DNA from: Verrucomicrobiota bacterium
GTDB taxonomy: Bacteria; Verrucomicrobiota; Verrucomicrobiia; Opitutales; Opitutaceae
Assembly (NCBI GenBank): GCA_016235555.1
Contig: JACRKC010000106.1
Span: 1 to 61,704 of the forward strand
Length of the DNA: 61,704 nt
Direction: 5' to 3'
In this document: one piece after another, positions 1 to 61,704 of the stretch
Position numbering within the stretch: position 1 is the stretch's first letter
How the letters are laid out: the number at the start of each line of letters is the position of its first letter
Made by a program: the position numbers and the translations under genes
Notes under the pieces: model-generated
Seen by the model: the letters and a program-made list of their open reading frames with translations, nothing else
Told to the model about the DNA's origin: nothing
Database searches by the model: none

Positions 1-26
1 CGCGCTTCAGGACTCGCGCCCGCCGA

Positions 27-53
27 AGCGCGTTGAGGTCAACGCGCTCCACC
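27..53. repeat. Half of the AGCGCGTTG palindromic repeat
   Basis: AGCGCGTTG-AGGT-CAACGCGCT followed by CCACC. The same unit is the right arm of the composite repeats ending at 5674 and 27750, and its reverse form is at 6509. The left partner would lie outside the window. It ends 3 bp before the first gene, so the TTG codon at 33 is judged to be repeat sequence rather than the start of that gene. Confidence 0.75.
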
Positions 54-56
54 CCA

Positions 57-2282
57 ATGCCCACGCCATCCGCGTCGCCCCTTCCGTCTCGCACCAGCCT
101 CGCCGGCGATGCCTGGGGCGGCTTCGCCTCGATGCTCGTCGCCCTGCCGTCGGCGATCGCCTACGGCGTCGCCGTGTTCAGCGTGCTCGGCGCCGACCAC
201 GTGGCGCAGGGCGTGCGTGCCGGGCTCGTCGGCGCGATGCTGCTCGGGCTGGTCGCCGCCCTCGTCGGCGGCGCGCCGCAGTTGATCTCCGCACCGTGCG
301 CGCCGGCCGCGGCCGTGCTCGCGGCCTTGGTGCTCGAAACCACGGGCGGCGGCGCGAGCGTCGAAAAAATCACCACGGTGCTCGTGCTGGTCGCCCTGCT
401 CTCGGCCGTGTTCCAATTGGGCTACGGCCTGGCCGGCGGCGGCCGCCTCATCAAATACATCCCCTACCCCGTCGTGTCGGGCTATCTCAGTGCGGTCGGC
501 GTGATCATCTTTGTCGGCCAGCTCCCGAAATTTCTCGGATTGGCTCCGGGCGTGTCGCTCGCCTCCGGCCTCCTCGCGCCGGCGCACTGGCAGTGGCCCG
601 CGGTGGTCGTCGGTGCCGCGACCATCGCCGGCGTGTTGCTCGCCCCGCGTCTGACCAAGACCGTCCCGCCCACCATCGTCGGTCTCGCGGCCGGGCTCGC
701 CGCTTACTTCGCCCTCGCGCTGGGCCGGAGCGATCTGCTGCACGTCGCGGGCAATCCTCTCGTGATCGGGCCCGTCGGCGGCAGCGCCGCCGCCTTGTTC
801 GGCGAACTCGCCGTGCCGCCCCCGCTGTGGCGCGAACTCACCGCGGCCGACTGGCGCGCACTCATCGTGCCCGCGCTGACCCTGTCGATTCTGCTGTCCG
901 TCGACACGCTGAAAACCTGCGTGGTGGTCGATGCGCTGGCGCACAGCCGTCACGACTCGAATCGCACGCTGCTCGCCCAAGGCGCCGGCAATCTCGCCTC
1001 CGCCATCCTCGGCGGCATGCCCGGCGCCGGCACCATGGGCGCCACGCTCGTCAATCTCGAGAGCGGCGGCCGCACCCAGCGCGCGGGCGTGATCGAGGGC
1101 CTGTGCGTGCTCGCCGCCGCCCTCCTCCTCGGCCGCTGGATCGCCTGGGTGCCGGTTGCCTCCCTGGCCGGCATTCTCCTCGTGGTCGGCCTCCGCATGA
1201 TCGACTGGGGCAGCTTCCAACTCGCCGGCCGCCGCGAGACCGCGCTCGACTTCCTGGTCATCGCCACCGTCGTGCTCGTCGCCGTCGGCACCAATCTCAT
1301 CGCCGCCTCCGGCGCCGGCGTGGCCCTCGCGATCGTGCTCTTCATCCGCGAACAGGCCCACGGCACGATCATCCGCCGGCGCGTCACCGGCCGTCAGATC
1401 TCCTCCACCCAGCACCGCCTGCCCGAGGAAACCGCCGTGCTCGAACGTCACGGCGACGACGTGCTCGTCTGCGAGCTTCAGGGCAATTTGTTCTTCGGCA
1501 CCACCGACAAGCTGCTCACGGAACTCGACGCGCCGTTGCAAACGTGCCGTTTCCTCGTGCTCGACCTGCGCCGCGTGCACTCCGTGGACTACACCGCCAT
1601 CCATCTCCTCGAACGCTTCGAGCAATCCCTCGCCGCGCGCGACGGCTGGCTACTCTTCAGCCGCGTGCCGGCCCATCTCCCCACCGGCCGCAACCTCCGG
1701 CACTACTTCGCCCAGCTCGGAGTCGTCGAGACCCGGCGCCGCGTGCGCGCGTTCGAGTCCCTCGACGACACGCTGGTCTGGATCGAGGACCGCATTCTCG
1801 ACGATTCCCTCTGCAAGATCGACGCCGGCGCCGCACCCCTCGACCTCGCCGATTTCGACCTCGTGCGCGAATTCGCGGCCGATACCATGCTTGCGGCGCT
1901 CCGCGGCGGCGTGACCGAACGGAGCTGTCGCGGCGGCGAACACGTGTTTCGCGCCGGCGACCGCGGCGCCGACATGTATCTCGTGCGCCGCGGCATCGTT
2001 CGCGTCAGCCTGCCGCTGAAAGACGGCGGCCATCACAACCTCTCGTCGTTCGGCCGCGGCAATTTCTTCGGCGAGATGGCGTTTCTCACCGGCAGCGTGC
2101 GCTCCGCCGACGCCATCGCCACCACCGACTGTGACCTCTACGTGATTTCGCGCGACCGCTTCGACGCCATCTCCCGTGCCCACCCGCTGGTCGGCGTGAA
2201 AATCTTCGCCCGCATCGCCCGCACGCTGGCGCTCCGCCTCCGCCGCACCGACGCCGAACTTCGCGCCATCTACGAAGCGTAA
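57..2282 (+). CDS. SulP-family anion transporter with STAS and cyclic-nucleotide-binding domains
   Basis: 741 aa from ATG at 57. Residues about 15-420 are many hydrophobic segments of the SLC26A/SulP type, including the early run with PSAIAYGVAVFS and a segment with GMPGAGTMGATLVN. A STAS domain follows (about 460-530, with LVLDLRRVHSVDYTAIHLLE). The C-terminal 120 residues form a cyclic-nucleotide-binding domain with a recognisable phosphate cassette (FFGEMAFLTGSVRSA). Members move sulfate, bicarbonate or dicarboxylates across the inner membrane with H+ or Na+; the substrate cannot be read here. The nucleotide domain suggests gating by cAMP or a similar ligand. No partner gene is adjacent; an inverted repeat follows the stop. 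Confidence 0.9.
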   Translation: MPTPSASPLPSRTSLAGDAWGGFASMLVALPSAIAYGVAVFSVLGADHVAQGVRAGLVGAMLLGLVAALVGGAPQLISAPCAPAAAVLAALVLETTGGGASVEKITTVLVLVALLSAVFQLGYGLAGGGRLIKYIPYPVVSGYLSAVGVIIFVGQLPKFLGLAPGVSLASGLLAPAHWQWPAVVVGAATIAGVLLAPRLTKTVPPTIVGLAAGLAAYFALALGRSDLLHVAGNPLVIGPVGGSAAALFGELAVPPPLWRELTAADWRALIVPALTLSILLSVDTLKTCVVVDALAHSRHDSNRTLLAQGAGNLASAILGGMPGAGTMGATLVNLESGGRTQRAGVIEGLCVLAAALLLGRWIAWVPVASLAGILLVVGLRMIDWGSFQLAGRRETALDFLVIATVVLVAVGTNLIAASGAGVALAIVLFIREQAHGTIIRRRVTGRQISSTQHRLPEETAVLERHGDDVLVCELQGNLFFGTTDKLLTELDAPLQTCRFLVLDLRRVHSVDYTAIHLLERFEQSLAARDGWLLFSRVPAHLPTGRNLRHYFAQLGVVETRRRVRAFESLDDTLVWIEDRILDDSLCKIDAGAAPLDLADFDLVREFAADTMLAALRGGVTERSCRGGEHVFRAGDRGADMYLVRRGIVRVSLPLKDGGHHNLSSFGRGNFFGEMAFLTGSVRSADAIATTDCDLYVISRDRFDAISRAHPLVGVKIFARIARTLALRLRRTDAELRAIYEA

Positions 2283-2292
2283 CGGTCATGAA

Positions 2293-2360
2293 GTAGGGCG
2301 GGTCTGTGACCCGCCCTCGAACACTCACCGCGTGAATGGGCGGGTCGCAGACCGCCCTAC
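2293..2360. repeat. GTAGGGCGGGTC inverted repeat
   Basis: 68 bp imperfect palindrome: GTAGGGCGGGTCTGTGACC at the left and GGTCGCAGACCGCCCTAC at the right, with a further GGGCGGGT/ACCCGCCC pairing inside. It fills the gap between the SulP gene and the peptidase and could fold in RNA from either strand. No flanking direct repeat was seen. Confidence 0.75.
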
Positions 2361-2457
2361 CCCGAACCTCCGGCGTCAGTTGATCATTTCGGCGCCCCGC
2401 GGTGTCGGCTCGGGAAATTCGGATTGTTCACCCGACCAGCGCGGCCAAGATCGCGGC

Positions 2458-4257
2458 ATGCATTTTCTCCTCCGCACGCTCGGCCTCGCCACCGCCCTGG
2501 CCTTCGCCGCCATCACGCCCGCGGCCCGCGCCGCCGATTCCACCGCCCTGCAGGAGCGCGCCGACCGCTTCCTCTCGCTCGTCAACTCGTCCTACCAGGC
2601 GCTCTATTACGTCGAGGCCGAGGCTCAGTGGAAGGCCGCCACCGACGTCACCCCCGCGCACGACGCCGCGAGCGAAGTCGCCGGCAAGGCCCGCGCCGCG
2701 TTCGTCGGCAATCCCGCGCTCATCAAGGAAACCAAGGAACTCCTCCTCTTCCGCCGCGACCTCAAGGACCTCACCGTGCGCCAGCTCGAGCGCCTGCTGC
2801 TGATTGCGTCCGAGTCGCCGATGACCAACCCGAAGCTCACCGCCGCACGCATCGAGGCCGAGACCGCGCAGGCCTCCACCCTCAACGGCTTCGAGTTCAA
2901 ACTCGCCGGAAAAACCGTCACCGCAAACGACATCGACAACCTCCTGCGCTCCTCCACCGACCTCGCCGCGCGTCGCGCCGCCTGGGAAGCCTCGAAGGAA
3001 TCCGGCCCGGCGCTCAAGGCCGGCCTCGTGAAACTGCGCGACCTACGCAACGGCGTCGCGCAGGAGATGGGTTACGCCGATTATTTGTCCCTCCAGGTCG
3101 CACGCTACGGGATGACGACCGACGAGATGCTCCGCCTGAATTCCGACTTCATGCGCGTGCTCTCGCCACTCTACGCGCAGCTCCACACGTGGACGAAGCA
3201 CAAGCTCGCCGAGAAGTTCCACCAACCCGTCCCCAAGCTCATCCCCGCCCACTGGATCAACAACCGCTGGTCGCAGGAGTGGGCCGGCCTCTCCGAGGGC
3301 GCCGATCTCGCGCCTTTCTTCAAGGGTCGCACCCCCGAGTGGATCGTGAAGACGGCCGAGACCTTCTACACCAGCCTCGGCTTCGCCAAGATGCCCGACT
3401 CCTTCTGGCCCAAGTCGGACCTTTACCCGGTGCCCGAGGGTGAGAAGCGCAAGAAAAACACCCACGCCTCCGCCTGGCACCTCGATCTCGACCGCGACAT
3501 CCGCTCGCTCATGAGCGTCCAGCCCAACGCATGGTGGTTCAACACCGCGCACCACGAACTCGGCCACGTCTATTATTTCATGGGCTACACGCGCCCCGAG
3601 GTGCCCCCGCTCCTGCGCGACGGCGCCAATCCCGGTTTCCACGAGGGCTTCGGCGAACTCACCGCCCTCGCGTCCGCCCAAGTCCCCTACCTCAAATCCG
3701 TCGGCGTGCTGCCCGCCGACTTCAAGGCCGACGAGACCGCCTTCCTCCTCAACAACGCCCTCGATGGCGGCATCCCGTTCATCTACTGGTCGTCCGGCGT
3801 GATGACCCACTGGGAGGCCGACATCTACGCGAAAAAACTCCCCGCCACCGAGTGGAACGCCCGCTGGTGGCAATACGTCCGCGACTTCCAAGGCGTCGAG
3901 CCGCCCGCCGCACGCGGCGAGGAGTTCTGCGATCCCGCGACCAAGACTCACATCAACGACACGCCCGCCTACTACTACAACTACGCCTTCGCGCAGGTCT
4001 TCAAATACCAGCTCCACGACTACATCGCGCGGAAGATCCTCCGCCAGCCGCCGCAAGCCTGCAACTACGCCGGCAACCCCGCCGTCGGCGCCTTCATCCG
4101 CTCGATCATGGAAAAAGGCGCGACCGCCGACTGGCGCCAGGTGCTTAAAGACGCGACCGGCGAGGAGTTTTCCACCCGCGCCATGCTCGACTACTACGCG
4201 CCGCTGATGAAGTGGCTCGAGGACCAAAACAAAGGCCGCACGATCGGGTGGAAATGA
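2458..4257 (+). CDS. Secreted M2-family peptidase (angiotensin-converting-enzyme-like dipeptidyl carboxypeptidase)
   Basis: 599 aa from ATG at 2458, chosen because it begins a clean signal peptide (MHFLLRTLGLATALAFA...ARA). An in-frame ATG 126 bp upstream would translate repeat sequence. The zinc site is HELGH at residues 366-370 and the third ligand is E396 in GANPGFHEGFGE. This matches the M2 layout with a two-residue longer spacing than human ACE. Length fits bacterial M2 peptidases, which release dipeptides from peptide C termini in the periplasm or outside the cell. It is probably a single-gene unit; palindromic repeats lie on both sides. Confidence 0.93.
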   Translation: MHFLLRTLGLATALAFAAITPAARAADSTALQERADRFLSLVNSSYQALYYVEAEAQWKAATDVTPAHDAASEVAGKARAAFVGNPALIKETKELLLFRRDLKDLTVRQLERLLLIASESPMTNPKLTAARIEAETAQASTLNGFEFKLAGKTVTANDIDNLLRSSTDLAARRAAWEASKESGPALKAGLVKLRDLRNGVAQEMGYADYLSLQVARYGMTTDEMLRLNSDFMRVLSPLYAQLHTWTKHKLAEKFHQPVPKLIPAHWINNRWSQEWAGLSEGADLAPFFKGRTPEWIVKTAETFYTSLGFAKMPDSFWPKSDLYPVPEGEKRKKNTHASAWHLDLDRDIRSLMSVQPNAWWFNTAHHELGHVYYFMGYTRPEVPPLLRDGANPGFHEGFGELTALASAQVPYLKSVGVLPADFKADETAFLLNNALDGGIPFIYWSSGVMTHWEADIYAKKLPATEWNARWWQYVRDFQGVEPPAARGEEFCDPATKTHINDTPAYYYNYAFAQVFKYQLHDYIARKILRQPPQACNYAGNPAVGAFIRSIMEKGATADWRQVLKDATGEEFSTRAMLDYYAPLMKWLEDQNKGRTIGWK

Positions 4258-4271
4258 TCGCGCAGCGTGAA

Positions 4272-4386
4272 GGTAGGAGCCTGCTTGCAGGCGATAGTTT
4301 GGAGTGGCACGGGTCTCCCGACCCGTGAGGCTGAACACGGGTCGGGAGACCCGTGCCACGAAATCGCCTGCAAGCAGGCTCCTACC
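4272..4386. repeat. Two-layer nested palindrome
   Basis: Outer perfect 24-nt arms at 4272-4295 and 4363-4386 (GGTAGGAGCCTGC... and its complement). Inside are perfect 24-nt arms at 4304-4327 and 4336-4359 (GTGGCACGGGTCTCCC... and its complement), each itself partly self-complementary. The 115 bp begin 14 bp after the peptidase stop. Perfect arms in two independent layers argue for recent acquisition and against a simple terminator. Confidence 0.85.
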
Positions 4387-4432
4387 CTCCGAAACCGAAG
4401 CCTCTTCCACGCGTCGAACTCCTCAACCGACG

Positions 4433-5419
4433 ATGAACTCCTTTCTTCGCTCCAGCGTTTCCTTCGCGCTCACTACCGTTCTATTCGCCGCCGAACCCGC
4501 TCCTTCCGCGCCGAAGAAGGAGGAAAAATCCGAGTGGGTCTTCTCCCTCCTCCCGAAAACCTTTCAGAAAAACCCGCGCGTCGATCTCACCGTGATCACC
4601 GAGATGACGCCCCTCGGGAAAAAACTCCCGCCCGTCACTCCCGCCAAACCCGTCTATTACATCGCGCAGTCCGCCGGCTTCCAGCAACGCGGCCATGCGC
4701 CCGGCCACGAAAAAACCCTCAAGGAGGCCGAGATTGAACGCCTGCTCGTGCGCTCGCTCGCCACCAGCGGTTACCTGCGCGCCGACGGCTCCCCGGCCCA
4801 GCCCGTCTCGCTCGCGATCATTTACACGTGGGGCTCGCACAATCTCCTCACCGAGGGCGACGAGGAAAACCCCGTGCTCTCCGGCGAGATGGTCGCGCGC
4901 AACATCCTCGACCGCGCCGCGCTCGTCGGCGGCGAGAGATTCGCCGCCCAGCTCCTCAAACTCTTCGAGGAGGCCGACAGTCTCGCGCTCGCCAGCCGCG
5001 CCACGCCCCCGCCCGGCGGCGAATCCGTGATCGGCCCCGCGCAGATGGATTTCCTCAATCCGGTGAACCTGTTTCGCCGCTCCAGCTCGAAAAACGACTT
5101 CCTCGTCGATCAGACCGCCAACGACGTCTACTACGTCGTCGCCTCCGCCTACGACTACGGCGCGCTCCTGCGCAAGGAACGCCGCCTCTACTGGCGCACC
5201 CGCATGACCGTCGCCGCGCAAGGCGTGTCGCAGGACCAGACGCTGCCCACGCTCATCGCGACGGCCGGCCCGTATTTCGGCAAAGACATGCCCGAAGTCG
5301 AAATCCTCTCCCGTCGCGCGACCCCTGAAGGCAAAGTGGAGATCGGCGAAGCCGTCGTCGTCGGCACCGAAGATCCCGCGGCCCGGAAAAAAGCCAAAGC
5401 CCCGCCGGCAAAAAAGTAG
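4433..5419 (+). CDS. Secreted protein of unknown function
   Basis: 328 aa from ATG at 4433. An upstream in-frame ATG (4304) would translate the palindrome. The N terminus (MNSFLRSSVSFALTTVLFAAEPAPS) looks like a signal peptide. A charged, lysine-rich start (PKKEEKSEW) is followed by a mixed alpha/beta body without membrane segments and a basic, Ala/Lys-rich tail (ARKKAKAPPAKK). I do not recognise a family. The TAG stop at 5417-5419 overlaps the first base of the following repeat, so the C terminus may have been set by insertion. The downstream gene is separated by more than 300 bp and is probably not co-transcribed. Confidence 0.75.
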   Translation: MNSFLRSSVSFALTTVLFAAEPAPSAPKKEEKSEWVFSLLPKTFQKNPRVDLTVITEMTPLGKKLPPVTPAKPVYYIAQSAGFQQRGHAPGHEKTLKEAEIERLLVRSLATSGYLRADGSPAQPVSLAIIYTWGSHNLLTEGDEENPVLSGEMVARNILDRAALVGGERFAAQLLKLFEEADSLALASRATPPPGGESVIGPAQMDFLNPVNLFRRSSSKNDFLVDQTANDVYYVVASAYDYGALLRKERRLYWRTRMTVAAQGVSQDQTLPTLIATAGPYFGKDMPEVEILSRRATPEGKVEIGEAVVVGTEDPAARKKAKAPPAKK

Positions 5420-5674
5420 GTGGAGCGCGTTGCCCCCAACGCGCTTATTGTGGGAGGGGCTTTACGCCAACGGCTGTTGAGATTTGGATAATCGTAGGTC
5501 GGGCTTTACGCCCGACACTTCTCCGCCTACGGCGGATGTCGGGGATAAACCCCGACCTACCCACGGGACCCAGTAGTCCATGCTTCAGCAGCCGTTGGTA
5601 TTACGCCCCGACGAGTCGCGGGATAAACCCGCTCCCACCTTCGAACCAGCGCGTTGGGGTCAACGCGCTCCACC
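5419..5674. repeat. Composite nested palindrome, interrupted copy
   Basis: Layer 1: GGTGGAGCGCGTTG.. at 5419-5445 and the matching ..CAACGCGCTCCACC at 5648-5674. Layer 2: GTGGGAGGGGCTTTACGCC from 5450 and the complementary ..AACCCGCTCCCACC ending at 5639. An uninterrupted copy of both layers is at 27634-27750. Here layer 2 is split by 132 extra bases (5469-5600). The whole block fills the gap before the AMP nucleosidase gene. Confidence 0.85.
5469..5600. mobile_element. Non-autonomous element inserted within a repeat, flanked by TTACGCC
   Basis: Comparison with 27634-27750 shows that these 132 bp are an insertion. The host sequence CTTTACGCCCCGACGAG is split, with TTACGCC present at both borders (5462-5468 and 5601-5607). 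The termini are imperfect inverted repeats (CCAACGGCTGTTGA and TTCAGCAGCCGTTGG). The interior carries another palindrome, GTAGGTCGGGCTTTACGCC...GGGGATAAACCCCGACCTAC (5494-5560). It is too short to encode an enzyme, so any mobility must be supplied in trans. Confidence 0.65.
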
Positions 5675-5737
5675 CCGGCCACCAGTGCGTCATCTTTTTC
5701 CGTGTCATCCGTGCCCTCCCCGGGCAACGTCGCTCGC

Positions 5738-6508
5738 ATGAAATCCCGCCAAGAAATCGTCCGCAACTGGCTGCCCCGCTACACCGGCGTGCCCCTCGGC
5801 AAGTTCGGCGATTACATCCTCCTGACCAACTTCGACCGCTACGTGAGCCTCTTCGCGCAGTGGCACCGCGTGCCGATCATGGGTCGCGACAAACCCATGG
5901 CCAGCGCCACGGCCGGCGACATCACGATCATCAATTTCGGCATGGGCAGCGCGACCGCCGCGACGATCATGGATCTGCTCAGCGCCATCAAACCCAAGGC
6001 CGTGCTCTTCCTCGGCAAATGCGGCGGCGTGAAACACCGTGCCGAGATCGGCGACCTTATCCTCCCGATCGCCGCCGTCCGCGGCGAGGGCACGAGCAAC
6101 GACTACTTCCCCGCCGAGGTGCCCGCGCTGCCCGCGTTCGCCCTGCAAAAAGCCATCTCCACCACCATCCGCGATTTCGCCCGCGACTACTGGACCGGCA
6201 CCATCTACACCACCAACCGCCGCGTCTGGGAACACGACGAGAAGTTCAAGGCCTACCTCAAAAAAATCCGCGTGATCGCCGTCGATATGGAAACGGCCAC
6301 GATTTTCATGACCGGCTTTTTCAACGAGACCCCCACCGGCGCCCTCTTGCTGGTTTCAGATCAGCCGATGACCCCCGAGGGCGTGAAGACCGCCGAGAGC
6401 GACAAACAGGTCGACGAATCCTACGTCGAAGACCACCTGAAGATCGGCATCGCCTCGTTGAAGCAGCTCATCAACAAGGGGCTCACGGTGAAACACCTCA
6501 AGTTCTGA
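5738..6508 (+). CDS. amn: AMP nucleosidase, short form
   Basis: 256 aa from ATG at 5738; the earlier ATG at 5654 lies in repeat sequence. The protein is a nucleoside-phosphorylase fold with the glycine-rich phosphate/ribose segment INFGMGSATAATIMD, the core strand LFLGKCGGVKHRAEIGDLILP, and the purine-site segment VIAVDMETATIF. This corresponds to the short bacterial AMP nucleosidases that lack the N-terminal regulatory domain of the E. coli enzyme. It hydrolyses AMP to adenine and ribose 5-phosphate in the cytoplasm, acting in purine salvage and control of the adenylate pool. It stands alone between repeat blocks. Confidence 0.87.
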   Translation: MKSRQEIVRNWLPRYTGVPLGKFGDYILLTNFDRYVSLFAQWHRVPIMGRDKPMASATAGDITIINFGMGSATAATIMDLLSAIKPKAVLFLGKCGGVKHRAEIGDLILPIAAVRGEGTSNDYFPAEVPALPAFALQKAISTTIRDFARDYWTGTIYTTNRRVWEHDEKFKAYLKKIRVIAVDMETATIFMTGFFNETPTGALLLVSDQPMTPEGVKTAESDKQVDESYVEDHLKIGIASLKQLINKGLTVKHLKF

Positions 6509-6535
6509 GGTGGAGCGCGTTGACCCCAACGCGCT
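6509..6535. repeat. Solo GGTGGAGCGCGTTG repeat
   Basis: Single arm GGTGGAGCGCGTTG-ACCC-CAACGCGCT beginning on the base after the TGA stop of the AMP nucleosidase gene. Its two halves can pair as a hairpin. It is the left-arm form of the composite repeat family. Confidence 0.75.
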
Positions 6536-6592
6536 TTTCCACGGCGGAACCGTCCGCCACGCCGGGCGTCTTCCCGAGTGACTATTCGCGCC

Positions 6593-7264
6593 ATGTCCCT
6601 CTTCCGCCTCGTTCTCCTCCTCGCGGGCGCCGCCCCCGCGTGGGCCGGGCTCAGCTCCGCCGTCATCGTGCTGCCCACCGACACCGGTCGCGCCGCTCCC
6701 GCCGTCAGCATTGTGCAACCCGCCGACTACCTCTGCGCGGTCGTCACGCTCCGCACCACCGCGCGCGACACCGACCGCCAGTCCGCCGCGATGCGCGAGA
6801 GTCTCCAGCGTGTGACCAATGCCATTCAAAAGTCACCGCGGTTCCAATTGCACCAGGGCGCCGTGCGCCTGGCCGCCGGCAGCAGCGCCGTGTTCAGCAG
6901 CAAGGCCGGCGCCGGCCCCGCCAGTCTCCAGACCACGTTGCGCGTGCTCTGCCCCCTGCAAGGCGACCTCGATATTTTCGAGTCGATGAAGCAAATCCGG
7001 AATTTCATCAGCTCGCTCGCCCCCGCCGCCGATACCGAACTCAACGTCGTCTCGATCAGCCTCGCCGTGGCCGACCCCGAGCAATACCGCCAGCGCCTCC
7101 TCGCCCTCATCGCCGACCAGTCGCGCGCCGTGCAGCAAAATTTCTCCGCCCGCACCGTCATCATCGACGGCCTGCAAAACCCCGTCTCCGTCCGCCAGGT
7201 CGACGACTCCCACGTCGAGTTGTTCATCGACTACCAGATGAGCGCCAATCTCGACGTGCGGTAG
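6593..7264 (+). CDS. Secreted protein, possibly SIMPL-like
   Basis: 223 aa from ATG at 6593, which opens a signal peptide (MSLFRLVLLLAGAAPAWA). The body has strands separated by an amphipathic helix (DRQSAAMRESLQRVTNAIQ) and a second half with a similar strand/helix pattern (PEQYRQRLLALIADQ). This loosely resembles periplasmic SIMPL (DUF541) proteins, but I cannot identify a defining motif, so the family call is weak. The stop TAG lies at the edge of a repeat-rich gap. Start, signal peptide and coding phase are convincing; function is unknown. Confidence 0.68.
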   Translation: MSLFRLVLLLAGAAPAWAGLSSAVIVLPTDTGRAAPAVSIVQPADYLCAVVTLRTTARDTDRQSAAMRESLQRVTNAIQKSPRFQLHQGAVRLAAGSSAVFSSKAGAGPASLQTTLRVLCPLQGDLDIFESMKQIRNFISSLAPAADTELNVVSISLAVADPEQYRQRLLALIADQSRAVQQNFSARTVIIDGLQNPVSVRQVDDSHVELFIDYQMSANLDVR

Positions 7265-7299
7265 GAGAGCGTCGATCAACCCCGCCCACCCGCCGGCTC

Positions 7300-7357
7300 G
7301 TAGCGGAACGCGTGAGCGTTTCGCTCGCAGCAGCGAAAGCCTCACGGCTTCCGCTAC
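7300..7357. repeat. GTAGCGGAA...TTCCGCTAC palindrome, copy 1
   Basis: 58 bp imperfect palindrome with GTAGCGGAACGCGTGAGCG at the left and CTCACGGCTTCCGCTAC at the right. The same family occurs at 7458, 37849 and 59219. Between 7358 and the next copy I see no gene. Confidence 0.75.
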
Positions 7358-7418
7358 ATCGCCCGCCTCGGGAGAACCGGGATCTTGGGTGCCGTGTGGT
7401 CCCGGCACTCCCCAGACA

Positions 7419-7566
7419 GGGTGAAAATCTAGCGGCGTTCGTGCCATAGCGCGAAACGTAGCGGAAAGCGTGAGCTTTTCGCCCGAACGCGGGCCAAATC
7501 CCACGAAAACCTCACGGTTTCCGCTACACTTCGCGCGACTGAACGAATGCCGCCAAGTTTTCACCC
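7419..7566. repeat. GTAGCGG palindrome copy 2 inside an outer inverted repeat
   Basis: The core at 7458-7527 runs GTAGCGGAAAGCGTGAGC...CTCACGGTTTCCGCTAC. Around it, GGGTGAAAATCTAGCGGCGTT on the left pairs imperfectly with AATGCCGCCAAGTTTTCACCC on the right. The core resembles the reverse complement of the copy at 59219-59288 along nearly its whole length. The block occupies the gap between two convergent genes. Confidence 0.7.
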
Positions 7567-7594
7567 CGGCTCTCCCAAGCCGGCCTACATCTTG

Positions 7595-8491
7595 CTACTC
7601 CACCACCTCGAACCAAAACGGTTCGAACACTTCGCGCCCGCCCAGGCTCACTTGCGCCCAGATCACGTAGCGCCCCGGCTTCGGGATCGTGATCTTGAAA
7701 TCGAGCGCCGGCTTCATCGAATCGGGCCGCTTCTCCAAATCCGGGTCCACCGGATGCAGGTGGGCAAATCCGCTCCGCGTCTCGTCGAACGCCACGAGAT
7801 GCGCATACGCGCCCATCACCGGCTCCATCGGCACCGGCCCGCCATCGTTCTTCGCGATCGTGAGTTTCAGGTCGGTCGGCCACTTCGCCTTCATCGGCCG
7901 CATCGCCGGCGTCAGCGCGATCGTGTAGGGCCGGCGCTCGTCGCCGGGCCGCGCCTCGTTTGCAGTTCGCGATCCGGCGACCTTCAGATCGCCGTTCGCA
8001 TACAGCCCGCGTCCCGTCGCCGCCGGCGTGAAATCCGCAAACACGCGATACTGTCCGCTCAACCGCGGGGTGAACGAAAACTCCCAATCCCCCGCCACCC
8101 GCCCCGGGGTCGGATGCAGATGCTGGTAGTCCGTCAGCGTCGGATCGATCACGAGCAGGTGGAGCTTGCGCGTGTGCGACACCAACAAATCTTCCGACGC
8201 GATGGCCTTGCCGTTGGCCGTGCGCAACCGCACCGTCGCGCGCACTTCCTTGCCGGCGGTCGCCGGCTCCGCAACCGCCACCGTCATCGCCACCGGTGAG
8301 GCCATCGCCACGACCGGAATGAACTGCGGACTCAGTGGATCGCAAAAATCGATCGGGTTCTTCGCGGTCACGCGAAAATCCATGTGACTGAGATTCGTCC
8401 CGGTGGGCAGGAACCGGAAGCCCACGAACAGCGCCATCGCCCCGAGTGAAATCCACAGCAGCTGCCGGCGTTCGTTGGTCGCGAGCGTCAT
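7595..8491 (-). CDS. Membrane-anchored periplasmic protein with two HLHP repeats, linked to cytochrome oxidase assembly
   Basis: 298 aa; ATG at 8491 overlaps the stop of the SCO gene by 4 bp (ATGA), so translation is probably coupled. One N-terminal membrane anchor (LLWISLGAMALFVGFRFLP) precedes a beta-rich periplasmic part. Two related segments, LHLLVIDPTLTDYQHLHPTP and AHLVAFDETRSGFAHLHPVD, suggest an internal duplication with conserved histidines that could bind metal. The operon position next to a copper chaperone and the heme A synthase region suggests a role in copper delivery or oxidase maturation. No experimentally defined family is recognised. Confidence 0.78.
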   Translation of the reverse strand: MTLATNERRQLLWISLGAMALFVGFRFLPTGTNLSHMDFRVTAKNPIDFCDPLSPQFIPVVAMASPVAMTVAVAEPATAGKEVRATVRLRTANGKAIASEDLLVSHTRKLHLLVIDPTLTDYQHLHPTPGRVAGDWEFSFTPRLSGQYRVFADFTPAATGRGLYANGDLKVAGSRTANEARPGDERRPYTIALTPAMRPMKAKWPTDLKLTIAKNDGGPVPMEPVMGAYAHLVAFDETRSGFAHLHPVDPDLEKRPDSMKPALDFKITIPKPGRYVIWAQVSLGGREVFEPFWFEVVE

Positions 8492-9459
8492 TTTTTCATC
8501 TTCGCCACGAAGTCCTTCGGCTCCCACGCGCTGCCGTCGGCGCGGTGGCTGATCTGGCCGTTTTCCGCGATCAGCAGCGTGGCCAGCGTGTGCTTGATCA
8601 GTTCGCCTTCGAGTTCGGCAATCACGCCGAACTGCGCGAGCAGGTCCTTGATCGCATTGTCCGGCCCGGTGAGGAACGAGAAGTTCTGCGTGTCGATGCC
8701 GCGCGTCTGCGCATACTCCTTCAGCACCGCCGGCGTGTCGTAGGCCGGATCGAGCGTGATAGAGACGAATTCGATGTTCGGCACTCCGGCGTCCCGGGCG
8801 CCTTTTTGCGTCAGCATCATCTTGGCGGTCGACGCCGGGCACATGGTCGCGACCGGGCAGCGCGTAAAAATAAAGTTGAGCATGATCTGCTTGCCGCGGA
8901 ACCGCCCGCTCGGCACCACGCGCGCCTCCTGATCGTAGAGCGCAAAGTCCGGCATCGCCTCGCCGATTTCGCGATAGGCGTTCTTGCCGCGCGTGTGGGT
9001 GTCCTGCCGCAGCGCGTTGGCCGCGGCGGCCACGGTCGCGGCGGCGGCGGCTTCGTCGGGCCAGATTTTTTCGAGCCGGAAATCGCCGTCTTTGCTCGGG
9101 ATCATCTCGGCGCGGATGCGCTGGCCGGGCTTGGTCGCGTTGAGATCTCGGGCGTCGACGGCGAACTCCATCGTCATCGCCGGCATATAGCCTTTGATCT
9201 CCTCGTGTTTCACGACGAGCACCTTGCGCGCGGCGTCGAGGGAGATGACTTCGCCGCGCATCGCGTAGCGCTCGGCGGGCTTGGCCGCGACCGCGGACCC
9301 CTTCGCCGCACTTTCCGGGCGCGAACAAGCGGTCAGCGCGCCCAGCAGCGCAGCCACGACCGCCGCGGCGAGGTAGCGCGGTGCTTCAGCCCGCGCTTCG
9401 CACCCGCCGGCAGCGATCGAGTGCGGGCGACCACACCGCACTTCTTCATAAGATTTCAT
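8488..9459 (-). CDS. SCO1/SenC-family copper chaperone with N-terminal CusF-like domain (lipoprotein)
   Basis: 323 aa. The N terminus ends in a lipobox (ALTAC, Cys45). Residues about 65-133 are CusF-like: H85 and the GYMPAMTMEF methionine cluster (M92, M95, M97) are candidate Cu(I) ligands. Residues about 160-323 form a thioredoxin-fold SCO domain with C201 and C207 in TRCPVATMCP and H290. The cysteines are separated by five residues, not the usual three of CxxxC. SCO proteins deliver copper to the CuA site of oxidase subunit II, which is encoded 4 kb away on the other strand. The exact start is uncertain because the first 30 residues precede the hydrophobic segment. Confidence 0.88.
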   Translation of the reverse strand: MKSYEEVRCGRPHSIAAGGCEARAEAPRYLAAAVVAALLGALTACSRPESAAKGSAVAAKPAERYAMRGEVISLDAARKVLVVKHEEIKGYMPAMTMEFAVDARDLNATKPGQRIRAEMIPSKDGDFRLEKIWPDEAAAAATVAAAANALRQDTHTRGKNAYREIGEAMPDFALYDQEARVVPSGRFRGKQIMLNFIFTRCPVATMCPASTAKMMLTQKGARDAGVPNIEFVSITLDPAYDTPAVLKEYAQTRGIDTQNFSFLTGPDNAIKDLLAQFGVIAELEGELIKHTLATLLIAENGQISHRADGSAWEPKDFVAKMKK

Positions 9460-9545
9460 CGCACTACGGATTCGCCCGCCGAAAACTTTGTCAAAGGGTT
9501 TGCGGCGGACAGCATCGGGCCTTCTGCTGCGCGTTCGCTCTGCTG

Positions 9546-10526
9546 ATGGACCCGTTTCCCACCACTCTTCGCACTCCCGCGCACAAGCCGGCGCTGGCCG
9601 TGTTTGCCGCGCTCGGCAGCGTGTGGGTGTTCGTGCTGGTGACGCTCGGCGCGCTCACCACGAGCATCGGCGCCGGCATGGCGTTTCCCGACTGGCCGCT
9701 CTCCAACGGCTCGGTCAACCCCGAAGGCTGGCTCGAAAACCTCTCGATGTTTGCCGAGCACTCCCACCGGTTGAGCGGCACCACCATGGGCCTCATCACC
9801 ATCGCGCTCGCGGTGTGGCTGCACCGCACGGAGTCGCGCGCGTGGCTGCGGCAGCTCGGCTGGTGGGCGCTGGCGATCGTGATTTTTCAAGGCGTTCTTG
9901 GCGGGACGCGGGTGTTGCTCGATGCGATGGCGGTGCCGGGCTTCCACATGTCGCTCGGCCAGATGCTGCGCATCCCGCACGGGGTGCTGGCGCAGATCTA
10001 CGTCTGCCTGCTCATCGCCATCGCCGTGGCGTGCTCGCGCACCTGGATCGCCACGCCGGTGCCGGTCGGCCCGGCGGTGCGGAAGCTCGCACTTTGGTGC
10101 TGCGGGCTCGTGCTGCTGCAGCTCATCATCGCCGCCACCATGCGCCACAACGCCGCCGGGCTCGCGATCCCGAGCTTCCCCTACTCGACCGCAGACGGGC
10201 ACTGGCTGCCGGCGCAGTGGGACTTCCGCGTCGTGATCCAGTTCCTGCACCGCGTGATGGCGCTGGTGCTCGCCATCGCGCTCCCGCTGCTCGCCTGGAC
10301 CGTGCGCCGCGATCGCGCCGCCACGCTCGCGATGCGTGCCGCGGCCTCCGCGCTCATCAGCCTCGTCGTCCTGCAAATCCTGCTCGGCGCCCAGATCGTC
10401 TGGTCGCTGCGCAAGGCGGACGTCACTACCGGCCACGTCGTCACCGGCGCGTTGTTGTTCGCCACCACGTTTTGGATCGCGTGGATCGCGCACCGCGACG
10501 CGATCGAAGCGCGCCGCTCTCCATGA
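9546..10526 (+). CDS. ctaA: Heme A synthase (COX15/CtaA family)
   Basis: 326 aa from ATG at 9546, chosen because it directly precedes the first membrane helix; the long upstream extension overlaps the divergent SCO gene. About eight transmembrane segments. Heme-ligand histidines sit in AEHSHRLSGT and QFLHRVMAL, the two repeated CtaA motifs. The enzyme oxidises the C8 methyl of heme O to give heme A in the inner membrane. Its last bases overlap the heme O synthase start (ATGA), as expected for sequential enzymes. Confidence 0.92.
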   Translation: MDPFPTTLRTPAHKPALAVFAALGSVWVFVLVTLGALTTSIGAGMAFPDWPLSNGSVNPEGWLENLSMFAEHSHRLSGTTMGLITIALAVWLHRTESRAWLRQLGWWALAIVIFQGVLGGTRVLLDAMAVPGFHMSLGQMLRIPHGVLAQIYVCLLIAIAVACSRTWIATPVPVGPAVRKLALWCCGLVLLQLIIAATMRHNAAGLAIPSFPYSTADGHWLPAQWDFRVVIQFLHRVMALVLAIALPLLAWTVRRDRAATLAMRAAASALISLVVLQILLGAQIVWSLRKADVTTGHVVTGALLFATTFWIAWIAHRDAIEARRSP

Positions 10527-11416
10527 CCGCTGAAGTCGCATCGGCCGCGCCGGCTTCGAAGTTCGGCGACTACTTCGAACTCACCAAGCCGCGGTTGAGC
10601 CTGCTCTCCGTGCTGACCACCTTGGTCGGCTACATCGCCGCGCGTCCGGAAACCAACCGCGTGCAACTCGCCAGCCTCGTCGTCGGCACTGCTCTCTCGG
10701 CCGGCGGCGTGGCCTCGCTCAATCAGTGGATGGAACGCGACACCGATGCGTTGATGAAGCGCACAGCCACGCGTCCGATTCCCGCCGGCAAGGTGCCGAG
10801 CGGCTCCGCGTTCGTGCTCGGGTGGCTGATGTGCATCGCGGGGCTGTTTCTCACGTTCGCGCTCGCGGGCAAGCTGGCCGCACTCTTCACGTTGCTGACG
10901 ATCGTCTCCTATCTGGCGTGGTATACGCCGGCGAAGCGGTTCACCCGGTGGAGCACGGAAATCGGCGCGGTGTCCGGTTCGTTCCCGCCGCTGATCGGCT
11001 GGGCCGCGGCCGAGGGCGGCGTGAGTGCGCTCGGGTGGATTTTGTTCGGCGTGCTCTATTTCTGGCAGATCCCGCACTTCATGGCGATCGCGTGGACGTA
11101 TCGCGACGACTACGCGGGGGCTAGGTTTCCGATGCTGTCCGTGCTCGATCAGACCGGCGCGTGGGTGGCCGGCTGGTCGCTCATCAACACGATCGCCCTC
11201 GTCATCGTCACGCTGCTGCCGGCGCCGCTCGGGCTCGCGAGTCACTACTATACCGCGGCGGCCGCGCTGTGCGGCGCGTGGTTCCTGTGGCTCGCGATCG
11301 TGTTCATGCGCCCGGCCCACCGCGAGGCGTCCGCTCGCAAACTCTTCCTCGCCTCCATCGCCTACCTGCCGCTCGTCATGGGCGCGCTCGTGGTGGACCG
11401 TCTGTGGATTTCCTGA
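10523..11416 (+). CDS. ctaB: Protoheme IX farnesyltransferase (heme O synthase)
   Basis: 297 aa, ATG at 10523 overlapping the CtaA stop by 4 bp. UbiA-type prenyltransferase: first Asp-rich motif NQWMERDTDALMKRT, second motif YRDDYAGARFPM, start ELTKPRLSLL, and about nine transmembrane helices. It adds a farnesyl group to heme B to form heme O, the substrate of CtaA. Co-translated with ctaA and followed after 3 bp by the DUF420 gene, so the three probably form one operon for oxidase heme supply. Confidence 0.95.
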   Translation: MTAEVASAAPASKFGDYFELTKPRLSLLSVLTTLVGYIAARPETNRVQLASLVVGTALSAGGVASLNQWMERDTDALMKRTATRPIPAGKVPSGSAFVLGWLMCIAGLFLTFALAGKLAALFTLLTIVSYLAWYTPAKRFTRWSTEIGAVSGSFPPLIGWAAAEGGVSALGWILFGVLYFWQIPHFMAIAWTYRDDYAGARFPMLSVLDQTGAWVAGWSLINTIALVIVTLLPAPLGLASHYYTAAAALCGAWFLWLAIVFMRPAHREASARKLFLASIAYLPLVMGALVVDRLWIS

Positions 11417-11419
11417 GCC

Positions 11420-11854
11420 ATGACCGTCCGCGACATCCCGGCGCTCAACGCCTCGCTCAACGCCCTTGCCACCGTGCTCATCACGATCGGCTTCCTCCTG
11501 ATCAAAACCGGACGCAAGGAGGCCCACCGCAAAGTCATGATGGCCGCGATGGTCGTGTCCGCGGTTTTCCTCGTCGGCTACGTGACGCACAAGGCGCTCG
11601 TGCGCGGCGTGCACACGCCCTTCGGCGGCGCCGGCGCGATCCGCACCGTTTACTACGTGATGCTGTTCACGCACATCGTCCTCGCCGCCGCGATCGGGTA
11701 TCTCGTGCCGCGCACGTTCCTCCTCGCGCTCCGCGGCGACTACGACCGCCACCGCGCGTGGGCGAAGTGGACGTTCCCCATCTGGTATTACGTCAGCGTG
11801 ACCGGCGTGCTCGTTTATTTCTTCCTCTACCAGTGGTGGCCCGCGGGGCCCTGA
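11420..11854 (+). CDS. DUF420-family membrane protein, oxidase assembly associated
   Basis: 144 aa with four predicted membrane helices. Histidines are placed as in DUF420 (YozB/CtaM-type) proteins: GRKEAHRKVMMAAMV, YVTHKALV, MLFTHIVLAAAIG, YDRHRAWAKW. It starts 3 bp after ctaB. Members occur beside heme/oxidase genes and at least one is needed for oxidase activity in Firmicutes; the biochemical role is unresolved. Family call from the motif pattern and context. Confidence 0.85.
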   Translation: MTVRDIPALNASLNALATVLITIGFLLIKTGRKEAHRKVMMAAMVVSAVFLVGYVTHKALVRGVHTPFGGAGAIRTVYYVMLFTHIVLAAAIGYLVPRTFLLALRGDYDRHRAWAKWTFPIWYYVSVTGVLVYFFLYQWWPAGP

Positions 11855-11897
11855 CCGCGCGGCCCACCGCCCCGCACCCGTCCCGTTTCCCATTGGA

Positions 11898-11926
11898 AAG
11901 TTTGTCATCCATTAGATGACAAACTT
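11898..11926. promoter_or_regulatory. Palindrome TTTGTCATC-N5-GATGACAAA, site 1
   Basis: The 23-bp core is at 11901-11923 with spacer CATTA; an extra AAG/CTT pair extends the arms to 29 bp. It lies 102 bp upstream of the small HTH gene, in opposite orientation to site 2. It is short, has no U-tract and is far more AT-rich than its surroundings, which fits an operator better than a terminator. Confidence 0.6.
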
Positions 11927-11953
11927 CCCAATTTCCCCTCGCATGGCGGAAAA

Positions 11954-11982
11954 GGGTTTGTCATCTAATGGATGACAAACCC
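11954..11982. promoter_or_regulatory. Palindrome TTTGTCATC-N5-GATGACAAA, site 2
   Basis: Core 11957-11979, spacer TAATG (reverse complement of site 1), arms extended by GGG/CCC. It ends about 18 bp before the ATG of the HTH gene, where it could cover the promoter or ribosome-binding region. Confidence 0.62.
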
Positions 11983-11999
11983 CTCAGCCCAACCTCCCC

Positions 12000-12350
12000 A
12001 TGGCCGCCGGACACCTCAAATCGCTCGCCCCACTCGCGGACGCACTCGCTGATGCCGCCACCCAATCCGCCCTCACCGCCCGGGCCAGGCTCAAGTCCTC
12101 CCGCCGGCGCGGGATCGGTGCGGCGTTGCGACCCGGTCCCGAGACGCCGCTGTGGAATGAGCTCGCGGCCGCCGTGGCGCGCGAAATCCACCGCCGGGGC
12201 GAAAAAGCGAAGCTCGCCCGGCTCCTCGGCATCTCGCGCCAGCGCCTGCACGTGCTGATCGGCACGAAGACCGCCTGCCCCGACGCCGAGCGCGCGCTCG
12301 CGATGCTGGCCTGGCTCCAAGCCCGCCGCCGCGGCGGCGATCCCGCCTGA
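12000..12350 (+). CDS. Small helix-turn-helix protein flanked by four palindromic sites
   Basis: 116 aa from ATG at 12000. The C-terminal half contains a clear HTH of XRE type: EKAKLARLLGISRQRLHVLI (about 69-88), followed by a helix ERALAMLAWLQARRR. The N-terminal half is Ala/Arg-rich and unremarkable. The gene is bracketed by two inverted pairs of one 23-bp palindrome (sites at 11901, 11957, 12366 and 12422), so it probably encodes the protein that binds them, and may autoregulate. It sits inside an otherwise complete cytochrome oxidase locus. I do not recognise a named family. Confidence 0.72.
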   Translation: MAAGHLKSLAPLADALADAATQSALTARARLKSSRRRGIGAALRPGPETPLWNELAAAVAREIHRRGEKAKLARLLGISRQRLHVLIGTKTACPDAERALAMLAWLQARRRGGDPA

Positions 12351-12363
12351 GCCACCCCTCGAC

Positions 12364-12390
12364 TGATTGTCATCCATTAGATGACAATCA
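12364..12390. promoter_or_regulatory. Palindrome ATTGTCATC-N5-GATGACAAT, site 3
   Basis: Core 12366-12388, spacer CATTA as in site 1. The outermost pair is changed to A/T in both arms, i.e. a compensatory change that keeps the palindrome, and TG/CA extends it. It begins 13 bp after the HTH stop. A compensated difference indicates selection for symmetry. Confidence 0.6.
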
Positions 12391-12421
12391 ATCCCAGCCA
12401 CGACGGGAGCGATCACCGGCG

Positions 12422-12444
12422 TTTGTCATCTAATGGATGACAAA
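12422..12444. promoter_or_regulatory. Palindrome TTTGTCATC-N5-GATGACAAA, site 4
   Basis: The 23-bp core has the same sequence and orientation as site 2, 33 bp beyond site 3. Sites 3 and 4 lie between two convergent genes, where an ordinary operator is less expected. They may delimit a small unit that includes the HTH gene. Confidence 0.6.
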
Positions 12445-12486
12445 TAATCGTGGCGGCGGAGGCGGTGGCACTGCGGAATGGACGCA

Positions 12487-12514
12487 ATAAAAAAGCCGGG
12501 CGCGCAGCCCGGCT
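12487..12514 (-). terminator. Intrinsic terminator of the azurin-like gene
   Basis: Read on the minus strand: stem AGCCGGGC / GCCCGGCT with a 5-nt loop, followed by a run of six T. It starts about 30 bp after the stop of the azurin-like gene. Confidence 0.85.
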
Positions 12515-12542
12515 CGTTGGGTGTGGAAAAATCCGGACCGCC

Positions 12543-13067
12543 TTACTTCACGATCAGCGTGCCCTTCATGCCGACCGCATAGTGCGCGGGGAAGGAGCAC
12601 AGGAAGGGATACTCGCCGGCGGCGGGACCGGTAAACTCCACCTCGGCACTCTTGCGCGGTCCGAGAATCGGCGTGTGCACGATCACCTGCTCCTTGAGCG
12701 CCGCCGGGATGTAGTCGGTCTCGCGCGCGGTGCTGGCCGCCGTCGCAAAGGCGAGACCGTCGGTGCCGGCCTTCAGCAGCACCCAGTTGTGCCCCATCGC
12801 CTCCTTCGGCAGCTGGCCGATGTTCGTGAGGACGACTTTCAGCTTCTCACCCGCTTTCGCTTCGATGGTGGCGAGGCTGTATTTCATCTGGTCGTTCGCG
12901 GTGATTTCCACCACGCGGGCGGCGGCCGCCGCCGGAGCCTTGGCCACGGGCGCCGCGGGAGCAGCCGCAGCCGCGGTCGCGGCCGGCGCGGAAGCGGTCT
13001 CTTTCTGGCCACAGCCAGCGAGAAGAAATGCGAGAGAGGTCGGGACGAACAGGAGGCGCAGTTTCAT
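12543..13067 (-). CDS. Azurin-like blue copper lipoprotein
   Basis: 174 aa. A signal sequence with lipobox (LAFLLAGC, Cys19) is followed by an Ala/Pro-rich linker (about 25-50), then a cupredoxin domain. Type-1 copper ligands match azurin: H93 (GHNW), C157, H162 and M167 in CSFPAHYAVGM. It is a membrane-tethered, single-electron carrier in the periplasm. Divergent from the oxidase subunit II gene with a 241-bp shared upstream region, it may feed electrons to this oxidase, whose subunit II carries its own cytochrome c domain; that is an inference from context. A terminator follows. Confidence 0.9.
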   Translation of the reverse strand: MKLRLLFVPTSLAFLLAGCGQKETASAPAATAAAAAPAAPVAKAPAAAAARVVEITANDQMKYSLATIEAKAGEKLKVVLTNIGQLPKEAMGHNWVLLKAGTDGLAFATAASTARETDYIPAALKEQVIVHTPILGPRKSAEVEFTGPAAGEYPFLCSFPAHYAVGMKGTLIVK

Positions 13068-13308
13068 AGGGGCCGAAACAGTGGACGCGCTCCTCCAACA
13101 TGCAAACCCGAAGGTGCAGTGGTTCTGTTAATGACCGGGATTTTCGTCCTCCGGCATTAGCGCGGCGAAAAACCGAAATCCGCAGGACAATAGATGCGCA
13201 GGCAAAGGCAAAAAATGAGGAATAGGGCTTGAAATGGAGAAACGTTCGCAAACTCTGGCCCGCGCCGGCATCCGTGCCGTTCCCGACCCTATTTTTTCGA
13301 CAGCCCAC

Positions 13309-14616
13309 ATGCGATTGACCTCCTTCCTTAAGACCCTCCTGCGCTGGGAGCTGGCCGTGCTCCTCGTCTCAGGTTGCCTCACCAGCCTCGCGCACGCCTC
13401 CGACAAGAACTTTTTCGTCATGGACGGCCACCAATCGACGATCTTCGTCGATGGCTCCGTGGCCCGGTCGCAAAACACCGTGTTTTACACCACCTGCGCG
13501 GTCACGTTCGTGATCTTCGTGCTGGTGGCCGGCACCCTCGCCTACGCGACCATCAAGTTCAAGGCCCGCTCCGCGGCCGACGAACACGCCGAGCCCCCGC
13601 CGCAAAGCCACGGCAACCCGCTCGTCGAAATCGCCCTCATCGCCGCCTCGGTCTTCGCCCTCGTCATCATCGCCATCCCCACGCTCAAGTCGATCTGGTA
13701 TACCCACGACGTGCCCGCCGAGGAAAAAGCCAAGGGCAACGCCTATGAGGTCAACGCCATCGGCTATCAGTGGTGGTTCAAATTCGAGTATCCCAGCGTC
13801 CAGATCAACGGCGCCGGCACTCTCGTAACCGCCAACGAACTCGTCATCCCCGCCGGCCAGCCCGTGCGTGTGAACGTCCGCACCACCGACGTCATCCACT
13901 CGTTCTGGGTGCCGAAACTCGCCGGCAAGGTCGACATGATCCCGAACCGCGCCAACTACCTCTGGTTGCAGGCCGACAAACCCGGCTACTACTGGGGTCA
14001 GTGCGCGGAATATTGTGGCGATTCTCACGCGGTCATGCGCTTCCGCGTGATCGCGCTCGGGCCGAAGGAATTCAACGAGTGGCTCGACGGCCAGGTCGCC
14101 CCCGCGCGCAGCGTCTCTTCGCCTGTCGCCGCCAGCACTGCGGCCAAGCCGCAGTTCGCCTCCCTGCGCAAACCGGACTCCTACAAGACCAACGAGGCCG
14201 GCATCACGACCAAGTTCGACGTCAATCCGCTCGAAGCCTGGCGCGCGAAACAGTTCCCGGAGAAAAACGAGGACCCCGCCTTGGTCGGCCGGGGCAAGGA
14301 ACTCTTCAAGTCGAAGACCTGCCAGAACTGCCACGCCATCCGCGGCCACGGCCCCCTCGGCGTCACCGCGCCGGACCTCACCCATTTCGGCTCGCGCACC
14401 ACGCTCGCCGCCGGCCTGCTCGAAAACAACACCGAGCAGCTCCATCGCTGGATCCACCACCCCGGCGCCGTGAAGCCGGGCAACAAAATGCAGTTCGGCA
14501 TCGGCGGCATGGCTGGTTACCAGAAGAAGGACGACAAGGGTCATTGGACCCAAAACATCGCCCTGACCACCGATGAGGAGCTGGCCCTCGTCGCCTACCT
14601 CGAGAGCCTCAAGTAA
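13309..14616 (+). CDS. coxB: Cytochrome c oxidase subunit II with fused cytochrome c domain
   Basis: 435 aa from ATG at 13309; the earlier ATG at 13234 gives an arginine-rich extension before the signal sequence. A signal peptide and two membrane helices (about 55-80 and 105-128) precede the cupredoxin domain. The CuA ligands are H197, C232, E234, C236, H240 and M243 (CAEYCGDSHAVM). After a linker, a cytochrome c domain has CQNCH (C338, C341, H342) and a likely axial Met in PGNKMQFG. This is the caa3-type arrangement. First of four oxidase subunit genes, 12 bp before subunit I. Confidence 0.95.
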   Translation: MRLTSFLKTLLRWELAVLLVSGCLTSLAHASDKNFFVMDGHQSTIFVDGSVARSQNTVFYTTCAVTFVIFVLVAGTLAYATIKFKARSAADEHAEPPPQSHGNPLVEIALIAASVFALVIIAIPTLKSIWYTHDVPAEEKAKGNAYEVNAIGYQWWFKFEYPSVQINGAGTLVTANELVIPAGQPVRVNVRTTDVIHSFWVPKLAGKVDMIPNRANYLWLQADKPGYYWGQCAEYCGDSHAVMRFRVIALGPKEFNEWLDGQVAPARSVSSPVAASTAAKPQFASLRKPDSYKTNEAGITTKFDVNPLEAWRAKQFPEKNEDPALVGRGKELFKSKTCQNCHAIRGHGPLGVTAPDLTHFGSRTTLAAGLLENNTEQLHRWIHHPGAVKPGNKMQFGIGGMAGYQKKDDKGHWTQNIALTTDEELALVAYLESLK

Positions 14617-14628
14617 TTTTCCCCGCCC

Positions 14629-16614
14629 ATGGCACACGATACCACGGCCAAGTCCGAATTCCTGCCGAAAGACAGCCCCGCGCCCGCCGCGCGCCCGGGC
14701 CTCCTGTGGCGCCCGACCGCCAAGACCGGCCTGATGAGCTGGCTCACCACGGTCGACCACAAGAAGATCGGCTTCCTCTACGGCGTGTTCGCGCTGTTCT
14801 TCTTTCTCGTGGGGGGCGTCGAAGCGCTGCTGATCCGCGCGCAGCTCATGTTCCCCAACGGCGACGTGCTGACCGCGCAGCAATACAACACGATGTTCAC
14901 GATGCACGGCACCACGATGATCTTCCTCGCGGTGATGCCGTTGTCGGCGGCGTTCTTCAATTTCATCATGCCGCTGCAAATCGGCGCGCGGGACGTCGCC
15001 TTCCCCCGGCTCAACGCCTTCTCGCTGTGGACCTTCGTCGCCGGCGCGATCATCCTCAACATCGGCTGGTTCCTCCCGGCTGACACCCACGGCGCCCCCG
15101 ATGGCGGCTGGTTCGGCTACGCTCCGCTCACCTCGAAGACCTTCATCCCGAAGCACTCGATCGACTACTGGGTGATGGGCCTCCAGCTCCTCGGTGTCGC
15201 GTCCATCGCCGCCTCGCTGAACTTCATCGTCACGATCATCAATATGCGCGCGCCCGGCATGACGATGATGCGTCTGCCGGTGTTCACCTGGATGACACTG
15301 ATCACTGCGTTCCTCCTCATCCTCTCCTTCCCCGCGATCACCATCGCGCTGGTCGAGCTCATGATGGACCGCCAGTTCGGCACCAACTTCTTCGAGGTCT
15401 CCGGCGGCGGCATGCCGATCCTCTGGCAGCATCTCTTCTGGGTCTTCGGCCACCCCGAAGTTTACATCCTCATTCTGCCCGCCATGGGCATCGTCTCGGA
15501 AATCCTCCCGACATTCTCGCGCAAGCCGCTCTACGGCTACCCGATCGTCGTCTTCTCGGGTGCGTGCATCGGCTTCCTCGGCTTCGCGGTGTGGAGCCAC
15601 CACATGTTCACCACCGGCATGGGCGCGGTCGCCACGGCGGCGTTCTCGCTGCTCACCATGTGCATCGCGGTGCCGACGGGCGTGAAGATGTTCAACTGGA
15701 TCGGCACGCTCTGGGGCGGCCACCTGATGATGCGCACGCCCATGATGTTCGCACTCGGCTTCCTCTGGATGTTCATGATCGGCGGCTTTTCCGGCGTGAT
15801 GCACTCCGCCGCCCCGGCCGATGCCCAGCAGCAGGATTCCTATTTCGTCATCGCTCACTTCCACTACGTGCTGATCGGCGGCTCGATCTTCGCGCTGCTC
15901 GCCGGCATCCACTACTGGTTCCCCCTGATGTTCGGCCGCAAGGTCTCCGAATTCTGGGGCAAGCTCTCGTTCTGGATCATCTTCATCGGCTTCAACGTGA
16001 CGTTCTTCCCGATGCACTTCCTCGGGCTCAACGGCATGCCACGCCGCACGTTCACCTACGATCCCAACCTCGGCTGGAACACCGGCAACCTCGTCGCCAC
16101 CTTGGGAGCCTTCATGCTCGGCATCGGCATCGCGATCTATTTCGCCGTGATGATCTACACCTACTTCAAGGGTGAAAAAGTCGGCCGCGATCCCTGGGAC
16201 GCGCGCACGCTCGAATGGTCGATCCCGAACCCGCCGCCGGAGTATAATTTCCGCGTCATTCCGACCGTCCACGCCCGCGATGCCTTCTGGTATGAAAAGC
16301 ATCACCAGGAGGAGATCGCGAAGGAAACGGCCGAACACGCCAAAGACGACGAGGCGCACGGCGGCATTCACATGCCCGATCAGTCCATCTGGCCGCTCGT
16401 CGCCAGCGTCGGCCTCCTGATCGTGGGTTTCGGCGTCACTTACTTCGACTCCAATCCGGCCCCCGGCATCCACGCCAAGCTCGGCACCACCCTCGCCGGC
16501 TTCGCCGTCGTCCTCGTCGGCATCTACTTCTGGTCGCTCGAAGGCAACGCCGGCTACCACATCCACGTCGACGACAAGGGCAACGTGCTCTCTGACGATC
16601 ACGCGAAGCACTGA
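14629..16614 (+). CDS. coxA: Cytochrome c oxidase subunit I
   Basis: 661 aa. It has heme-copper oxidase core helices with the heme a ligand in FTMHGTTM, CuB ligands H in GHPEVY and the HH pair of WSHHMFTTG, and HFHYVLIGG carrying both heme ligands in helix X. The GHPEVY glutamate marks an A1-type D channel. The protein is longer than a 12-helix core: a charged loop (KHHQEEIAKETAEHAKDDEAHG) leads to two further C-terminal helices and a His-rich tail (YHIHVDDKGN). It reduces O2 to water and pumps protons in the inner membrane. Starts 12 bp after coxB. Confidence 0.97.
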   Translation: MAHDTTAKSEFLPKDSPAPAARPGLLWRPTAKTGLMSWLTTVDHKKIGFLYGVFALFFFLVGGVEALLIRAQLMFPNGDVLTAQQYNTMFTMHGTTMIFLAVMPLSAAFFNFIMPLQIGARDVAFPRLNAFSLWTFVAGAIILNIGWFLPADTHGAPDGGWFGYAPLTSKTFIPKHSIDYWVMGLQLLGVASIAASLNFIVTIINMRAPGMTMMRLPVFTWMTLITAFLLILSFPAITIALVELMMDRQFGTNFFEVSGGGMPILWQHLFWVFGHPEVYILILPAMGIVSEILPTFSRKPLYGYPIVVFSGACIGFLGFAVWSHHMFTTGMGAVATAAFSLLTMCIAVPTGVKMFNWIGTLWGGHLMMRTPMMFALGFLWMFMIGGFSGVMHSAAPADAQQQDSYFVIAHFHYVLIGGSIFALLAGIHYWFPLMFGRKVSEFWGKLSFWIIFIGFNVTFFPMHFLGLNGMPRRTFTYDPNLGWNTGNLVATLGAFMLGIGIAIYFAVMIYTYFKGEKVGRDPWDARTLEWSIPNPPPEYNFRVIPTVHARDAFWYEKHHQEEIAKETAEHAKDDEAHGGIHMPDQSIWPLVASVGLLIVGFGVTYFDSNPAPGIHAKLGTTLAGFAVVLVGIYFWSLEGNAGYHIHVDDKGNVLSDDHAKH

Positions 16615-16651
16615 ACCCCGCCCTCGTTTTCCGACCTCCGTCCTCCGACTC

Positions 16652-17497
16652 ATGAGCGCTCACGCGGCCACCATCGATCACCACCACGACCCGTCGACCT
16701 CGACCGGCATTCCGAACAAGAAGCTCCTCATGTGGGCCTTCCTCGCGTCGGACTGCATGTTCTTCGGCTCGCTGATTTCCACGCACCTCATCTACCGGCT
16801 CCACCCGCCGGCGGGTAATCCCGACCCGAAGGAAGTCTTCGCGCCGGCCCTCACCTCGTTCTCCACGTTCATCCTCCTGATGTCGTCGCTCATGATGGCG
16901 CTCGCGGTGAACGCCATTCAGAAGAACAACGTCAAGAGCTGCCGCTGGTCGCTCCTCACGACGATCTTCTTCGGCGCCATCTTCCTCACCTGCCAGGTCT
17001 ACGAGTTCACCGAGTTCGTCCACATCAAGAAGATGACGATCTCCAACAGCCTGCTGGGCACCACGTTTTTCACGCTCACCGGCACGCACGGCTGCCACGT
17101 CGCCATCGGTGTCCTGTGGCTCGCGCTCATGTATGTCCGCTCCTTCAAGCCGACGAGCGGCGGGGGCGGTTGGTTCAACCACCAGCTCGTGCATGCGCTG
17201 GCCCTGCTCGCCACCATCCTGCTGACGATGAAGGTCGTGCTCGGCTTCACTTTCCCGATCGTCGAACACGGCTTCACCGGCGCGGTGCTCGGTGCCGCCG
17301 CGAAGACCGAGGCGCTCTACATCCTCCTCACCGCCGCGGGCTACGGCTTCCTCACCTGGCTCGCCCGCCCGGCCGGCCCCGTCGAGTTCGACGAACGTCA
17401 CGCCGTCGATGTCGAGACCATGGGCCTTTACTGGCACTTCGTCGACATCGTGTGGATCGTCATCTTCACCGCTGTCTACCTGCTGGAATATCTCTGA
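16652..17497 (+). CDS. coxC: Cytochrome c oxidase subunit III
   Basis: 281 aa with seven predicted membrane helices. Family segments include the first helix with LMWAFLASDCMFFGSLISTHLIYR, GTHGCHVAIGVLW and the C-terminal GLYWHFVDIVWIVIFTAVYLLEYL, which is the usual subunit III ending. An extra helix pair around residues 185-245 makes it longer than typical bacterial forms. It stabilises proton uptake and the active site of subunit I. Start 37 bp after coxA, same operon. Confidence 0.95.
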   Translation: MSAHAATIDHHHDPSTSTGIPNKKLLMWAFLASDCMFFGSLISTHLIYRLHPPAGNPDPKEVFAPALTSFSTFILLMSSLMMALAVNAIQKNNVKSCRWSLLTTIFFGAIFLTCQVYEFTEFVHIKKMTISNSLLGTTFFTLTGTHGCHVAIGVLWLALMYVRSFKPTSGGGGWFNHQLVHALALLATILLTMKVVLGFTFPIVEHGFTGAVLGAAAKTEALYILLTAAGYGFLTWLARPAGPVEFDERHAVDVETMGLYWHFVDIVWIVIFTAVYLLEYL

Positions 17498-17596
17498 TGA
17501 AAGGAATGAGGAGATAAGGGACTGAGTGCCGATCAGCTTCCGCCCTGCTCTTTCCCCTCATTCCCTCACTCCCTCCTCCCTCACACCCTCTTTTCC

Positions 17597-17926
17597 ATGA
17601 GCGCTCCCGCCCACGCTGTCGCGGCCCACGACCACGACGTCAGCAAATTCCAAATCTACGTGCAGATCGCGATGCTCCTCGCGGTCATCACCGGCGTCGA
17701 GATCATCGCCGTGTTCCTGCCCTTCGCAAAATGGTTCCTCGTCACCGGCCTGGTCGTGTTGTCGACGGTGAAGTTCATGTTCGTCATCTTCTACTTCATG
17801 CACCTGCGGTGGGACAAACCGTTCTGCACGATCCTGTTTTTCATCGGGCTGGTGCTCGCCGCCGGGACCATGTGGGCGCTCATCGCGCTCTTCAAGGCCG
17901 AGGCCAGCCTGCCGCTCCCTGTTTGA
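17597..17926 (+). CDS. coxD: Cytochrome c oxidase subunit IV (CyoD/CtaF type)
   Basis: 109 aa with a His-rich N terminus (AHAVAAHDHDVSKFQIY) and three membrane helices. The typical segment VKFMFVIFYFMHLRWDKP identifies the family. It is a small accessory subunit of heme-copper oxidases in the inner membrane. It is the last subunit gene; an intrinsic terminator lies 40 bp downstream, so the coxBACD operon ends here. Confidence 0.92.
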   Translation: MSAPAHAVAAHDHDVSKFQIYVQIAMLLAVITGVEIIAVFLPFAKWFLVTGLVVLSTVKFMFVIFYFMHLRWDKPFCTILFFIGLVLAAGTMWALIALFKAEASLPLPV

Positions 17927-17966
17927 TCTGAAGAAGGCGCCCTGCGCATCCCAACCCAACCAAAAG

Positions 17967-17998
17967 AAAACGGCGGTCGAAAGGCCGCCGTTTTTTTT
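17967..17998 (+). terminator. Intrinsic terminator of the cox operon
   Basis: AACGGCGG-TCGAAAGG-CCGCCGTT followed by an uninterrupted T8 run; AAAA also precedes the stem, so it could work in both directions. It closes the oxidase subunit operon. Confidence 0.93.
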
Positions 17999-18105
17999 GC
18001 GCCCGGTCTACCCGCCTCCGCGCCGCGGCCAGGCCGGCGCGTGCTGCGCCCCGACCTTTGCCACCTCAGGCAGGCGCATCCAGTCGTTCATCCGTCCTGA
18101 CGCGA

Positions 18106-18256
18106 GGGCGCATCTCACTTTTCTGCGAAGTGCGCGCCAGAGGGTGGGCCGGACGCTCCGCGCACGGCCAGAGCACTTCAAATGTTGCGCGCTTATGGCC
18201 GCCCGCGGAGCGGCCGGCCCACCTTTCGTCTCGCTGCAAGAAACTGAGATGCGCCC
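18106..18256. mobile_element. 151-bp palindromic element with 9-bp target duplication
   Basis: The ends are perfect inverted repeats, GGGCGCATCTCA and TGAGATGCGCCC. A second internal layer pairs GGTGGGCCGGACGCTCCGCG with CGCGGAGCGGCCGGCCCACC (two mismatches). The direct repeat CTGACGCGA flanks it exactly (18097-18105 and 18257-18265). It has no coding capacity. Defined ends plus a duplication are what insertion by a transposase would leave. It lies in the 395-bp gap between coxD and ctaG; 17999-18096 holds nothing I recognise. Confidence 0.75.
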
Positions 18257-18321
18257 CTGACGCGACAACGCACGAATTCGGGATTGGTCCGCGCCCCGGT
18301 CTGGTTCAAGTTCGCGCACTC

Positions 18322-19116
18322 ATGATCGACTGGCGCCATTGGCATAACGAACCCTACCTCGTCGGCGGGCTCGTGTTTCTCGGCTGGCTCTGGGCCGTGC
18401 TGGCGGGACCGTGGCGCGCCCGCCTCGCGCCGGCCGGCACGCCGTTTCCGCGGCACCGCGCGTGGGCCTTCTACGGATCGCTGTTCGTCTTCTATCTCGC
18501 GGTCGGATCGCCGCTCGACCAGATCGGCGAACGCTTTCTGTTTTCGGCCCACATGCTGCAGCACCAGCTGCTCGTTTACCCGGCGGCGATTCTCTTCCTC
18601 CTCGGGCTGCCCCACTGGATGGTCGATCCGGTCCTCGGCCGCCCGCCGCTGGTTCGCGGGCTGCGCGGGCTCACCCACCCGATCGGCTGCGGCGTGATCT
18701 ATACCCTCGTCATCAGCCTGTGGCACGCCCCCGACGCCTACGATCTCGCGCTGCGCAACAAGCTCGTGCACGTGCTCGAGCACGTGAGTTTCTTTGGCGC
18801 CGCGCTCTTTTACTGGTGGCCGCTGCTCAGTCCGTCCCGCGTGCTCCCGCCCATCAACTACGGGCCGCAGATGCTCTACCTGCTCGGTGTGCTCATCGCG
18901 ATGACGCCGATCTTCGCCTACATCACGTTTTCCGAAAACATCCTCTACCCGACCTACGAATACGCCCCGCGCCTCTTTGCCAACTTCTCTCCCGCCGCCG
19001 ATCAACTCCTCGCCGGCGTGATGATGAAAGCCGGCGGCATGGGCGTCGCGCTGACGGCGTTCGGCGCGAGCTTCTATCGCTGGTTCCAGGCGGGCGAGCG
19101 TGAAAGAAAAATGTAG
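18322..19116 (+). CDS. ctaG: CtaG-family cytochrome c oxidase assembly factor (caa3 type)
   Basis: 264 aa from ATG at 18322; the upstream extension would cross a palindromic element. About seven membrane helices, with conserved histidines in SAHMLQHQLLVYP, SLWHAPDAYD and LVHVLEHVSFFGAALFYWW. These match the Bacillus-type CtaG (PF09678), which differs from the proteobacterial Cox11-like protein of the same name. It is needed for active caa3 oxidase, probably in metal-centre assembly. The TAG stop overlaps the start of a palindromic repeat (19113). Confidence 0.9.
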   Translation: MIDWRHWHNEPYLVGGLVFLGWLWAVLAGPWRARLAPAGTPFPRHRAWAFYGSLFVFYLAVGSPLDQIGERFLFSAHMLQHQLLVYPAAILFLLGLPHWMVDPVLGRPPLVRGLRGLTHPIGCGVIYTLVISLWHAPDAYDLALRNKLVHVLEHVSFFGAALFYWWPLLSPSRVLPPINYGPQMLYLLGVLIAMTPIFAYITFSENILYPTYEYAPRLFANFSPAADQLLAGVMMKAGGMGVALTAFGASFYRWFQAGERERKM

Positions 19117-19189
19117 AGCGGGGTCGCCGAACCCCGCCGCTGCATCCACCGCACGACGTGTGGCGGGGTCAGGCGCCCCCGCCCTGCAT
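19113..19189. repeat. GCGGGGTC inverted repeat between convergent genes
   Basis: Left arm AGCGGGGTCGCCGAACCCCGCC pairs imperfectly with the right segment TGGCGGGGTCAGGCGCCCC; both arms are also self-complementary. It contains the ctaG stop codon and runs to within a few bases of the cysK stop, so it may serve as the end of both transcripts. Confidence 0.6.
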
Positions 19190-19195
19190 CGGAAT

Positions 19196-20170
19196 TCAGG
19201 CCTTGATGAGGTCGTCCACCGAGTCGCTCTCGGTGTTCACGTCGGCGAAGAGCCACGTGGAGAGGTAGCGTTCGCTGCTCGACGGGATGATCGCGACGAT
19301 CTGCTTGCCCTTGTTCTCGGGGCGCTTCGCGAGTTGGAGCGCGGCCCAGGTGACTGCGCCGGATGAGATGCCGATCGGGACGCCGTCGAGCGTGTTGACC
19401 TGCTTCGACACCGGGCCGGAGTCGGCCTCCTTCACGCGGATGACCTCGTCGTAGACTTTCGTGTTGAGCACGGCGGGCACGAAGCCGGCGCCGATGCCCT
19501 GCAACTTGTGCGGGCCGGGCTGTCCGCCGGAGAGAACCGGTGACGCATCGGGCTCGACCGCGACCAGCTTCACCGCGGGTTTACGCGCTTTAAGCACCTC
19601 GCCGACGCCCGTGATCGTGCCGCCGGTGCCGATGCCGGCGACGACGATGTCGACCTTGCCGTCGGTATCACGCCAGATTTCCTCGGCGGTGGTCTTGCGG
19701 TGGACGGCGGGGTTGGCGGGATTGGCGAATTGCTGGAGGATAAGCGCGCCGGGGATCTTCGCGGCAAGTTCCTCGGCCTTGGCGATCGCGCCCTTCATGC
19801 CTTTCGGGCCTTCGGTGAGGACGAGGCGGGCACCCAGAATCTTGAGGAGTTTGCGACGCTCGGTGCTCATGGTCTCGGGCATCGTAAGGATGAGCTTGAT
19901 GCCCTTGGCCGCGGCCACGAACGCCAGCGCGATGCCTGTGTTGCCGGAAGTGGGCTCGATGAGGACGGTGTCCTTCGTGATTTTGCCGGACTTGATCCCG
20001 TCATCGATCATCGAGAAACCGATGCGGTCCTTCACGGAGGAGAGCGGGTTGAAGAACTCGAGCTTGAGCAGGATTTCGGCCTGCGCGCCGTGCGCGGCGG
20101 CGGTGCGGTTGAGACGGACGAGCGGCGTGTTGCCGATGGTCTCGGTGATGTCGTTGTAGATTTTAGCCAT
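19196..20170 (-). CDS. cysK: Cysteine synthase (O-acetylserine sulfhydrylase)
   Basis: 324 aa from ATG at 20170. PLP fold-type II enzyme: the Schiff-base lysine is K47 in [11 protein letters not shown], the substrate loop is [13 protein letters not shown], the phosphate-binding loop is [12 protein letters not shown], and GISSGA lies near the C terminus. It makes cysteine from O-acetylserine and sulfide in the cytoplasm. It is the last gene of a minus-strand operon with a sulfonate-type ABC transporter and an Rrf2 regulator, so sulfur scavenging and cysteine synthesis appear co-regulated. Confidence 0.96.
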
Positions 20171-20211
20171 GACGGGAGGCGGAGTGAGTTGAGGTTTTGG
20201 GGAAAAGCGAA

Positions 20212-20976
20212 TCAGCGGGCGGTGCCCCAGCGGCGATGGAGAAAGCGCTCCCACGGGGAGAACAGAATCTTGTCGGCAAGCAGCCCGATGGCGAGGAGCA
20301 CAAACATGATGCCGATCACTTGTTCCATGGCGTTGAGTTCGCGGCCGTAGTGCAGCAGGTGGCCGAGGCCGAAGCCGCTCAGAATCGTGACATAAATCTC
20401 CGCCGCCATCAGCGAGCGCCACGCAAACGCCCAGCCTTGTTTCATGCCGCCGACGATGAACGGCAGCGCCGCCGGCAGGATCACGCGCAACCACGTGTGC
20501 AGGCCCGTCGAGCCCATCGTGCGCGCGGCGCGCGCATAGATCGGCGGGACGTTGCGCACACCGTTGTCGGTCGCGATGATCACCGACCAGAGCGTGCCCA
20601 TCACCACGACAAAGAACATCGCGCCCTCGGTCTGCCCGAACCACAGCAGCGCGAGCGGCACCCAGCACACGCTCGGCAGCGCCTGCAGGCCGAGCGCCAT
20701 CAGGCCCAGCGTGTCCTCGAGAATTTGAAACCGCGCGGTAAGCAGCCCCAGCGGCAGCCCCACCAGCAGGCCGAAGGCGTAGCCGAGCGCGAGCCGCTTG
20801 ATCGTCACGACCATCGCCGACGCGAGCGTGCCGTCCGTCGCCGCCTCGAACAGATACCGCCCCACGCTGAACGGCGACGGCACCAACACCGGCGACCAGA
20901 GTTTCAGCAGCACCGCCACCTGCCAGACGAGCAGCAGGCCGGCGAAGAAAATGACGACTTTGCCGACTCGCTTCAT
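20212..20976 (-). CDS. ABC transporter permease, sulfonate/taurine type
   Basis: 254 aa from ATG at 20976, overlapping the ATPase stop by 4 bp. Six membrane helices of the BPD_transp_1 fold. The coupling-helix segment is [13 protein letters not shown], preceded by the [21 protein letters not shown] loop. Related to SsuC/TauC/NrtB permeases of sulfonate, taurine or nitrate importers. The neighbouring cysK and Rrf2 genes favour an organosulfur substrate, but this cannot be read from the permease. Confidence 0.9.
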
Positions 20977-21800
20977 ATTCCGTCCCCCATCGGCATCGGC
21001 GGACCGCCGCGGCCGAAGCCCTTCAACGCGCTCGTGATGATCGTCGCGTGGCGGGCGAGGTCGATGCTGTTGATGTTGCGCGGACGCGGCAGTTCGATGC
21101 GGAACTCCTCCTGAATGCGACCCGGATGCGGCGAAAGCAGGATGACGCGGTCGCCGAGACACACGGCCTCGCGGACGTTGTGGGTGACGAACACGATCGT
21201 CTTTTTCCGCTCCTTCCAAATCTGCTGCAAATCGCCGTAGAGCTGCTCGCGCGTCAGCGCGTCGAGCGCGGCGAATGGCTCATCCATGAGGAGCACGCGG
21301 GGGTTCGGTGCGAGGGCGCGGGCGAGCGCCACGCGCTGCTTCATGCCGCCGGACAGCTCGTGCACGTAGGCGTGGTGGAATTTCTCCAGGCCCACCAGCT
21401 TGAGGTAAAACACCGCCACGTCGCGCCGTTCGCTCGCGTTGAGGCCGGGCTTGAGGCGCAGGCTGAAGAGGACGTTGTCGAGCACGTCGAGCCACGGGAA
21501 CAGCGCCGACTCCTGGAACATCATCATGCGATCGCGGCCCGGCGCGGTGACATCGGCGCCATCGCACTTCACCCCGCCGGTGTCGGCGTTCTCGAGGCCC
21601 GCGATGATGTTGAGCAGGGTCGATTTGCCGCAGCCGCTCGGGCCGAGCAGGCAGACAAACTCACCCTCGGCCACCTCCAGCGACACGTTGTCGAGCGCCT
21701 GCACGGGCTTGTCGCGTTTGCGCGAAGCGAAGCGCTTGCTCACCGCTTGGATGGAGAGCTTGGAGGGGGCTTCGTTTTGCAGCTCGACCGGCAGCGTCAT
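20973..21800 (-). CDS. ABC transporter ATP-binding protein, sulfonate/taurine type
   Basis: 275 aa from ATG at 21800, overlapping the binding-protein stop by 4 bp. Walker [11 protein letters not shown]-loop [12 protein letters not shown], signature ELSGGMKQR, Walker [13 protein letters not shown], and switch histidine in VTHNV are all intact. SsuB/TauB/NrtD group. It energises the importer formed with the permease and binding protein on either side. A glycine/proline-rich tail ([14 protein letters not shown]) is slightly longer than usual. Confidence 0.93.
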
Positions 21801-22753
21801 GGTTGGCGGGAGAAGAGTCGTTCGAGGGGAATGGCTTGGCGGAGGAAGCCGACACTCTGAGCCTCCGCGACCAGCGTGGCAAACTGCGCCTGCGTCACGT
21901 GGTCGGTGAATTTCATGCGCCGCCACGCGTTCGTCATGATCGCCTCGGGTAACTCGCGCCGCGTCTCGGCCGCGAGGCCCGCCCGCACGAGCGCGCGCGC
22001 CTCGTCGCCGTGGGCGTTGAGCCAGGCCGTGAGTTCGGCATGCGCCGCGCGGAATTTCTCCACCAGGGCCGGCCGGGTCTTGAGGCATTTCACGCTCGCC
22101 ACGAGCACGGTCGTGACGGTGTCGCTTTGCTCGAGGAAAATCCGGCCGCCCGCGTCGAGTTCCAGTCGCGACACCCACGGCTCCACCGTCCACACCCCGT
22201 CGAGCTTGCCCTGCTGGAAAAGCTGCAACTGCTCGGGGTTCGGCGTGGGCAGCACCGCGACGTCGCCGCCCGTGAGTGTGATCTTGAAACCCTGCTTTTT
22301 GAGCCACGCGCGGGCCGCCACGTCCTGCGTGTTGCCGAGCTGCGGCGTGGCGAGGCGGCGGCCCTTGAAGTCGCCCGGTTTCGCGATGCGACCGTCGCCC
22401 GCCACCACCAGTGCCGCCCCGCCCTCCGTCGCGCCGGCGAGCACGCGAATCTCGTCGCCCTGCGACCGGATGTAGGCGTTGAGCGCGGGATTGGGGCCGA
22501 CATAGGTCAGGTCGATCGAACCGGCGAAGATCGCCTCCATCGCGCCCGGTCCGGCGTTGAACGGAAACCACCGGATCGTGACGTCAGGCCCGAGGCGTTG
22601 CTCGAACCAGCCCCGCTTCTCGCGCGTCGTGTGGCTGCCCACGATGCCGTGCGCATGCGTGACGTTGGGAAAATAGCCGACGCGCAGCGTGACCGGCTCC
22701 GCGTGGGCGACGGCCAGAGACATCCAGAGGGCAAACGTCAGGATTCGGCGCAT
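21797..22753 (-). CDS. ABC transporter periplasmic binding protein, sulfonate/nitrate/taurine type
   Basis: 318 aa. Signal peptide MRRILTFALWMSLAVAHA. The NMT1/SsuA-like fold is shown by TLRVGYFPNVTHAHGI, GAMEAIFAGSIDLTYVGPNPALNAY, LATPQLGNTQD and GVWTVEPWVSRL. It captures a small anion in the periplasm for the downstream ATPase and permease. It starts 3 bp after the Rrf2 gene. Substrate (alkanesulfonate, taurine or similar) is inferred from the cysteine synthase in the same operon. Confidence 0.9.
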   Translation of the reverse strand: MRRILTFALWMSLAVAHAEPVTLRVGYFPNVTHAHGIVGSHTTREKRGWFEQRLGPDVTIRWFPFNAGPGAMEAIFAGSIDLTYVGPNPALNAYIRSQGDEIRVLAGATEGGAALVVAGDGRIAKPGDFKGRRLATPQLGNTQDVAARAWLKKQGFKITLTGGDVAVLPTPNPEQLQLFQQGKLDGVWTVEPWVSRLELDAGGRIFLEQSDTVTTVLVASVKCLKTRPALVEKFRAAHAELTAWLNAHGDEARALVRAGLAAETRRELPEAIMTNAWRRMKFTDHVTQAQFATLVAEAQSVGFLRQAIPLERLFSRQP

Positions 22754-22756
22754 GGC

Positions 22757-23356
22757 TTAGATCGAGTAGTCGCCGAGCAGTTGATGGAGCACACCCTCGG
22801 CGGGATCGAGCCGGGGACGCGACGCGCGACGCGAGAGCTTGCGCGCGTGCGTGGCGGGGATGCGCGAAGTGGTCGGCGCGGCGTCGGCCTCGGGCGAAAA
22901 CGGCAGCGGCAGGCCGTCGCGGCGCAGCTTGCGCAGCGTGACTTCGACGACGTCGGCCCGCGTGTAGCGATCAAGGATGCCGCTGATGGCGTTGCGCACG
23001 TCGAGCATCAGCATGCGCAGGCCGCAATGCGCCTCGTCCGGGCACGTGCATTTCTCGTAGGCCGTCTGGCTCACGCACCCGATGGGTGCGAGCGGTCCGT
23101 CGATGAGCCGGACGACGGAGCCGATGGTGATTTTCCTGGCGGGCTTCGCGAGGCGATAGCCGCCGAACTTGCCCCGCTCGCTTTCAACGAACCCCGCCTC
23201 CTTCAAAAGCTGCATGATCTGTTCGAGGAACTTGACCGGGAGCTGTTCGTTGTCGGCCAGCTCCGAGACGCGCACCAATTCGCGCCCGACCTCGGCGGCA
23301 ATGCCGAGGTTGATGAGGGAGCGGAGGGCGTATTCGCCTTTCTTCGAGAGCTTCAT
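22757..23356 (-). CDS. Rrf2-family transcriptional regulator, CymR/IscR-like
   Basis: 199 aa from ATG at 23356; an ATG five codons upstream (23371) is possible. N-terminal winged helix (MKLSKKGEYALRSLINLG; recognition region LPVKFLEQIMQLLKEAGFVES; wing GKFGGYRLAKP). The effector region has four cysteines, C94, C103, C105 and C111, enough for an Fe-S cluster or thiol sensing, though not in IscR spacing. A basic C-terminal tail of about 50 residues is unusual. First gene of the sulfur operon, so it probably controls it; the 190-bp region shared with the POT gene would hold the promoter. Confidence 0.88.
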   Translation of the reverse strand: MKLSKKGEYALRSLINLGIAAEVGRELVRVSELADNEQLPVKFLEQIMQLLKEAGFVESERGKFGGYRLAKPARKITIGSVVRLIDGPLAPIGCVSQTAYEKCTCPDEAHCGLRMLMLDVRNAISGILDRYTRADVVEVTLRKLRRDGLPLPFSPEADAAPTTSRIPATHARKLSRRASRPRLDPAEGVLHQLLGDYSI

Positions 23357-23547
23357 TTGGCGACCACTCAAATCTACATTGATTCAGTATGATTTATGGC
23401 AAGCCCGGACTCTGAGCAGTTTTGGCTATGACACACTCGTCGCAGGTGCGGCGTGGCGCCGAGTTGGACGGCAGTCGGCCGGAGGGCGCCGCCGCGCCTA
23501 CTTCGCCGTTGCCCCGGGCGCGACGCCTCGCAGGCTCGCGCGGCAAC

Positions 23548-25065
23548 ATGAGTTCCTCCGTCGTTTCCGACTCGCCCACCCAACCCCACGTCCAACCCCT
23601 CGACCGCAGCGGCATCGGCGGCCAGCCGCGCGGACTGACCACGCTATTCTTCGCCGAGATGTGGGAGCGCTTCAGCTACTATGGCATGCGGGCGCTGCTC
23701 ATTCTGTTCATGACGGCCGCCGCCGCCGAAGGCGGACTCGGCTTCGACACCAAGCACGCCGCCGGCATCTACGGCACCTACACGATGAGCGTGTATTTGC
23801 TGTCGATCCTCGGCGGCTTCATCGCCGACAACTTCGTGGGCGCCCGCCGCGCCGTGTTCGTCGGCGGCATCATCATCGCGAGCGGCCACTTCACGATGGC
23901 GCTCAACTCCACCGCGACCTTCTACGCCGGCCTCGTCCTCGTCGCCCTCGGCACCGGCCTGCTCAAGCCCAACATTTCCACCATGGTCGGCAGCCTCTAC
24001 AGCGCCAGCGACGAGCGGCGCGACGCGGGTTTCTCGATTTTCTACATGGGCATCAACATTGGCGCGTTCCTCGCTCCGCTCGTGACCGGCTACCTCGCGC
24101 AAAGCGCGGGTTGGAAAAGTCAGCTCGCGGCCTGGGGCCTCAATCCCCTGCACAGCTGGCATTGGGGCTTCGCCGCCGCGGGTGTGGGCATGACGCTCGG
24201 CCTGGTCGTCTACGTCCGCCGCGCGTCCACGCTCGCCCATGTCGGCCACGCCCCCGCCCTCGAAGCCGGTCGCTCGCGCCCGTGGGGCAAACTCGGCCTC
24301 GTCGCCCTCGGCTCCTTCGCGCTGATCGCCGCGATGAAGCTGTCCGACCGCTACCCGGCCGTCGTCTACGGCCTCTTCGCCCTCCAGATCGCGGCGATCC
24401 TGTTCTTCGCCTTTCGCGCCGACCAGGACAGCAAACGCATCGCCGCCATCCTCGTGTTTTTCTTCGCCGCCGAAATCTTCTGGGCGATCTTCGAGCAGAC
24501 CGGCTCGTCCATCTCGCTCTTCGCCGATCGCCTCACCCGCAATGAAATCCTCGGCTGGAATTTTCCCTCGTCCTATTGGCAGTCCGTCAACTCCATCTGG
24601 GTCATCCTCCTCGCCCCGGTGTTCGCCTGGCTCTGGATCAAGCTGGGCCACCGCCAGCCATCGAGCCCGATGAAGTTCACCCTCGGCCTGCTCTTCGTCG
24701 CCCTCTCCTTCGTGCTCATGGTCCCGGCCGCCAAGCTCACCGCCGCCGGCAAAGTGGGCCCCATCTGGTTGCTCGCGCTCTTCTTCCTTCAGACCATCGG
24801 CGAGATGCTGCTCAGCCCCGTCGGCCTCTCCACGATGACGAAACTCGCGCCGCCCCGCCTGCTCGGCCTCGTCATGGGCATCTGGTTCCTCGCCGCCGCG
24901 CTCGGCAACAAGCTCGCGGGCGTGCTCGCCGGCGAATTCAAGAGCGACAACCCCGCCGAACTCGCGACCTTCTTCTGGCATCAAGCCCTCGGCGTCGGCG
25001 TCGCCACACTCGTCCTGCTCGCCCTCGTGCCGTGGGTGAAGAAGCTGATGTGCGGCGTGCGTTGA
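23548..25065 (+). CDS. POT/PTR-family proton-dependent oligopeptide transporter
   Basis: 505 aa from ATG at 23548; the 42-codon upstream extension reads through GC-rich palindromic sequence. PTR2 signature EMWERFSYYGMRALL (the ExxERFxYY proton site), GADNFVGAR-like loop and GTGLLKPNIS identify the family. About 12-14 membrane helices. It imports di- and tripeptides with protons. It fits with the secreted M2 peptidase in this window as part of peptide use. It diverges from the Rrf2 operon. Confidence 0.93.
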   Translation: MSSSVVSDSPTQPHVQPLDRSGIGGQPRGLTTLFFAEMWERFSYYGMRALLILFMTAAAAEGGLGFDTKHAAGIYGTYTMSVYLLSILGGFIADNFVGARRAVFVGGIIIASGHFTMALNSTATFYAGLVLVALGTGLLKPNISTMVGSLYSASDERRDAGFSIFYMGINIGAFLAPLVTGYLAQSAGWKSQLAAWGLNPLHSWHWGFAAAGVGMTLGLVVYVRRASTLAHVGHAPALEAGRSRPWGKLGLVALGSFALIAAMKLSDRYPAVVYGLFALQIAAILFFAFRADQDSKRIAAILVFFFAAEIFWAIFEQTGSSISLFADRLTRNEILGWNFPSSYWQSVNSIWVILLAPVFAWLWIKLGHRQPSSPMKFTLGLLFVALSFVLMVPAAKLTAAGKVGPIWLLALFFLQTIGEMLLSPVGLSTMTKLAPPRLLGLVMGIWFLAAALGNKLAGVLAGEFKSDNPAELATFFWHQALGVGVATLVLLALVPWVKKLMCGVR

Positions 25066-25086
25066 CGCCGCGCGGCCCGGCGCCGG

Positions 25087-25644
25087 TCACTGCACGCGCC
25101 GCACGCGCACCCACATCGGGTCACCCTCGGCGGTGAGCTTGTAGCCGCCGAACATCGATTTCTCGATCTTCACGCGCACGTTCTGGCGCGGCGACGTCTG
25201 ATGCGTGTCGGTGCGGTCCGTCTGCATCCAGATCTGCCCATCTTCGAGGCGGAAGATCGTATTGCCATTCCAGCCGCGGAACTCCCCAAGCAGCGTGCCG
25301 GTGATGGCGTTCACGTTTTCCTTCTCCGGCAGGCCGAAGGCGCGGGTCTTTTTCTCCGCGGGCCCCTCGGCCGCTTCGGCCACCGTCGTCTGCGCGGTCG
25401 CCGGCTTGGCCGCCGTTGCCTTCGTGGTCGACTTGGACACCGCCGGCGCCTTGGCCGTCGCGCCGCCCGCGCGATTCTCCCGCGCGACGAGCGCGTCGAG
25501 CGCCTCGACTTGCGCCGGTGTGAGCAGATCGAGACCGACCGCGCGACGCTCCTCGGCCGTGAGCCGCTCGGAAAATTTCGACTGCGCGAACGCGAGTCCG
25601 GCCGACAGCGCGGCGAACATGATGGTTTTGACAGTGGATCGCAT
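25087..25644 (-). CDS. Secreted protein of unknown function
   Basis: 185 aa. Signal peptide [21 protein letters not shown] helical EF-like segment ([31 protein letters not shown]) is followed by a low-complexity Ala/Thr/Lys linker (about 60-95) and a C-terminal beta-rich part ([27 protein letters not shown]...[13 protein letters not shown]). Proteins of this build occur in Xanthomonas and Verrucomicrobia but have no assigned role that I know. It is convergent with the POT gene (21 bp gap). Confidence 0.72.
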
Positions 25645-25731
25645 GCCCCGATTTCGCGCGGACGCGCGGCGCGCTCAATCCCATTCTCCCTGCGGGCTCG
25701 CGTTTTCGTTTCGAGCGAAAACGCTCGCTCC

Positions 25732-26049
25732 ATGCACTGGACCCTTCTGCTCATCGCCGCCGCGTTCGAAATCGTCTGGGCCGCCGGTCTGAAAACCACC
25801 GAGGGCTTCACCCGCCTCTGGCCGAGCGTGGGCGTGGGCGCCGCCATGGTCGCGAGCATGGCGCTCCTCGCGGTCGCCGCCCGCGGCCTGCCCATCGGCA
25901 CCGCCTACGCGGTTTGGACGGGCATCGGCGCCGCCGGCACGGCGATCGCCGGGATCTTCCTCTTCGGCGAGAGCGCCGCGCCCGCCCGTCTCGCCTGCAT
26001 CGCCCTCATCGTCGCCGGCGTGATCGGCCTCAAGTTCCTCGGCGAGTAA
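25732..26049 (+). CDS. SMR-family exporter of the guanidinium (Gdx/SugE) subtype
   Basis: 105 aa, four membrane helices. The catalytic Glu is in [12 protein letters not shown], followed by [11 protein letters not shown], and [14 protein letters not shown] and the ending [13 protein letters not shown] are all SugE/Gdx features. Members of this subtype export guanidinium, some also quaternary ammonium. ATG at 25732 follows a strong hairpin (CGTTTTCG-N7-CGAAAACG). I looked for guanidine riboswitch motifs upstream and did not find them. Confidence 0.92.
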
Positions 26050-26058
26050 CCCCGCGAG

Positions 26059-26081
26059 TTTGTCACCTGATAGGTGACAAA
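26059..26081. promoter_or_regulatory. Palindrome TTTGTCACCT-GAT-AGGTGACAAA
   Basis: Perfect 10-bp arms with a 3-bp spacer, 9 bp after the SMR stop. It shares the TTTGTCA half-site ends and the 23-bp length with the four sites around the HTH gene at 12000, but differs in the inner arms. It may belong to a related regulator or to a divergent member of the same set. Confidence 0.5.
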
Positions 26082-26125
26082 TATCCGGGGGCATCGCGCA
26101 AAGAAATCGCTCGTTTTCATTTCGC

Positions 26126-26153
26126 GCTCAACTCTCATCACTCAACTCTCAAC
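26126..26153. repeat. CTCAACTCTCATCACTCAAC repeat
   Basis: 28 bp, exactly the reverse complement of 36353-36380 and similar to 36757-36786. It lies 9 bp upstream of the oxygenase-like gene, in its presumed leader. Confidence 0.7.
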
Positions 26154-26162
26154 TTCTTCGCC

Positions 26163-26780
26163 ATGCCCATCCGCGCCTGGTTTCCAACCTATCTCTACCG
26201 CGAGCCGCTCCAGAAATCCGGCCTCGACCGGCTCAACGCCGAACTCGTCGACGAGTGCCACCGTCTGCGGGAGTTCGACGCCGCCGGGCGCAAATGGTGC
26301 AAGACGAACTACCCCGGCGGCTACACCAGCTACGCCTCGATGAACCAGCTCCACCGGTTCTCGAGCACGTTTGCCGACCTGGAGAAAAAACTCGCGCGCC
26401 ACGTGCGCACCTTTGCCCGCGCGCTGGAACTCGATCTACGCGGCAGCGAGCTGCACGTCAGCGACCTCTGGGTGAACATCATGCCGCCCACCGCCAACCA
26501 CAGCCTGCACCTTCACCCGCTGTCGTGCATCAGCGGCACCTACTACGTGCAGACGCCCCCGGGCTGCCCCGGCCTCAAGTTCGAGGATCCCCGCCTCGAT
26601 CGCTTCATGGCCGCGCCGCCGAAGCTCCCCACTGCGCGCCCCGCGAACCGCACGCACGTCACGTTCCCCGCCGCCGCCGGCTACATCGTCCTCTTCGAAA
26701 GCTGGCTGCGCCACGAAGTGCCGCCCAACCGCGTCGACGCCGAGCGCATCAGCATCAGCTTCAACTACGACTGGTCGTGA
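26163..26780 (+). CDS. 2OG-Fe(II) oxygenase-like protein (TIGR02466 group)
   Basis: 205 aa from ATG at 26163. It opens with MPIRAWFPTYLYREPL and has a double-stranded beta-helix-like core with LHVSDLWVNIMPPTANHSLH, HLHPLSCISGTYYV and a late SWLRHEVPPNR...ISISFNYDW. Candidate metal-binding histidines lie in HSLHLHP and WLRHEV. The pattern matches the putative 2OG-Fe(II) oxygenase family TIGR02466, seen in phages and many bacteria; its substrate is unknown. GTGA overlap with the next gene suggests coupled translation. Confidence 0.8.
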   Translation: MPIRAWFPTYLYREPLQKSGLDRLNAELVDECHRLREFDAAGRKWCKTNYPGGYTSYASMNQLHRFSSTFADLEKKLARHVRTFARALELDLRGSELHVSDLWVNIMPPTANHSLHLHPLSCISGTYYVQTPPGCPGLKFEDPRLDRFMAAPPKLPTARPANRTHVTFPAAAGYIVLFESWLRHEVPPNRVDAERISISFNYDWS

Positions 26781-27328
26781 GCACGCGGCGGTTCTTCGTC
26801 GCCATCGCCCTGCCCGCGCCGGTGCGTGACGCACTCGTGGCACTTGCCGAGCCGCTGCCCGGCACGAGTTGGACACGCCCCGAGACGCTCCACCTCACGC
26901 TGCGGTTCATCGGCGGAGTGCCAGAAGAGAAGATCGCGGACATCACCCACCACCTCGCCACTGTGCGCGTCGAACCGTTCATTTTGCCGATTGAAGGTGT
27001 CGGGGCGTTTCCGCCCAAGGGACCGCCGCGCGTGCTCTGGAGCGGCGTGGGGCAAGGGCATCCACGGCTCCACCAACTACGCCAGCAGGTAGATGACGCG
27101 CTGCTCGCCTCCGGGCTGACCGACCTCGATGTGCGCACCTTTCACCCGCACGTCACACTGGCACGTTGCACGCCGACCGGCGCCCCGACCTTCACCCGCT
27201 GGATGCACCTCCACCAGCAATTCGCCGCCCCGCCGTTTCGCGTGAATGCGTTCGAGCTCTACGCGAGCGAATTGCGCCCGGGCGGCGTGGTGCACACACC
27301 CGTGCAGCGATTTGTGCTCCGGAAATAG
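26777..27328 (+). CDS. thpR: RNA 2',3'-cyclic phosphodiesterase (2'-5' RNA ligase family)
   Basis: 183 aa from GTG at 26777, which overlaps the preceding TGA. The 2H phosphoesterase fold has its two catalytic motifs: HLTL (39-42) and HVTL (125-128), about 83 residues apart as expected, and opens with RRFFVAIALP. It hydrolyses 2',3'-cyclic phosphates on RNA and can ligate tRNA halves in vitro. No tRNA gene is nearby. Confidence 0.92.
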   Translation: MSTRRFFVAIALPAPVRDALVALAEPLPGTSWTRPETLHLTLRFIGGVPEEKIADITHHLATVRVEPFILPIEGVGAFPPKGPPRVLWSGVGQGHPRLHQLRQQVDDALLASGLTDLDVRTFHPHVTLARCTPTGAPTFTRWMHLHQQFAAPPFRVNAFELYASELRPGGVVHTPVQRFVLRK

Positions 27329-27351
27329 TCCCGCGCCGCCCCGCTCCCTCG

Positions 27352-27615
27352 ATGATCGTCATCCGCCGCCTCGTCGATCGGAACCGCGCCTACACCGGAA
27401 TATTTCTGAAGGGCGAGCCGCCGAAAATTTTCCCGACCACCGACTACGAACACGCACGCATCCTCCAAATCTACAAACAGGACCGCGCCTACGAGGGCAT
27501 CCTCAACGACTTTTCCGACTACGCGCTCGGCAGCAGCGCGGCCGCTCCCGCGACGCGGTCACGCACCACCACCAAAAAGAAAACCCGCCGCGATCGCACC
27601 GCGGCGGGGTTTTAG
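27352..27615 (+). CDS. Small protein of unknown function with basic tail
   Basis: 87 aa from ATG at 27352, 23 bp after thpR. Residues 1-55 look folded (MIVIRRLVDRNRAYTGIFLK, TTDYEHARILQIYKQDRAYE). Residues 60-87 are Ala/Thr/Lys/Arg-rich (TTTKKKTRRDRT), as in DNA- or RNA-associated tails. The last 12 codons and the TAG stop are also a terminator hairpin, so the C terminus may be shaped by RNA structure. No family recognised; moderate confidence that it is expressed. Confidence 0.6.
   Translation: MIVIRRLVDRNRAYTGIFLKGEPPKIFPTTDYEHARILQIYKQDRAYEGILNDFSDYALGSSAAAPATRSRTTTKKKTRRDRTAAGF
27580..27613 (+). terminator. Terminator hairpin inside the 3' end of a gene
   Basis: AAAACCCCGCCG-type stem: AAACCCGCCGCG at the left pairs with CGCGGCGGGGTTT at the right, ending in TTTT. 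It overlaps the last codons and the stop of the 87-aa gene. Either strand could use it; the T run is short. Confidence 0.65.
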
Positions 27616-27633
27616 GTGGAACGTTGCAGTCGA

Positions 27634-27750
27634 GGTGGAGCGCGTTGCCCCCAACGCGCTTTTGGTGGGAGGGGCTTTACGCCCCGACGAGTCGCGGGGT
27701 AAACTCGCTCCCACCTTCAAAACAGCGCGTTGAGGGCAACGCGCTCCACC
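27634..27750. repeat. Composite nested palindrome, uninterrupted copy
   Basis: Same two layers as 5419-5674: outer GGTGGAGCGCGTTGCC.../...GCAACGCGCTCCACC, inner GGTGGGAGGGGCTTTACGCC... /..ACTCGCTCCCACC. Here the inner loop reads straight through CTTTACGCCCCGACGAG. It is the reference for the insertion at 5469. Confidence 0.85.
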
Positions 27751-27819
27751 GCTGCATTACGCGGCTACGAATAGGTGCGAGTTCAACCGCACAATTCCGG
27801 CTGAGAGCGCGTCTAAAAA

Positions 27820-27900
27820 GGTAGGGCCCGACCTCCGGGCGGGCCGAACGCCGCGCCGCGAACCGCGCACAGAACGGCCGGCCCGGAGGTCCGGCCCTCC
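27820..27900. repeat. GGTAGGGCCCGACCTCCGG inverted repeat
   Basis: Imperfect palindrome, left GTAGGGCCCGACCTCCGGGC and right CCCGGAGGTCCGGCCCTCC, with GGCCG/CGGCC inside. With 27634-27750 it fills the 344-bp gap between convergent genes; nothing else is recognisable there. Confidence 0.7.
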
Positions 27901-27959
27901 TTCGAACAACTTTTCCGACGTCCGCGGAGGCGCTCGGAGCGCGAACGCATGCCGGTGAG

Positions 27960-28475
27960 TTACCAGCGCCGGTATCCGTGCCGGACAAAACCCGCGTGCC
28001 GCGGCGCCCATCCGTAGCCGTAGCCAATCCCGACCCGCACAACCGGATAGATGGGATAGCTTTCGTAGACCACCGGAGCCGGCGCGTAGTAGGGCACGTA
28101 GACCACCTGCGTTGGCTGCGCGACGACGACCGGAGCGGCCGTCGTTGGCACGGCCACGACCGGCGCGTTCGCCACCGTCGCGGCCATCGGCACTGTCGCC
28201 GCCACCGGCACGGTCGTTGCCGCCTGCACGACCGTGACCGGCGGTTGTTCGTAAATGACAGTATTGGGCGCCGGCACCGTCGCACCGAGCAGCGCGCCAG
28301 CTGCGGCTCCGATGATCGCTCCCTCGCCCCAGCGGTCGTGATTGTGGCCGCCGATGATTGCGCCGGCGATACCGCCGAGGATGGTGCCGTTGACGACCGC
28401 CGGTTTGTAGATCTGCGCGTTCGCGGCATTCACACCCGCGGCCGCCAGCATGAGGGCGAGGAGTAGTTTTTTCAT
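27960..28475 (-). CDS. Secreted glycine-zipper protein
   Basis: 171 aa from ATG at 28475. Signal peptide (MKKLLLALMLAAAGVNAANA), then a glycine zipper (GTILGGIAGAIIGG, GAIIGAAAGALLGA) interrupted by HNHDRWGE. This is followed by a Val/Ala/Pro-rich stretch (about 75-125) and a Tyr/Pro-rich C terminus (YVPYYAPAPVVYESYPIYP, GYGYGW) ending in basic residues. Glycine zippers associate with or span membranes. It is probably an envelope protein; no specific function. Divergent from the SeqA-like gene. Confidence 0.78.
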   Translation of the reverse strand: MKKLLLALMLAAAGVNAANAQIYKPAVVNGTILGGIAGAIIGGHNHDRWGEGAIIGAAAGALLGATVPAPNTVIYEQPPVTVVQAATTVPVAATVPMAATVANAPVVAVPTTAAPVVVAQPTQVVYVPYYAPAPVVYESYPIYPVVRVGIGYGYGWAPRHAGFVRHGYRRW

Positions 28476-28665
28476 GGCAGACGATGTGACTGCCAGGCCG
28501 CGAAAATGTTCACTTCGACCTGCCCCGTCCGGAAGCATCAGGTGAAAACTTCGGCGCCGCTCCCGTCCGCCCGGCCGGCTCGCCGCCGCAGCGCGATGGC
28601 CGTTCGTCGCGTTTTCATGGCGCTTTGTCGCTGTCTGGTCGATGAACGGGGCAAACCGGTTCACG

Positions 28666-29187
28666 ATGCCTCACGTGAAAAACATCGAAGTCAGCGACGA
28701 AGTCTTCGAGGCGCTGCAGCGACTGGCCACCGGCTTTCACCGCACGCCCGACGACGTGCTCGCCGCCCTGCTCAACGTCCCCGCCGCCTCGCCCGAGGCC
28801 GCCGAACCGCTCGCGGCCTACGTGATCAGCTCTGATTTCCGCGCCAAGTTCACCGACGCCGACAAATACCTCGCCCTCCTCTCCTGGGTCGCCGAACGCC
28901 ACCGCGACGAGTTCGACGAATTCATCCGCACGCAGACCAACGGCCGGCCCTACCTCAGCCTGAGTCGCGAGGAAATCCTCGCCACCTGCCGCTACAACCA
29001 GGCGCGCCAGATCGACGGCACGCCGTATTGGGCGATCATGAACATCGACACCGCCACGAAGCGCCGCTTCCTGTCGCGCGTGCTCGACTTCATCGGCTAC
29101 CGCGACGCCGTGATCGAGTTTGTCTGTAGCGCCATCGGCATGCGCGGCGCCGTGCGACGCAGCCGCCTCACCGCGCTCGTCGCCTGA
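28666..29187 (+). CDS. SeqA-like protein (replication-initiation modulator family)
   Basis: 173 aa from ATG at 28666; an ATG at 28642 would add 8 residues. The N-terminal strand-helix-helix (VKNIEVSDEVFEALQRLATG, TPDDVLAALLN) matches the oligomerisation domain of E. coli SeqA (begins MKTIEVDDELY). The C-terminal domain matches in order: the helix DADKYLALLSWVAERHRDEF, NGRPYLSLS (R94 at the E. coli R116 position), GTPYWAIMNIDTATK (118-132) and a closing helix VIEFVCSAIG (E. coli LIEKVCGTI). Of the GATC-contacting N150-T151-N152, the first Asn is kept (N126) and the last is Asp (D128). SeqA binds hemimethylated GATC and delays re-initiation. No dam gene in the window. A 15-residue basic tail is extra. 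Alignment from memory. Confidence 0.8.
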   Translation: MPHVKNIEVSDEVFEALQRLATGFHRTPDDVLAALLNVPAASPEAAEPLAAYVISSDFRAKFTDADKYLALLSWVAERHRDEFDEFIRTQTNGRPYLSLSREEILATCRYNQARQIDGTPYWAIMNIDTATKRRFLSRVLDFIGYRDAVIEFVCSAIGMRGAVRRSRLTALVA

Positions 29188-29274
29188 GTCGCCGGCAAGG
29201 CCAGCCAATCCGTGAGAACCCGACGGGAACCGGTCACCGCGGAAAAGTGCGCCGACCAGACATGGCTCGACGTA

Positions 29275-29298
29275 GTGGCTGAGGCGTCCCGCCTCAGT
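29275..29298. repeat. GTGGCTGAGGCG-TCC-CGCCTCAG hairpin
   Basis: Perfect stem CTGAGGCG/CGCCTCAG. Related copies at 33736 (GACGAGGCG), 41121 and 59056. It sits in the 191-bp gap before the SDR gene. Confidence 0.7.
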
Positions 29299-29378
29299 CG
29301 GAGCCTAAATCGCACCCGACCGAGAACCCGCGCCACTTCGGGCTTTCCGGTCGGAGCGGCGCGCGCCAGTGTGCGCGC

Positions 29379-30140
29379 GTGAGCCAGCCACCCCGCCTCC
29401 ACGCTCTCGTCACCGGCGCCTCGCGCGGCATCGGCCGCGCCATCGCTGAAGAACTCGCCGCCCGCGGCTGCCGCGTCGCGGTGCATTTCCAACAAAATCG
29501 CGCCGCGGCCGAGTCCACGCTGGCCGCGCTCCATGGCGACGGCCACGCGCTCTTCGCCGCCGACATGGCTGATCCCACGGCGGTCGCACAACTCTGGCAC
29601 GACGCGACCGCCGCCTTCGGCCGCATCGACATCGTCGTCAACAACGCCGCCACCTACGGCGACCACGCTCCGCTCGCCACCAGTTACGCGGATTGGCAAC
29701 GCGAGTGGCAGCGCACCCTCGCCACGAACCTCCTCGGCCCGGCCCATCTCTGCCACCTCGCCGCCAATGCCATGGCCGCCGCCGGCGCCGGCCGCATCGT
29801 CAACATCTCCTCGCGCGGCGCGTTCCGCGGCGAACCGCACGCTCCCGCCTACGGCGCGAGCAAAGCCGGCCTCAACTCCCTCTCGCAATCGCTCGCCCTC
29901 GCGCTCGCGCCCCGCGGCGTCTATGTGTTCTGCCTCGCGCCCGGCTGGGTCGACACCGACATGGCCCACGATTATCTCACCGGCCCGCGCGCCGCCGAGA
30001 TCCGCGCGCAGCACCCGCTCGGCCGCGTCGCCACCGCCGCGGAAATCGCCCGCACCGCCGCCTTCTGCGCCCTCGACGCCCCTGCTCCTATGACCGGCAG
30101 CATCATCGACATCAACGGAGCCAGCTACCAGCGGACGTAG
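29379..30140 (+). CDS. Short-chain dehydrogenase/reductase (FabG-like)
   Basis: 253 aa from GTG at 29379. Cofactor loop TGASRGIG (12-19), NNAA at 88-91, catalytic S144/S145, Y158 and K162 (YGASK), and a C-terminal GSIIDINGASY typical of FabG-like SDRs. It is an NAD(P)-dependent oxidoreductase of the cytoplasm; the substrate (3-oxoacyl chain, sugar or other) cannot be told. It stands alone between repeats, so context does not help. Confidence 0.88.
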   Translation: MSQPPRLHALVTGASRGIGRAIAEELAARGCRVAVHFQQNRAAAESTLAALHGDGHALFAADMADPTAVAQLWHDATAAFGRIDIVVNNAATYGDHAPLATSYADWQREWQRTLATNLLGPAHLCHLAANAMAAAGAGRIVNISSRGAFRGEPHAPAYGASKAGLNSLSQSLALALAPRGVYVFCLAPGWVDTDMAHDYLTGPRAAEIRAQHPLGRVATAAEIARTAAFCALDAPAPMTGSIIDINGASYQRT

Positions 30141-30155
30141 GTGCTCATTTCAGCA

Positions 30156-30239
30156 GGTAGGGCTGGCTCTCCGAGCCGGCCTGAGTTGCAGGATGATTCG
30201 CAACCCAAACTCAGGGCGGCTCGGAGAGCCGCCCCTACC
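30156..30239. repeat. GGTAGGGCTGGCTCTCC inverted repeat overlapping the lptG stop
   Basis: 84-bp palindrome: GGTAGGGCTGGCTCTCCGAG at the left, CTCGGAGAGCCGCCCCTACC at the right, with CTGAGTT/AACTCAG inside. The lptG stop codon (TAG, complement of 30235-30237) lies in its right arm. It separates two convergent genes. Confidence 0.8.
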
Positions 30240-31362
30240 TCAGTCGCGCAAACAACCACAGCGCCAGCCCCGTCATGCCGATGTTCGGCAGCCAGGCCGC
30301 CACGGCCGGCTCCACGAGGCCTTTGGACGCGAGCGACGCCGCGAGGTTGGCGAGCACGTAATAGAGGAAGAACAGTCCGATCGACTTCGAGACGCCCACC
30401 GCCGGGTTCACCCGCAGGCCCGTCACTGCAAACGGAATCGCCATCGCGATCACGATGAGCGGCCCGAGTGTGTCCGCGATCAGCCCGAAATACCGCACGG
30501 CATACGGCACCGCCTTGGCGTTTCGCTCGTTCTCGTGATAAGCGATGATCTCGCGCAGCTCATGCAGCGACAAGTCGATGGGCCGCCGGTCGATCAGGAG
30601 CATCAGCGCCGGCTCCTCGTCGTAGGATTCGCGGATCTTCTCCTTGAACGGTTGCGAACCGACGAGTTCGCCGGTCTCGACGTTGAACGTCAGCTCGCGT
30701 CCGTCGCGGAACACCCAACCCGTGCTCTGCGCCTGCCGCCAAGCCTGCGCGGCCACGATGCGCGTAGTCTCGCGGCGCCGCCCGTCGAGTTCCGACACCG
30801 CCACGCCGTAGCCGCGCTGCGTGTAGCGGCTGAAGCGATTGAAAAACCACATGCGCCCGGCCTTCGCGTTGTCGAAGGCCACGCTGTCCGTCGCGCCGAT
30901 GCGATCGGGCGAGAGCGCCTGCGACGAATCGTGGCGGAATTGCAGGTTGTCCTTGAGCGCCCGCGATTCCTCGACCGACCACGGCACGATGGTGGTGTTG
31001 AGCCACCACGAGAGTCCGCAACAGAGCACGCCCACCACCCAGACCGGCGCGGTCAGGCGCATGAACCCCACGCCGGCCGCGCGCATGGCCGTGAGTTCGT
31101 TGGCGCGATGCAGTTTGCCCAGCGTGTAGAGCAGCGAAATCAGCAGCGCCAGCGGCAGCACCACCGCAAGGAAGCTTGGCAGCGTGACCGCGAGGTATTG
31201 CCAGAGCACCCAGCCGCGCGCACCGAGTTCGCGCAGCGAGCGGAAATCGTCGTAAAGCACCTGCACGACCAGCAGTCCGCAGGTCGCCGCCAGCACGAGC
31301 CCCAGAATCTGGAGCCACTCGCGCAGAAGGTGCCGGTCGAAGGTGTTCAAAGGGTTTCGCAA
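30235..31362 (-). CDS. LptF/LptG-family lipopolysaccharide export permease
   Basis: 375 aa. Three N-terminal membrane helices (with LPSFLAVVLPLALLISLLYTLGKLHRANELTAMRAAG, the YjgP/YjgQ hallmark), a central periplasmic beta-jellyroll domain (about 130-260) and three C-terminal helices. It is an inner-membrane subunit of the LptB2FG extractor that lifts LPS to the outer membrane. The partner permease and LptB are not in this window. The stop codon is supplied by a repeat arm, so the last residues (FARLR) may be new. Confidence 0.9.
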   Translation of the reverse strand: MRNPLNTFDRHLLREWLQILGLVLAATCGLLVVQVLYDDFRSLRELGARGWVLWQYLAVTLPSFLAVVLPLALLISLLYTLGKLHRANELTAMRAAGVGFMRLTAPVWVVGVLCCGLSWWLNTTIVPWSVEESRALKDNLQFRHDSSQALSPDRIGATDSVAFDNAKAGRMWFFNRFSRYTQRGYGVAVSELDGRRRETTRIVAAQAWRQAQSTGWVFRDGRELTFNVETGELVGSQPFKEKIRESYDEEPALMLLIDRRPIDLSLHELREIIAYHENERNAKAVPYAVRYFGLIADTLGPLIVIAMAIPFAVTGLRVNPAVGVSKSIGLFFLYYVLANLAASLASKGLVEPAVAAWLPNIGMTGLALWLFARLR

Positions 31363-31380
31363 CGCGAAATCCGAAATTCA

Positions 31381-31401
31381 GGTTTTTGCGACGCAAAAAC
31401 C
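31381..31401. promoter_or_regulatory. Hairpin GGTTTTTGCG-A-CGCAAAAACC in the divergent gap
   Basis: Perfect 10-bp arms around a single base, preceded at 31349-31370 by a similar shorter one (GGGTTTCGCAACGCGAAATCC). It lies between divergent lptG and the first binding-protein gene. It could be an operator or a member of the repeat population. Confidence 0.45.
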
Positions 31402-31465
31402 TTTGAAAACCGCCGCCCCCTCGCCTTGGCTCGCCCGCCTTTACCCACCCGTTGACCCCGTTCTC

Positions 31466-32596
31466 ATGCTGTCTTCGCTCCGCACCTTCCTGACGCCGGC
31501 CGCCGCCCTTTGCCTCACCCTCGCCGCCACCCGCGCGCAGGACACCATCAAGATCGGCGAGTTTGCCTCGATGACGGGGAAGGAGGCGACCTTCGGCCAG
31601 TTCGCCCACAAGGGCACGCTCCTCGCCATCGAGGAGATCAACGCCGCCGGCGGCGTGCTCGGCAAAAAAATCGAGCTGCTTCTCGAGGACAACCAGTCCA
31701 AGCCCGGCGAGTCCGCCACCATCGTCAAAAAATTCATCTCCCGCGACAAGGTCGTCGCCGTGCTCGGCGAAATCGTCTCCAGCCGCACGCTCGAAGCCGC
31801 CCCCATCTGCCAGAACGCGAAGATCCCGCTCGTCTCCCCCGGCGCCACTGCCCCCGAGGTCACCACCAAGGGCGACTACATCTTTCGCGCCTGCTTCATC
31901 GATCCGTTCGTCGGCACGATCACCGCGAAGTTTGCCCGCGAAACCCTGAAGGTCCGTCGCGCCGCCATCCTCTCGTCGGTCTCCTCGGCGCAAAGCGTCG
32001 GGCTGGCGAAATTCTTCCGCGAGCGCTTCACCGCCGAGGGCGGCCGGATCGTGGCCGACCAGAAGTTCTCCGAAGGCGACAAGGATTTCCGCGCCCAGCT
32101 CACCGCGATCAAGGCATCCGGCGCCGAGGGCGTGTTCGTGCCCGCCTACTACACCGAGGCCGCGCTTGTCTGCAAACAGGCCCGCGACCTCGGCCTTGCC
32201 GTGCCGTTCTTCGGCACCGATGGCTGGGAATCGTCCGAGTTCCTCTCCATCGGCGGCGCGGCGGTGGAGGGCTGCTACCTCGTCACGCACTACTCCGCCG
32301 AAAACAGCTCGGCCCGCGTCGCGTCGTTTCACGAGCGCTTCCGCCAACGCTGGGGCGCCGACTCCAACGCCCTCTGTGCCCTCGGCTACGATTCCGCGAT
32401 GCTGCTCGTCGACGCCATCAAGCGCGCCGGCACCACCGAAGGCCCGAAGCTCCGCGACGCGCTCGCGGCCACGAAAAATTTTCCCGGCACCGCCGGCACC
32501 ATCACACTCGACGCCCAGCGCAACCCCACCAAGTCCGCCGTCGTGCTCACCGTGAAGCACGGCAAGTTCGCCTTCCTGCAAGACGTCAACCCCTGA
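31466..32596 (+). CDS. Branched-chain amino-acid-type ABC binding protein, copy 1
   Basis: 376 aa from ATG at 31466. Signal peptide ending ATRAQ, then a type-I periplasmic fold (Peripla_BP_6): DTIKIGEFASMTGKEATFGQ, GTLLAIEEINAAGGVLGKK, the hinge-proximal ICQNAKIPLVSPGA and the family-shared ACFIDPF and YYTEAAL. First of four tandem paralogues feeding the H/M/G/F transporter. Compared with the others it has VTHYSAENSSARV near the binding cleft, so ligand choice may differ. Ligand unknown; amino acids, amides and small aromatic acids are all bound in this family. Confidence 0.93.
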   Translation: MLSSLRTFLTPAAALCLTLAATRAQDTIKIGEFASMTGKEATFGQFAHKGTLLAIEEINAAGGVLGKKIELLLEDNQSKPGESATIVKKFISRDKVVAVLGEIVSSRTLEAAPICQNAKIPLVSPGATAPEVTTKGDYIFRACFIDPFVGTITAKFARETLKVRRAAILSSVSSAQSVGLAKFFRERFTAEGGRIVADQKFSEGDKDFRAQLTAIKASGAEGVFVPAYYTEAALVCKQARDLGLAVPFFGTDGWESSEFLSIGGAAVEGCYLVTHYSAENSSARVASFHERFRQRWGADSNALCALGYDSAMLLVDAIKRAGTTEGPKLRDALAATKNFPGTAGTITLDAQRNPTKSAVVLTVKHGKFAFLQDVNP

Positions 32597-32613
32597 TCCC
32601 CGACCCGTTTCCC

Positions 32614-33732
32614 ATGAAACTCCCCTCACTGATCCTCGCCACCGCCGCCTGCGCCGCCGCGGCTCTGGCCCAAGACACCATCAAGGTCGGCGAATACGCC
32701 TCGCTCACCGGCAAGGAGGCCGGCTTCGGCCAGACTTCGCACCACGGCGTCATCCTCGCGATCGACGAGATCAACGCCGCCGGCGGCGTGCTCGGCAAGA
32801 AGCTCGAGCTCGTCTACGAGGACAACCAGACCAAGCCCGGCGAAAGCGCCACCGCCGCGAAGAAACTCATCTCCCGCGACAAGGTCGTCGCCCTCATCGG
32901 CGAGGTCGCCTCCGGCCGCTCCCTCGAAGCGGCCCCGGTCGCCCAAGCCGCGAAGATTCCGATGATCGCCCCCGCCGCCACCAACCCCAAGGTCACGCAG
33001 GTCGGCAACTACATCTTCCGCGTCTGCTTCATCGATCCGTTTCAGGGCAACGTCATGGCGAAGTTCGCCACCGAACAGTTGAAGGCCAAAAAAGTCGCCG
33101 TCCTCTCCAGCGTCTCCAACGCCTACAGCCTCGGACTCGCCAAGGTGTTCAAGGAAACCTTCACCGGCGCCGGCGGCCAGATCCTCGCCGAGAAAAATTT
33201 CTCCGAGGGCGACAAGGATTTCCGCGCCCAGCTCACCGCGGTCAAATCGGCCAACGTCGATGCGGTGTTCGTGCCCAGCTATTACACCGAGGCCGCTCTC
33301 ATCGTCCGCCAGGCCCGCGATCTCGGTCTCACCGTGCCGTTCTTCGGCGGCGATGGCTGGGAGGACGAGCAACTCCTCAAGATCGGCGGCGATGCGCTCA
33401 ACGGCTGCTACTACTCCACGCACTTCTCCGCCGAGGACACCGCACCCGCCGTCGGCACCTTCGTGGCCAAATACAAGAAACGCTGGAACGGCGAAATCCC
33501 CGGCGCCTTCTCCGCCCTCGGCTACGACGCGATCTACGTGCTCGTCGACGCCATCAAGCGCGCCGGCACCACCGACGGGACCAAGCTGCGCGACGCGCTC
33601 GCCGCCACCAAGAATTTCGACGGCGTCACCGGAAAGACCACCATCAACGCCAACCGCGACGCTTCCAAGCCCGCCACCATCATCGCCATCAAGGGCGGCA
33701 AAACCTCCTTCTTCAAAACCGTCGCCCCGTGA
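32614..33732 (+). CDS. Branched-chain amino-acid-type ABC binding protein, copy 2
   Basis: 372 aa from ATG at 32614, 17 bp after copy 1. Signal peptide MKLPSLILATAACAAAALAQ. It shares with copy 1 the segments INAAGGVLGKKLEL, EDNQTKPGES, CFIDPFQG, FSEGDKDFRAQLTA and YTEAAL. It differs at the cleft-lining region around AQAAKIPMIAPAATNP, where the others have ICQNAK. This pair is the most tightly spaced and probably the most recent duplication. A GAGGCG hairpin follows the stop. Confidence 0.93.
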   Translation: MKLPSLILATAACAAAALAQDTIKVGEYASLTGKEAGFGQTSHHGVILAIDEINAAGGVLGKKLELVYEDNQTKPGESATAAKKLISRDKVVALIGEVASGRSLEAAPVAQAAKIPMIAPAATNPKVTQVGNYIFRVCFIDPFQGNVMAKFATEQLKAKKVAVLSSVSNAYSLGLAKVFKETFTGAGGQILAEKNFSEGDKDFRAQLTAVKSANVDAVFVPSYYTEAALIVRQARDLGLTVPFFGGDGWEDEQLLKIGGDALNGCYYSTHFSAEDTAPAVGTFVAKYKKRWNGEIPGAFSALGYDAIYVLVDAIKRAGTTDGTKLRDALAATKNFDGVTGKTTINANRDASKPATIIAIKGGKTSFFKTVAP

Positions 33733-33735
33733 GTG

Positions 33736-33760
33736 TCGTGGACGAGGCGTCCCGCCTCGT
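33736..33760. repeat. TCGTGGACGAGGCG-TCC-CGCCTCGT hairpin
   Basis: Perfect stem ACGAGGCG/CGCCTCGT, 3 bp after the stop of binding-protein copy 2. Same family as 29275, 41121 and 59056. Confidence 0.7.
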
Positions 33761-33796
33761 TACTCCGGGGCCGCGGCCACCTTTCGAACTCCTCTC

Positions 33797-34927
33797 ATGT
33801 CGCGCACTCCCTCCGCCGTCGCCGTCACGCTCACCTGCCTCGCGCTCGCCGTCTCAACCGCCCGCGCCGCCGATCCCATCAAGCTCGGCGAAGTCGGCCC
33901 GCTCACTGGCAAGGAGGCCGCCTTCGGCCAGTCGGCGCACAAGGGCATCACCCTCGCCATCGAGGAAATCAACGCCCGCGGCGGCGTCCTCGGCCGCCCG
34001 CTCGCCATCGCCAGCGAAGACAACCAGTCCAAACCCGGCGACTCCGCCACCATCGCCAAGAAACTCCTGAGCCGCGACAAAGTCGTCGCCATCCTCGGCA
34101 CCGGCACCTCCTCCAACTGCCTCGAAATCGCCCCGATCTGCCAGAACGCCAAAGTCCCCCTGCTCGCGACCACCGCCACCAACCCCGAGGTCACCGAGAA
34201 GCGCAACTACGCCTTCCGCGTCTGCTTCATCGACCCGTTCCAAGGCGCCGTGCTCGCCAAATTCGCCCGCGAGTCCCTCAAGGCGAAGCGCGTCGCGCTG
34301 CTCACCTCCGTCTCGTCGTCCTACAGCGTCGGCCTCTCGAAGGTCTTCCGCGAAAAATTCCTCGCCGCCGGCGGCACCATTGTCGCCGACCAGAAATACG
34401 GCGAAGGCGACAAGGATTTCCGCGCCCAGCTCACCGCCATTCGCGCCGCCAATCCCGAGGCCATCGCCACCACCGGCAACTACACCGAAGGCGCCCTCAT
34501 CTGCAAACAGGCCCGCGACCTCGGTCTCACCATCCCGATCTTCGCCGGCGACGGCTGGGAAGCGCCCGAATTGATCGAGATCGGCGGCGCCTCCGTGAAC
34601 GGCAGCTACTACTGCTCCCACTATTCGTCCGAAAGCACCGCGCCCGAGGTGCAGGCGTTCGTGAAAAAATTTCGCGCCAAATACCACGAGACGCCCGATT
34701 CGATGGCCCCCCTCGCCTACGACGCCGTGATGGTCGTCGCCGAGGCCCTCGCCCGCGCCGGCACGACCGATGGCGCCAAACTCCGCGACGCCCTCGCCGC
34801 CACGAAGAACTTCCCCGGCGTCACCGGCCGCACGACCATCGATGCCGACCGCAACGCCTCCAAGCCCGCAGTCGTGCTCGCCGTGAAAAACGGGCGCACC
34901 GAATTTCTCCAATCCATCGAACCGTGA
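33797..34927 (+). CDS. Branched-chain amino-acid-type ABC binding protein, copy 3
   Basis: 376 aa from ATG at 33797. Signal peptide MSRTPSAVAVTLTCLALAVSTARA. Shares the tandem set's core, with EINARGGVLGRPLAIASEDNQ, ICQNAKVPLLATTATNPEVT, CFIDPFQG and FPGVTGRTTIDADRN. TGNYTEGALICKQ replaces the YTEAAL form. Closer to copy 4 than to copies 1-2 in the GRPL and GRTTID segments. A 281-bp gap follows. Confidence 0.93.
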   Translation: MSRTPSAVAVTLTCLALAVSTARAADPIKLGEVGPLTGKEAAFGQSAHKGITLAIEEINARGGVLGRPLAIASEDNQSKPGDSATIAKKLLSRDKVVAILGTGTSSNCLEIAPICQNAKVPLLATTATNPEVTEKRNYAFRVCFIDPFQGAVLAKFARESLKAKRVALLTSVSSSYSVGLSKVFREKFLAAGGTIVADQKYGEGDKDFRAQLTAIRAANPEAIATTGNYTEGALICKQARDLGLTIPIFAGDGWEAPELIEIGGASVNGSYYCSHYSSESTAPEVQAFVKKFRAKYHETPDSMAPLAYDAVMVVAEALARAGTTDGAKLRDALAATKNFPGVTGRTTIDADRNASKPAVVLAVKNGRTEFLQSIEP

Positions 34928-35208
34928 GACCCGTTGCCGCCACAGCTTCGGCCTGGCCCTTCTGAGGACGAGAGCACCGTGCATACCGCGTGATTCATGG
35001 TCATGAGTTCTCCTGCCCCAACCTTCCTCGCGCTACGGTCGCAACGGACGCCAAGACTCCCGCGCCTTGTCACATCGTTGCGTTGCGGCCTCGGCGACCT
35101 TGGCGTGAGGCCGTCCGAGTTCATTGGCCGCGCAACGAAAAGTCCCGTGGGACTCCGCTCCGCCTTTCCAGCTGCGAACCCCGGGCTGGATTCCTCGCTC
35201 CGCTTCGC
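34928..35208. other. Gap without a gene between binding-protein copies 3 and 4
   Basis: No convincing coding frame. The last 60 bp contain the complement of a widespread GTCATxCTGAGCGAAGCG-type repeat (here ..GGATTCCTCGCTCCGCTTCG directly before the ATG of copy 4). A direct form is at 37733. The first 180 bp show weak internal inverted repeats only. Confidence 0.5.
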
Positions 35209-36336
35209 ATGACCATTCCAACGATTTCACGCCTCCTCTTCCTCCACGCCGCGCTTTCCGCCCTTCACGCCGCCGACGCTCCCATCAAGGTCGGTCACTA
35301 CGCGTCGCTCACCGGCAAGGAAGCCGCCTTCGGCGTCGCCACACGCAAGGGCATCATGCTCGCCGTCGAGGAGATCAACACCCAAGGCGGCGTGCTGGGC
35401 CGGCCGCTCCAATACCTCGTCGAAGACATCCAGTCCAAACCCGGCGAGTCCGCGACCGCCGTCAAGAAGCTCATCTCCCGCGACAAAGTCGTGGCCGTCT
35501 TCGGCGCCAACGCCTCCGCCAACTCCCTTGAAGCCGCGCCCATCTGCCAGAACGCCAAGGTCCCGATGATGGCGATTTCCTCGACCAACCCGCGTGTCAC
35601 CGAGGTTGGCGACTACATTTTCCGCATCTGCTTCATCGATCCTTTCCAGGGCGCCGTGCTCGCGAAATTCTCGCGCGACAGCCTGCACGCCAGACGCGTC
35701 GCCCTCCTCACTGCCGTCAACTCGCCCTACAGCGTCGGCCTCTCCGAGGTCATGCGCCACGACTTCAAGGCCCGCGGCGGCGAGATCGTCGCCGACCAGA
35801 AATACTCCGAGGGCGACAAGGATTTCCGCGCCCAACTCACCGCCATCCGCTCGGCGAAACCCGACGTGATCGCCGCCACCGGCTTCTACACCGAGGCCGC
35901 GCTCATCTGCATCCAGGCCCGCTCCCTCGGCCTCGACATCCCGATCATCGGTGGCGACGGCTGGGAAGCCCCCCAACTCGTCGAACTCGGCGGCAAGGCC
36001 GTCGAGGGCACCTACTACTCCACCTATTTCTCCGCCGAAAACGACGCCACGGAAGTGCGCGCGTTTGTCCAACGCTACAAAACCCGCTGGAACGGCGAGA
36101 CGCCCGAAGCCGTCTCCGCCCTCGGCTACGACGCGATGTATCTGATCGCCGCCGCCATGAAACAGTCCGGCACCACGGAGGGGCCGCGCCTGCGCGACGC
36201 CATCGCCGCCATGAAGAATTTCCCCGGCGTCACCGGCCGCACCACCATCGACGAGAAGCGCAACAGCGCCAAGGCCGCGGTAATGATCGCGGTAAAGGAC
36301 GGCCGCGCGAAGTTTCACGAGGCCGTCACACCGTAG
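35209..36336 (+). CDS. Branched-chain amino-acid-type ABC binding protein, copy 4
   Basis: 375 aa from ATG at 35209; an upstream in-frame start would translate repeat sequence. Signal peptide MTIPTISRLLFLHAALSALHA. Type-I fold as in the other copies: PIKVGHYASLTGKEAAFG, EINTQGGVLGRPLQYLVEDI, ICQNAKVPMMAISSTNPRVT, CFIDPFQGAVLAKFSRD, ATGFYTEAALIC. Most distant from copy 1. The gene is cut off from its operon partner (permease H) by a four-helix-bundle gene. Confidence 0.93.
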   Translation: MTIPTISRLLFLHAALSALHAADAPIKVGHYASLTGKEAAFGVATRKGIMLAVEEINTQGGVLGRPLQYLVEDIQSKPGESATAVKKLISRDKVVAVFGANASANSLEAAPICQNAKVPMMAISSTNPRVTEVGDYIFRICFIDPFQGAVLAKFSRDSLHARRVALLTAVNSPYSVGLSEVMRHDFKARGGEIVADQKYSEGDKDFRAQLTAIRSAKPDVIAATGFYTEAALICIQARSLGLDIPIIGGDGWEAPQLVELGGKAVEGTYYSTYFSAENDATEVRAFVQRYKTRWNGETPEAVSALGYDAMYLIAAAMKQSGTTEGPRLRDAIAAMKNFPGVTGRTTIDEKRNSAKAAVMIAVKDGRAKFHEAVTP

Positions 36337-36352
36337 GCGAGGCGCTCGAACA

Positions 36353-36380
36353 GTTGAGAGTTGAGTGATGAGAGTTGAGC
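36353..36380. repeat. Left arm of inverted repeats flanking the four-helix-bundle gene
   Basis: 28 bp, GTTGAGAGTTGAGTGATGAG plus AGTTGAGC, the exact reverse complement of 26126-26153. It pairs with 36757-36786. Confidence 0.7.
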
Positions 36381-36396
36381 GTTTTCAACCGTTCAC

Positions 36397-36747
36397 ATGT
36401 TCAACTTTGAAAAACTCGAGGTCTGGCACAAATCCATCGCCTACGCCGGCCATACCTACCGTGTGACCAGATCCTTCCCGAAGGAGGAACAGTTTGGGCT
36501 CACCAACCAGATTCGTCGGGCCGCCAACTCTGTCTCATCCAACATCGCGGAAGGCTCTGCCCGTCCGCCGGCCGACTATTGTCGTTTCCTCGGTTACGCA
36601 GCCGGGTCTCTCTTCGAGGTGGTTACCCAGGCGACCATTGCGCGCAACGAAGGATTCCTGAATCCCGAAAACTACGCGCAGCTTTACGCCGACGCTGAGG
36701 AAATTTCTCGTATGCTGAGCGGACTCCGGCGCTTGCTCGGTGAATAG
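36397..36747 (+). CDS. Four-helix-bundle protein (23S rRNA intervening-sequence protein family)
   Basis: 116 aa from ATG at 36397. Typical family features: opening [15 protein letters not shown], the central [22 protein letters not shown] and the C-terminal [14 protein letters not shown]. The family (TIGR02436) forms pentameric four-helix bundles. Relatives include proteins of 23S rRNA intervening sequences and the Avd subunit of diversity-generating retroelements. No reverse transcriptase or rRNA is nearby. Inverted CTCAACTC repeats lie on both sides, and the gene interrupts the ABC operon between copy 4 and permease H. GC content is visibly lower than its neighbours. Confidence 0.92.
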
Positions 36748-36756
36748 TTGCTCGAC

Positions 36757-36786
36757 GCTCTCAACTCTCAGCCCTCAACTCTCAAC
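36757..36786. repeat. Right arm of inverted repeats flanking the four-helix-bundle gene
   Basis: GCTCTCAACTCTCAG-CCCTCAACTCTCAAC, complementary with few mismatches to 36353-36380. It ends 8 bp before the TTG start of the permease gene and therefore occupies its ribosome-binding region. Confidence 0.7.
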
Positions 36787-36794
36787 TTTCCCAC

Positions 36795-37685
36795 TTGGCC
36801 GAATTTCTCCAGCAACTCCTGAACGGACTGTCCCTTGGCGCAATCTACGCGCTCATCGCGCTCGGCTACACGATGGTTTATGGCGTGCTGCGCTTCATCA
36901 ATTTCGCGCACTCCGACGTGTTCATGGTCGGCGCTTTCATCGGCTACTACGCCGGCAAGCTCGTGCCCGAAGGCACGATCTGGGGCGGCCTGCTCGTGCT
37001 CGCGATCGCGATGGCCGGCTGCGCCATCCTCGGCATGACGATCGAGCGCCTCGCTTACCGTCCGTTGCGCGGCGCGGCTACGCTCAACGTTCTCATCACC
37101 GCCATCGGCGTCTCGCTGCTGCTCGAGTATTCCGGGCAGGTGTTCTTCGGCGCCGCGCCGCGGACCTTTCCCGCCGTGTTCCCATCCGCCAATTTTTCCG
37201 TCGGCGGCCTGGTCATCTCGAGCAACCAGATTGTCGTGATCGTCGTGGCGACGCTCCTGATGATCGCCCTCGAATTCATCGTGCACCGCACGAAGATCGG
37301 CACCGCCATGCGCGCCGTGTCGCTCAATCCTAAGGCCGCGCAACTCGTCGGCATCAACAACGACGTCGTCATCTCGTTCACTTTCGGTCTCGGCTCCGCG
37401 CTCGCCGCCGCGGGTGGCATCCTCTACGCGCTCAACTACCCGTCGATCGAGCCGCTCATGGGCGTGATGCCCGGCTTGAAGGCCTTCGTCGCCGCCGTGC
37501 TCGGCGGCATCGGCAACATCCCTGGCGCCGCGCTCGGCGGCCTCATCCTCGGCGTGGTCGAGACGTTCGTGAACGGCAGCCAGTGGTCGACCTACAAGGA
37601 CGCCATCGCCTTCGCGATCCTCATCGCGATCCTGCTGTTCCGCCCCGCCGGTCTGCTCGGCAAATTCACCGTCGAAAAAGTCTGA
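36795..37685 (+). CDS. livH: Branched-chain amino-acid-type ABC permease (LivH type)
   Basis: 296 aa from TTG at 36795 (MAEFLQQLLNGLSLGAIYALIALGYTMVYG, where family members begin). About eight membrane helices, LivH segments RFINFAHSDVFMVGAF and GAVLGGIGNIPGAALGGLILGVVE. Forms the inner-membrane channel with LivM. No Shine-Dalgarno sequence is visible and the upstream bases are repeat arm, so translation may be weak or depend on an upstream reading frame. Confidence 0.93.
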   Translation: MAEFLQQLLNGLSLGAIYALIALGYTMVYGVLRFINFAHSDVFMVGAFIGYYAGKLVPEGTIWGGLLVLAIAMAGCAILGMTIERLAYRPLRGAATLNVLITAIGVSLLLEYSGQVFFGAAPRTFPAVFPSANFSVGGLVISSNQIVVIVVATLLMIALEFIVHRTKIGTAMRAVSLNPKAAQLVGINNDVVISFTFGLGSALAAAGGILYALNYPSIEPLMGVMPGLKAFVAAVLGGIGNIPGAALGGLILGVVETFVNGSQWSTYKDAIAFAILIAILLFRPAGLLGKFTVEKV

Positions 37686-37690
37686 AATCA

Positions 37691-37999
37691 TTTGACCACG
37701 GATTTCACGGATGAACACGGATCAATCAGTTTGTCATTCTGAGCGAAGCGAAGAATCCACCTGGACCCTCAAATCCTTTGAAGGCTTCGTCGATCCTGCT
37801 GGAGCCTTCGCTGCGCTAAGAGGGCGTCGAAAAAGGTCGCCCAGCAGGGTAGCGGAAGCCGTGAGGCTTTCGCCGCTTCGAGCGAAACGCTCACGCGTTC
37901 CGCTACAGGACCACGCGATCACGAGGCTTTTTCGACGCCCTCTAAGAATGAAAAGGGTTGGTTGTCCATCCGTGTCGGTCCGTGCCATCTGTGGTCAAA
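37691..37999. repeat. Multi-layer nested palindrome between livH and livM
   Basis: Outer arms: TTTGACCACGGATTTCACGG (37691) and CCGTGCCATCTGTGGTCAAA (to 37999). Next, GTCATTCTGAGCGAAGCG (37733) with a degraded partner near 37945. Next, CTAAGAGGGCGTCGAAAAAG (37815) with CTTTTTCGACGCCCTCTAAG (to 37946). Core: GTAGCGGAAGCCGTGAGGC... ...GCGTTCCGCTAC (37849-37906). Each layer is a known repeat type of this window, stacked symmetrically. It fills the whole 328-bp gap. Confidence 0.8.
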
Positions 38000-38013
38000 C
38001 CTTCTGAACGCTG

Positions 38014-38955
38014 ATGCCGCGCCCTCACCTCTACCTCGTCGCCGCGCTCTTGGTTGCGTTCGGTCTCTCCCGATTCTCCGATCAGATCGACCCCTACTTC
38101 CTCGATGTCGGCATGGGCATCGGCATCAACATCATCCTCGCCGTCTCGCTCAACCTCGTGAACGGCTACACGGGCCAGTTCTCGCTCGGCCACGCCGGCT
38201 TCATGGCGGTCGGCGCCTATCTCTCGGCCGCCGTCACCGTGTTCCTCGGACCGAAAATCCTCGGCGCCGACGGCGGCACGGCCCTCCAGCAAGGCGCCCT
38301 CTTTTTCGGCGCGCTCGTCGCCGGCGGTTTGAGCGCCGCGTTCGCCGGCCTGCTCGTCGGCGTGCCCTCGCTGCGCCTCAAGGGCGACTACCTCGCGCTC
38401 GTCACCCTCGGCTTCGGCGAGATCATCCGCGTGATTTTTCAAAACGTCGAGGTGCTCGGCGGCGCGCTCGGTCTCAACGGCATCCCCGCCTACACCTCGA
38501 TTTTCTGGGTGCTGGCCGTGGTCTCGCTGTCCGTCTTCGTCGTCCTGTGCCTCGTGCATTCGACCTACGGCCGGGGCTTCCTCGCCACGCACGACGACGA
38601 GATCGCCAGCGAGGCCGTCGGCCTCAACACCACCCGCTACAAGATCGTCGCCTTCGTGATCGGCGCGTTCTTCGCCGGCACCGCGGGCGGACTCTACGGC
38701 CACTTCAAGATGACAATCACGCCGACGGGCTTCGACTTCACCAAGTCGATCGAGATCGTCGTGATGGTCATCCTCGGCGGCATGGGCAACACGATCGGCG
38801 TCATCCTCGCCGCGATCCTGCTCACGCTGCTCCCCGAGCTGCTGCGCCCGATCGCCGAATACCGGATGGTGCTCTACTCCTTCCTCCTGATCGTGCTGAT
38901 GCTCGTGCGGCCGCAGGGGCTGTTTAACTTCAAGTTTGTGCGGACCAAGACTTGA
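38014..38955 (+). CDS. livM: Branched-chain amino-acid-type ABC permease (LivM type)
   Basis: 313 aa from ATG at 38014. LivM features: INIILAVSLNLVNGYTGQFSLGHAGFMAVGAYLSA, the conserved LRLKGDYLALVTLGFGEIIRV, and GGMGNTIGVILAAILLTLLPELLR. About nine membrane helices. Second half of the channel with LivH, although 328 bp of repeat separate them. A toxin-antitoxin pair follows after 32 bp. Confidence 0.93.
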   Translation: MPRPHLYLVAALLVAFGLSRFSDQIDPYFLDVGMGIGINIILAVSLNLVNGYTGQFSLGHAGFMAVGAYLSAAVTVFLGPKILGADGGTALQQGALFFGALVAGGLSAAFAGLLVGVPSLRLKGDYLALVTLGFGEIIRVIFQNVEVLGGALGLNGIPAYTSIFWVLAVVSLSVFVVLCLVHSTYGRGFLATHDDEIASEAVGLNTTRYKIVAFVIGAFFAGTAGGLYGHFKMTITPTGFDFTKSIEIVVMVILGGMGNTIGVILAAILLTLLPELLRPIAEYRMVLYSFLLIVLMLVRPQGLFNFKFVRTKT

Positions 38956-38987
38956 ACCGGCCGTCCGCCCCCAGCTAACATCCGCCT

Positions 38988-39212
38988 ATGGCCACCGTTC
39001 TTGAAAAAGAAATCTCCCGGCTTACCAAACGGCAGAAACTCGTCCTGGCCGATCGCTTGCTGGCCGACGCCGGCCTGCACGCCAAGCCTCCAGGCATCAT
39101 GTCCGAGAATGATCCCGGCCTTGAAGCCGAGTTGAACCGCCGGCTGGCGGATCGGCGGCCCGGCGCTTGGCTCACGCTCGAGGAGTTCCGCACCCAAACC
39201 AGACTGCGTTGA
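38988..39212 (+). CDS. Antitoxin of a type II toxin-antitoxin pair (addiction module component family)
   Basis: 74 aa. N-terminal half LEKEISRLTKRQKLVLADRLLADAGL and the C-terminal AWLTLEEFRTQTR match the small 'putative addiction module component' family (PF09720), which pairs with RelE/ParE toxins. Stop TGA and the toxin's ATG overlap (TGATG). Lies between livM and livG in the same direction, so it is probably transcribed with the transporter. Confidence 0.82.
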   Translation: MATVLEKEISRLTKRQKLVLADRLLADAGLHAKPPGIMSENDPGLEAELNRRLADRRPGAWLTLEEFRTQTRLR

Positions 39213-39529
39213 TGGCCGGCTTTCGCGTTTCAGGTTTGGTCGCGCTGGAAATCGCCGAGGCGCGGGCGTGGTATGCAGACCGGAGCATCTTTGCACCGCT
39301 GCATTTCAATCGGGCGCTGGACGGCGCGTTGGTGCGAATCGCCGCCCACCCCACCGCCCACGCACCTTGGCGCGCGGCTTTCCGCCGTTGCCGGCTCGCA
39401 AAATTCCCCTACCTCCTGATTTTCCACACCGACGAGGTGTTCACCTCCGTTCTCGCGCTCGTTCACCAACGGAGCGAGCCAACCCGCCTCCTGTCGGTGA
39501 TTCGAAATCGGCTTCGTGCATTCGACTGA
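39212..39529 (+). CDS. RelE/ParE-family toxin
   Basis: 105 aa from ATG at 39212. The ParE/RelE fold is shown by ALEIAEARAWYADRS, FNRALDGALVRIAAHP, RRCRLAKFPYLLIFHTDEVFTSVLALVHQRSEP. This class either cleaves mRNA on ribosomes (RelE) or poisons gyrase (ParE). The residues do not decide which. Its TGA overlaps the ATG of livG by one base, so the toxin is translationally linked to the transporter ATPase. Confidence 0.88.
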   Translation: MAGFRVSGLVALEIAEARAWYADRSIFAPLHFNRALDGALVRIAAHPTAHAPWRAAFRRCRLAKFPYLLIFHTDEVFTSVLALVHQRSEPTRLLSVIRNRLRAFD

Positions 39530-40320
39530 TGGCCGCCCCCCTCCTCCAACTCGACAAAGCCACCATCCGCTTCGGCGGGCTCACCGCCGTCAACGCGGTC
39601 GAGTTCACCGTGGGCGACGGCGAGTTGTGCGGCCTCATCGGCCCCAACGGCGCGGGCAAGACCACCGTCTTCAATCTCATCACGGGCGTCTATCCGCCGA
39701 CGGATGGCAGCGTCTCCTTCGCCGGCCGCAATCTCGCCGGCCTCCGCGTCAACGAGATCGTCGAGCTCGGCATCGCGCGCACCTTCCAAAACATCCGCCT
39801 CTTCGGCTCGCTGTCGGTCTTCGACAACGTGCGCGTCGCCTGCAATCTCCACCGCGCGACCGCCCCCGCCCACGCGCTGCTCCGGCTTGGCGCGTTCCAG
39901 GCCGACGAAGCCGCGGTCACCCGGCGCGCCGAGGAACTGCTCGATCTTTTCAACCTGCGCCGGTTCCGCGACGCGCCCGCGAAAAGCCTGCCCTACGGCG
40001 AACAACGCCGCCTCGAGATCGTCCGCTGCCTCGCCACCAAACCGAAACTCCTGCTGCTCGACGAGCCCGCCGCCGGCATGAACCCGACCGAGAAGGTCGA
40101 ACTCGTCCGCCTCATCCAGCAGGTGAAGACGCAGTTCAACCTCTCCATTCTCCTCGTCGAGCACTCGATGAAAGTCGTCATGAGCTGCTGCGAGCGCATC
40201 GCCGTCCTCGACTACGGCGTGAAAATCGCCGAGGGCACGCCGGCGCAGATTCAGTCCGACCCGAAGGTCATCGAGGCCTATCTCGGCGAGGATCACAAAA
40301 CGTCGCTCGCGCACCACTGA
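39529..40320 (+). CDS. livG: Branched-chain amino-acid-type ABC ATPase (LivG type)
   Basis: 263 aa from ATG at 39529, sharing TGATG with the toxin stop. Walker A GPNGAGKTT, Q-loop ARTFQNIRLF, signature LPYGEQRRLEI, Walker B LLLLDEPAAGMNP, switch His in LVEHSMKVV. All motifs are intact, with the LivG-typical longer helical domain. It hydrolyses ATP in the transporter, normally as a heterodimer with LivF, which here lacks the Walker A lysine. Confidence 0.95.
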   Translation: MAAPLLQLDKATIRFGGLTAVNAVEFTVGDGELCGLIGPNGAGKTTVFNLITGVYPPTDGSVSFAGRNLAGLRVNEIVELGIARTFQNIRLFGSLSVFDNVRVACNLHRATAPAHALLRLGAFQADEAAVTRRAEELLDLFNLRRFRDAPAKSLPYGEQRRLEIVRCLATKPKLLLLDEPAAGMNPTEKVELVRLIQQVKTQFNLSILLVEHSMKVVMSCCERIAVLDYGVKIAEGTPAQIQSDPKVIEAYLGEDHKTSLAHH

Positions 40321-40321
40321 T

Positions 40322-40405
40322 CAGTGAACCACTTATTTTCACTTATTTTCGCTGATAGCTGCTCGCTGGTCGATCATCAGTGCCCATCAGTGTTCATCAG
40401 TGGTT
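40322..40405. repeat. Degenerate CAGTG-rich inverted repeat between livG and livF
   Basis: Left: AACCACTTATTTTCACTTAT..GCTGAT; right: ATCAGTGCCCATCAGTGTTC..AGTGGTT. Complementary with an 11-12 bp periodicity, as in the outer layer at 37691. It includes the region where a livF ribosome-binding site should be. Confidence 0.6.
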
Positions 40406-40412
40406 AGCTCCG

Positions 40413-41120
40413 ATGCTCACCGTTTCCGATCTCCAAGTCTCCTACGGCGCCATCGCCGCACTCTCCGGGATTTCGTTCGAAATCAAGCAGGGCTCCATCG
40501 CCACACTCATCGGCGGCAACGGCGCCGGCAACACCACCACCCTCCGCACCGTCTCCGGTCTGCTCCGCGCGAAGTCCGGCCAGATCACCTTCCTCGGCGA
40601 GGACATCACCGGCGTCGCCGCGCACAAGATCGTCGCCCGCGGCCTCTGCCACGTGCCGGAAGGCCGCATGGTGTTTTCCAATCTCACCGTCGACGAAAAC
40701 CTGGCGATGGGCGCCTACCTCGAGCACGACCACGCGCGCCAATCCGCCAATCGCGATTACGTCTTCGACATTTTTCCGCGCCTGAAGGAGCGCCTCAAGC
40801 AGACCGCCGGCACGCTCTCCGGCGGCGAGCAGCAGATGCTCGCCATCGGCCGCGCGCTCATGAGCAACCCGAAGTTCCTCATGCTCGACGAACCCTCGCT
40901 CGGCATCGCTCCGCGCCTCATCAGCACGATCTTCGAGAAGATCGTGGAGATTAACCGCAACCACGGCATCACGATCCTCCTCGTCGAGCAAAACGCCAAC
41001 CTCGCGCTGGAAATCAGCTCCTACGCCTACGTGCTCGAAACCGGCCGCGTCGTGATGGAGGGCGAAAGCAAAAAGCTCCACGCCGACCCGCAACTGAAAG
41101 CCACCTACCTCGGCGGCTAG
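40413..41120 (+). CDS. livF: LivF-type ABC ATPase with altered Walker A (K to N)
   Basis: 235 aa from ATG at 40413. LivF signs: MLTVSDLQVSYGAIAALSGI, CHVPEGRMVFSNLTVDENL, signature TLSGGEQQMLAIGRAL, Walker B FLMLDEPSLGIAP, switch region LLVEQNA. Walker A reads GGNGAGNTTTL: the invariant lysine (residue 40, codon AAC at 40530-40532) is Asn. Lys in this position holds ATP phosphates, so this site should bind or hydrolyse ATP poorly. A single-base change from AAG would explain it. All else looks under selection, so the subunit may be a non-catalytic partner of LivG, or the base is an error. Confidence 0.93.
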   Translation: MLTVSDLQVSYGAIAALSGISFEIKQGSIATLIGGNGAGNTTTLRTVSGLLRAKSGQITFLGEDITGVAAHKIVARGLCHVPEGRMVFSNLTVDENLAMGAYLEHDHARQSANRDYVFDIFPRLKERLKQTAGTLSGGEQQMLAIGRALMSNPKFLMLDEPSLGIAPRLISTIFEKIVEINRNHGITILLVEQNANLALEISSYAYVLETGRVVMEGESKKLHADPQLKATYLGG

Positions 41121-41146
41121 TCGTGGCTGAGGCGTCCCGCCTCAGT
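41121..41146. repeat. TCGTGGCTGAGGCG-TCC-CGCCTCAGT hairpin
   Basis: Begins on the first base after the livF TAG stop. Perfect stem CTGAGGCG/CGCCTCAG. Could act as a weak end of the operon, but there is no T run. Confidence 0.7.
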
Positions 41147-41167
41147 GAATTTCAACCCCGATTCCTC

Positions 41168-42610
41168 ATGCGCCTCCTTCGCGACCTCTTTGTCCGACTC
41201 GCCGCTGCTGCCGTTGCGGCGGCATCCTCCGTAGCCTTGGCGAAGGAGGACCGCCCCAACATCGTCCTCATCCTCTCCGACGATCACGGCTGGGCCGACG
41301 TCGGCTGGCACGGCCACGAGATCAAGACCCCCAACCTCGACAAACTCGCCCTCGGCGGCGCCCGCCTTGAGCAGTTCTACGCGCAACCGGTCTGCTCACC
41401 CACGCGCGCCGCGCTCATGACCGGCCGTTATCCGATGCGCCACGGCCTGCAGGTCGGCGTCGTCCGTCCGTGGGCCCAATACGGCCTCCCGCTCGAAGAG
41501 CGCACGCTGCCCCAGATGCTCAAGGAAGCCGGCTACACCACCGCCATCACCGGCAAGTGGCACCTCGGCCACTTCGAACCCGCCTACCTCCCCACGCACC
41601 GTGGCTTCGATCACCAATACGGCCACTACAATGGCGCGCTCGACTACTTCACGCACGCGCGCGACGGCGGCCACGACTGGCACCGCGACGACAAGGTCAA
41701 CCGCGACGAAGGTTACTCGACCCACCTTCTCGCCCGCGAAGCCGTCCGCCTGATCAACGAGAAACCCTCCGACAAGCCGCTCTTCCTCTACGTGCCCTTC
41801 AACGCCGTGCACGCCCCTCATCAGGTGCCCGACAAATACAAGGAGCCCTATGCTGCTCTCGCCGAGCCGCGCCGCACCTACGCCGGCATGGTCGCTGCCG
41901 AGGATGAGGCCATCGGTCAGATCGTCGCCGCGATCGAGGCGAAGGGCCTCCGCGACAACACCCTCTTCATCTGGTCCAGCGACAACGGCGGCCCCGCGCC
42001 CGGCCGCGTCACCAGCAACGGCCCGCTCCGCGGCGCCAAGGGCACCCTCTACGAAGGCGGCACCCGCGTCTGCGCCTTCGCGAGTTGGCCGGGCACGATC
42101 AAACCCGGCACCATCGTCAACGCACCCATCCACCTCGTCGATTGGTTCCCCACCCTCGGCAAGCTCGCCGGCGCCTCGCTCGCCCAAAAACTCCCGCTCG
42201 ACGGCCTCGACGTCTGGCCGTGCATCGTCGCCGGCCGGCCCTCGCCGCACGACGCCATCCTCCTCAACACCACGCCCAACGCCGGCGCGATCCGCATGGG
42301 CGACTGGAAACTCGTCCTCAACGGCTCCTACGTCGAAGCCGAGGACGGCGATCCCGCCAATCTCACCGAGGAGGCGGTGAAGAAGAAAGCCGCCAAGAAA
42401 AAGCAGGCCGCCAGACAAACCACCGGCGCGGTCGAACTCTTCGATATTTCCAAAGACCCCTACGAGAAAACCAACGTCGCCGACGCGCACCCGGAAAAAG
42501 TAAAGGAACTCCGCGCCCGCCTCGACACCTTCGCCCGCGAGGCCGTCGAGCCCAAGAGCAAGCCGCGCCCCACCGGCTTCAAAGTCCCCGCCGTTTGGGG
42601 CGAGCAGTAG
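41168..42610 (+). CDS. Sulfatase (arylsulfatase A type), secreted
   Basis: 480 aa from ATG at 41168; the earlier in-frame codon is in a repeat. Signal peptide MRLLRDLFVRLAAAAVAAASSVALA. The metal site starts with LILSDDHGW (D38, D39). The modification motif is CSPTR at 76-80, where Cys76 would become formylglycine; AALMTGRYPMRHG follows. It then shows GKWHLGH and WSSDNGG, as in family S1_16-like enzymes. A lysine-rich patch (KKKAAKKKQAAR) interrupts the C-terminal domain. Probably removes sulfate esters from a polysaccharide; the adjacent GH106 enzyme suggests rhamnose-containing sulfated glycans. Confidence 0.93.
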   Translation: MRLLRDLFVRLAAAAVAAASSVALAKEDRPNIVLILSDDHGWADVGWHGHEIKTPNLDKLALGGARLEQFYAQPVCSPTRAALMTGRYPMRHGLQVGVVRPWAQYGLPLEERTLPQMLKEAGYTTAITGKWHLGHFEPAYLPTHRGFDHQYGHYNGALDYFTHARDGGHDWHRDDKVNRDEGYSTHLLAREAVRLINEKPSDKPLFLYVPFNAVHAPHQVPDKYKEPYAALAEPRRTYAGMVAAEDEAIGQIVAAIEAKGLRDNTLFIWSSDNGGPAPGRVTSNGPLRGAKGTLYEGGTRVCAFASWPGTIKPGTIVNAPIHLVDWFPTLGKLAGASLAQKLPLDGLDVWPCIVAGRPSPHDAILLNTTPNAGAIRMGDWKLVLNGSYVEAEDGDPANLTEEAVKKKAAKKKQAARQTTGAVELFDISKDPYEKTNVADAHPEKVKELRARLDTFAREAVEPKSKPRPTGFKVPAVWGEQ

Positions 42611-42718
42611 TCTCGCAGACCGCCGCCCGTAGCGGCCGACGTGAGGAGGCCGGTCGCCCTCGCACTGTCCGAGCCGCGCCGGTTTGCCGCTCTGCCGGCC
42701 GCGTCCTCCATTTTTCCC

Positions 42719-45349
42719 ATGCGCCTCCCCCGTCGCTTCGCCGTTCTCTCGGTTTTCTTCGCCCTGTCCGTCCCATTTTTCGCCCGCGCCGCCGATTCCG
42801 CCTCCGCCCTCGGCTGGCCTGAAATCACCAGGGAAAACAAACCCTGGACCCGCTGGTGGTGGCCCGGCAGCGGCGTCGACAAAGCCTCGCTCACCGCCCA
42901 ACTCGAGAAATTCGCCGCCGCCGGCCTCGGTGGCGTCGAGATCACGCCCATCTACGGCGCCAAGGGCTACGAGGACCGCTACATCGATTTTCTCTCCCCG
43001 AAATGGATGGAGATGCTCGAACACGTCGGCCGCGAAGCCCAGCGTCTCGGCCTCGGCGTCGACATGGCCACCGGCACCGGCTGGCCCTTCGGTGGCCCTT
43101 GGGTCACGCCCAGCGAAGCCGCCGCCAAGGCCCTTCTGCGCGACGGACGGATCGTCAGTGACCCCACGAAACAAATGGTCAAACGCGCCGCCCCCGGCGG
43201 CGAAGGCCTCGTCGTCGACCCCTATTCACCCGACGCGCTCCGCAAATACCTCGCACCGTTCGACACCGCGTTCGCCAGATTTCCGCGCGGCCTCGTCCGC
43301 GGCCAGTTCCACGATTCCTTCGAATATTTCCAGGCCAGCTGGACCGATCGCCTGCCCGAAGTCTTCCGCGAGATGCACGGCTACGACATCCAGCAATACG
43401 CCGCCGAGATCATGGCCCGCAACGCCGCCGACGTGAAGACCGTCGACCGCGACACGCTCGCCCGCATCAAGAGCGACTACCGCAACACCCTCGCCAAACT
43501 CCACCTCGACTACCTCCGCACCTGGGTCGAGTGGTCGCACGCCCATGGTTTCATCGTCCGCAACCAGTCGCACGGCGCCCCCGCCAACCTCCTCGACCTC
43601 TACGCTACCGTCGACATCCCCGAGACGGAAATCTTCGGCTCCACTCCCTTCCCTATCCCCGGCCTCCGCCGCGACCCCGTCGACGTCCGCGGCGATCAAG
43701 ATCTACCGGAGTCGCTCGTCATCCGCATGCCCTCGTCCGCCGCCCACGTCGCCGGCCGTAAGCTCGCGTCGAGCGAAAGCCTCACGTGGCTGCGCGAACA
43801 TTTCCGCGAGTCGCCCTCGCACATGAAGCCCGAGCTCGACCGCATCCTCTGCGACGGCATCAACCACATTTTCTACCACGGCACCGTCTTCTCGCCCTCC
43901 GACGCCCCGTGGCCCGGCTGGCTCTTCTACGCCTCCACCGAGTTCAACCCCAACAACCCGCTCTGGGACGACCTCGCCGCCCTCAACCGCTACGTCGCCC
44001 GCGTGCAATCGGTGCTCCAAGCCGGGAAGCCCGACAACGACATCCTCCTCTACTGGCCGGCTGACGACATCTGGGACAACGCCGACGGCCTCATGCGCAT
44101 GCTCACCGTGCACGACGTGAAATGGCTCACCGAACAACCCGTCGGTAAACTCGCCCAACAACTCCTCTCCCGCGGCTACCAGTTCGACTACATCTCAGAT
44201 GCGCAACTCCAGCAGACAAGTGTCAACGATACCGAAGTCCGAGTGCCCGCTGGAATCTTCAAGCAGATCGCAACCCCCGGCGCTCGTTATGCAGTCGTCC
44301 TTGTGCCGGCGACTCGACGCATGCCCGTCGCGACCTTGGAGAAACTCTCGGAGCTCGCGGCATCGGGAGCCGCAGTGATTTTTGAGAAGCTTCCAGAAGA
44401 CGTCCCCGGATTCGGACGGCTTGAAGAACGACGCAAGAAATTCGCCGCCACCCTCGCCGCTGGCAAAGGGAAATGGCGTGTCCGGGAAGACGACGTTGAA
44501 CTGAGCATCTGGAATTTCTCGCAGCCTGAGCCGATGGCCCGTGAAGGACTCAGACTCGTTCGTCGCGCGAGGGCGGACGGCTACGATTATTTCGTCGCGA
44601 ATCTGGGCGCGAAACCATTTCACGGCTTTGCTAGATTCGGACGCTTTGCGTGGCAAAGCGTCGACATATTGGATCCATTGACCGGAAGAATGTGGAGCCT
44701 ATCGCGCGAACACCGAGAGGCCGATGGCCGGGGTGTTTCCCTTCCACTCGAGCCCGGTGAATCTCGAATTATTCGAACCTACAACGATCGTCGCGAACAG
44801 ACCCGCGGCAGCGGTAACTTCGAGAAGACTGGAGCGGTATTCCCACTCGAAGGCCAATGGTCCCTCACCTTCCTCAAGGGTGGGCCCGACCTCCCGCCTG
44901 CCCTCACCACCGTTGCGCTCAAGTCTTGGACCGACCTCGGCAGGGACGAAGCCAAGCGCTTCGGTGGCACTGCGCGCTACCGCCTCGAATTTGACGCCCC
45001 TGCCGCCAAGGCCGTCGAGTGGATGCTCGATCTCGGGGATGTGCGGGAAACCGCCCGAGTTCGCCTCAACGGCGAAGAAATCGGCACCGCTTGGTGTGTC
45101 CCTTTTCAGATTCGATTCTCCTCATTCTTACTGAAGCCCACGAAAAATATCCTCGAACTCGACGTCACCAACCTCGCCGCCAACCGCATCCGCGATCTGG
45201 ACCTGAAAAAGGTGAACTGGAAAATCATGCGCGAGATCAACTTCGTGAACATCAACTACCGGCCCTTCGACGCCAGCGGCTGGGCGCCCGTCGCCAGCGG
45301 CCTCCTCGGCCCCGTCACGCTCACGCCGCTGAAGGCGTTCACCCCGTAG
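42719..45349 (+). CDS. Glycoside hydrolase family 106-like (alpha-L-rhamnosidase)
   Basis: 876 aa from ATG at 42719, with signal peptide MRLPRRFAVLSVFFALSVPFFARA. The N-terminal catalytic part has the GH106 opening NKPWTRWWWPGSGVDKASLT, GGVEITPIYGAKGYE and GLGVDMATGTGWPFGGPWV, then acidic residues in QFHDSFEYF and SHAPAN-like loops. The C-terminal part (about 790-870) is a beta-sandwich with VRLNGEEIGTAWCVPFQIRF. It releases alpha-L-rhamnose from glycans. Codon use changes sharply inside the gene: about 44195-45135 is less GC-rich at third positions than both ends. The TAG stop overlaps a repeat. Confidence 0.88.
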   Translation: MRLPRRFAVLSVFFALSVPFFARAADSASALGWPEITRENKPWTRWWWPGSGVDKASLTAQLEKFAAAGLGGVEITPIYGAKGYEDRYIDFLSPKWMEMLEHVGREAQRLGLGVDMATGTGWPFGGPWVTPSEAAAKALLRDGRIVSDPTKQMVKRAAPGGEGLVVDPYSPDALRKYLAPFDTAFARFPRGLVRGQFHDSFEYFQASWTDRLPEVFREMHGYDIQQYAAEIMARNAADVKTVDRDTLARIKSDYRNTLAKLHLDYLRTWVEWSHAHGFIVRNQSHGAPANLLDLYATVDIPETEIFGSTPFPIPGLRRDPVDVRGDQDLPESLVIRMPSSAAHVAGRKLASSESLTWLREHFRESPSHMKPELDRILCDGINHIFYHGTVFSPSDAPWPGWLFYASTEFNPNNPLWDDLAALNRYVARVQSVLQAGKPDNDILLYWPADDIWDNADGLMRMLTVHDVKWLTEQPVGKLAQQLLSRGYQFDYISDAQLQQTSVNDTEVRVPAGIFKQIATPGARYAVVLVPATRRMPVATLEKLSELAASGAAVIFEKLPEDVPGFGRLEERRKKFAATLAAGKGKWRVREDDVELSIWNFSQPEPMAREGLRLVRRARADGYDYFVANLGAKPFHGFARFGRFAWQSVDILDPLTGRMWSLSREHREADGRGVSLPLEPGESRIIRTYNDRREQTRGSGNFEKTGAVFPLEGQWSLTFLKGGPDLPPALTTVALKSWTDLGRDEAKRFGGTARYRLEFDAPAAKAVEWMLDLGDVRETARVRLNGEEIGTAWCVPFQIRFSSFLLKPTKNILELDVTNLAANRIRDLDLKKVNWKIMREINFVNINYRPFDASGWAPVASGLLGPVTLTPLKAFTP

Positions 45350-45409
45350 GTCGGGCTTTACGCCCGACGATTCAGCGAACCGCCATGTCGGGCGCAAAGC
45401 CCGACCTAC
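45346..45409. repeat. GTAGGTCGGGCTTTACGCCCGAC palindrome
   Basis: Left GTAGGTCGGGCTTTACGCCC, right GGGCGCAAAGCCCGACCTAC. Same type as the palindrome inside the 5469-5600 insertion. It contains the GH106 stop codon (45347-45349). Confidence 0.8.
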
Positions 45410-45521
45410 TTCATTCCGCCGCCCGCGACGAGAAGACGCCGCGCCATCACCACCGCAAACTGTCGCGGCCCCGCTGCCGAAATCATTTGAGCCACCGCAC
45501 TCCCGCCCCACCCTCAGATTG

Positions 45522-46835
45522 ATGCCTGAAGTTGTCACGGTCGCCCTCCAAGCCCTGCTCGTCCTCTCGCTGGTTGCGGCCAATGGTTTCTTCGTGGCCG
45601 CCGAGTTCGCTCTCGTCAAAGTCCGCGCCAGCCAACTGCGCCCGCTGGCCAAAGCCGGCGGCTGGAAGATCCGCTACGCGCTGAAGGCCACCGAGCACCT
45701 CGACTCCGCGCTCTCCGCCACGCAGCTCGGCATCACGCTCACCAGCCTCGGCCTCGGCTGGGTCGGCGAGCCCTTCGTCGCGCGCCGGCTCGGCCCGCTG
45801 CTGCATGGCTGGGGCGTCGGCGACCCGACGGTCGTCCACTCGATCTCGTTCGCGGTCGCCTTCGTCACGATCACCTTTCTCCACATCGTGTTTGGCGAGC
45901 AGGCGCCCAAGATGCTCGCCATCCAGCGCGCCACGCCCGCCACGCTGTGGCTGTCCGCGCCGCTGATGGCGTTTCATTTCGTCTTCTACCCGCTCATCTG
46001 GCTGCTCAACGCGAGCGCCAACGGCCTCATCCGCTGGGCCGGCCTCGAACCCTCCACGGGCGGCGAGCACGATTTCAGCGCCGAGGAACTCGAATACGTC
46101 TTCAGCCACGCCCGCCATTCGCACCCCGGCGATGCGCTGATCAACCGGCTCATGGTCCAGTCCGTGCGCCTGCGCGCTGTCACCGCCCAGCAGGTCATGC
46201 GGCCGCGCGACCAGATCGTCGCGCTGTGGTTTGACCGGCCGTTTGCGGAGAATCTGCGCATCGCGCAGACGAGCGGCTTCAGCCGCTTCCCCGTCGCCCG
46301 CGGCAACGTCGACGAGATCACCGGCATCGTGCTCGTGCGCGAATGGCTCTGGCAGATCCAGGTGCTCGGGCCCGGCGCCTCCTTCGAAAGCCTCGTGCGC
46401 CCGGTGCTCACGTTCACGCTGCGCACGCCCATTCACTCGATGATCGAGCTGTTTCGCACCTCGCGCACGCACCTCGCCATCGTGCTCGATGCCCAGGGGA
46501 TCACCGCCGGCCTCGTGAGCTTCGAGGACGTGCTCGAGGAGATCGTGGGCGACATCCGCGACGAACTCGACCTCGGCCGCGGTCCCGTCTTCGAGCGCAC
46601 CGACAACGCCATCGTGGTGAGCGGGCTGTTCAGCATGCGCGAACTGCAGACGGAGACCGGCTGGACCTTCGAGTGGACACCCCGCGAAACCGTCGCCGCC
46701 TGGGTCGAACGCCAGCGCGGCCAGCCCTTGAAGCGCGACGAGAGTTTCGCCACCGGCGACTACCGGATCACGGCGGTCGAGGTGAGTGCCGAGCGCCTGC
46801 GAAAAGTCCGCGTCGAGCGCCTTCCCGCAGCTTGA
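45522..46835 (+). CDS. CNNM/CorC-HlyC family membrane protein (DUF21-CBS-CorC)
   Basis: 437 aa from ATG at 45522. N-terminal DUF21 with about four membrane helices (VAANGFFVAAEFALVKVR, TQLGITLTSLGLGWVGEP, GEQAPKMLAI), two CBS domains (about 215-335, starting QQVMRPRDQI) and a C-terminal CorC/HlyC domain (about 355-437, GLFSMRELQ...GDYRITAVEV). The family is linked to magnesium/cobalt efflux or transport; old 'hemolysin' names are misleading. Single gene, closed by a terminator at 46845. Confidence 0.92.
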   Translation: MPEVVTVALQALLVLSLVAANGFFVAAEFALVKVRASQLRPLAKAGGWKIRYALKATEHLDSALSATQLGITLTSLGLGWVGEPFVARRLGPLLHGWGVGDPTVVHSISFAVAFVTITFLHIVFGEQAPKMLAIQRATPATLWLSAPLMAFHFVFYPLIWLLNASANGLIRWAGLEPSTGGEHDFSAEELEYVFSHARHSHPGDALINRLMVQSVRLRAVTAQQVMRPRDQIVALWFDRPFAENLRIAQTSGFSRFPVARGNVDEITGIVLVREWLWQIQVLGPGASFESLVRPVLTFTLRTPIHSMIELFRTSRTHLAIVLDAQGITAGLVSFEDVLEEIVGDIRDELDLGRGPVFERTDNAIVVSGLFSMRELQTETGWTFEWTPRETVAAWVERQRGQPLKRDESFATGDYRITAVEVSAERLRKVRVERLPAA

Positions 46836-46844
46836 TTTTTTCCC

Positions 46845-46873
46845 GAGCCCGCTACACTAGCGGGCTCCTTTTC
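46845..46873 (+). terminator. Intrinsic terminator between the CorC-like gene and htpG
   Basis: Stem GAGCCCGCT / AGCGGGCTC with loop ACACT, followed by CCTTTT. It lies 9 bp after the upstream stop. Confidence 0.85.
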
Positions 46874-46922
46874 CTTTCAGGTCCCTTTTCCCTCACTCCC
46901 TCATTCCCTTTCACCTCCCGAC

Positions 46923-48764
46923 ATGTCCAACACCACACCGCAGAAATTCGAGTTCCAGGCTGAGATCAGCCAGCTGCTCGATATCGTCACGCACTCGCTC
47001 TACACGGAGAAGGAAATCTTCGTCCGTGAGCTCGTGTCCAACGCCTCCGACGCCCTCGAAAAACTCCGTCACACCCAGCTCACCGAAAAGGAGATCTTCG
47101 ACGATAAGCTCGACCTTGAGATCAACGTCACGACCGACGACAAGGCCAAGACGATCACCATCCAGGATTTCGGCATCGGCCTCACCCGCGCCGAACTGGT
47201 CGAGAATCTCGGCACCATCGCCCATTCTGGGTCGAAGCAATTTCTGAAGGCCCTCGGTGAAGGCGCCGCCACAAACGCCAATCTCATCGGCCAGTTCGGC
47301 GTGGGCTTCTATTCGGCGTTCATGGTCGCGAAGAAGGTCCGCGTCTACTCCCACTCGTGGCGCTCCGGTGAACCCGGCCACGTCTGGGAAAGCGACGGCT
47401 CCGGCAGCTACACGATCGAAGAGAGCGATGGCCAGCGGCGCGGCGCGAAGATCGTCATCGAGTTGAAGGATGATTGCGCGGACTTCGCGCAGGACTCCGA
47501 AATCAAGGAGATCCTCGAGCGCTACAGCGCCTTCGTTTCGTTCCCGATCAATCTCAACGGCAAGCGCGTCAACACCGTCCAGGCCCTCTGGCTCCGGAAC
47601 AAGAACGAGGTCAAGGACGAGGAATACACCGAGTTCTACAAATTCCAGGCCCACGCCTACGACGAACCACGCCTCCGCCTGCACTTCAGCGCCGACGCCC
47701 CACTCTCGATCAACGCCCTCCTCTTCGTGCCGAAGGAGAACACCGAGAAACTCGGTTTCTCGCGCCTCGAACCCGCCGTCTCGCTCTATTGCCGCAAGGT
47801 CATGATCGACGCCAAGCCGAAGGACCTGCTGCCCGAGTGGCTGCGCTTCCTCAAAGGCGTCGTCGACAGCGAGGACCTCCCGCTGAACATCTCGCGCGAG
47901 ACCATGCAGGACAAGGCGCTCGTCGCCCGCCTGAATTCGGTCATCACGAAACGCTTCCTCAAGTTCCTCGACGAAGAGGCGAAGAACCGCCCCGAGGGCT
48001 ACGAGGAGTTCTACAAGGAGTTCGGCATCTTTCTGAAGGAAGGCGCCGCGATGGACTTCGCCCACAAGGAGGCCCTCACCAAGCTGCTTCGCTTCGAGTC
48101 GTCGCTCACTGAAAAGGGCAAGACCACGTCGCTCGCCGACTACGTCTCGCGCATGACCGGCGACGCCAAGGAAATCTATTACCTCGTCGGCCCCAACCGC
48201 GCCGCGATCGAATCCGGCCCCTACCTCGAAGCCTTCAAGGCGCGCAACCTCGAGGTGCTCTTCTGCTACGAGGCGGTCGATGAATACGTGATGAACAACG
48301 CGCGCGAGTTCGACGGGAAAAAACTCACCGCCGCCGACCACGCCGACGTGAAGCTCTCCGACCTCCCGAAGCCCGAGGGCGCGCTCTCCGACGACGACGT
48401 CAAGACGCTCACGAAGTGGCTCAAGGAAACGCTCGATGCCCGCGTCGCCGAGGTGAAGTCCAGCGACCGCCTCGTCGACTCGCCCGTGCTCGCGCTCAAC
48501 GCCGACAAATTCATGTCGCCCCACATGCGCCGCATGATGAAGGCCATGAACAAGGACGGCGCCGAGACGCCCCTGCGCGTGAATCTCGAGATCAACCCGC
48601 GCCACGCCGTCATCAAGCGCCTCTTCGAGACTCACACCGCCAACCCGGATCGCGCCAAGCTCGTCGCTGAGCAACTCCTCGACAACGCGCTCATCAGCGC
48701 CGGCCTGCTCGACGACGCCAGCGCCATGGTGGCCCGACTTAATAAGATTCTAGAAACTGTATAA
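46923..48764 (+). CDS. htpG: Chaperone HtpG (Hsp90)
   Basis: 613 aa from ATG at 46923. N-terminal GHKL ATPase with E and N in VRELVSNASDALEKLR, DFGIGLTRAELVENLGTIA, and the lid GQFGVGFYSAF. The middle domain has PLNISRETMQ, and the C-terminal domain has LNADKFMSPHMRRMMKAM. It lacks the acidic linker of eukaryotic Hsp90. ATP-dependent chaperone of the cytoplasm. The last codons overlap a TATAAT sequence that may be the promoter of the downstream toxin-antitoxin genes. Confidence 0.97.
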   Translation: MSNTTPQKFEFQAEISQLLDIVTHSLYTEKEIFVRELVSNASDALEKLRHTQLTEKEIFDDKLDLEINVTTDDKAKTITIQDFGIGLTRAELVENLGTIAHSGSKQFLKALGEGAATNANLIGQFGVGFYSAFMVAKKVRVYSHSWRSGEPGHVWESDGSGSYTIEESDGQRRGAKIVIELKDDCADFAQDSEIKEILERYSAFVSFPINLNGKRVNTVQALWLRNKNEVKDEEYTEFYKFQAHAYDEPRLRLHFSADAPLSINALLFVPKENTEKLGFSRLEPAVSLYCRKVMIDAKPKDLLPEWLRFLKGVVDSEDLPLNISRETMQDKALVARLNSVITKRFLKFLDEEAKNRPEGYEEFYKEFGIFLKEGAAMDFAHKEALTKLLRFESSLTEKGKTTSLADYVSRMTGDAKEIYYLVGPNRAAIESGPYLEAFKARNLEVLFCYEAVDEYVMNNAREFDGKKLTAADHADVKLSDLPKPEGALSDDDVKTLTKWLKETLDARVAEVKSSDRLVDSPVLALNADKFMSPHMRRMMKAMNKDGAETPLRVNLEINPRHAVIKRLFETHTANPDRAKLVAEQLLDNALISAGLLDDASAMVARLNKILETV

Positions 48765-48835
48765 TTCGTTATTTAACAACAGAGTGGCTCTTGTGCCATA
48801 CTTTTTTGTTGAAGTATGGCCACGATGCCATACTT
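48760..48835 (+). promoter_or_regulatory. Candidate vapBC promoter and operator
   Basis: A perfect -10 TATAAT at 48760-48765 overlaps the htpG stop; the -35 region (near 48737) is poor. Downstream are three CCATACTT half-sites: an inverted pair GCCATACTT-N8-AAGTATGGC (48795-48820) and a third, GCCATACTT (48827-48835), 10 bp before the antitoxin start. This is typical of autoregulated antitoxin operators. The stretch is markedly AT-richer than the rest of the window. Confidence 0.65.
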
Positions 48836-48845
48836 GTGACTCGCT

Positions 48846-49115
48846 ATGAAAATGACGATGCACATCGACGAAGATGTTTTGGACCGCGTGATGAAAATCA
48901 CCGGAGCCAAGACCAAGACCGCGGCCGTCGAACTCGCCCTCAACGAAATGGCGCGCCGCCACAAGATGAAGGAGCTGTTTTCGGCTGGATTGGGCCTGAC
49001 CCCGGAGGAGTTGAAGAATTCCTTCGACCCCAATTCCTACCCCGAATCACCGGAGCCAGTGATGCTTGTGGCGGAGGCTCCTGCGCCCCATGACAAATCT
49101 GATCCTGCCCGATAG
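48846..49115 (+). CDS. vapB: VapB-type antitoxin
   Basis: 89 aa. The N-terminal ribbon-helix-helix (MKMTMHIDEDVLDRVMKITGAKTKTAAVELALNEMARR) is of the VapB (PF09957) type and should bind the CCATACTT sites just upstream. The C-terminal half is acidic and Pro-rich, as expected of the toxin-wrapping tail. It overlaps the toxin gene by 26 bp. Confidence 0.88.
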   Translation: MKMTMHIDEDVLDRVMKITGAKTKTAAVELALNEMARRHKMKELFSAGLGLTPEELKNSFDPNSYPESPEPVMLVAEAPAPHDKSDPAR

Positions 49116-49488
49116 TAACGTCTATATCGGGGCCGTTCGCGCTGGTCGCGATCCCTTCCAGCATTTTGCGGAAGGGATCGCCGACCATGATTGGGAGTTT
49201 GCCACCTGCGGGATGGTGATGCTGGAAGTTTGCCGTGGCCAGCGCGACCCCAACGTGCTCCGCCGATATCGCGAGCGTTTCGCCGTGATGATCTTTCTGC
49301 CGACAACCAACGCGACGTGGGAGCGAGCCACCGAACTCGCGTGGATGCTGGACCGACGCGGGATCGTCCTGCCGGCGCAGGATCTAATCATCGCCGCCTG
49401 TGCACTTCAGGCCAAGGCCGTGGTGCTCACCGCCGATGCCCACTTTTACCAAATTCCGGGCCTGCAGGTGATGAAACCGGGTTTCTGA
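49090..49488 (+). CDS. vapC: VapC-type PIN-domain ribonuclease toxin
   Basis: 132 aa from ATG at 49090, inside the antitoxin's 3' end. PIN residues: D in ILPDSNVYIGAV, E in MLEVCRG, D in LPAQDLIIAACAL and D in VLTADAHFYQIPGLQV. These form the acidic metal site. VapC toxins usually cut tRNA or the 23S sarcin-ricin loop. Complete and apparently intact. Confidence 0.9.
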   Translation: MTNLILPDSNVYIGAVRAGRDPFQHFAEGIADHDWEFATCGMVMLEVCRGQRDPNVLRRYRERFAVMIFLPTTNATWERATELAWMLDRRGIVLPAQDLIIAACALQAKAVVLTADAHFYQIPGLQVMKPGF

Positions 49489-49533
49489 CAAAACCGCGCG
49501 CCGCGCCGCGGCTGCTCGCGCGCCGGACGCAGG

Positions 49534-49743
49534 TTATTTCTTGCCTGGCGCCTTCTGTGCGGCCACCTCCGCCGCCACCGCCTGCTTTTGCTGCTCCTCT
49601 TTATGCGCAGCGGCGCGGGCTTCGCCGACCGTATACCAAAGCCCTATCGCAATCAGCGACAGAACCAGCCAGGCCAGCGGCCAGGGAATTGTCTTTGCGC
49701 CGGAATCGACTCCGACTTCCTTCGTGTAATCTCTGCTGATCAT
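49534..49743 (-). CDS. Small single-pass membrane protein, unknown
   Basis: 69 aa if started at ATG 49743; ATGs at 49752, 49755 and 49770 are also in frame. One membrane helix (WPLAWLVLSLIAIGLWYTV) is followed by a charged Ala/Lys/Gln helix (ARAAAHKEEQQKQAVAAEVAAQKAPGKK), probably a coiled coil. Divergent from the DUF6250 gene. No family recognised. Confidence 0.55.
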   Translation of the reverse strand: MISRDYTKEVGVDSGAKTIPWPLAWLVLSLIAIGLWYTVGEARAAAHKEEQQKQAVAAEVAAQKAPGKK

Positions 49744-49802
49744 ACCTGTCATCATTAACGGACCAGCCACCTGATCCTTAGTCCGCCGCCCGTTCTCCCA
49801 TC

Positions 49803-50498
49803 ATGTATGCTCGCATTCTATCCGCCACATTCGCCGCCCTAATTGCCGCGCCGTGTGGTTTGGCCGCCAGTCCGAACCCCACGTCCGATCTGCGGCATTG
49901 GCTCGTCGAACAAATGCCCGGCGGCACAGTCAAATCGACCGACGGCGCGATTGTGATCGAGGACGCCGCGGGCGGCACGGTCTGGTTCAGGGAAAAACTC
50001 ACCGCGCCGGTGGAGATCTCCTACGAAGTCACCGTCGTGGCGCACGGCGGCCCGCACGACCGTGTGTCCGATGTGAACTGTTTTTGGATGGCCCGCGAAG
50101 TGACGTCCGGCGTCGCGATGCCGGCCGGCCGCAGCGGAAAATTCTCCGACTACGATTCGCTCCTCACCTATTACGTCGGCATGGGCGGCAACAACAACAC
50201 CACGACGCGTTTTCGCCGCTATGATGGCACCGCCGCGCGTCCGCTCCTTCCCGAGCATAACTTGCAGGAGAGGAAATTTCTGCTCGAGCCGAACCGCGCT
50301 TATCGCATCCGGCTCGTCGCCCGTGACGGGATCGCCGAATACTGGCGCGACGGCGAGCGACTGTTCACGTTTCGCGACCCGATACCACTCACCGCCGGCT
50401 GGTTCGCCGTTCGCACGGTCAACTCCCACCTCGTGATTCGAAACTTCGTCGTCAGCCGGCCGCCGGTGTTGCCGGCGCGCCAGTCCCGCGCGCCCTGA
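49803..50498 (+). CDS. Secreted DUF6250-like protein (concanavalin-type fold)
   Basis: 231 aa from ATG at 49803. Signal peptide ending CGLAA. The pattern RVSDVNCFWMAREV, GRSGKFSDYDSLLTYYVGMGGN, NTTTRFRRYDGT, RPLLPEHNL, YRIRLVARDGIAEYWRDGERLF and TAGWFAVRTVNSHLVIRNF matches DUF6250, a jelly-roll domain found with carbohydrate-active enzymes in Bacteroidota and Verrucomicrobiota. Likely binds or acts on sugars outside the inner membrane; no catalytic proof. Followed 1 bp later by a lipid kinase gene. Confidence 0.8.
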   Translation: MYARILSATFAALIAAPCGLAASPNPTSDLRHWLVEQMPGGTVKSTDGAIVIEDAAGGTVWFREKLTAPVEISYEVTVVAHGGPHDRVSDVNCFWMAREVTSGVAMPAGRSGKFSDYDSLLTYYVGMGGNNNTTTRFRRYDGTAARPLLPEHNLQERKFLLEPNRAYRIRLVARDGIAEYWRDGERLFTFRDPIPLTAGWFAVRTVNSHLVIRNFVVSRPPVLPARQSRAP

Positions 50499-50499
50499 C

Positions 50500-51429
50500 A
50501 TGCCGCGCCGCGTCCTCGTTATCGCCAATCCCGCAGCCGCCGGCGGCGCAGCGCGGCGCGCGCGGTCCATGATCGAACTGGGCCTGCAGCGGCGAGGCCT
50601 GAGCGTAGAGGTCATCGAGTCCATCGCCGCCGGGCAGATCGTCGAACTCGCGCAGTCCTGCGCCAACGCCGGCCATCACGATCTCATCGCCGCCGCCGGC
50701 GGGGATGGCACCGCCCGCGAGGTCGCAGCTGGAGTTCTCGGCTCCAGCCGCCCGCAGACCCCTGTCGCCATCCTCCCGCTTGGGACCGGCAACGATCTCG
50801 CGCACGTCGCCGGCACGCCGCGGTTGAACGCCGCGCTTGATGCCATCGCCGCGGGCCACGTCCGCCCCATCGATGCGATCGAAGTGATCTGCCGTGCCGG
50901 CGACACTGAGTGCACCACCTTCGCGATGTCGTTCGCGGCCGTGGGGCTGGCCTCCGACGTGGTCCGACTCACCACGCCCGCCGTGAAACGCTGGTTCGGC
51001 CGGCGGCTTTGTTACTCGGTTGGTTTTTTCCGCGCGCTCGCCGGCTACCAACCCGTGCCGACCACCGTGGTCTGTGACGGACGGGAGTATCGTGACGACT
51101 ATCTCCTCATCTGCGCCGGCAACACCACTCACGCCGGCGGCCAGGTGATGCATCTCTCACCGGGTGCCGACTGCCGCGATGGCCTGCTGAATCTGAGTCT
51201 GATCAAGGCCGCGACCCGCCTCGAAGTGGCGCTCCGCTTCGCGGACCTGCGACGTGGCACGCATGTGCGACATCCCCACTCCGCCTATTTTCCGGTCCGT
51301 GAAGTGCAGGTGACCACCAGTCGCCCGGCCGACGTGCAGCTCGATGGTGACAACATCGGCACGACGCCGGCGCGTTTCCACGTGCGCCCGGCCGCGCTGC
51401 ATCTCGTGTGCGGCCCGGTCGCGCCGTAG
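50500..51429 (+). CDS. Diacylglycerol-kinase-family lipid kinase (YegS/BmrU type)
   Basis: 309 aa. DAGK catalytic fold: VIANPAAAGG at the start, GGDGTA (67-72), LPLGTGNDLA and a C-terminal beta-sandwich ending VRPAALHLVCGPV. Phosphorylates a lipid such as diacylglycerol at the membrane. The start is separated by 1 bp from the DUF6250 stop, so the two may be co-transcribed although a functional link is unclear. Confidence 0.9.
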   Translation: MPRRVLVIANPAAAGGAARRARSMIELGLQRRGLSVEVIESIAAGQIVELAQSCANAGHHDLIAAAGGDGTAREVAAGVLGSSRPQTPVAILPLGTGNDLAHVAGTPRLNAALDAIAAGHVRPIDAIEVICRAGDTECTTFAMSFAAVGLASDVVRLTTPAVKRWFGRRLCYSVGFFRALAGYQPVPTTVVCDGREYRDDYLLICAGNTTHAGGQVMHLSPGADCRDGLLNLSLIKAATRLEVALRFADLRRGTHVRHPHSAYFPVREVQVTTSRPADVQLDGDNIGTTPARFHVRPAALHLVCGPVAP

Positions 51430-51444
51430 CCACTGACACTCAGG

Positions 51445-52695
51445 TCAGGCCGGGTTGGCCGCCGGCTCCTCGCGGGGCTTGATCAGCAGCACGATCACGA
51501 TCGAGAGCAGCGCCACCCCGGCGAAGACGCCGAAGATCAGATTCAGCGGCACGTGCCGGTCGCGCAGCCAGCCAAACGCCCAATCACCGAAGCCGCCGCA
51601 GGTGATGCTGATCATGTTCATCACCCCGTAGCCGGTCGCCCGCCATTCGGGCCGCGCGATCTGGCAGAGGATGGGCATGTTGTTGCAGTCGAAAAATCCC
51701 CAGCCAAAGCCGAACACCACCAAGCCCGCGATCGCCACGCCCAGCGTGCCCGCATTGCCCACGCTGAACAGCGCCGGGAGGAACAGCGCCATGCCGATCG
51801 CGCTCGTGAAGATGCGCCCGCGCAGCGAGCGGCGCATCCACCAGTCGGCCAGCGTGCCGCCGATCAGGGCACCGACCAGCGACGCGATCTGGACAAAGAG
51901 GATGGCGCTCACGCCCGCCTTGCCCTGACCAAGACTGAATTTCTCGCGCAGAATTTCCGGCATCCAGTCCCGCACCACCCACCCGGCGATCGCCGGCAGG
52001 GTGAAATAGAGCACCAACAACAGAAAGTTGCGGTTGCCGAGCAGCCCTTTGAACGCGCCGCCCACGCCCTCTTCCTTGGCCGCCGCCCGCTCCGTCACCG
52101 CCGCCGGCGCATCGCGCAACAGGGCCACGAGCGGCAGGGCATAGACCACGCCCAGCATGCCACACGTCGAGAATGCCCAGCGCCAGCCATGGTCCGGCGA
52201 ATCCGCCACGTAGCCCGCGAAGCCGCCGAGGATTTGCCCGACATAGATGCCCGTTTGGTGCAGCCCGACGGCCCGGGAACGCGTGAAGCCCTGATGATAG
52301 TCGGCGATCAACGCCAGCGCCGTCGGGATGTAGAACGCCTCGCTGATCCCCATGAGCGCCCGGGCGGCCATCAACTCATGGAACGACGTCACATGTCCCG
52401 TCCACCAGGTCACCGCCGACCACACGAACAGGCTCGCCCCGATCACGTAGCGCTTGCTGATCCGGTCCGCAATGTAGCCGCCAAACGGGCTGAGCACGGC
52501 GTAAGTCCACTTGAAGCAACCGAGCACGAGCCCCCAGTCCGCCTTGTTGGCGATGCTGGGGATGTCGCCCACCATCGACGCCTTCATCGTCGCCAGCATC
52601 TGCCGGTCGAGGTAGTTGAGCAGCGCCACGGGAAACAGCAACCCGACGACAAACCAGGCGTAGCGGAGTGCGTTCGAGGCGGGGGTGGGGTTCAT
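51445..52695 (-). CDS. MFS transporter, anion:cation symporter-like
   Basis: 416 aa from ATG at 52695 (GTG one codon upstream). Twelve membrane helices. MFS motif A appears as GGYIADRISKRYVIG, with ALLNYLDRQMLATM in helix 1 and GISEAFYIPTALALIADY in helix 4. These are typical of the ACS group (hexuronate, galactonate and similar organic acids). The DUF6250 gene nearby and sugar-degrading genes in the window are consistent with sugar-acid uptake. Convergent with the lipid kinase gene. Confidence 0.88.
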   Translation of the reverse strand: MNPTPASNALRYAWFVVGLLFPVALLNYLDRQMLATMKASMVGDIPSIANKADWGLVLGCFKWTYAVLSPFGGYIADRISKRYVIGASLFVWSAVTWWTGHVTSFHELMAARALMGISEAFYIPTALALIADYHQGFTRSRAVGLHQTGIYVGQILGGFAGYVADSPDHGWRWAFSTCGMLGVVYALPLVALLRDAPAAVTERAAAKEEGVGGAFKGLLGNRNFLLLVLYFTLPAIAGWVVRDWMPEILREKFSLGQGKAGVSAILFVQIASLVGALIGGTLADWWMRRSLRGRIFTSAIGMALFLPALFSVGNAGTLGVAIAGLVVFGFGWGFFDCNNMPILCQIARPEWRATGYGVMNMISITCGGFGDWAFGWLRDRHVPLNLIFGVFAGVALLSIVIVLLIKPREEPAANPA

Positions 52696-53114
52696 CACGA
52701 GATGGCAGCAGCCGCCTTCAGCCCAGGCAAGCGAAGCCTTGCGTTCGATGGTGGTATTCGCCTTACGCCAGTTCCGGCGTGGAGGCGATCAAGCGTGGCC
52801 CGCCCGGGAGCACGGCGGCCGTTTTCAAATTCCCGTCCCGCGGAGCGCCCAAGCCCGGCGGTTGAAACCGCCGCTCCGTCGCGTTTCCCCGGACGGCAGG
52901 AAACTGCGATGCGCCCCGGCCGCCCACAGCTTTCCGGTTTGGGTTCGCCACTGCAGGTCAGCTCGCTGGCGAGCGCGTTTTGTCGCGCGCCAGGGCGCCG
53001 GCCGACGCGAAAACGATTGGCGCATTCACCCCGGAAAGCCCGGCCGGGCCGCCGTTCCGCCGAAAATCCCCCTCGCCCACCGCCCCGTTTTCACTTCTGT
53101 TGCCCGTTTCCCAA
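52696..53114. other. Gap of about 420 bp before glnD
   Basis: No gene seen. It holds short hairpins such as GGCGGTT-GA-AACCGCC (52856-52871). The segment CAGGAAACTGCGATGCGCCCC (52901-52919) resembles the right end of the element at 18106 (AAGAAACTGAGATGCGCCCC), suggesting a decayed relative. The glnD leader (53080-53114) has no evident structure. Confidence 0.5.
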
Positions 53115-55916
53115 ATGCCCTCCCGCATTCACCAGCACGCGCGTGAACTCCTCGGCTTCGAAGGCGAAGTGCCCAAGGCCGTGCGCACGGCGGCGTGCAA
53201 GGAGTTCCTGAAGGGGGAAACGGCCTTCCTCCGCGCCCGCCACGAGTCGGGCGCCTCCGGCCTCACCATCGCCCACCAGCGCACCCAGATCGTCGATCTG
53301 ATGCTGCAAAAACTCTTCGACTACGCCACGGCCTCGTTCGTGCGCAACAGCGGTCCGTTGCCGGCGACGGTCGTGCTCGTCGCCCTCGGCGGCTACGGCC
53401 GCGGCGAGTTGAGCCCGTGGAGCGACATCGACGTGATGTTTCTGTTTCCCGCCAAGACGAAGCCGGGCACGGCCAAGCCCCTGCAGGAGCACCTCACCGA
53501 CGAAATCCTCTACCCGCTCTGGGACTGCGGCCTGAAAGTCGGCCACTCCACCCGCACCGTCGAGGAGGTGTTCGTCGAGGCGCGGCGCGAGATCATGTCG
53601 AAAACCGCACTCCTCGAAGCCCGCCACATCGCCGGCTCGAAGGAACTGTTCGACGCGTTCGCGACCGCCTACCGCACTTATTTTCTCAACGAAGGTCCCA
53701 AGGACTACATCGCCGCGCGCCTCGACGATCAGGCCAATCGCCGCGGCAAGGCGGGCCACTCGGTCTTCAACCAGGAACCCGACCTCAAGAACGGCGTCGG
53801 CGGCCTGCGCGACTACCAAAACGCTGTGTGGATGGCCCGGGTGAAACTCGGCATCACCGCCCTCGAGGAGCTCGCCCCCCAGAATTATCTCCGGGCCAAC
53901 GACCTCGCCGACTTCCGCCGCGCCTACGATTTTCTCCTGCGCGTGCGCAACGACCTGCATTTCCAGAGCGCGCGTCCGACCGACGTGATGAGCCTCGACA
54001 TGCAGCCGAAAATCGCCGAGCGCCTCGGCTATCACGATCCCGACATGCTCTCGCGCGTGGAGCATTTCATGCAGGATTACTACCGCTCCGCGCAAACGAT
54101 CTTCCGCGTGTCCCGGCTGGTCGAGGAGCGCCTCGCGCTCAGCATCGGACGCGATTCCGCCACGCAAGGCATGTCCCTGCGCGAACGCCTGCTCGCCGGC
54201 CGCTTCCAGCGCGCGAAACGGGTCGACGGCTTCGTGATGCGGGGTCGCGAACTCGCCGCCGAAAACAACGACGTGTTCATCGCCGATCCGGTGCGGCTGG
54301 TCCGCATCTTCCGGCACAGCCAGCAGCTCGACGCCCCGCCCGACTTCCACCTCACGCAGCTCATCCGCGATTCGCTGCCCCGCCTCACGCGCGAGGTCGC
54401 GCACTCGCCGGACGCCACCGCCACCTTCCGCGCCATCCTGTCGGAAGTCGGCGCCGTGCATCCGGCATTGTCCAAGATGCACGAACTCGGCGTGCTCGGC
54501 CGCTTCATCCCGGAGTTCGACGCGCTCACCTGCCTCGTCCAGCATGAGTATTACCACCGCTACACGGCGGACGTGCACACGCTCAACGCCATCCGCGAGC
54601 TCGACCGCATCTTCACCGTCGCCGAGCCCATCTGCGCGAAATACCGCGAGACCCTCCACGAACTCGCCGACCCCGCGCTGCTCTACCTCACCCTCCTCTT
54701 GCACGACATCGGCAAGTCCGAGGGCATCAAAGGCCATGCCGACAGCGGCGTCCGGCTCGCCACGCCGATTCTCGATCGCTTCGGGGTCTCGGCTGAAGGC
54801 CGCGCCCTGGTCGAGTTTACCATCAAAAATCACCTGGCGATGGCACGATTCTGGCAGAAGCGGGATATCGATGACCCCAAGACATCCCTTGCCTTTGCCG
54901 AACTCGTGGGCGACGCCGAGCGCCTGCGGCACCTCTACGTCCATACGTTCTGCGACGCCCGCGGCACCGCCGCCGACCTGTGGAACAGCTACAAGGACAC
55001 ATTGCACACCTCGCTTTTTCGCTCCACGTTGGAGCGCCTGAAATTCGGCACCGCCCTCGACACCAGTCACGCCGCCAAGAAAAAAATGACCCAACAGGAC
55101 CTCATCGCGAAAACCATCCCCGGCATCAGCGCCGACGAGATCAACGCCCACTTCGGCCTCCTGCCCGACCGCTATTTCGTCCACACGGACTCCGCTGAAA
55201 TCGCGCTCCACATCCAGATGGTCCACCGCCTGCTCAAGTCGATCACCAGCGCCGACTCCGTCGGTTCCCTCCGCCCCATCATCGACTGGCAGGACGACCT
55301 CAACCGCTCGCTCACCGTCGTCAACGTCGTCACCTGGGACCGCGCCGGCCTCTTTTACAAGCTCGCCGGCGCGTTCAGCGTCGCCGGCCTCAACATCCTC
55401 GGCTCGAAAGTCATCTCCCGCACCGACCACATCGCGATCGACACCTTCTACGTCGTCGAGCCCGGCCGCGGCGTCGTCCAAAGCGCGCACGCCCAGGACA
55501 AATTCGCCAGGACGATCGAGGAGTCCCTCATCGCCAACAAGGATCTGTTGCCCGACATCATGGCGCAGGCGAAGAAAGTCTCCGCCGCCCGCTACCTTTC
55601 CCCCGCCAGCGGCGAGACGCTGCACAGCTCCTTCCCCCCGACCGTCGAGGTCTATCACGAGCTCTCGATGCAACGCACCATCGTCGAGATTCAGGCCCGC
55701 GACCAGATCGGCCTGCTTTATCGCCTCGCGAAAACCATTTCCGACCACGGCTTCGACATCACCTTCGCCCGCATCGGCACCGAACGCGGCGTCGCGATCG
55801 ACACGTTCTACATCGAGAACGCCAACCGGGAGCCCGTCGAGGACAACGCCCGGCTCATCGGACTGCGCGACGCCCTCGCCGAAGTGATCACTCCCGCGCC
55901 GACGGCCGCGAAGTAG
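53115..55916 (+). CDS. glnD: Protein-PII uridylyltransferase / uridylyl-removing enzyme
   Basis: 933 aa from ATG at 53115; a further 45 upstream codons are open but Arg/Pro-rich. Nucleotidyltransferase site LGGYGRGELSPWSDIDV (D104 and D106), the GlnD helical linker (about 230-400, DLKNGVGGLRDYQNAVWMAR), HD hydrolase domain (HD at 530-531 in LLLHDIGKSEGIKGHA) and two C-terminal ACT domains (about 735-805 and 855-930). It adds UMP to PII when nitrogen is short and removes it when glutamine binds. No glnB or amtB is adjacent. Confidence 0.95.
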   Translation: MPSRIHQHARELLGFEGEVPKAVRTAACKEFLKGETAFLRARHESGASGLTIAHQRTQIVDLMLQKLFDYATASFVRNSGPLPATVVLVALGGYGRGELSPWSDIDVMFLFPAKTKPGTAKPLQEHLTDEILYPLWDCGLKVGHSTRTVEEVFVEARREIMSKTALLEARHIAGSKELFDAFATAYRTYFLNEGPKDYIAARLDDQANRRGKAGHSVFNQEPDLKNGVGGLRDYQNAVWMARVKLGITALEELAPQNYLRANDLADFRRAYDFLLRVRNDLHFQSARPTDVMSLDMQPKIAERLGYHDPDMLSRVEHFMQDYYRSAQTIFRVSRLVEERLALSIGRDSATQGMSLRERLLAGRFQRAKRVDGFVMRGRELAAENNDVFIADPVRLVRIFRHSQQLDAPPDFHLTQLIRDSLPRLTREVAHSPDATATFRAILSEVGAVHPALSKMHELGVLGRFIPEFDALTCLVQHEYYHRYTADVHTLNAIRELDRIFTVAEPICAKYRETLHELADPALLYLTLLLHDIGKSEGIKGHADSGVRLATPILDRFGVSAEGRALVEFTIKNHLAMARFWQKRDIDDPKTSLAFAELVGDAERLRHLYVHTFCDARGTAADLWNSYKDTLHTSLFRSTLERLKFGTALDTSHAAKKKMTQQDLIAKTIPGISADEINAHFGLLPDRYFVHTDSAEIALHIQMVHRLLKSITSADSVGSLRPIIDWQDDLNRSLTVVNVVTWDRAGLFYKLAGAFSVAGLNILGSKVISRTDHIAIDTFYVVEPGRGVVQSAHAQDKFARTIEESLIANKDLLPDIMAQAKKVSAARYLSPASGETLHSSFPPTVEVYHELSMQRTIVEIQARDQIGLLYRLAKTISDHGFDITFARIGTERGVAIDTFYIENANREPVEDNARLIGLRDALAEVITPAPTAAK

Positions 55917-55985
55917 TCCGCCGATTGTTCTGCCTACGGAAGGTCCGATCCGGGCCGTCGACCGGGGTTGTTCTGCTGCTAAACG

Positions 55986-56124
55986 GGGTGTAACTCAAAC
56001 CGAGGTCAGTTTTGGAATGCCTCGGCTGTAGCGGCGGTCTATGACCGCCGGCGTTGCGCCAAGGGGATTCGTTCGGCGGTCATAGACCGCCGCTACAAAT
56101 CGCTGACCTCGGTTTGAGTCACAC
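55986..56124. mobile_element. 139-bp nested palindromic element with 11-bp target duplication
   Basis: Ends: GTGTAACTCAAACCGAGG and CCTCGGTTTGAGTCACAC. Inner layer: TGTAGCGGCGGTCTATGACC (56027) and GGTCATAGACCGCCGCTACA (to 56097), perfect over 20 bp. The 11-bp direct repeat GCTGCTAAACG lies exactly at both borders (55975-55985, 56125-56135). A relative is at 61130-61270. No coding capacity. The remaining gap (55917-55974, 56136-56269) shows no gene; it probably holds the promoter of the receptor. Confidence 0.78.
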
Positions 56125-56269
56125 GCTGCTAAACGATATGAGCAGAGGTGAACTTGTGTGTCACCGGCGTGACCTTTAGCCCGTCTGCGGCGTCAGGATT
56201 CTGTCTGCGTCGGCACCCCTGCGGCCGGCGTCTGATCGACTTTGGCCACCACGCAGCCGACCGACTACC

Positions 56270-59050
56270 ATGAACCAACCCCCCGACCACCTCCCTTCAC
56301 CCCGTCACATCCGTCCGCGACTCCGCGCCTTCCTCGCCTGCGCCACCCTGTTCGCAATCCTGCCTGCCCGCGGCCAGCAGGCTCCCGCCATCCCAGCCGC
56401 TCCCGCGCCGGCCAAGGACGAAATGGTCACCCTCTCGCCCTTCGTCGTCGCCACCGAAAACGAAGCCGGCTGGTCCGCCAACGACACCCTCTCCGCCACC
56501 CGCACCAAGCAGGCCCTGAAGGACGTGCCGGTGAACATCGACGCGATCACGTCCGACTTCATGGAGGACCTCGGCCTCTACACCGCCGACGAGGTCGCCA
56601 ACTTCGTCGCCAACGCCTTCGCGCCGCCCACCATGGAGAACGACAGCCAGTCCGGCTCCGTCGCGTTCCGCGGGCTCGGCGGCTCGACCGCCTCGCGCAA
56701 CTACTTCCGGTGGTATGTCCCGAGCGACACCTACAACGTCGAGCGCATCGACTTCGGCAAAGGCTCCAACTCCCTCATCTTCGGCGACGTCGAGCCCGGC
56801 GGCCAGGCCTCCGTTTTCACCAAGCGCGCGCAGATGCGGAATTTCGGCATGGTCACCGCCATCTACAACGACGAGGGCGCCTACCGCCTCATGCTCGACT
56901 ACAACCGCAAGCTCCGCGACGGCCTCGCGATCCGCTTCAACGCCATCAAACGCGAGGAGCGCACCTATCAGGACGCGTCGAAATTCGGCCTCGACGGCCA
57001 GACCCTCACCGCCTCGTGGCGCGCCACGCGCAACACCAACGTCCGCCTCGAATACGAGCGCGGCGATTTCGCCAACGTCCGCGGCTTCGGCGGCATCACC
57101 ATCCGCGAACGCTCCGGCCGCTCCCGCGCCTTCACCTCCGACCGGCTCTACTACACCTCCGACGGCGAATACCTCCAGCGCTCCCTCCTGCCCAGCGCCG
57201 ATCGCTCCAACTCCGCCGACGGCGGCTCACCGTCGCTCAACGAGGGCGAGTTCTTCGACGTGCAGATGCGCAACGCTGCCGGCACCGTCGTCGGCACGAA
57301 ACGCTTCAACGGCTACCCGAAACACTACAACATCCGCGGCTCCTTCGACCGCCAGGCGCGGCCGTTCTTCACCTACACCGCGACCGTCGAACAGCGTCTC
57401 GGACCGGTCGGCGTCGAAGTCTCCTTCAACCGCCAGCGCCAGATCGCCAAGCGCACCGACAGCTTCTTCAGCCTCCCCATCCTCGTCGAGGTCAACGGCC
57501 GCCCCTACATCGAGACCGAACTCGACGAGAAAAACTTCGGCAACGAGGTCGACGCCTTCCGCGGCACGGCCGTCTACCTCTTCGACAAGTGGAAGTGGAT
57601 GCAGCAACTCGTCGTCGTGAGCGGCGACTACCGCGAGGACTGGGTGAAAAACTACCGCTTCAATCACTACAACGTGAAAGCCGTCGAAAACGGCACCGCC
57701 GCCACCTTCAACACCAACAGCGACCGCGTCCGTCTCCGCCTCTACCTCGACGACCCGCGCTTCTACTCCCGCGCGCTCTTCGACTCCATGCGCCTCGAGG
57801 CCCTGCCGCAGACCAACAGCGTGCATATCATGAAGCTCGCCTCGTTCCCCTCCGGCACCAGTTCCACCGACGGCACCGAGTGGCGGCAGGCGTCGGCGCT
57901 GTCCTTCTCGACCAGCGGTCGCTACTTCGGCGGCCGCCTCCAGACGCTGCTCGGCCTGCGGCACGATTGGAACCGCACCTACGAATACGAAGGCACCCGC
58001 ACCTTCGGTCGCTTCAACGAGGAAATCTCCCCGCCCAAGCGGCCGGACGCCCTCCCCGGCGAATACGTGCAAAACATGGCGCTCCACCTCGAAAACACGT
58101 GCTACACCGGCGGTCTCACCGTGCGCCTGACGAAGGACATCAACTTCTACGGCACCTACTCCGAGTCATTCCGCTTCCAGGGCCTGCGCACCTTCGACCG
58201 CGAACGCTTCCCGCCGATCACCGGCGTCACGAAGGAAGTCGGCCTCAAAGGCAGCCTGCTGGAGGACCGCGTCGGCCTCAACCTCGGCGTCTTCCAGATC
58301 GACCGCCAGAACGTCGCCCTCAGCTGGAACGGCGTCATCGACCTCACCTCCGCCGAGGTCGAGGATCTGATGAACCCCAACAACATCCGCCCCGGCGATC
58401 CGGGTTACATCTACGCCGAGGAGGGCACCGCCTCCGCCGCCCGCTACTACAAGTCCACCGAGACTTCCCGCGGCGCCGATCTCACGTTGAACCTGCGCCC
58501 GAGCAAGGGACTGCAACTGCGGTTCACCTTTGCGCGCACGCAGGTCATCGGCAAACCCGACCTCGACCGCTTCCGCGGCTACTACGAGGCCGCGCTCAAA
58601 CGCGGCAACGAAAGCGCCGCGATCCTCAACGACGCGAAGAACCTCCTCGACTCGCTCGACATCGACACGAAGCCCACCGGCGCCCGCGCCGCCCCGTGGT
58701 CCGCGAGCTGGGTGATCGACTACGCGTTCGCCCGCGATGCGTGGAAACCGCTCCGCGGCGTGCGCGTCGGCCTCAACGGCTCATGGCGAGACGACTATCT
58801 CTTCGGCATCACCAACGGCCAGCAGATGGTCGGCGGCAACACGCACCTCTTCCACGGCTACATCATGCGCGACCAGAAACTCTGGAACCAGGCCGTGCGC
58901 GTGCGCCTCGGCTTCCGCAACATCGGCGACATCGACAACGGCAAGCTCCGCAAAACGAGCTACACGACACTGCTCAACGGCCAGAACGTCTACCGCTACA
59001 GCTACGTGATGCCGATGCAGATCGAAGCCAACGTCACCGTGCGCTTCTGA
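56270..59050 (+). CDS. TonB-dependent outer-membrane receptor, Opitutaceae type
   Basis: 926 aa from ATG at 56270. A signal peptide (about 1-42), an Ala/Pro linker, then the TonB box DEMVTLSPFVVATE. The plug domain (about 65-185) has SATRTKQALKDVPVNIDAIT, FRGLGGSTASRNYFRW and VERIDFGKGSNSLIFGDVEPGG. The 22-strand barrel ends in the usual aromatic residue (ANVTVRF). It takes up a large ligand through the outer membrane using TonB energy; sugar oligomers or siderophores are the options. No TonB/ExbBD or binding-lipoprotein gene follows; a sulfatase does. Confidence 0.93.
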   Translation: MNQPPDHLPSPRHIRPRLRAFLACATLFAILPARGQQAPAIPAAPAPAKDEMVTLSPFVVATENEAGWSANDTLSATRTKQALKDVPVNIDAITSDFMEDLGLYTADEVANFVANAFAPPTMENDSQSGSVAFRGLGGSTASRNYFRWYVPSDTYNVERIDFGKGSNSLIFGDVEPGGQASVFTKRAQMRNFGMVTAIYNDEGAYRLMLDYNRKLRDGLAIRFNAIKREERTYQDASKFGLDGQTLTASWRATRNTNVRLEYERGDFANVRGFGGITIRERSGRSRAFTSDRLYYTSDGEYLQRSLLPSADRSNSADGGSPSLNEGEFFDVQMRNAAGTVVGTKRFNGYPKHYNIRGSFDRQARPFFTYTATVEQRLGPVGVEVSFNRQRQIAKRTDSFFSLPILVEVNGRPYIETELDEKNFGNEVDAFRGTAVYLFDKWKWMQQLVVVSGDYREDWVKNYRFNHYNVKAVENGTAATFNTNSDRVRLRLYLDDPRFYSRALFDSMRLEALPQTNSVHIMKLASFPSGTSSTDGTEWRQASALSFSTSGRYFGGRLQTLLGLRHDWNRTYEYEGTRTFGRFNEEISPPKRPDALPGEYVQNMALHLENTCYTGGLTVRLTKDINFYGTYSESFRFQGLRTFDRERFPPITGVTKEVGLKGSLLEDRVGLNLGVFQIDRQNVALSWNGVIDLTSAEVEDLMNPNNIRPGDPGYIYAEEGTASAARYYKSTETSRGADLTLNLRPSKGLQLRFTFARTQVIGKPDLDRFRGYYEAALKRGNESAAILNDAKNLLDSLDIDTKPTGARAAPWSASWVIDYAFARDAWKPLRGVRVGLNGSWRDDYLFGITNGQQMVGGNTHLFHGYIMRDQKLWNQAVRVRLGFRNIGDIDNGKLRKTSYTTLLNGQNVYRYSYVMPMQIEANVTVRF

Positions 59051-59055
59051 CCAGT

Positions 59056-59080
59056 TCGTGGACGAGGCGTCCCGCCTCGT
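59056..59080. repeat. TCGTGGACGAGGCG-TCC-CGCCTCGT hairpin
   Basis: 5 bp after the receptor stop. Identical in the stem to 33736-33760. Followed by GTCGGGCCGGTC..GACCGGCCC (59089-59112), another hairpin with TTTT, which could terminate the receptor transcript. Confidence 0.7.
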
Positions 59081-59218
59081 CGCGATTTGTCGGGCCGGTC
59101 TCTGACCGGCCCTTTTCGTTTCGTCACCACACGGGCGTAACCCAAACCGAGGACCGCGTAACCCGCCTCGTGAGAGACGGTGGGAAAACCCGGCGGCCTT
59201 CCTTCAGCCGCGCGAAGC

Positions 59219-59288
59219 GTAGCGGACACCGTGAGGTTTTCGTTGGATTGCACCCGCGTTTGGGCGAAAAGCTCACGCTTTCCGCTAC
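59219..59288. repeat. GTAGCGG palindrome, copy 4, in a repeat-rich gap
   Basis: GTAGCGGACACCGTGAGG...CTCACGCTTTCCGCTAC. Near-complement of 7458-7527 along its whole length. The 414-bp gap also has a solo arm GTAACCCAAACCGAGG (59137-59152) related to the 55986 element, and a GAGAGCCGGG..CCCGGCTCTC inverted repeat (59311-59362). No gene. Confidence 0.72.
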
Positions 59289-59464
59289 AACCGTCGCGTT
59301 TTCACCCAGTCTGGTGAGAGCCGGGACTGCCCGCCCCGCCCTCCCGGCTCTCACGAGCCGGGCTACAAGTTCCCGTCGACCTAACTTTGGGTTGCCCTCT
59401 CGCCGCCTTGTCCCTCGCGACTTGGGCTGGCGCTCACCCGCACCGCTGCCCAATCTCCGCCGCC

Positions 59465-60991
59465 ATGTTCGCTTCTCCCCGGCGATTCGCCCCACTCTTC
59501 CTCTTGGCCAGCCTCGTGGCTGCCGCGGCCACCGCGCCCAAGCCCGACATCCTCCTGCTGATGCCCGACCAGTGGCGCGGCGACGCGCTCTCCGCCGTCG
59601 GCCATCCCGTCGTGCAGACGCCCACGCTCGACCGCCTCGACCGCGCTGGCGCGCTCTTCCGGCGCGCCTACTCCACCTGTCCGTCGTGCATCCCCGCGCG
59701 ACTCTCACTGCTCACCGGCCTGTTCCCGTCCACCAGCGGTCTCGTCGGCTATGCGCCGATGCGCTTTTCGTTTCCCACGCTCCCCGGACTCCTCGCGCGC
59801 GCCGGCTACGCGACCGTGCTCGTCGGCCGCAACATGCACCAGAATCCGCCGAACCCCGACATCGGCTACCAGCGCGAAATCCTCGGCTCCACCTACCTCT
59901 CCGACGACGCCTATGACCGCGCCCTCCTCGCCGCCGCGCCGCAGTCCGCCGGCATCCGCACCACGCTCGAGCGCCTCGGCCTCACCACGAACTTCTGGCA
60001 AGCGAAAGCCTGGTCGCTGCCCGACGAACTCCACCCCACCGAGTGGATCTCCACCCAGTCGCGCGAGGTGATCGCCAGCGCCAAGCCCGACCAGCCGCTG
60101 TTCCTCACCGCCAGTTTCTACGCCCCGCACCCGCCGCTGTTTCCACCGGCGAAATACTTCGACAAATACCACGCCGCCCAACTCCCGCCCGTTGCGCGCG
60201 GCGACTGGGTGAAATGGGATAACCTCTCGCCCGACGGCGACAAGAACGGCCACCGCATCCGCCTCGAAGGCGAAAAGCTCCGCGCCGCCCAGGCCGGCTA
60301 CTTCGGCCTCATCGAGCACCTCGACGCGCAACTCGCCCCGCTCATCGCCGCGTTCACCGCGCGCAGCGAGCGCGCCGGCCGCCCGTGGGTGATCGTGTTC
60401 ACCACCGACCACGGCGAACTCCTCGGCGACCACGGCTACTTCCGCAAATGCGAGCCCTACGAAGGCTCCGCCAACATCCCGTTCATCGTCACCGCCTCGC
60501 GCGAGCTGAAGTTCACCGCCGGCCTTCGCTCGCACCAGCCCGTGTGTCTCGAGGACATCATGCCCACGCTGCTCGAACTCGCCGGCGTCGCCCGCCCCGT
60601 CCCACTCGATGGCGTGAGTCTTGCGCCCACGCTCCGCGGCGAAAAGCAGGCCATCCGCGCCACGCTCCATTTCGAACATGCCAACAGCTACGGCCCCGCG
60701 CAGACCTTCCACGCCCTCACCGATGGCCACTTGAAATACATCTGGCGCCCCGCCGACGGCTCCGAGCAACTCTTCGACCTCGAACGCGATCCGCGCGAGG
60801 AACACGATCTCGCCCGCGACTTGTCCGCCGAAGCCTCGGCGAAGGCGGAGCCGTCGCAATCGGCCACCATCGCCGCCTGGCGCGAGCGCATGGTCAGGCA
60901 ACTCGCGAACCGCCCCGAAGGATTCTCCGACGGCACGCGCCTGATCGCCGGCCGTCCCTACCCCGCGTTGATGAAACGCGCCGCGAAGTGA
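59465..60991 (+). CDS. Sulfatase, secreted
   Basis: 508 aa from ATG at 59465, beginning a signal peptide (MFASPRRFAPLFLLASLVAAAA). S1 sulfatase: PDILLLMPDQWRGD metal site and modification motif CIPAR (75-79, Cys75 to formylglycine), then LLTGLFPSTSGL, with FTTDHGELLGDHGYF and FKCEPYEGSANIPF-like segments later. Distinct from the sulfatase at 41168 (DQWR type). Probably acts on a sulfated glycan taken up or degraded with the adjacent TonB receptor. Residues around 440-450 (LSAEASAKAEPSQ) are encoded by a palindromic repeat. Confidence 0.93.
   Translation: MFASPRRFAPLFLLASLVAAAATAPKPDILLLMPDQWRGDALSAVGHPVVQTPTLDRLDRAGALFRRAYSTCPSCIPARLSLLTGLFPSTSGLVGYAPMRFSFPTLPGLLARAGYATVLVGRNMHQNPPNPDIGYQREILGSTYLSDDAYDRALLAAAPQSAGIRTTLERLGLTTNFWQAKAWSLPDELHPTEWISTQSREVIASAKPDQPLFLTASFYAPHPPLFPPAKYFDKYHAAQLPPVARGDWVKWDNLSPDGDKNGHRIRLEGEKLRAAQAGYFGLIEHLDAQLAPLIAAFTARSERAGRPWVIVFTTDHGELLGDHGYFRKCEPYEGSANIPFIVTASRELKFTAGLRSHQPVCLEDIMPTLLELAGVARPVPLDGVSLAPTLRGEKQAIRATLHFEHANSYGPAQTFHALTDGHLKYIWRPADGSEQLFDLERDPREEHDLARDLSAEASAKAEPSQSATIAAWRERMVRQLANRPEGFSDGTRLIAGRPYPALMKRAAK
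60824..60849. repeat. TCCGCCGAAGCC..GGCGGA repeat inside a coding sequence
   Basis: 26-bp TCCGCCGAAGCCTCGGCGA-AGGCGGA, palindromic at its ends, in frame within the sulfatase gene and encoding SAEASAKAE. It lies in a surface loop near the C terminus, where an insertion would be tolerated. Confidence 0.6.
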
Positions 60992-61431
60992 CGGCCAACT
61001 TCGTCGCGGGGTGCTGCCGCCCGCCCTGCTTCGTCACGTTTTGACCGTAGGGCCGGCCCTTGTGGCCGGCCCGCAGCCTGCCGGCAAGCGGCGGCCCGCA
61101 AAATCCAAACGCGTCTCGTACTCGGCCTCGGGTGTAACAGAAAGTGAGGTCAGCAAACGGATGCCTTGGTTGTAGCGGCGGTCTGTGACCGCCGACGGAG
61201 CAATGCGGAGGTTGGACGGCGGTCACCGACCGCCGCTACAGCTGGCTGACCGCACTTCCTGTTACGCTCGTCGGCCTCACTGCCCAACCTCAACTTCCGC
61301 CGGAGGTCGACGCGCCGGCGCTGTTCTTCCGGCGGGTGAGTTGGTTGGTGGGGCCGATTGCCGGGCGACCCGCTTTATTCACGTAATCCGCGGTCGGGCT
61401 CCGGCCTCGCGCCCGGGCCAGACCGCCCAGC
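60992..61431. other. Repeat-rich gap after the second sulfatase
   Basis: 61045-61076 is a hairpin (GTAGGGCCGGCCC-TTGTG-GCCGGCCC) close to the sulfatase stop. 61130-61270 is a mobile-type palindrome listed separately. 61279-61431 has no recognisable gene or repeat. Confidence 0.5.
61130..61270. mobile_element. Second copy type of the GTGTAAC nested element, with 8-bp direct repeat
   Basis: Ends GTGTAACAGAAAGTGAGGTC and GACCGCACTTCCTGTTAC. Inner layer TGTAGCGGCGGTCTGTGACC and CGGTCACCGACCGCCGCTACA, the same core as 56027. TCGGCCTC occurs at both borders (61122-61129, 61271-61278). The outer arms differ from the 55986 copy while the core is shared. Confidence 0.65.
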
Positions 61432-61650
61432 TCACACCACTGCGTCGGTCGCGGGCGCGAGCTGCCAGTGGGCGAAGAGCGCGCTCAAGTCGGCGACCAC
61501 CTTGGCGTGGATCCGCTGCGATTCGGCGGACAGGACCGACTTCGACACGCCCTGCACGAAGCCGCGCGCCACGAGCCCGGCGCCGACGTTGGGCGGAAAC
61601 GCGAGCTGATCGATGGCGCGGCCGAGTTCGACCATGCGTTCCGCAGCCAC
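61432..61650 (-). CDS. Possible partial gene at the window edge
   Basis: 72 codons (GTG at 61650, or ATG at 61635); the frame stays open to the window end, so this may be the 3' part of a longer gene. It reads as an amphipathic helical protein (ELGRAIDQLAFPPNVGAGLVARGF, SQRIHAKVVADLSALFAHW). No family recognised. The bases upstream are a palindromic repeat, so the true start may be here or the gene may be truncated. Confidence 0.4.
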   Translation of the reverse strand: MAAERMVELGRAIDQLAFPPNVGAGLVARGFVQGVSKSVLSAESQRIHAKVVADLSALFAHWQLAPATDAVV

Positions 61651-61655
61651 AAGGT

Positions 61656-61704
61656 GGGTCGGGCGCGCCGCGCCCGGCCTTGGCGCGCGCGGAGCGCCCG
61701 ACCC
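61656..61704. repeat. GGGTCGGGCGC inverted repeat at the window end
   Basis: GGGTCGGGCGCGCCGCGCC at the left and GGCGCGCGCGGAGCGCCCGACCC at the right, ending at the last base of the window. Confidence 0.65.

Follow-up and report, generated by a model that had tools for sequence, protein, structure and literature searches.

The window, a stretch of 61,704 nucleotides from a Verrucomicrobiota bacterium that was analysed at its full length, encodes a true member of the SeqA family. The analysis suggests, with a probability of about 0.58, that this protein represents a vertically inherited, Dam-independent and sequence-specific SeqA branch that would regulate its own gene, which is probably also under LytTR control. 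In textbooks SeqA stands for the reading of hemimethylated DNA, and it is usually considered jointly with Dam. What is new here is a SeqA-fold branch without a tie to Dam and with a putative operator in its own promoter, the SeqA fold family itself being known. A literature search returned no paper joining SeqA with Opitut-, and at listing level no study of SeqA in Verrucomicrobi- was apparent.

The open frame at 28666-29187 on the forward strand holds 173 aa. The sequence-only reading had described it as a SeqA-like protein with both domains in order, and this identification was confirmed by profile, domain and fold comparisons. A profile built from 36 family members aligned to E. coli SeqA over both domains, in order, with 98.7% probability and 25% identity, and it pairs MKTIEVDDE with VKNIEVSDE, as claimed for the N-terminal IEV-D-E strand. 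Residues 52-155 match PF03925, the SeqA C-terminal domain, with 57.9 bits (cut-off 25.5, E 1.3e-15); this is the sole Pfam match of the protein at E values up to 1, and all 36 family members have it. PF17206 (SeqA_N), the other model that had been named for the protein, gave no match in the window protein in the Pfam search and weak matches in 3/36 family members. The protein scores 58.8 bits with the NCBIfam SeqA equivalog PRK11187, well below the cut-off of 185, and a SeqA function as a negative regulator of replication initiation is not supported for it. The best sequence match among solved structures is SeqA 3fmt (E 1.6e-8, residues 5-157); the five top structures are all SeqA, and the remaining six have E values above 0.6. 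Structural comparison led to the same result, with an AlphaFold2 model (mean pLDDT 78) matching SeqA chains with Z scores of 15.2-15.5, the top one being 3fmt_B with a Z of 15.5 and an rmsd of 2.2 Å over 111 residues, while no unrelated chain exceeds a Z of 3.0.

The start codon is probably GTG 28675 rather than ATG 28666, which would shorten the protein from 173 to 170 aa (28675-29187, forward strand), because most relatives begin at the residue aligned with this GTG and because the promoter palindrome described below then lies at its usual distance. The N-terminal domain (residues 4-38, 28675-28779, forward strand) aligns to the E. coli SeqA oligomerisation domain and is modelled with helices at residues 11-22 and 28-35; the E. 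coli oligomerisation residues T18, I21 and A25 correspond to A21, F24 and P28 in the profile alignment. The C-terminal DNA-binding domain (residues 47-157, 28804-29136, forward strand) is the part that matches PF03925 and superimposes on 3fmt_B. It includes the DNA-contact loop N126-I-D128-T-A-T-K-R133 (29041-29064, forward strand), which is placed by alignment to the E. coli N150-N152 region and varies together with the promoter site. The sequence-only reading counted three key DNA contacts, one of them changed. An excerpt of the E. coli literature (PMC6225831) names five, R116, T117, R118, N150 and N152. The window protein keeps N150 and R118, has D at the position of N152 and a gap opposite T117. 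The reported change of N152 to D128 is correct. In an alignment of 36 sequences that includes the window's and leaves out L025, L014, L002 and E. coli, N126 and D128 both reach 90% conservation or more, as do T131, K132, R133 and R134. Since D128 is this well conserved, the change is a lineage trait and not noise. The recognised site may well differ, as had been suggested; on chemical grounds Asp at 128 would suit a cytosine-rich site.

The family does occur outside the gammaproteobacteria, as had been proposed, here in a group of bacteria from soils and waters. PF03925 was found in 18/95 relatives, 15/61 in the window's family and 3/34 in other families of its order. Of 387 genomes drawn evenly from across the phylum, 15 have PF03925 (14 over the cut-off), and every one of the 15 belongs to this order. 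A scan of named genomes returned 27 loci, labelled Opitutaceae, Opitutales, Opitutae/Opitutia or Verrucomicrobia, which include Pelagicoccus mobilis and strain DG1235. The neighbours tested at these loci were the peptide transporter, 2OG oxygenase, LigT-like phosphoesterase, small protein, SDR, LptG and LivJ-like genes of the window, and at least one of them lies beside seqA in 18/27 loci, with none in the other nine. The conserved neighbours include a LigT/2'-5' RNA ligase-like phosphoesterase (PF02834, 26789-27328, forward strand) and an LptF/LptG permease (PF03739, 30235-31362, reverse strand). A 78-aa protein with no Pfam match (27379-27615, forward strand) has a counterpart beside seqA in 11/27 named loci. 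Four tandem periplasmic binding protein genes (PF13458, 31343-36333, forward strand) follow further along in the window and are succeeded at 36744 by a permease of the branched-chain amino acid type (PF02653).

No relative of the protein was found in viral contigs or in phages. A plasmid collection gave 11 matches, from enterobacteria and Aeromonas, at 20-26% identity, several of them on chromosome-sized records, and a phage or plasmid origin was rejected on these results. Contamination or a recent arrival of the gene is likewise not supported, given the 18/95 relatives that carry the gene and the 18/27 loci that have neighbours in common. The seqA-like gene resembles a chromosomal gene passed on by inheritance and present in only some of the genomes, and it does not look like a contaminant. 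One genome of the same order (G081) has a different, more gamma-like SeqA (L002, 69.9 bits) with a weak SeqA_N match and a different contact loop, and has no PF02086 match; this protein falls outside the reading proposed here.

The promoter of the gene features a conserved palindrome that the sequence-only reading missed. The palindrome, AACCGGTT, is a putative operator for the SeqA-like protein and lies at 28654-28661, its only copy in the 61.7-kb window. It occurs no more than 60 bp ahead of the start in 21/38 non-redundant homologues, and its core ACCGGT does so in 26/38, leaving 12/38 with neither; these upstream counts leave out L002 and E. coli, identical duplicates (five) were merged, and L005, which coincides with L001, was dropped, as was the unaligned fragment L017 (G071). 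The upstream regions of the homologues have little in common except the palindrome: over 26 site-aligned rows the mean pairwise identity is 95% for the 8-bp site and 37% for the 25 bp to its left. Elsewhere in the 27 named loci, over 395,062 bases, AACCGGTT occurs nine more times. The position of the site is likewise conserved, ACCGGT beginning 18-22 bp before the start in 24/27 rows of an enlarged set, with L022, L012 and L011 as exceptions, and 20 bp before it in the window if translation begins at GTG 28675. On both sides of the site, AAAC half-sites follow at a distance of about 10 bp. In several promoters, -35 and -10 hexamers can be recognised by eye on the two sides of the palindrome, as in L004, where TTGACA and TATTTA enclose a 17-bp spacer that holds it; the window's own hexamers are not convincing. 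The sister clade has a palindrome of another form, ACCT-N7-AGGT in 5/6 rows and AGGT-N3-ACCT in the sixth (L042, from Pelagicoccus mobilis KCTC 13126), and a homologue from another bacterial family (L003) has upstream of its gene ACAGGTTTAACCTGT, which resembles both operator forms.

The site varies together with the protein. Among 38 main-clade homologues the loop pattern N[IL]D..TK is intact in 27, all of which have ACCGGT within 60 bp, and altered in 11, none of which has it upstream. The test leaves out the six rows of the second clade and L003, as well as L179, which has no recognisable start, and L011 was scored as having the site, though at -55. A conserved palindrome that tracks the protein was thus found in its own promoter, with a loop pattern that was defined post hoc, after inspection of the data, and with three independent joint changes of loop and site on the tree. 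With so few changes, a tree-based test of co-variation had no power and gave no significance (one pair on supported branches, p = 1). The proteins that lack the operator differ at many positions, and a column scan found F24 and D64 changed in all three lineages. In L015 and in L010 the changes fall on loop columns more often than on other columns (5/10 vs 8/47 each), which is not so in the large subclade (3/10 vs 14/47), in a table (VIA-align) that barely covers the N-terminal domain. The change of site appears linked to the protein, and for the loop specifically such a link is not proven, because changes occur elsewhere and the large subclade has no excess in the loop. The strongest single observation comes from one genome (G344) with two paralogues (L178 and L185), one per clade, whose nearest rows are L041 (78%) and L008 (78%). 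Each paralogue has the operator type of its own clade, and therefore the operator follows the protein and not the host. The simplest account of these sequence patterns would be that the SeqA-like protein binds its own promoter.

A second type of box lies further upstream. The window has a distal box TTCGTCGCG, a LytTR-type direct repeat, at 28603-28611 (forward strand), 72 bp before the GTG, and a proximal box TTTGTCGCT at 28624-28632 (forward strand), 21 bp after the distal one and 51 bp before the GTG. In 13/38 homologues, among them the window's, the start codon is preceded by a TTCGTCGC-type box that begins at -50 to -52, and some of these 13 have further boxes at about -71 or -93. Pairs of boxes 20-23 bp apart occur in 4/38 upstream regions vs 2/4358 background windows. 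LytTR proteins are described, in excerpts of PMC11347149 and PMC6193735, as binding 9-bp direct repeats with 10-13 bp spacers, and the same excerpts give TTCNNGCA for RcoM. The window's own genome has several TTCGTCGC boxes 20-21 bp apart (G000 contig C8 64545-64593; L220, L229) upstream of an operon identified as LytS/LytTR by Pfam, and in a second genome (G051) a box array precedes an operon that resembles this one by sequence. The boxes were considered as SeqA sites and rejected, since the arrays precede the LytS/LytTR operon and also occur in SeqA-lacking genomes (G006 and G013). With LytTR-type boxes upstream of the gene and the same arrays before the LytS/LytTR operon, two-component control is therefore probable, and the seqA-like gene is probably under LytTR control as well in some family members, among them that of the window. 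Arrays are also found upstream of frames in G020, G037 and G051. A search of 16 genomes gave 12 array matches vs 2 for the reversed control, some of them inside reading frames. There is perhaps a LytTR regulon in the window's family.

To look for further targets of the SeqA-like protein, 10 of the 95 genomes were searched with an 11-bp version of the site, which is so nearly palindromic that a single site can be counted twice. The window's own genome gave 7 matches vs 10 for the reversed control and so has no enrichment. The counts for pattern and control in other SeqA-bearing genomes were 19/7 (G003), 18/19 (G020), 16/5 (G016), 9/4 (G059) and 8/9 (G023), and in SeqA-lacking genomes 9/5 (G004), 10/8 (G006), 6/4 (G013) and 18/6 (G034). 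The totals of 77 vs 54 for six SeqA-bearing and 43 vs 23 for four SeqA-lacking genomes do not set the groups apart, and a genome-wide AACCGGTT regulon was rejected, since the own genome is unenriched and SeqA-lacking G034 also exceeds its control. Around sites in six SeqA-bearing genomes, 60 stretches, six of them inspected in detail, yielded three pairs between genomes in which the neighbouring proteins are similar, and no convincing second conserved target. One genome with a SeqA-like protein (G020) has AACCGGTT three times in a span of 160 bp, with 10 bp between two of the copies, at about 2579600 of contig C1 (L258:1452, 1588 and 1598), a possible second target. In another (G015), dnaA has one AACCGGTT copy some 150 bp upstream; this case is isolated, and the SeqA gene of that genome itself has no site. 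A role beyond the protein's own gene is possible and could take the form of a small regulon, of looser sites, or of a structural role in which the operator serves for feedback.

A canonical role, in which the protein would read hemimethylated GATC or another adenine-methylated word and sequester new DNA or the origin, with the palindrome as a side issue, appears quite unlikely. The SeqA fold and the N150 equivalent are retained, and the dam-type methylase for which the sequence-only reading had advised looking is present in the window's own genome (TIGR00571, 271 bits, cut-off 114.85). Both points favour such a role. That Dam-family gene (G000 contig C51, L230:2397-6774) is probably on a mobile element, because its neighbours on the two sides are a TrwB-like coupling ATPase and a DnaG-like primase. 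The 95 relatives were searched for PF02086 (the Dam class), PF01555 and PF02384, and the 18 SeqA-bearing ones for PF07669. PF02086 is found in 5/18 SeqA-bearing vs 21/77 SeqA-lacking relatives (Fisher p = 1) and is absent from 13/18 of the former, which argues against the canonical role, as does the D in place of N152. PF02384 is somewhat commoner with SeqA (16/18 vs 49/77, p = 0.049) and PF07669 occurs in 17/18, several of its matches covering fewer than 50 residues; these counts speak for the role. A CcrM-type methylase (PF01555) was rejected as the partner (14/18 vs 42/77, p = 0.11; absent from G012, G015, G056 and G071). A 93% complete genome with a SeqA-like protein (G056) has no PF02086, PF01555 or PF02384 match and one 36-residue PF07669 match, so that none of the four families has a clear full-length member there, and in G059 the only match to these families is a 54-residue PF01555 match of 47.9 bits. 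MukB was found in 0/18 and MutH in 1/18 SeqA-bearing relatives, which also weighs against the role. In G037 a MutH-family match directly follows a PF01555 methylase (contig C4 8501-9575; L216, L233), and the two may form a restriction-modification pair rather than serve mismatch repair. GATC was counted in 20 dnaA stretches of the 18 SeqA-bearing genomes and 12 stretches of 12 SeqA-lacking ones. No GATC cluster was found in these stretches, which are not tied to a located origin. Their best 400-bp windows held 5-13 GATC in SeqA-bearing genomes, 6-11 in SeqA-lacking ones and 6-13 in control stretches, and GATC sequestration was rejected because neither the counts nor the best windows around dnaA differ usefully between the two groups. 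A search with crude exact patterns, one of which is unable to match, saw no DnaA boxes ahead of dnaA in 17 segments taken from 16 genomes (G003 was left out and G022 was too short). A link to Dam methylation is not supported, and neither is the methylation-linked system that the sequence-only reading had suggested; some other methyl mark may still play a part.

Two further explanations concern the palindrome and the fold. The palindrome could be the site of another conserved regulator of the seqA-like gene, the protein itself doing something else, such as nucleoid organisation. The assignment of the operator to the SeqA-like protein is inferential, and the gene already has a second box type for an outside regulator, yet we consider this reading unlikely. 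Even where one genome has two paralogues, the type of operator is that of each protein's clade, every lineage with an altered protein lacks the site, the upstream boxes are kept in 4 of the 6 altered-protein rows that were read (L010, L015, L018 and L019), and the few other copies in the loci are unlike what a general regulator's site would give. That the C-terminal resemblance to SeqA is incidental, and the protein a small repressor or an antitoxin of the ribbon-helix-helix type, is very improbable. Autoregulation is typical of antitoxins and would fit one, and the N-terminal domain has weak matches to VapB, an antitoxin family, in 4/36 members and to DUF7557 in 2/36. E. coli SeqA itself gives the same weak matches, the SeqA C-terminal domain is present in 36/36 members and dominates the fold searches, so that the fold largely refutes this explanation, and the tested neighbours are a 2OG oxygenase, LigT, an SDR, LptG, a Gly-zipper protein and the Pfam-less 78-aa protein, with no toxin among them.

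The preferred reading is that of an autoregulatory, methylation-independent branch of the SeqA family, probably inherited vertically and found here only in one Verrucomicrobiota order. The protein would have kept the SeqA fold and domain order and would act as a sequence-specific DNA binder for which methylation does not matter. Its C-terminal domain, with the contact loop N-I-D-T-x-T-K, would read the ACCGGT-type palindrome in its own core promoter, the proposed target being AACCGGTT with AAAC half-sites about every 10 bp. E. coli SeqA subunits bind paired GATC sites together; here the N-terminal domain would join subunits on neighbouring, helically phased half-sites. The protein on the palindrome would repress its own transcription, and in part of the family a LytTR-type response regulator would probably activate the gene from the boxes at about -50 and -71. 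It is proposed only tentatively that the change of N152 to D, together with the TKRR stretch, moved recognition from the A-T pair of hemimethylated GATC to the cytosines of ACCGGT, the palindrome being unmethylated. On that proposal, the branch would represent either a sequence-specific ancestor of the methylation reader or a loss of methylation reading, and with the ACCGGT and ACCT-N7-AGGT operators nature would offer a series of specificities built on the SeqA fold. A SeqA fold kept without dependence on Dam, with a candidate site and natural variants, would make the evolution of methyl-mark reading testable.

Among the closest known systems, SeqA of E. coli and Vibrio (PF03925, PF17206; PDB 3fmt, 1lrr, 3sk7) has in common with the window protein the C-terminal fold, the domain order, the IEV-D-E strand and the GTPYW motif, and in E. 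coli also the equivalents of R118 and N150. The window protein differs from E. coli SeqA in its shorter linker and its score under the equivalog cut-off, and the verrucomicrobial branch differs in that it has no association with the Dam class, no MukB match, MutH in 1/18 and a putative unmethylated palindromic operator. Ribbon-helix-helix autorepressors and antitoxins likewise feature a small N-terminal domain with weak family matches, a palindrome in their own promoter and half-sites about 10 bp apart; they differ from this family, which has the SeqA domain in the 36/36 members tested here and no recognised toxin beside the gene. LytTR-regulated promoters (RcoM, CoxC, HdrR), as described in excerpts of PMC11347149 and PMC6193735, feature the same 9-bp direct repeats with a 12-bp spacer upstream of the core promoter, whereas here the box at -50 to -52 is present in 13/38 homologues only, and the candidate regulator is the LytS/LytTR operon of the window's own genome, which is preceded by the same boxes.
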